Part shown: positions 1 to 6,388 of the stretch, one piece after another
How positions within the stretch are numbered: position 1 is the stretch's first letter
Layout: each line of letters starts with the position of its first letter
Assembly: GCA_046760505.1 (NCBI GenBank)
Contig: JBHIEG010000058.1
Coordinates: 1 to 6,388, forward strand
Direction: 5' to 3'
DNA from: CAYFZR01 sp046760505 [NCBI: Candidatus Hydrothermarchaeota archaeon]
GTDB taxonomy: Archaea; CAYFZR01
Length of the DNA: 6,388 nucleotides
Program-made: the position numbers and the translations under genes
Notes under the pieces: generated by a model
Told to the model about the DNA's origin: nothing
Databases searched by the model: none
The model's input: only the letters and a program-made list of their open reading frames with translations

Positions 1-83
1 GGACATATGACTTCGAGAAAAAGATAATAAGAGATTCAATAGCGGTTAGAATAAAGCCAAATGCTCCTCCATCTCCGGCTTAA
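1..83 (+). CDS. C-terminal fragment of an unidentified protein (5' end outside window)
   Basis: From position 3 one frame stays open for 26 codons to a TAA at 81-83, while the other two + strand frames hit stops within the first 30 bases. The tail reads ...EKKIIRDSIAVRIKPNAPPSPA: a charged stretch followed by a Pro/Ala/Ser-rich end, which is a plausible protein C-terminus. It is followed by A/T-rich non-coding DNA, as expected after a gene end. I do not recognise the family from so few residues, and a chance open frame of this length cannot be excluded. Confidence 0.45.
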   Translation, partial: TYDFEKKIIRDSIAVRIKPNAPPSPA

Positions 84-386
84 TTATATAGAATAATAGA
101 ATAGTTCTAGAACATATAGGATAGTAATTCTCCTGAGTTCATGTTTGTAGGTTTTTAAGCTCAAAATGACTATTAAATCATATTGTTTTTATACAAACCT
201 CAAATAATTTTTAAAGTTTTACAATACTGAATAAATAAATGAGCCTTATTTTACTCTCCTTTTAAGCATTTATGTCCTTACTGCCGTTTTTCAAATATCA
301 AACGATAAATTTTTATACTTTAAAAAAGCCATTATATCAGTTCTTAGAAGAAACGGAGCTGTCTGGGTTCCGAACTGGAGAAAATA
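84..386. other. A/T-rich intergenic region, no supported gene
   Basis: About 300 bases with stops in all frames and no ORF of useful length. It contains several TATA-like stretches (for example around 186-193 and 311-319), a weak inverted repeat AGGTTT/AAACCT at 149-154 and 195-200, and a stronger one at 337-378 listed separately. On the minus strand this is the region downstream of tRNA-Met. The T-runs read on that strand just after the tRNA (TATTTT, 381-386) and at 321-328 (GGCTTTTTT) are plausible archaeal U-rich termination points. I see no C/D box pair, CRISPR repeat or tRNA here. Confidence 0.6.
337..378. repeat. Compound inverted repeat beside the tRNA-Met 3' end
   Basis: CAGTTC at 338-343 pairs with GAACTG at 372-377 (extendable by one T:G pair to 337/378). 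Immediately inside the right arm, GGAGC at 355-359 pairs with GTTCC at 367-371 (one G:T pair) with a 7-nt loop. The two helices would stack on the right side, leaving an 11-nt bulge on the left at 344-354. A TATA-like ttttatac at about 312-319 lies roughly 25 nt upstream on the + strand, which would place a transcript start near the left arm. On the minus strand the same repeat lies just downstream of tRNA-Met and is followed by a T-run, so it could instead be part of a terminator or trailer. The role is unknown. Confidence 0.35.
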
Positions 387-477
387 TGCCGGGGGCGGGT
401 TTCGAACCCGCGACCTCCAGGTTTCCCAGGAGACTCTCCCTATGAGCCTGGCGCTCCGCCTCCTGAGCTACCCCGGC
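387..477 (-). tRNA. elongator tRNA-Met (anticodon CAT), intron-containing
   Basis: Read on the minus strand from 477: acceptor GCCGGGG (477-471) pairs with CCCCGGC (394-388). The D stem is GCTC/GAGC, the anticodon stem CCAGG (451-447)/CCTGG (421-417), the variable loop AGGTC, and the T stem GCGGG/CCCGC with loop TTCGAAA. The discriminator is A (387) and CCA is not encoded. After removal of an 18-nt intron the anticodon loop is CTCATAA, giving anticodon CAT. The 5' end GCCGGGG is that of archaeal elongator tRNA-Met; archaeal initiators start AGCGGG. A tRNA-Ile2 (CAT modified to lysidine-like agmatidine) is the other CAT reader, but the body matches elongator Met better. A TATA-like box lies about 28 nt upstream. 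Confidence 0.93.
423..440 (-). other. 18-nt tRNA intron at position 37/38 with bulge-helix-bulge
   Basis: The intron is GGGAGAGTCTCCTGGGAA on the minus strand. Loop bases CTCA (446-443, tRNA positions 32-35) pair with intron TGGG (428-425) to make the 4-bp central helix. A 3-nt bulge TAG (442-440) holds the 5' splice site after A441, and a 3-nt bulge AAA (424-422) holds the 3' splice site after A423. The outer intron helix is GGAG/CTCC (439-436 with 432-429) closed by an AGT loop. This is the canonical substrate of the archaeal tRNA splicing endonuclease, and both cuts fall at the expected place in each bulge. The fold was done by hand, but every element fits. Confidence 0.9.
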
Positions 478-497
478 TACATCAATTAAGTTTAAGA

Positions 498-512
498 GAC
501 CAATATACTTTT
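498..512 (-). promoter_or_regulatory. TATA-like box for tRNA-Met
   Basis: On the minus strand the sequence reads AAAAGTATATTGGTC. The TATA core is centred near 505, about 28 nt before the tRNA 5' base at 477, the usual archaeal TBP-site spacing. A second A/T-rich stretch (CTTAAACTTAA, 497-487) is too close to the tRNA to serve as well. The box suggests that the tRNA has its own promoter although it also lies directly downstream of the two small minus-strand genes. Confidence 0.5.
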
Positions 513-526
513 TGGTTTACCATAGG

Positions 527-856
527 TTATCTAAACAGATCATAGAGCCTTTTGTATCCCTTTAGACCTAAATGGATCACACTTTTTTTGGGCTCAATGA
601 TTACGTTTCCTCTTTCATACTCTAGTTTAATCGATTCAGTTGGATTATCAGAGTTCTTAATATTTGAGAAAGCAGATTTACTCATAGAGATAATGATGTC
701 TGGATCGATTGCTTTTCCTCCATGCGTTAAGATCTTTCCTTCTGTTTTTCTTATCTCAAAAGAATCATCGTTTATGGATAGTTGAACTACTGCACCATCT
801 TTAAGCACACCGAATCCTAAACGATTTGCCAGATTTTTTATCTCTTCCTCAGTCAT
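527..856 (-). CDS. small conserved-looking protein, possible SCP2-like fold (109 aa)
   Basis: The ATG at 854-856 is 14 nt after the stop of the coiled-coil gene on the same strand, so the two are probably co-transcribed. No clear Shine-Dalgarno site is visible in the gap, so translation may be coupled to the upstream gene. The protein starts with a short amphipathic helix (about residues 2-13) and then alternates likely beta strands with short helices: QLSINDDSFEIRK (25-37), DPDIIISMSKSAFSNI (51-66), IKLEYERGNVIIEP (76-89) and a final helix LKGYKRLYDLF (98-108). The order, with a 'x-P-D-I-x-I-x-M-S' strand leading into a helix and a final amphipathic helix, is reminiscent of SCP2 (sterol-carrier-like) domains, a lipid-binding fold. 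That is an impression from pattern, not a family match. There is no signal peptide, membrane segment or cysteine, so it is probably cytoplasmic. The function is unknown. Confidence 0.75.
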   Translation of the reverse strand: MTEEEIKNLANRLGFGVLKDGAVVQLSINDDSFEIRKTEGKILTHGGKAIDPDIIISMSKSAFSNIKNSDNPTESIKLEYERGNVIIEPKKSVIHLGLKGYKRLYDLFR

Positions 857-870
857 TTTTCTGATGGGCT

Positions 871-1194
871 TTATTTTTTAACCAATCTCCTTTCAAGATC
901 GTCGATGTGTCTCTCCAGTCTTCTCAACTCTTCCATTATGTCCTCTGTGGTATGTTCTACCAATTGCTCTTCTAATTTCGAAATCCTTTTCTCTAGTTCG
1001 TCCTCCATTTTTTTTAATTCATACAAATCAAATACAATTTTTTCAATTTTCTTTTGTCTTGGCACTATTTCTTCATTAAAAAAAGTTACCTGCTCCTTCA
1101 AAGAAGAAAGTTCTTTCTCCAGTATATGGATGATTTCTATGACGTGCTTTAAGTTTGTATGTACCTTTTCTATTGTTATCTCGTCCGTCTTCAT
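871..1194 (-). CDS. coiled-coil protein of unknown function (107 aa)
   Basis: Nearly the whole chain is predicted helix rich in Glu, Lys, Leu and Ile with heptad-like spacing. There are two segments, about residues 8-43 and 46-106, separated by the only proline (P45), so a helical hairpin resembling prefoldin-type or SMC-stalk coiled coils is possible. There are no cysteines, membrane segments or catalytic motifs. I chose the ATG at 1192-1194 because GGAGAG (1207-1202) sits 7 nt upstream; a TTG at 1210-1212 in the same frame would add six residues but lies upstream of that ribosome site. The gene is divergent from the MutS-like ATPase and is followed after 14 nt by the 109-aa gene, so it probably heads a two-gene operon. 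A structural or adaptor role is the most that can be inferred. Confidence 0.8.
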   Translation of the reverse strand: MKTDEITIEKVHTNLKHVIEIIHILEKELSSLKEQVTFFNEEIVPRQKKIEKIVFDLYELKKMEDELEKRISKLEEQLVEHTTEDIMEELRRLERHIDDLERRLVKK

Positions 1195-1201
1195 TTGACT
1201 A

Positions 1202-1207
1202 CTCTCC
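1202..1207 (-). promoter_or_regulatory. ribosome binding site of the coiled-coil gene
   Basis: GGAGAG on the minus strand lies 7 nt before the ATG at 1194. It decides between this ATG and the in-frame TTG at 1212, because the site lies inside the longer version and has ideal spacing only for the ATG. Confidence 0.65.
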
Positions 1208-1227
1208 GACAAAAGAACATGTAAGAC

Positions 1228-1235
1228 TTTTAAAC
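1228..1235 (+). promoter_or_regulatory. TATA-like box of the MutS-like gene, possibly leaderless transcript
   Basis: TTTAAACA is centred about 25 nt upstream of the ATG at 1257. TBP-site spacing therefore puts the transcription start at or within a few bases of the start codon. There is no Shine-Dalgarno sequence in the bases before the ATG (tttatactttc). Both points suggest leaderless transcription, which is common in archaea. The box is inferred by eye only. Confidence 0.4.
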
Positions 1236-1243
1236 ACTTATTA

Positions 1244-1251
1244 AATTTATA
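1244..1251 (-). promoter_or_regulatory. TATA-like box of the coiled-coil gene operon
   Basis: TATAAATT reads on the minus strand from 1251 to 1244. A start about 25 nt downstream (near 1222) would leave a leader of about 28 nt containing the GGAGAG ribosome site, which fits the chosen start. It overlaps the core promoter region of the divergent MutS-like gene, so the two promoters probably compete or are controlled together. Confidence 0.4.
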
Positions 1252-1256
1252 CTTTC

Positions 1257-3206
1257 ATGTTGTACGATATTCCAGGAATTGGTGAAAAGACTTATAATCG
1301 TCTTTTACATTTTTTTGGAGACGAAGAGTCTATATTAAATTGTTTAGAGTCAAAAGATTTGTTTGAATTATCAAAAGTACCAGGAATCAGCCCTAAAAAG
1401 GCATTGGACATCATAAGATTTTATCACCTGAGGAAAAAAGGCAAGTCTTTCCAGCAAATCTTGAGAACATCTTCTAGCGAAATGATGCATGAAAAAATAA
1501 TAACTACCATCGTCTCCTATGCGACATCTCATACAGTAAAAAATCAGTTAAGGCTACTATATCCAACTACAGATATAAAAGAGATTGAAGAAAGAAAAAA
1601 ATATGTTTTAGAAGCAAAAGAATGGGTAAAGAATATAAAAGTAGATAAAGAAGTTTTTAAAAGACTTTTAGAGTGCGATCCAACAAATTTTGTTCTCAAA
1701 GACGACTCTAAGATCTTAATAGCGGATGATCAAGATGTTTACAACTCTTTAGTTGAATACAAAGTATATTGCGATGTTAGGTTCATTGAAGACTCTTCGC
1801 AGCTAGGCGAATTCATAAATAATTATTTCTCCGTCATTTATGTATACAGAAACCCTACGTATGATTTCCTTAGTTCTGTAGAATCTTACAGCCTAGATGA
1901 TTTCTACTTGCCCGAAAAAATACTGACCGAGTTGATAAGGCATCGTACTTTATTTTTAAACGCCATTAGATTGAATGAAACATGTAACACTGATTTTCCG
2001 AATTACGAACATATGATAAGTGAGTTGGATAATATAGGTCATGAAACTGAGGATCTCAAAGAAAAATTGAAAAATATCTGGGAACATGCAAATGAATTAG
2101 AAAAACGTTATAATCAGATCTTAAAAGAAAAGATAGACAAGATAGAGTTAGATAAAGAGGTTTTCCTAGACATGGTTAGAAGAAGTTACGAAGGCTCCAT
2201 TGAGTGGAATTCTGTTCTGCCAGATTTCGTCGAAAAACTGAATAGAGCATGCTCTGATATGGAAGAGGAACTAGTTAGTTATTATGGCGTAATGAACGAT
2301 TTTGAGTTGGTAGAGCGAAGATATCCCATTAGATTCAATCCAGACGCCCTTAGAGAATACGGAAATTTGGTTAGAAAAGAAATTTATCGCCGAGAATCTG
2401 AAGAAAGAAAGAAAATTTCAATGAAATACAAATCAGTACTTGAAGAAATTCCTGATATGTTAAAGAAGATTCATGAATTAGATTTGAAATTTTCGTTGGG
2501 ATGTTTCGCCCTAGATTATGATTTAAGAGACTTTGAATTAAGCGATAAATCTTTAGGATTCAAAAAAGCTAGAAATTTGTATATTGAAAATCCTCAGCCT
2601 ATTGACTATGGAATAGGCGATTACATAGAGCCTAACTCCAAGATAACAGTACTAACAGGTGCCAACAGCGGTGGGAAAACAACCCTCCTTGAAACTCTAT
2701 TGCAGATTCAAATCCTCTCGCAGATGGGTCTCCCAGTTCCATGTGAGCAGGCATCTATAAAGATATTTGATGAAATATACTACTTCGCAAGACATAAGGG
2801 TTCTAGTGATGCAGGAGCGTTGGAAAACTTCCTGAATATGTTAATGCCATTGTTAAAAACAAAAGGGAGTAAACTAATATTGGCAGATGAGATAGAAGCT
2901 GTTACAGAGCCAGGAGCCGCTGCAAAACTTATATCGGGTCTTATAAACTATTTACTTAAAAATAAGGAAACCTACGGAGTTGTGGTAACGCATTTAGGAG
3001 ACGATATCCGAGATAAGGTAAGCGTAAGAATAGACGGAATCGAGGCAGAGGGATTGAATCCAGATCTCAGTTTAAAGGTGGATCATAACCCGAAATATAA
3101 CGTTATCGCAAAGAGTACCCCTGAGTTGATAGTTAGAAAAATGCATGGATTGACCAAAGATTCAACTGAGAAGGAATTCTTGGAGAGTATATTGAATTAC
3201 TTTTGA
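1257..3206 (+). CDS. MutS-family ATPase with N-terminal helix-hairpin-helix (649 aa)
   Basis: The C-terminal third is a MutS/ABC-type ATPase: Walker A TGANSGGKTT (467-476), a signature-like segment HKGSSDAGALENF (513-525), Walker B LILADE with D544 and E545, and a switch histidine H579 in VVVTHLGDD. The N-terminus carries tandem helix-hairpin-helix motifs, IPGIGEKTYNRLL (5-17) and VPGISPKKALDII (41-53), which bind DNA backbone without sequence specificity. The middle (about 260-410) is long, charged helices like the MutS lever and clamp. The mismatch-reading domain I of MutS (Phe-x-Glu motif) is absent, and no Smr nuclease domain follows the ATPase as in bacterial MutS2. It is therefore a MutS-related archaeal protein that probably acts as a dimer on branched or structured DNA, in recombination or repair, and not classical mismatch repair; this role is inferred. 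The ATG at 1257 is supported by the upstream TATA spacing and by the HhH starting almost at residue 1. Confidence 0.9.
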   Translation: MLYDIPGIGEKTYNRLLHFFGDEESILNCLESKDLFELSKVPGISPKKALDIIRFYHLRKKGKSFQQILRTSSSEMMHEKIITTIVSYATSHTVKNQLRLLYPTTDIKEIEERKKYVLEAKEWVKNIKVDKEVFKRLLECDPTNFVLKDDSKILIADDQDVYNSLVEYKVYCDVRFIEDSSQLGEFINNYFSVIYVYRNPTYDFLSSVESYSLDDFYLPEKILTELIRHRTLFLNAIRLNETCNTDFPNYEHMISELDNIGHETEDLKEKLKNIWEHANELEKRYNQILKEKIDKIELDKEVFLDMVRRSYEGSIEWNSVLPDFVEKLNRACSDMEEELVSYYGVMNDFELVERRYPIRFNPDALREYGNLVRKEIYRRESEERKKISMKYKSVLEEIPDMLKKIHELDLKFSLGCFALDYDLRDFELSDKSLGFKKARNLYIENPQPIDYGIGDYIEPNSKITVLTGANSGGKTTLLETLLQIQILSQMGLPVPCEQASIKIFDEIYYFARHKGSSDAGALENFLNMLMPLLKTKGSKLILADEIEAVTEPGAAAKLISGLINYLLKNKETYGVVVTHLGDDIRDKVSVRIDGIEAEGLNPDLSLKVDHNPKYNVIAKSTPELIVRKMHGLTKDSTEKEFLESILNYF

Positions 3207-3234
3207 ATCGAAAGTGTTTTAAGTTGACCTTCCA

Positions 3235-3257
3235 TAATTATAGCAAAAAAATATTTG
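3235..3257 (+). promoter_or_regulatory. candidate promoter of the tpi-pgk operon
   Basis: The 130-bp gap after the MutS-like gene contains two TATA-like stretches, aattatag (3236-3243) and aaatatttg (3249-3257). Either would start transcription about 25 nt downstream (roughly 3265-3280), giving a leader of some 55-70 nt that includes all or part of the hairpin at 3271-3304. Which box is used cannot be told from sequence. Confidence 0.35.
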
Positions 3258-3270
3258 ATTAAAGCTCGGA

Positions 3271-3304
3271 GGGAAGGCAAAAAAATCGTTAGGAATGCCT
3301 TTTT
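3271..3304 (+). terminator. hairpin with T-run between the MutS-like gene and tpi
   Basis: AAGGCA at 3274-3279 pairs with TGCCTT at 3296-3301, extendable through three G:T pairs to 3271/3304, with a 16-nt loop and a run of seven T (3300-3306... read as ctttttttatt) over the right arm. It could act as a U-rich terminator for the MutS-like gene, or as an attenuator-like element inside the tpi leader, since the candidate tpi promoter lies upstream of it. A-run and T-run pairing is weak, so the structure may be marginal. Confidence 0.35.
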
Positions 3305-3324
3305 TATTCGATCAGAAAGTCTCT

Positions 3325-3330
3325 GGGTGA
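3325..3330 (+). promoter_or_regulatory. ribosome binding site fixing the TTG start of tpi
   Basis: GGGTGA lies 6 nt before TTG at 3337 and is complementary to the archaeal 16S rRNA 3' end. Its TGA (3328-3330) is also an in-frame stop, so tpi cannot begin further upstream. The first ATG inside the gene is at codon 51, far into the conserved barrel. TTG is therefore the start. Confidence 0.75.
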
Positions 3331-4010
<680 letters not shown>

Positions 4011-4011
<1 letters not shown>

Positions 4012-4018
4012 GGGAAGT
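4011..4018 (+). promoter_or_regulatory. ribosome binding site of pgk overlapping the tpi stop
   Basis: GGGGAAGT begins on the last base of the tpi stop TAG (4009-4011) and ends two bases before the pgk ATG at 4021. The match to the consensus is only fair (GGGG in place of GGAGG), but overlap with the upstream stop suggests translational coupling of tpi and pgk. Confidence 0.5.
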
Positions 4019-4020
4019 AT

Positions 4021-5259
4021 ATGGAACTGGATTTTCTAACACTCGATGACTTGGTGTTAGACAAGCGAGTGGTTTTAGTTAGAATAGATATTAATTCACC
4101 TATAGAACCTGAGACTGGAGAAATACTTGACGATACTAGGCTTAAGAGTCATGCAACCACGATTAAAGATCTTGTAAACGAGAATGCAAGAATAGTTTTG
4201 ATGTCTCATCAAAGCAGACCTGGAAGGGAAGATTTTACTACACTGGAGATTCACGGAAGACATTTGGAAGAAATATTAGACATGCATATTGAATACGTCG
4301 ATGATATATTTGGAAGCAAGGCTAGAGAATCAATAAGGAAGTTAGACCCTGGTGAAGTATTGCTGCTGGAAAACACAAGATTTTACTCTGAGGAAAACCT
4401 CTGCATAGCAAAAAATATGATGAGCTCTACCCACTTTATAAAGAAACTTTCTCCACTGGCTGATTACTTCATAAATGATGCTTTTTCGGCTTCTCACAGG
4501 GCTCATCTGTCTGTAGTAGGCTTTACAACGGTATTACCCTCTGCTGCAGGAAGGGTCATGGAAAAAGAAATCAGAGCACTTGATAGGGTGGTGAAGAATC
4601 CGGAAAGACCTTGTATATTTTTGTTAGGTGGTGTAAAGGCAGATGATTCTTTGAGGGTTATAAGAAACGTTTTGGAGAACGATAAGGCAGATAAAATACT
4701 TACAACAGGAGTTGTGGCTAACATATTCCTGCTAGCCAAGGGAGTAAATATAGGAAAGGCGAACGTGGATTTTATAAGAGAAAGAAAATACGATGGACTC
4801 ATAGAAGAATCAAAGAAGCTTCTAAAAAAATACGGAGATAGAATAAGCACGCCTTATGACCTTGCAATATCGAAGGACGGAGAGAGAGTTGAAGTTCTAT
4901 TTACAGGAGTTCCAGACGATAAGTTGATCCACGACATAGGTTTAGAAACAATATTTCGATATTCTAAGGATATATACGAGGCAAAGACCGTTGTAGCCAA
5001 TGGACCTGCGGGTATTTTTGAAGAAAAAGGATTTGAAATCGGTACGGAAGAACTCATAGGAGCAATAGCTGGTTCGAAAGCTTTTTCTGTAATTGGGGGA
5101 GGACATCTAGTAGCTGTCGCAGAGAACGCAAACGTTAAGGATGAAATATCCCATGTATCTACTGGGGGAGGAGCCTGTATAACATACCTAGCAGGGGAAC
5201 CCCTACCCGGATTAGAAGCATTGAAGGAAGCAGCCCAAAGATTCAAGGTGCCCCGGTAG
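4021..5259 (+). CDS. pgk: phosphoglycerate kinase, archaeal type (412 aa)
   Basis: It transfers phosphate between 1,3-bisphosphoglycerate and ADP to give 3-phosphoglycerate and ATP, in either direction. N-terminal domain signatures for the substrate are present: VLVRIDINSPI (18-28), DDTRLKSH (37-44), SHQSRPGR (62-69), LLLENTRFYSEE (114-125) and the basic-patch segment NDAFSASHRAHLSVVGF (152-168). The nucleotide domain shows GGVKADDSL (203-211), VVANGPAGIFE (324-334), GGGHLVAV (359-366) and STGGGACITYLAGEPLPGLEAL (380-401), the last matching the usual end of the family. The length is normal for archaea, where proteins run about 405-415 aa. The last residues (V410 to R412) and the TAG stop are encoded by DNA that is also the 5' end of tRNA-Thr. 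The gene is in an operon with tpi, nine bases downstream of it. Confidence 0.97.
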   Translation: MELDFLTLDDLVLDKRVVLVRIDINSPIEPETGEILDDTRLKSHATTIKDLVNENARIVLMSHQSRPGREDFTTLEIHGRHLEEILDMHIEYVDDIFGSKARESIRKLDPGEVLLLENTRFYSEENLCIAKNMMSSTHFIKKLSPLADYFINDAFSASHRAHLSVVGFTTVLPSAAGRVMEKEIRALDRVVKNPERPCIFLLGGVKADDSLRVIRNVLENDKADKILTTGVVANIFLLAKGVNIGKANVDFIRERKYDGLIEESKKLLKKYGDRISTPYDLAISKDGERVEVLFTGVPDDKLIHDIGLETIFRYSKDIYEAKTVVANGPAGIFEEKGFEIGTEELIGAIAGSKAFSVIGGGHLVAVAENANVKDEISHVSTGGGACITYLAGEPLPGLEALKEAAQRFKVPR

Positions 5260-5323
5260 CTTAGACAGGTAGAGCGGCTGACTTGTAATCAGCAGGTCGC
5301 GGGTTCAAATCCCGCTCGGGGCT
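5250..5323 (+). tRNA. tRNA-Thr (anticodon TGT)
   Basis: Acceptor GCCCCGG (5250-5256) pairs with TCGGGGC (5316-5322) with one G:T pair. The D arm is GCTT/GAGC, the anticodon stem GCTGA/TCAGC, and the loop CTTGTAA gives anticodon TGT, which reads ACA codons and, with wobble, other ACN codons. The variable loop is AGGTC, and the T arm is GCGGG-TTCAAAT-CCCGC. The total is 74 nt with no intron. Discriminator T73 is usual for archaeal threonine tRNAs, and CCA is not encoded. The first 10 bases overlap the end of pgk on the same strand. No TATA-like box is visible at the expected distance (about 5220-5228) inside pgk, so it may be co-transcribed with tpi-pgk. A broken integrase gene follows 126 bp downstream, so this tRNA gene is a likely past integration site. 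Confidence 0.96.
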
Positions 5324-5449
5324 TAATTCTCTTTTCTCTAGTCTCTAGCTCCTTATTATATTCACTGTTGTTTTCTTCTATGAGACATGATACAATTATA
5401 AAAATGTCTCTTCTTAACTTTAAGCCTCAACTCCGGCTAGAAAAATGAA
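5324..5449. other. spacer between tRNA-Thr and the integrase remnant
   Basis: The first 20 bases after the tRNA are pyrimidine-rich (ttaattctcttttctctag), a plausible archaeal termination site for the tRNA transcript, and contain the short direct repeat tctctag (5334-5340 region and again seven bases on). A small inverted repeat AGCC/GGCT at 5423-5426 and 5435-5438 could belong to the end of the convergent integrase transcript. A 22-codon ORF at 5380-5448 has no ribosome site and is not called. If the element is inserted at the tRNA, its att junction should be at or near the tRNA 3' end. Confidence 0.4.
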
Positions 5450-6388
5450 CTATAACTCTAAAAGTTTCTTTTCTAACCTCAATTTCGTTATTTTATCTAT
5501 TAGGATTTTTTGAACTTCTGGATCTCTAACGAGGATAGACATCAATTCATCAATATTTTTTCTTCTCTCGTCTAGTTCTATGGCAGTTTTAATATCCATA
5601 GCTATTCCACATCTCGTGCAGAATTTTCCAGTAGGAGAATTAAAGTTTTTGCATCTAGGACATTCCTTTGGTTTTAATAATTTTTCTTTCTCGGATGGTT
5701 CTTCTTTTTTCAAACCATGAAGTTTCAATAGAGTATTATCAACATCTCTGCCGCTCATGTGGACATAAATCGAGGGCATATTACTACCCTGCACCCAGCC
5801 AAAGTACTGGTTCATCTGGGCTTCTGTTAAGTAATTGGCCAGATGGGTTACCCTGCTCTTCCTGAAAATGTAGGGATTCAATCTTTTCTTTATTCCTGCC
5901 TTTTTACCAAGCCTTTTGAGCATTACCCTGATATTTGAATAGGTCAAAATTTCGTTCTTGTTTCTTGTCCCTGTCCCAAGCCCCAGAGGAGCGTCCGGAT
6001 TATCTCTTTGCGGATGGACATCCATCTATGCAGCCAATAAAGGAGCTGATGCTATTATCCTCACCTCCTCATGCCTTTGCCGCCACTCACCACAATCTGA
6101 GCTCCGTAGTCATCAAAGGAAACATGTTTGATTGTTAATGTATTCAGCTCAATGATCCTGCAACCGCTCTCGTAGAGGAGTGAAACCAAGGCCTTGTCCC
6201 TCGGGTAGTCAGCGGAGTCTATGAGTTTTTTGACATCCTCTTCTGTTAAAAGTTCTTCCGGTAACAAATTTTTCCGTCTTTTGACTGTTACTTTGATCCA
6301 TTTCACTTCATCGGGGTAATCGTCGGAACCTCTTAACCATTTGAAGAATCTTTTGAGAATCATTTTATAATCATGTTTGGTCCAGTCA
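5450..6388 (-). pseudogene. tyrosine recombinase/integrase, frameshifted and with a nonsense codon (5' end outside window)
   Basis: Two minus-strand frames join into one integrase. The upstream part, open from the window edge (...DWTKHDYKMILKRFFKWL), holds a SAM-like core-binding end and the first catalytic Arg in LLYESGCRIIEL, and ends at a TGA (6063-6061) after GKGMRR. Restoring one G before 6063 continues as VRIIASAPLLAA, then a TAG (6028-6026) where Trp would fit, then MDVHPQRD... The second part carries NPYIFRKSRVTHLANYL (Arg of the HxxR box, with Tyr in the His place), GWVQGSNMPSIYVHMSG with the likely nucleophile Tyr (residue 87 counted from the ATG at 6025), a zinc ribbon (CPRC...CTRC, residues 122-139) and a charged helical tail, ending in TAG at 5450. 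The ATG codons at 6363 and 6025 are internal, not true starts. The frameshift plus nonsense change means no full-length enzyme. The gene converges on tRNA-Thr. Confidence 0.88.

What the first reader, a model, noticed from the sequence alone, without database searches (positions are those of the whole stretch)
5240..5270. pgk stop codon lies inside tRNA-Thr: processing of one transcript would leave pgk without a stop
The tRNA-Thr 5' base is at 5250 while the pgk stop TAG is at 5257-5259, both on the + strand. RNase P cleavage between 5249 and 5250 on a shared transcript would remove the pgk stop, leaving a non-stop mRNA; translation to the stop would occupy the tRNA 5' end. No TATA-like element is seen 25 nt before the tRNA, so co-transcription is plausible. 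One transcript may thus give either a complete pgk message or a tRNA, not both. The conserved PGK core ends before the overlap, so the extra residues K-V-P-R may exist only because the stop was recruited from the tRNA.
Basis: partly seen in the sequence, partly recalled or inferred. Interest (0 to 1): 0.6.

Follow-up and report, generated by a model that had tools for sequence, protein, structure and literature searches.

The report
Enzyme gene's stop codon inside tRNA
In an uncultured archaeon the gene for a sugar-burning enzyme ends on a stop signal that is part of the next gene, a transfer RNA, so cutting out the tRNA would remove the enzyme message's stop; the same kind of overlap was found at an unrelated gene in other archaea, which makes it unusual but not unique.

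Summary
An intact tRNA-Thr(UGU) occupies 5250-5323, and the pgk frame (4021-5259) ends on TAG at 5257-5259: a 10-nt overlap whose stop is the tRNA's U8-A9-G10. Comparison suggests a history. pgk followed on the same strand by tRNA-Thr(UGU) was seen in 34 distinct genomes of one phylum (Methanobacteriota by record titles), with spacers of 34-468 nt; wherever scored, those tRNAs have a BRE/TATA-like promoter. The window has neither spacer nor such an element, so read-through from tpiA-pgk is the likeliest source of the tRNA. The 'extra KVPR' idea is weak: archaeal PGK tails of this length are common without any tRNA. The arrangement recurs. In 5 genomes of that phylum an MBL-fold gene ends on the same U8-A9-G10 of tRNA-Thr(CGU), with ...PR-stop, while relatives keep a spacer. 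tRNA 5' halves often carry stops in upstream frames, so spacer loss can readily yield this overlap. Whether cutting really starves pgk of its stop is untested. I expect translation first, then RNase P cutting, with late ribosomes rescued and a nearly full-length PGK released.

The parts
3337..4011 (+). tpiA (triose-phosphate isomerase), 224 aa, 9 nt before pgk
   Evidence: NF003302 and TIGR00419 over their cut-offs
4021..5259 (+). pgk (phosphoglycerate kinase), 412 aa, stop TAG
4965..4976 (+). best promoter-like string within 400 nt upstream of the tRNA (TAAGGATATATA, score 7.2, 285 nt upstream, inside pgk); a weak candidate only
5188..5218 (+). stretch where the tRNA promoter should start (about -62 to -32); no BRE/TATA-like element, best score -3.6
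5250..5323 (+). tRNA-Thr, anticodon UGU, intact, CCA not encoded
5250..5259 (+). 10-nt overlap of the pgk 3' end with the tRNA 5' end (last base of GTG, then CCC CGG TAG)
5257..5259 (+). pgk stop codon, equal to tRNA U8-A9-G10
5262..5264 (+). TAG closing the second sense frame (tRNA 13-15)
5270..5272 (+). TAG closing the third sense frame (tRNA 21-23)

Best explanation
tpiA, pgk and tRNA-Thr(UGU) form one transcription unit. An ancestral arrangement (pgk, spacer with a tRNA promoter, tRNA-Thr) lost its spacer; pgk then ended on the first in-frame stop it met, the U8-A9-G10 of the tRNA, and the tRNA came to depend on tpiA-pgk read-through. On each transcript ribosomes translate pgk and terminate inside the tRNA sequence, holding its 5' arm open; once they clear it, the tRNA folds, RNase P cuts at 5249/5250 and the pgk message loses its stop. 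Ribosomes still upstream would then run to codon 409 plus two bases and need rescue (archaeal Pelota with ABCE1, recalled), releasing a PGK 3 residues short and within the normal length range. Shown: overlap, synteny with spaced relatives, no promoter-like element, a parallel at an unrelated gene. Inferred: spacer loss as the direction of change, co-transcription, order of events, rescue.
For: Overlap and intact genes. Synteny: of 197 pgk junction rows (the window, 176 archaeal, 20 bacterial), 40 besides the window have tRNA-Thr(UGU) downstream on the same strand within 1 kb: 34 distinct genomes, all from the phylum searched, spacers 34-468 nt; only the window overlaps. tpiA lies within 120 nt upstream of pgk in 38 of 40 loci of that phylum that reach far enough (exceptions L006, L092). 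Promoter: the 37 listed tRNA-Thr(UGU) upstream regions (33 of them pgk-linked) score 6.2-15.4, about 13-15 at -38 in the closest-spaced, against -7.6 for the window (the matrix was trained on a set that includes many of them). Parallel: in 5 of 50 MBL-gene loci examined, 32 of them linked to tRNA-Thr(CGU), the gene ends on U8-A9-G10 with a 10-nt overlap and 7/7 acceptor pairs; 4 of these 5 also score low for a promoter (0.9, 0.5, 0.9, -2.1; the fifth 6.7). Tail length.
Against: No RNA data. A promoter-like string lies 285 nt upstream inside pgk, and 22% of 380 coding stretches of the window score as low as the tRNA's promoter zone, so the low score shows only that nothing promoter-like is there. 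One spaced MBL junction (L314, spacer 25 nt) also scores low (-3.2), so promoter absence does not track overlap perfectly. The window's lineage is unidentified (best PGK identity 56% in 151 and in 392 genomes), so the ancestral state is inferred from distant relatives. Whether the cell has a second tRNA-Thr(UGU) is unknown: no whole genome is held.
Confidence: 0.55

Rival explanations
1. The tRNA has its own start site inside the pgk coding region (for example from 4965-4976, or a promoter type the scan does not model), so pgk mRNAs reading past 5259 and tRNA precursors are mostly different molecules and the conflict hardly arises.
For: Candidate TAAGGATATATA at -285, score 7.2. In the survey some tRNAs close behind genes have strong promoter-like strings inside the upstream gene, e.g. 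L236 (spacer 11 nt, 12.4 at -35) and L228 (spacer 6 nt, 10.5 at -39).
Against: The usual zone is empty by three scorings. The scorings of other tRNAs looked no further than 70 nt upstream, so they say nothing on how often distant promoters serve tRNAs.
Confidence: 0.25
2. A regulatory switch: competition between terminating ribosomes and RNase P on the shared 10 nt sets the balance of PGK against tRNA-Thr and has been selected.
For: The stop codon and the tRNA 5' strand are the same bases; the parallel MBL/tRNA-Thr(CGU) overlap is present in 5 genomes, four of whose proteins are 63-67% identical to the fifth.
Against: 34 of 34 other linked pgk genomes do without it, and the MBL case involves an unrelated gene, so no common target is evident. 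Spacer loss explains both.
Confidence: 0.12
3. Harmless overlap: tRNA maturation from this unit is slow or minor (for example a second tRNA-Thr gene copes), most pgk mRNAs keep their stop and no rescue is needed.
For: Close packing of genes and tRNAs occurs in these genomes (15 ORFs of at least 100 aa end between 39 nt before and 15 nt inside one of 329 tRNAs).
Against: The tRNA is intact and in a position shared with 34 genomes; archaeal genomes usually carry one UGU tRNA-Thr (recalled).
Confidence: 0.08

Closest known systems
tpiA-pgk-tRNA-Thr(UGU) cluster of Methanobacteriota (phylum name from record titles)
   Same: Same gene order, strand and anticodon (34 distinct genomes).
   Different: There tRNA-Pro follows in 34 of 34 genomes, and tRNA-Tyr, -Asp and -Lys were seen in 33, 29 and 26 within the stretch read; the spacer is 34-468 nt with a promoter-like element. 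The window has a 10-nt overlap, no such element, and a decayed integrase behind the tRNA.
MBL-fold gene overlapping tRNA-Thr(CGU) in five genomes (G013-G017) of that phylum
   Same: Stop TAG is tRNA U8-A9-G10, overlap 10 nt, protein ends ...PR.
   Different: Unrelated gene, different isoacceptor; found here, no published description met in my searches.
Animal mitochondrial tRNA punctuation with stop codons reaching into the next tRNA
   Same: tRNA excision cuts the upstream message; a full stop reaching 1-2 nt into the downstream tRNA is proposed as a backup when translation precedes cleavage (PMC1544340, passages read).
   Different: Mitochondria complete the cut T or TA by polyadenylation; here the cut leaves GU of a valine codon, which added A residues would not turn into a stop.

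Membership tests
Archaeal phosphoglycerate kinase | Full-length PGK domain | tested here: met
   PF00162 profile 1-379 of 379, E=5.9e-123
tRNA-Thr(UGU) | Complete cloverleaf with UGU anticodon | tested here: met
tpiA-pgk-tRNA-Thr(UGU) cluster of Methanobacteriota | Gene order, strand and anticodon | tested here: met
tpiA-pgk-tRNA-Thr(UGU) cluster of Methanobacteriota | Spacer with own tRNA promoter | tested here: not met
   overlap of 10 nt; best promoter score -7.6, -3.3, -3.6
tpiA-pgk-tRNA-Thr(UGU) cluster of Methanobacteriota | Window organism belongs to that phylum | tested here: inconclusive
   best PGK identity 56% there and 56% in the sample of the phylum of G005
tRNA punctuation (mitochondrial type) | tRNA excision forms the mRNA 3' end | not testable with these tools
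   needs RNA end mapping
tRNA punctuation (mitochondrial type) | Cut message ends in T or TA that polyadenylation completes | tested here: not met
   cut at 5249/5250 leaves GU of a valine codon

The most novel reading that the evidence does not exclude
Archaeal genes repeatedly borrow their stop codon from the U8-A9-G10 of a following tRNA-Thr, and the shared bases act as a timer: translation protects the tRNA from RNase P, maturation of the tRNA ends the message, and archaea tolerate the resulting stop-less mRNA because rescue frees an almost complete protein, coupling synthesis of a glycolytic enzyme to tRNA-Thr supply.
Probability: 0.12. Interest if true: 0.75.

Novelty: new variant of a known kind. 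Interest (0 to 1): 0.42.

Why it matters
It gives a natural case, in a central metabolic gene, in which tRNA maturation should create stop-less mRNA in an archaeon: a direct test of how ribosomes, RNase P and archaeal rescue share one RNA. It also suggests why such overlaps form: the first 23 nt of this tRNA carry a stop in every frame, and TAG at tRNA 8-10 (or one base on, as where a 5' end is called early) occurs in 237 of 329 surveyed archaeal tRNAs, so tRNA genes can catch upstream genes that lose their stop.

Tried and rejected
Close relatives of the window were not found. The one genome-contig scan gave at best 54% PGK identity, viral contigs gave none, and searches of the phylum of G003 (151 genomes, 144 with a match) and of the phylum of G005 (392 genomes drawn from a larger group, 377 with a match) gave at best 56%. 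Other phyla, Thermococci among them, were not searched.

An integration origin of the overlap was considered: a decayed tyrosine recombinase follows the tRNA. No repeat of the tRNA-Thr 3' part was found in the window beyond its likeness to the other tRNA, and integration at a tRNA 3' end would not alter its 5' end. Rejected as a cause, though the window ends inside the recombinase region.

An RNA structure making the overlap special: folding 5200-5345 gives z = -0.04. Nothing found.

Papers: eight searches answered. Searches returned none. Of the others I saw the listed papers only: 5 of 5, 12 of 19, 15 of 36, 7 of 7, 10 of 63, 12 of 19; no listed title or abstract start described an archaeal or bacterial gene whose stop lies in a following tRNA. 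Passages only were read in PMC3695527, PMC6514570 and PMC1544340.

Limits of the survey: the 329 tRNAs were picked from high-scoring tRNAs of 12 genomes plus pgk-linked loci; at least 226 come from loci of the phylum of G003, so 4 sense overlaps by ORFs of at least 100 aa (L211, L244, L235 by 1 nt, and a doubtful 143-aa frame in L247) is not a rate for archaea. The 21 bacterial loci were left out of it. ARAGORN was run without introns, so intron-bearing tRNAs next to pgk can have been missed there (one search added one in L049, 31.2 bits). ARAGORN called three of the five MBL-linked tRNAs one base early (-11); acceptor pairing gives 10 for all five.

Full report
What is there. The window is a 6.4-kb stretch of archaeal DNA for which no whole genome is held. 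On the + strand tpiA (3337-4011), pgk (4021-5259) and tRNA-Thr(UGU) (5250-5323) follow each other with a 9-nt gap and then a 10-nt overlap. The last pgk codons are GTG CCC CGG TAG; the final G of GTG is tRNA base 1, and TAG is tRNA U8-A9-G10. The tRNA is intact.

Why the stop lies exactly there. U8, A14, G18-G19 and A21 are conserved tRNA positions (recalled), which favours TAG in the 5' half. In this tRNA each of the three sense frames meets TAG within 23 nt. Of 329 distinct archaeal tRNAs, 164 have TAG at called positions 8-10 and a further 73 one base later. All three frames are closed as early as position 31 in only 14 of 329 (without counting TGA-free late frames), so it is the U8-A9-G10 frame, not every frame, that is commonly closed. 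A gene that loses its own stop in that frame in front of a tRNA gene will usually end there.

History. I compared 197 pgk junction rows: the window, 176 archaeal and 20 bacterial, with several rows from the same genomes. Forty besides the window, 34 distinct genomes, all in the phylum searched, have tRNA-Thr(UGU) on the same strand within 1 kb, with spacers of 34 to 468 nt; tRNA-Pro follows in 34 of 34, tRNA-Tyr in 33, -Asp in 29 and -Lys in 26 within the stretch read. None overlaps. Elsewhere a tRNA follows pgk closely in two Micrarchaeota loci (L051 tRNA-Thr(CGU); L049, 31.2 bits). tpiA lies within 120 nt upstream of pgk in 38 of 40 loci of the first phylum that reach far enough. The likeliest reading is that the window holds this cluster with its spacer gone.

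Promoter. I built a BRE/TATA matrix from upstream regions of tRNAs first in their cluster, three times with different sets or zones. (84 regions): the 37 listed tRNA-Thr(UGU) regions, 33 of them pgk-linked, score 6.2-15.4, those with the shortest spacers about 13-15 at -38; the window scores -7.6, lower than all 84. (172 regions): the window scores -3.3, two are lower. (172 regions, zone -62 to -32): the window scores -3.6, 6 of 172 are as low or lower. The matrices were trained on sets that hold many of the compared regions. The window's other tRNA has AAAAAGTATATT at -36, score 7.6, so the organism seems to use this promoter type. As a control, 22% of 380 coding stretches of the window score as low as the tRNA-Thr zone, and by the matrix 5% of 497: the zone looks like ordinary coding DNA. 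In one search's first control all 220 pgk stretches scored at least as high as the zone. The best string within 400 nt is at 4965-4976, 285 nt upstream (7.2).

The C-terminus. After residue 380 the window tail is 32 aa. Among 176 other archaeal rows 73 have 29 or fewer and 51 have 32 or more; L119 and L112 end at the same length with their own stops and no tRNA. The tail length is ordinary; only P, R, the stop and one base of the V codon lie in the tRNA. A product ending at K409 would also be within the natural range.

A parallel case. In the tRNA survey two tRNA-Thr(CGU) genes, in L211 and L244, hold the stop of an upstream MBL-fold gene (PF12706; related to RNase Z models but far below their cut-offs). 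I followed it through the phylum (142 of 151 genomes with a match; junctions of 50 loci, one per genome, examined). In 32 of the 50, tRNA-Thr(CGU) lies downstream (looked for within 600 nt and 900 nt). In five genomes (G013-G017) the gene ends on U8-A9-G10 with ...PR and a 10-nt overlap, all five tRNAs with 7/7 acceptor pairs. The other 27 have spacers of 20 to 397 nt. Promoter scores in the five are 6.7, 0.9, 0.5, 0.9 and -2.1; of six spaced ones scored, five have 4.2-8.4, but L314, spacer 25 nt, has -3.2. The overlap thus occurs at two unrelated genes, in the same tRNA frame, most simply explained by separate origins.

How it most likely works. One transcript carries tpiA, pgk and the tRNA. 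Ribosomes terminate inside the tRNA sequence; when they clear, the tRNA folds and RNase P cuts at 5249/5250. From then on pgk has no stop: the message ends two bases into a valine codon. Late ribosomes would need rescue; Dom34/Pelota-like proteins are reported in all archaeal lineages (PMC6514570, passages read), and archaea are not known to me to use tmRNA. Only the anatomy is shown; co-transcription, order and rescue are inferred.

Compared with what is known. The nearest described situation is in animal mitochondria, where tRNA excision cuts messages, polyadenylation completes T or TA stops, and a full stop reaching into the next tRNA was proposed as a backup when translation precedes cleavage (PMC1544340, passages read). 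Here the cut falls in another phase, so added A residues could not restore a stop. Eight paper searches listed no report of such an overlap in an archaeon or bacterium; that is a narrow search of an open-access library, with capped lists.

Verdict. A real, precisely described overlap, with a likely evolutionary explanation (spacer and promoter loss next to a natural stop) and a parallel at another gene. The stronger claim of a message-or-tRNA switch is open and testable.

Noticed in passing
window 387-477 (-): ARAGORN without introns calls tRNA-Pro(AGG); with introns allowed it splits out an 18-nt intron and calls Ser(CGA). By eye the loop CTCATA suggests an intron-bearing tRNA-Met(CAU) with the intron at the usual 37/38 place; not confirmed.
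   Followed up: partly
window 5450-6387 (-): Tyrosine recombinase matches (PF00589; below its cut-off in the downstream piece) with a weak zinc-ribbon match, split over two ORFs and apparently decayed, right behind the tRNA-Thr. In the related clusters other tRNAs stand there.
   Followed up: partly
window 1257-3206 (+): 649-aa protein with helix-hairpin-helix and MutS-like ATPase domain (PF00488), matching KamC and MutS2 models below their cut-offs.
   Followed up: no
L235, about position 1530 counted on the - strand: A 250-aa frame whose TAG stop ends on the first called base of a tRNA-Arg(UCU): a 1-nt overlap of another kind.
   Followed up: no
L252, L269, L308-L320: In several of these loci the MBL-fold protein upstream of tRNA-Thr(CGU) ends in or near Q-x-x-L-x-x-F/Y, which resembles a PCNA-binding tail (motif recalled); in the overlapping genomes further residues ending in PR follow.
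   Followed up: no
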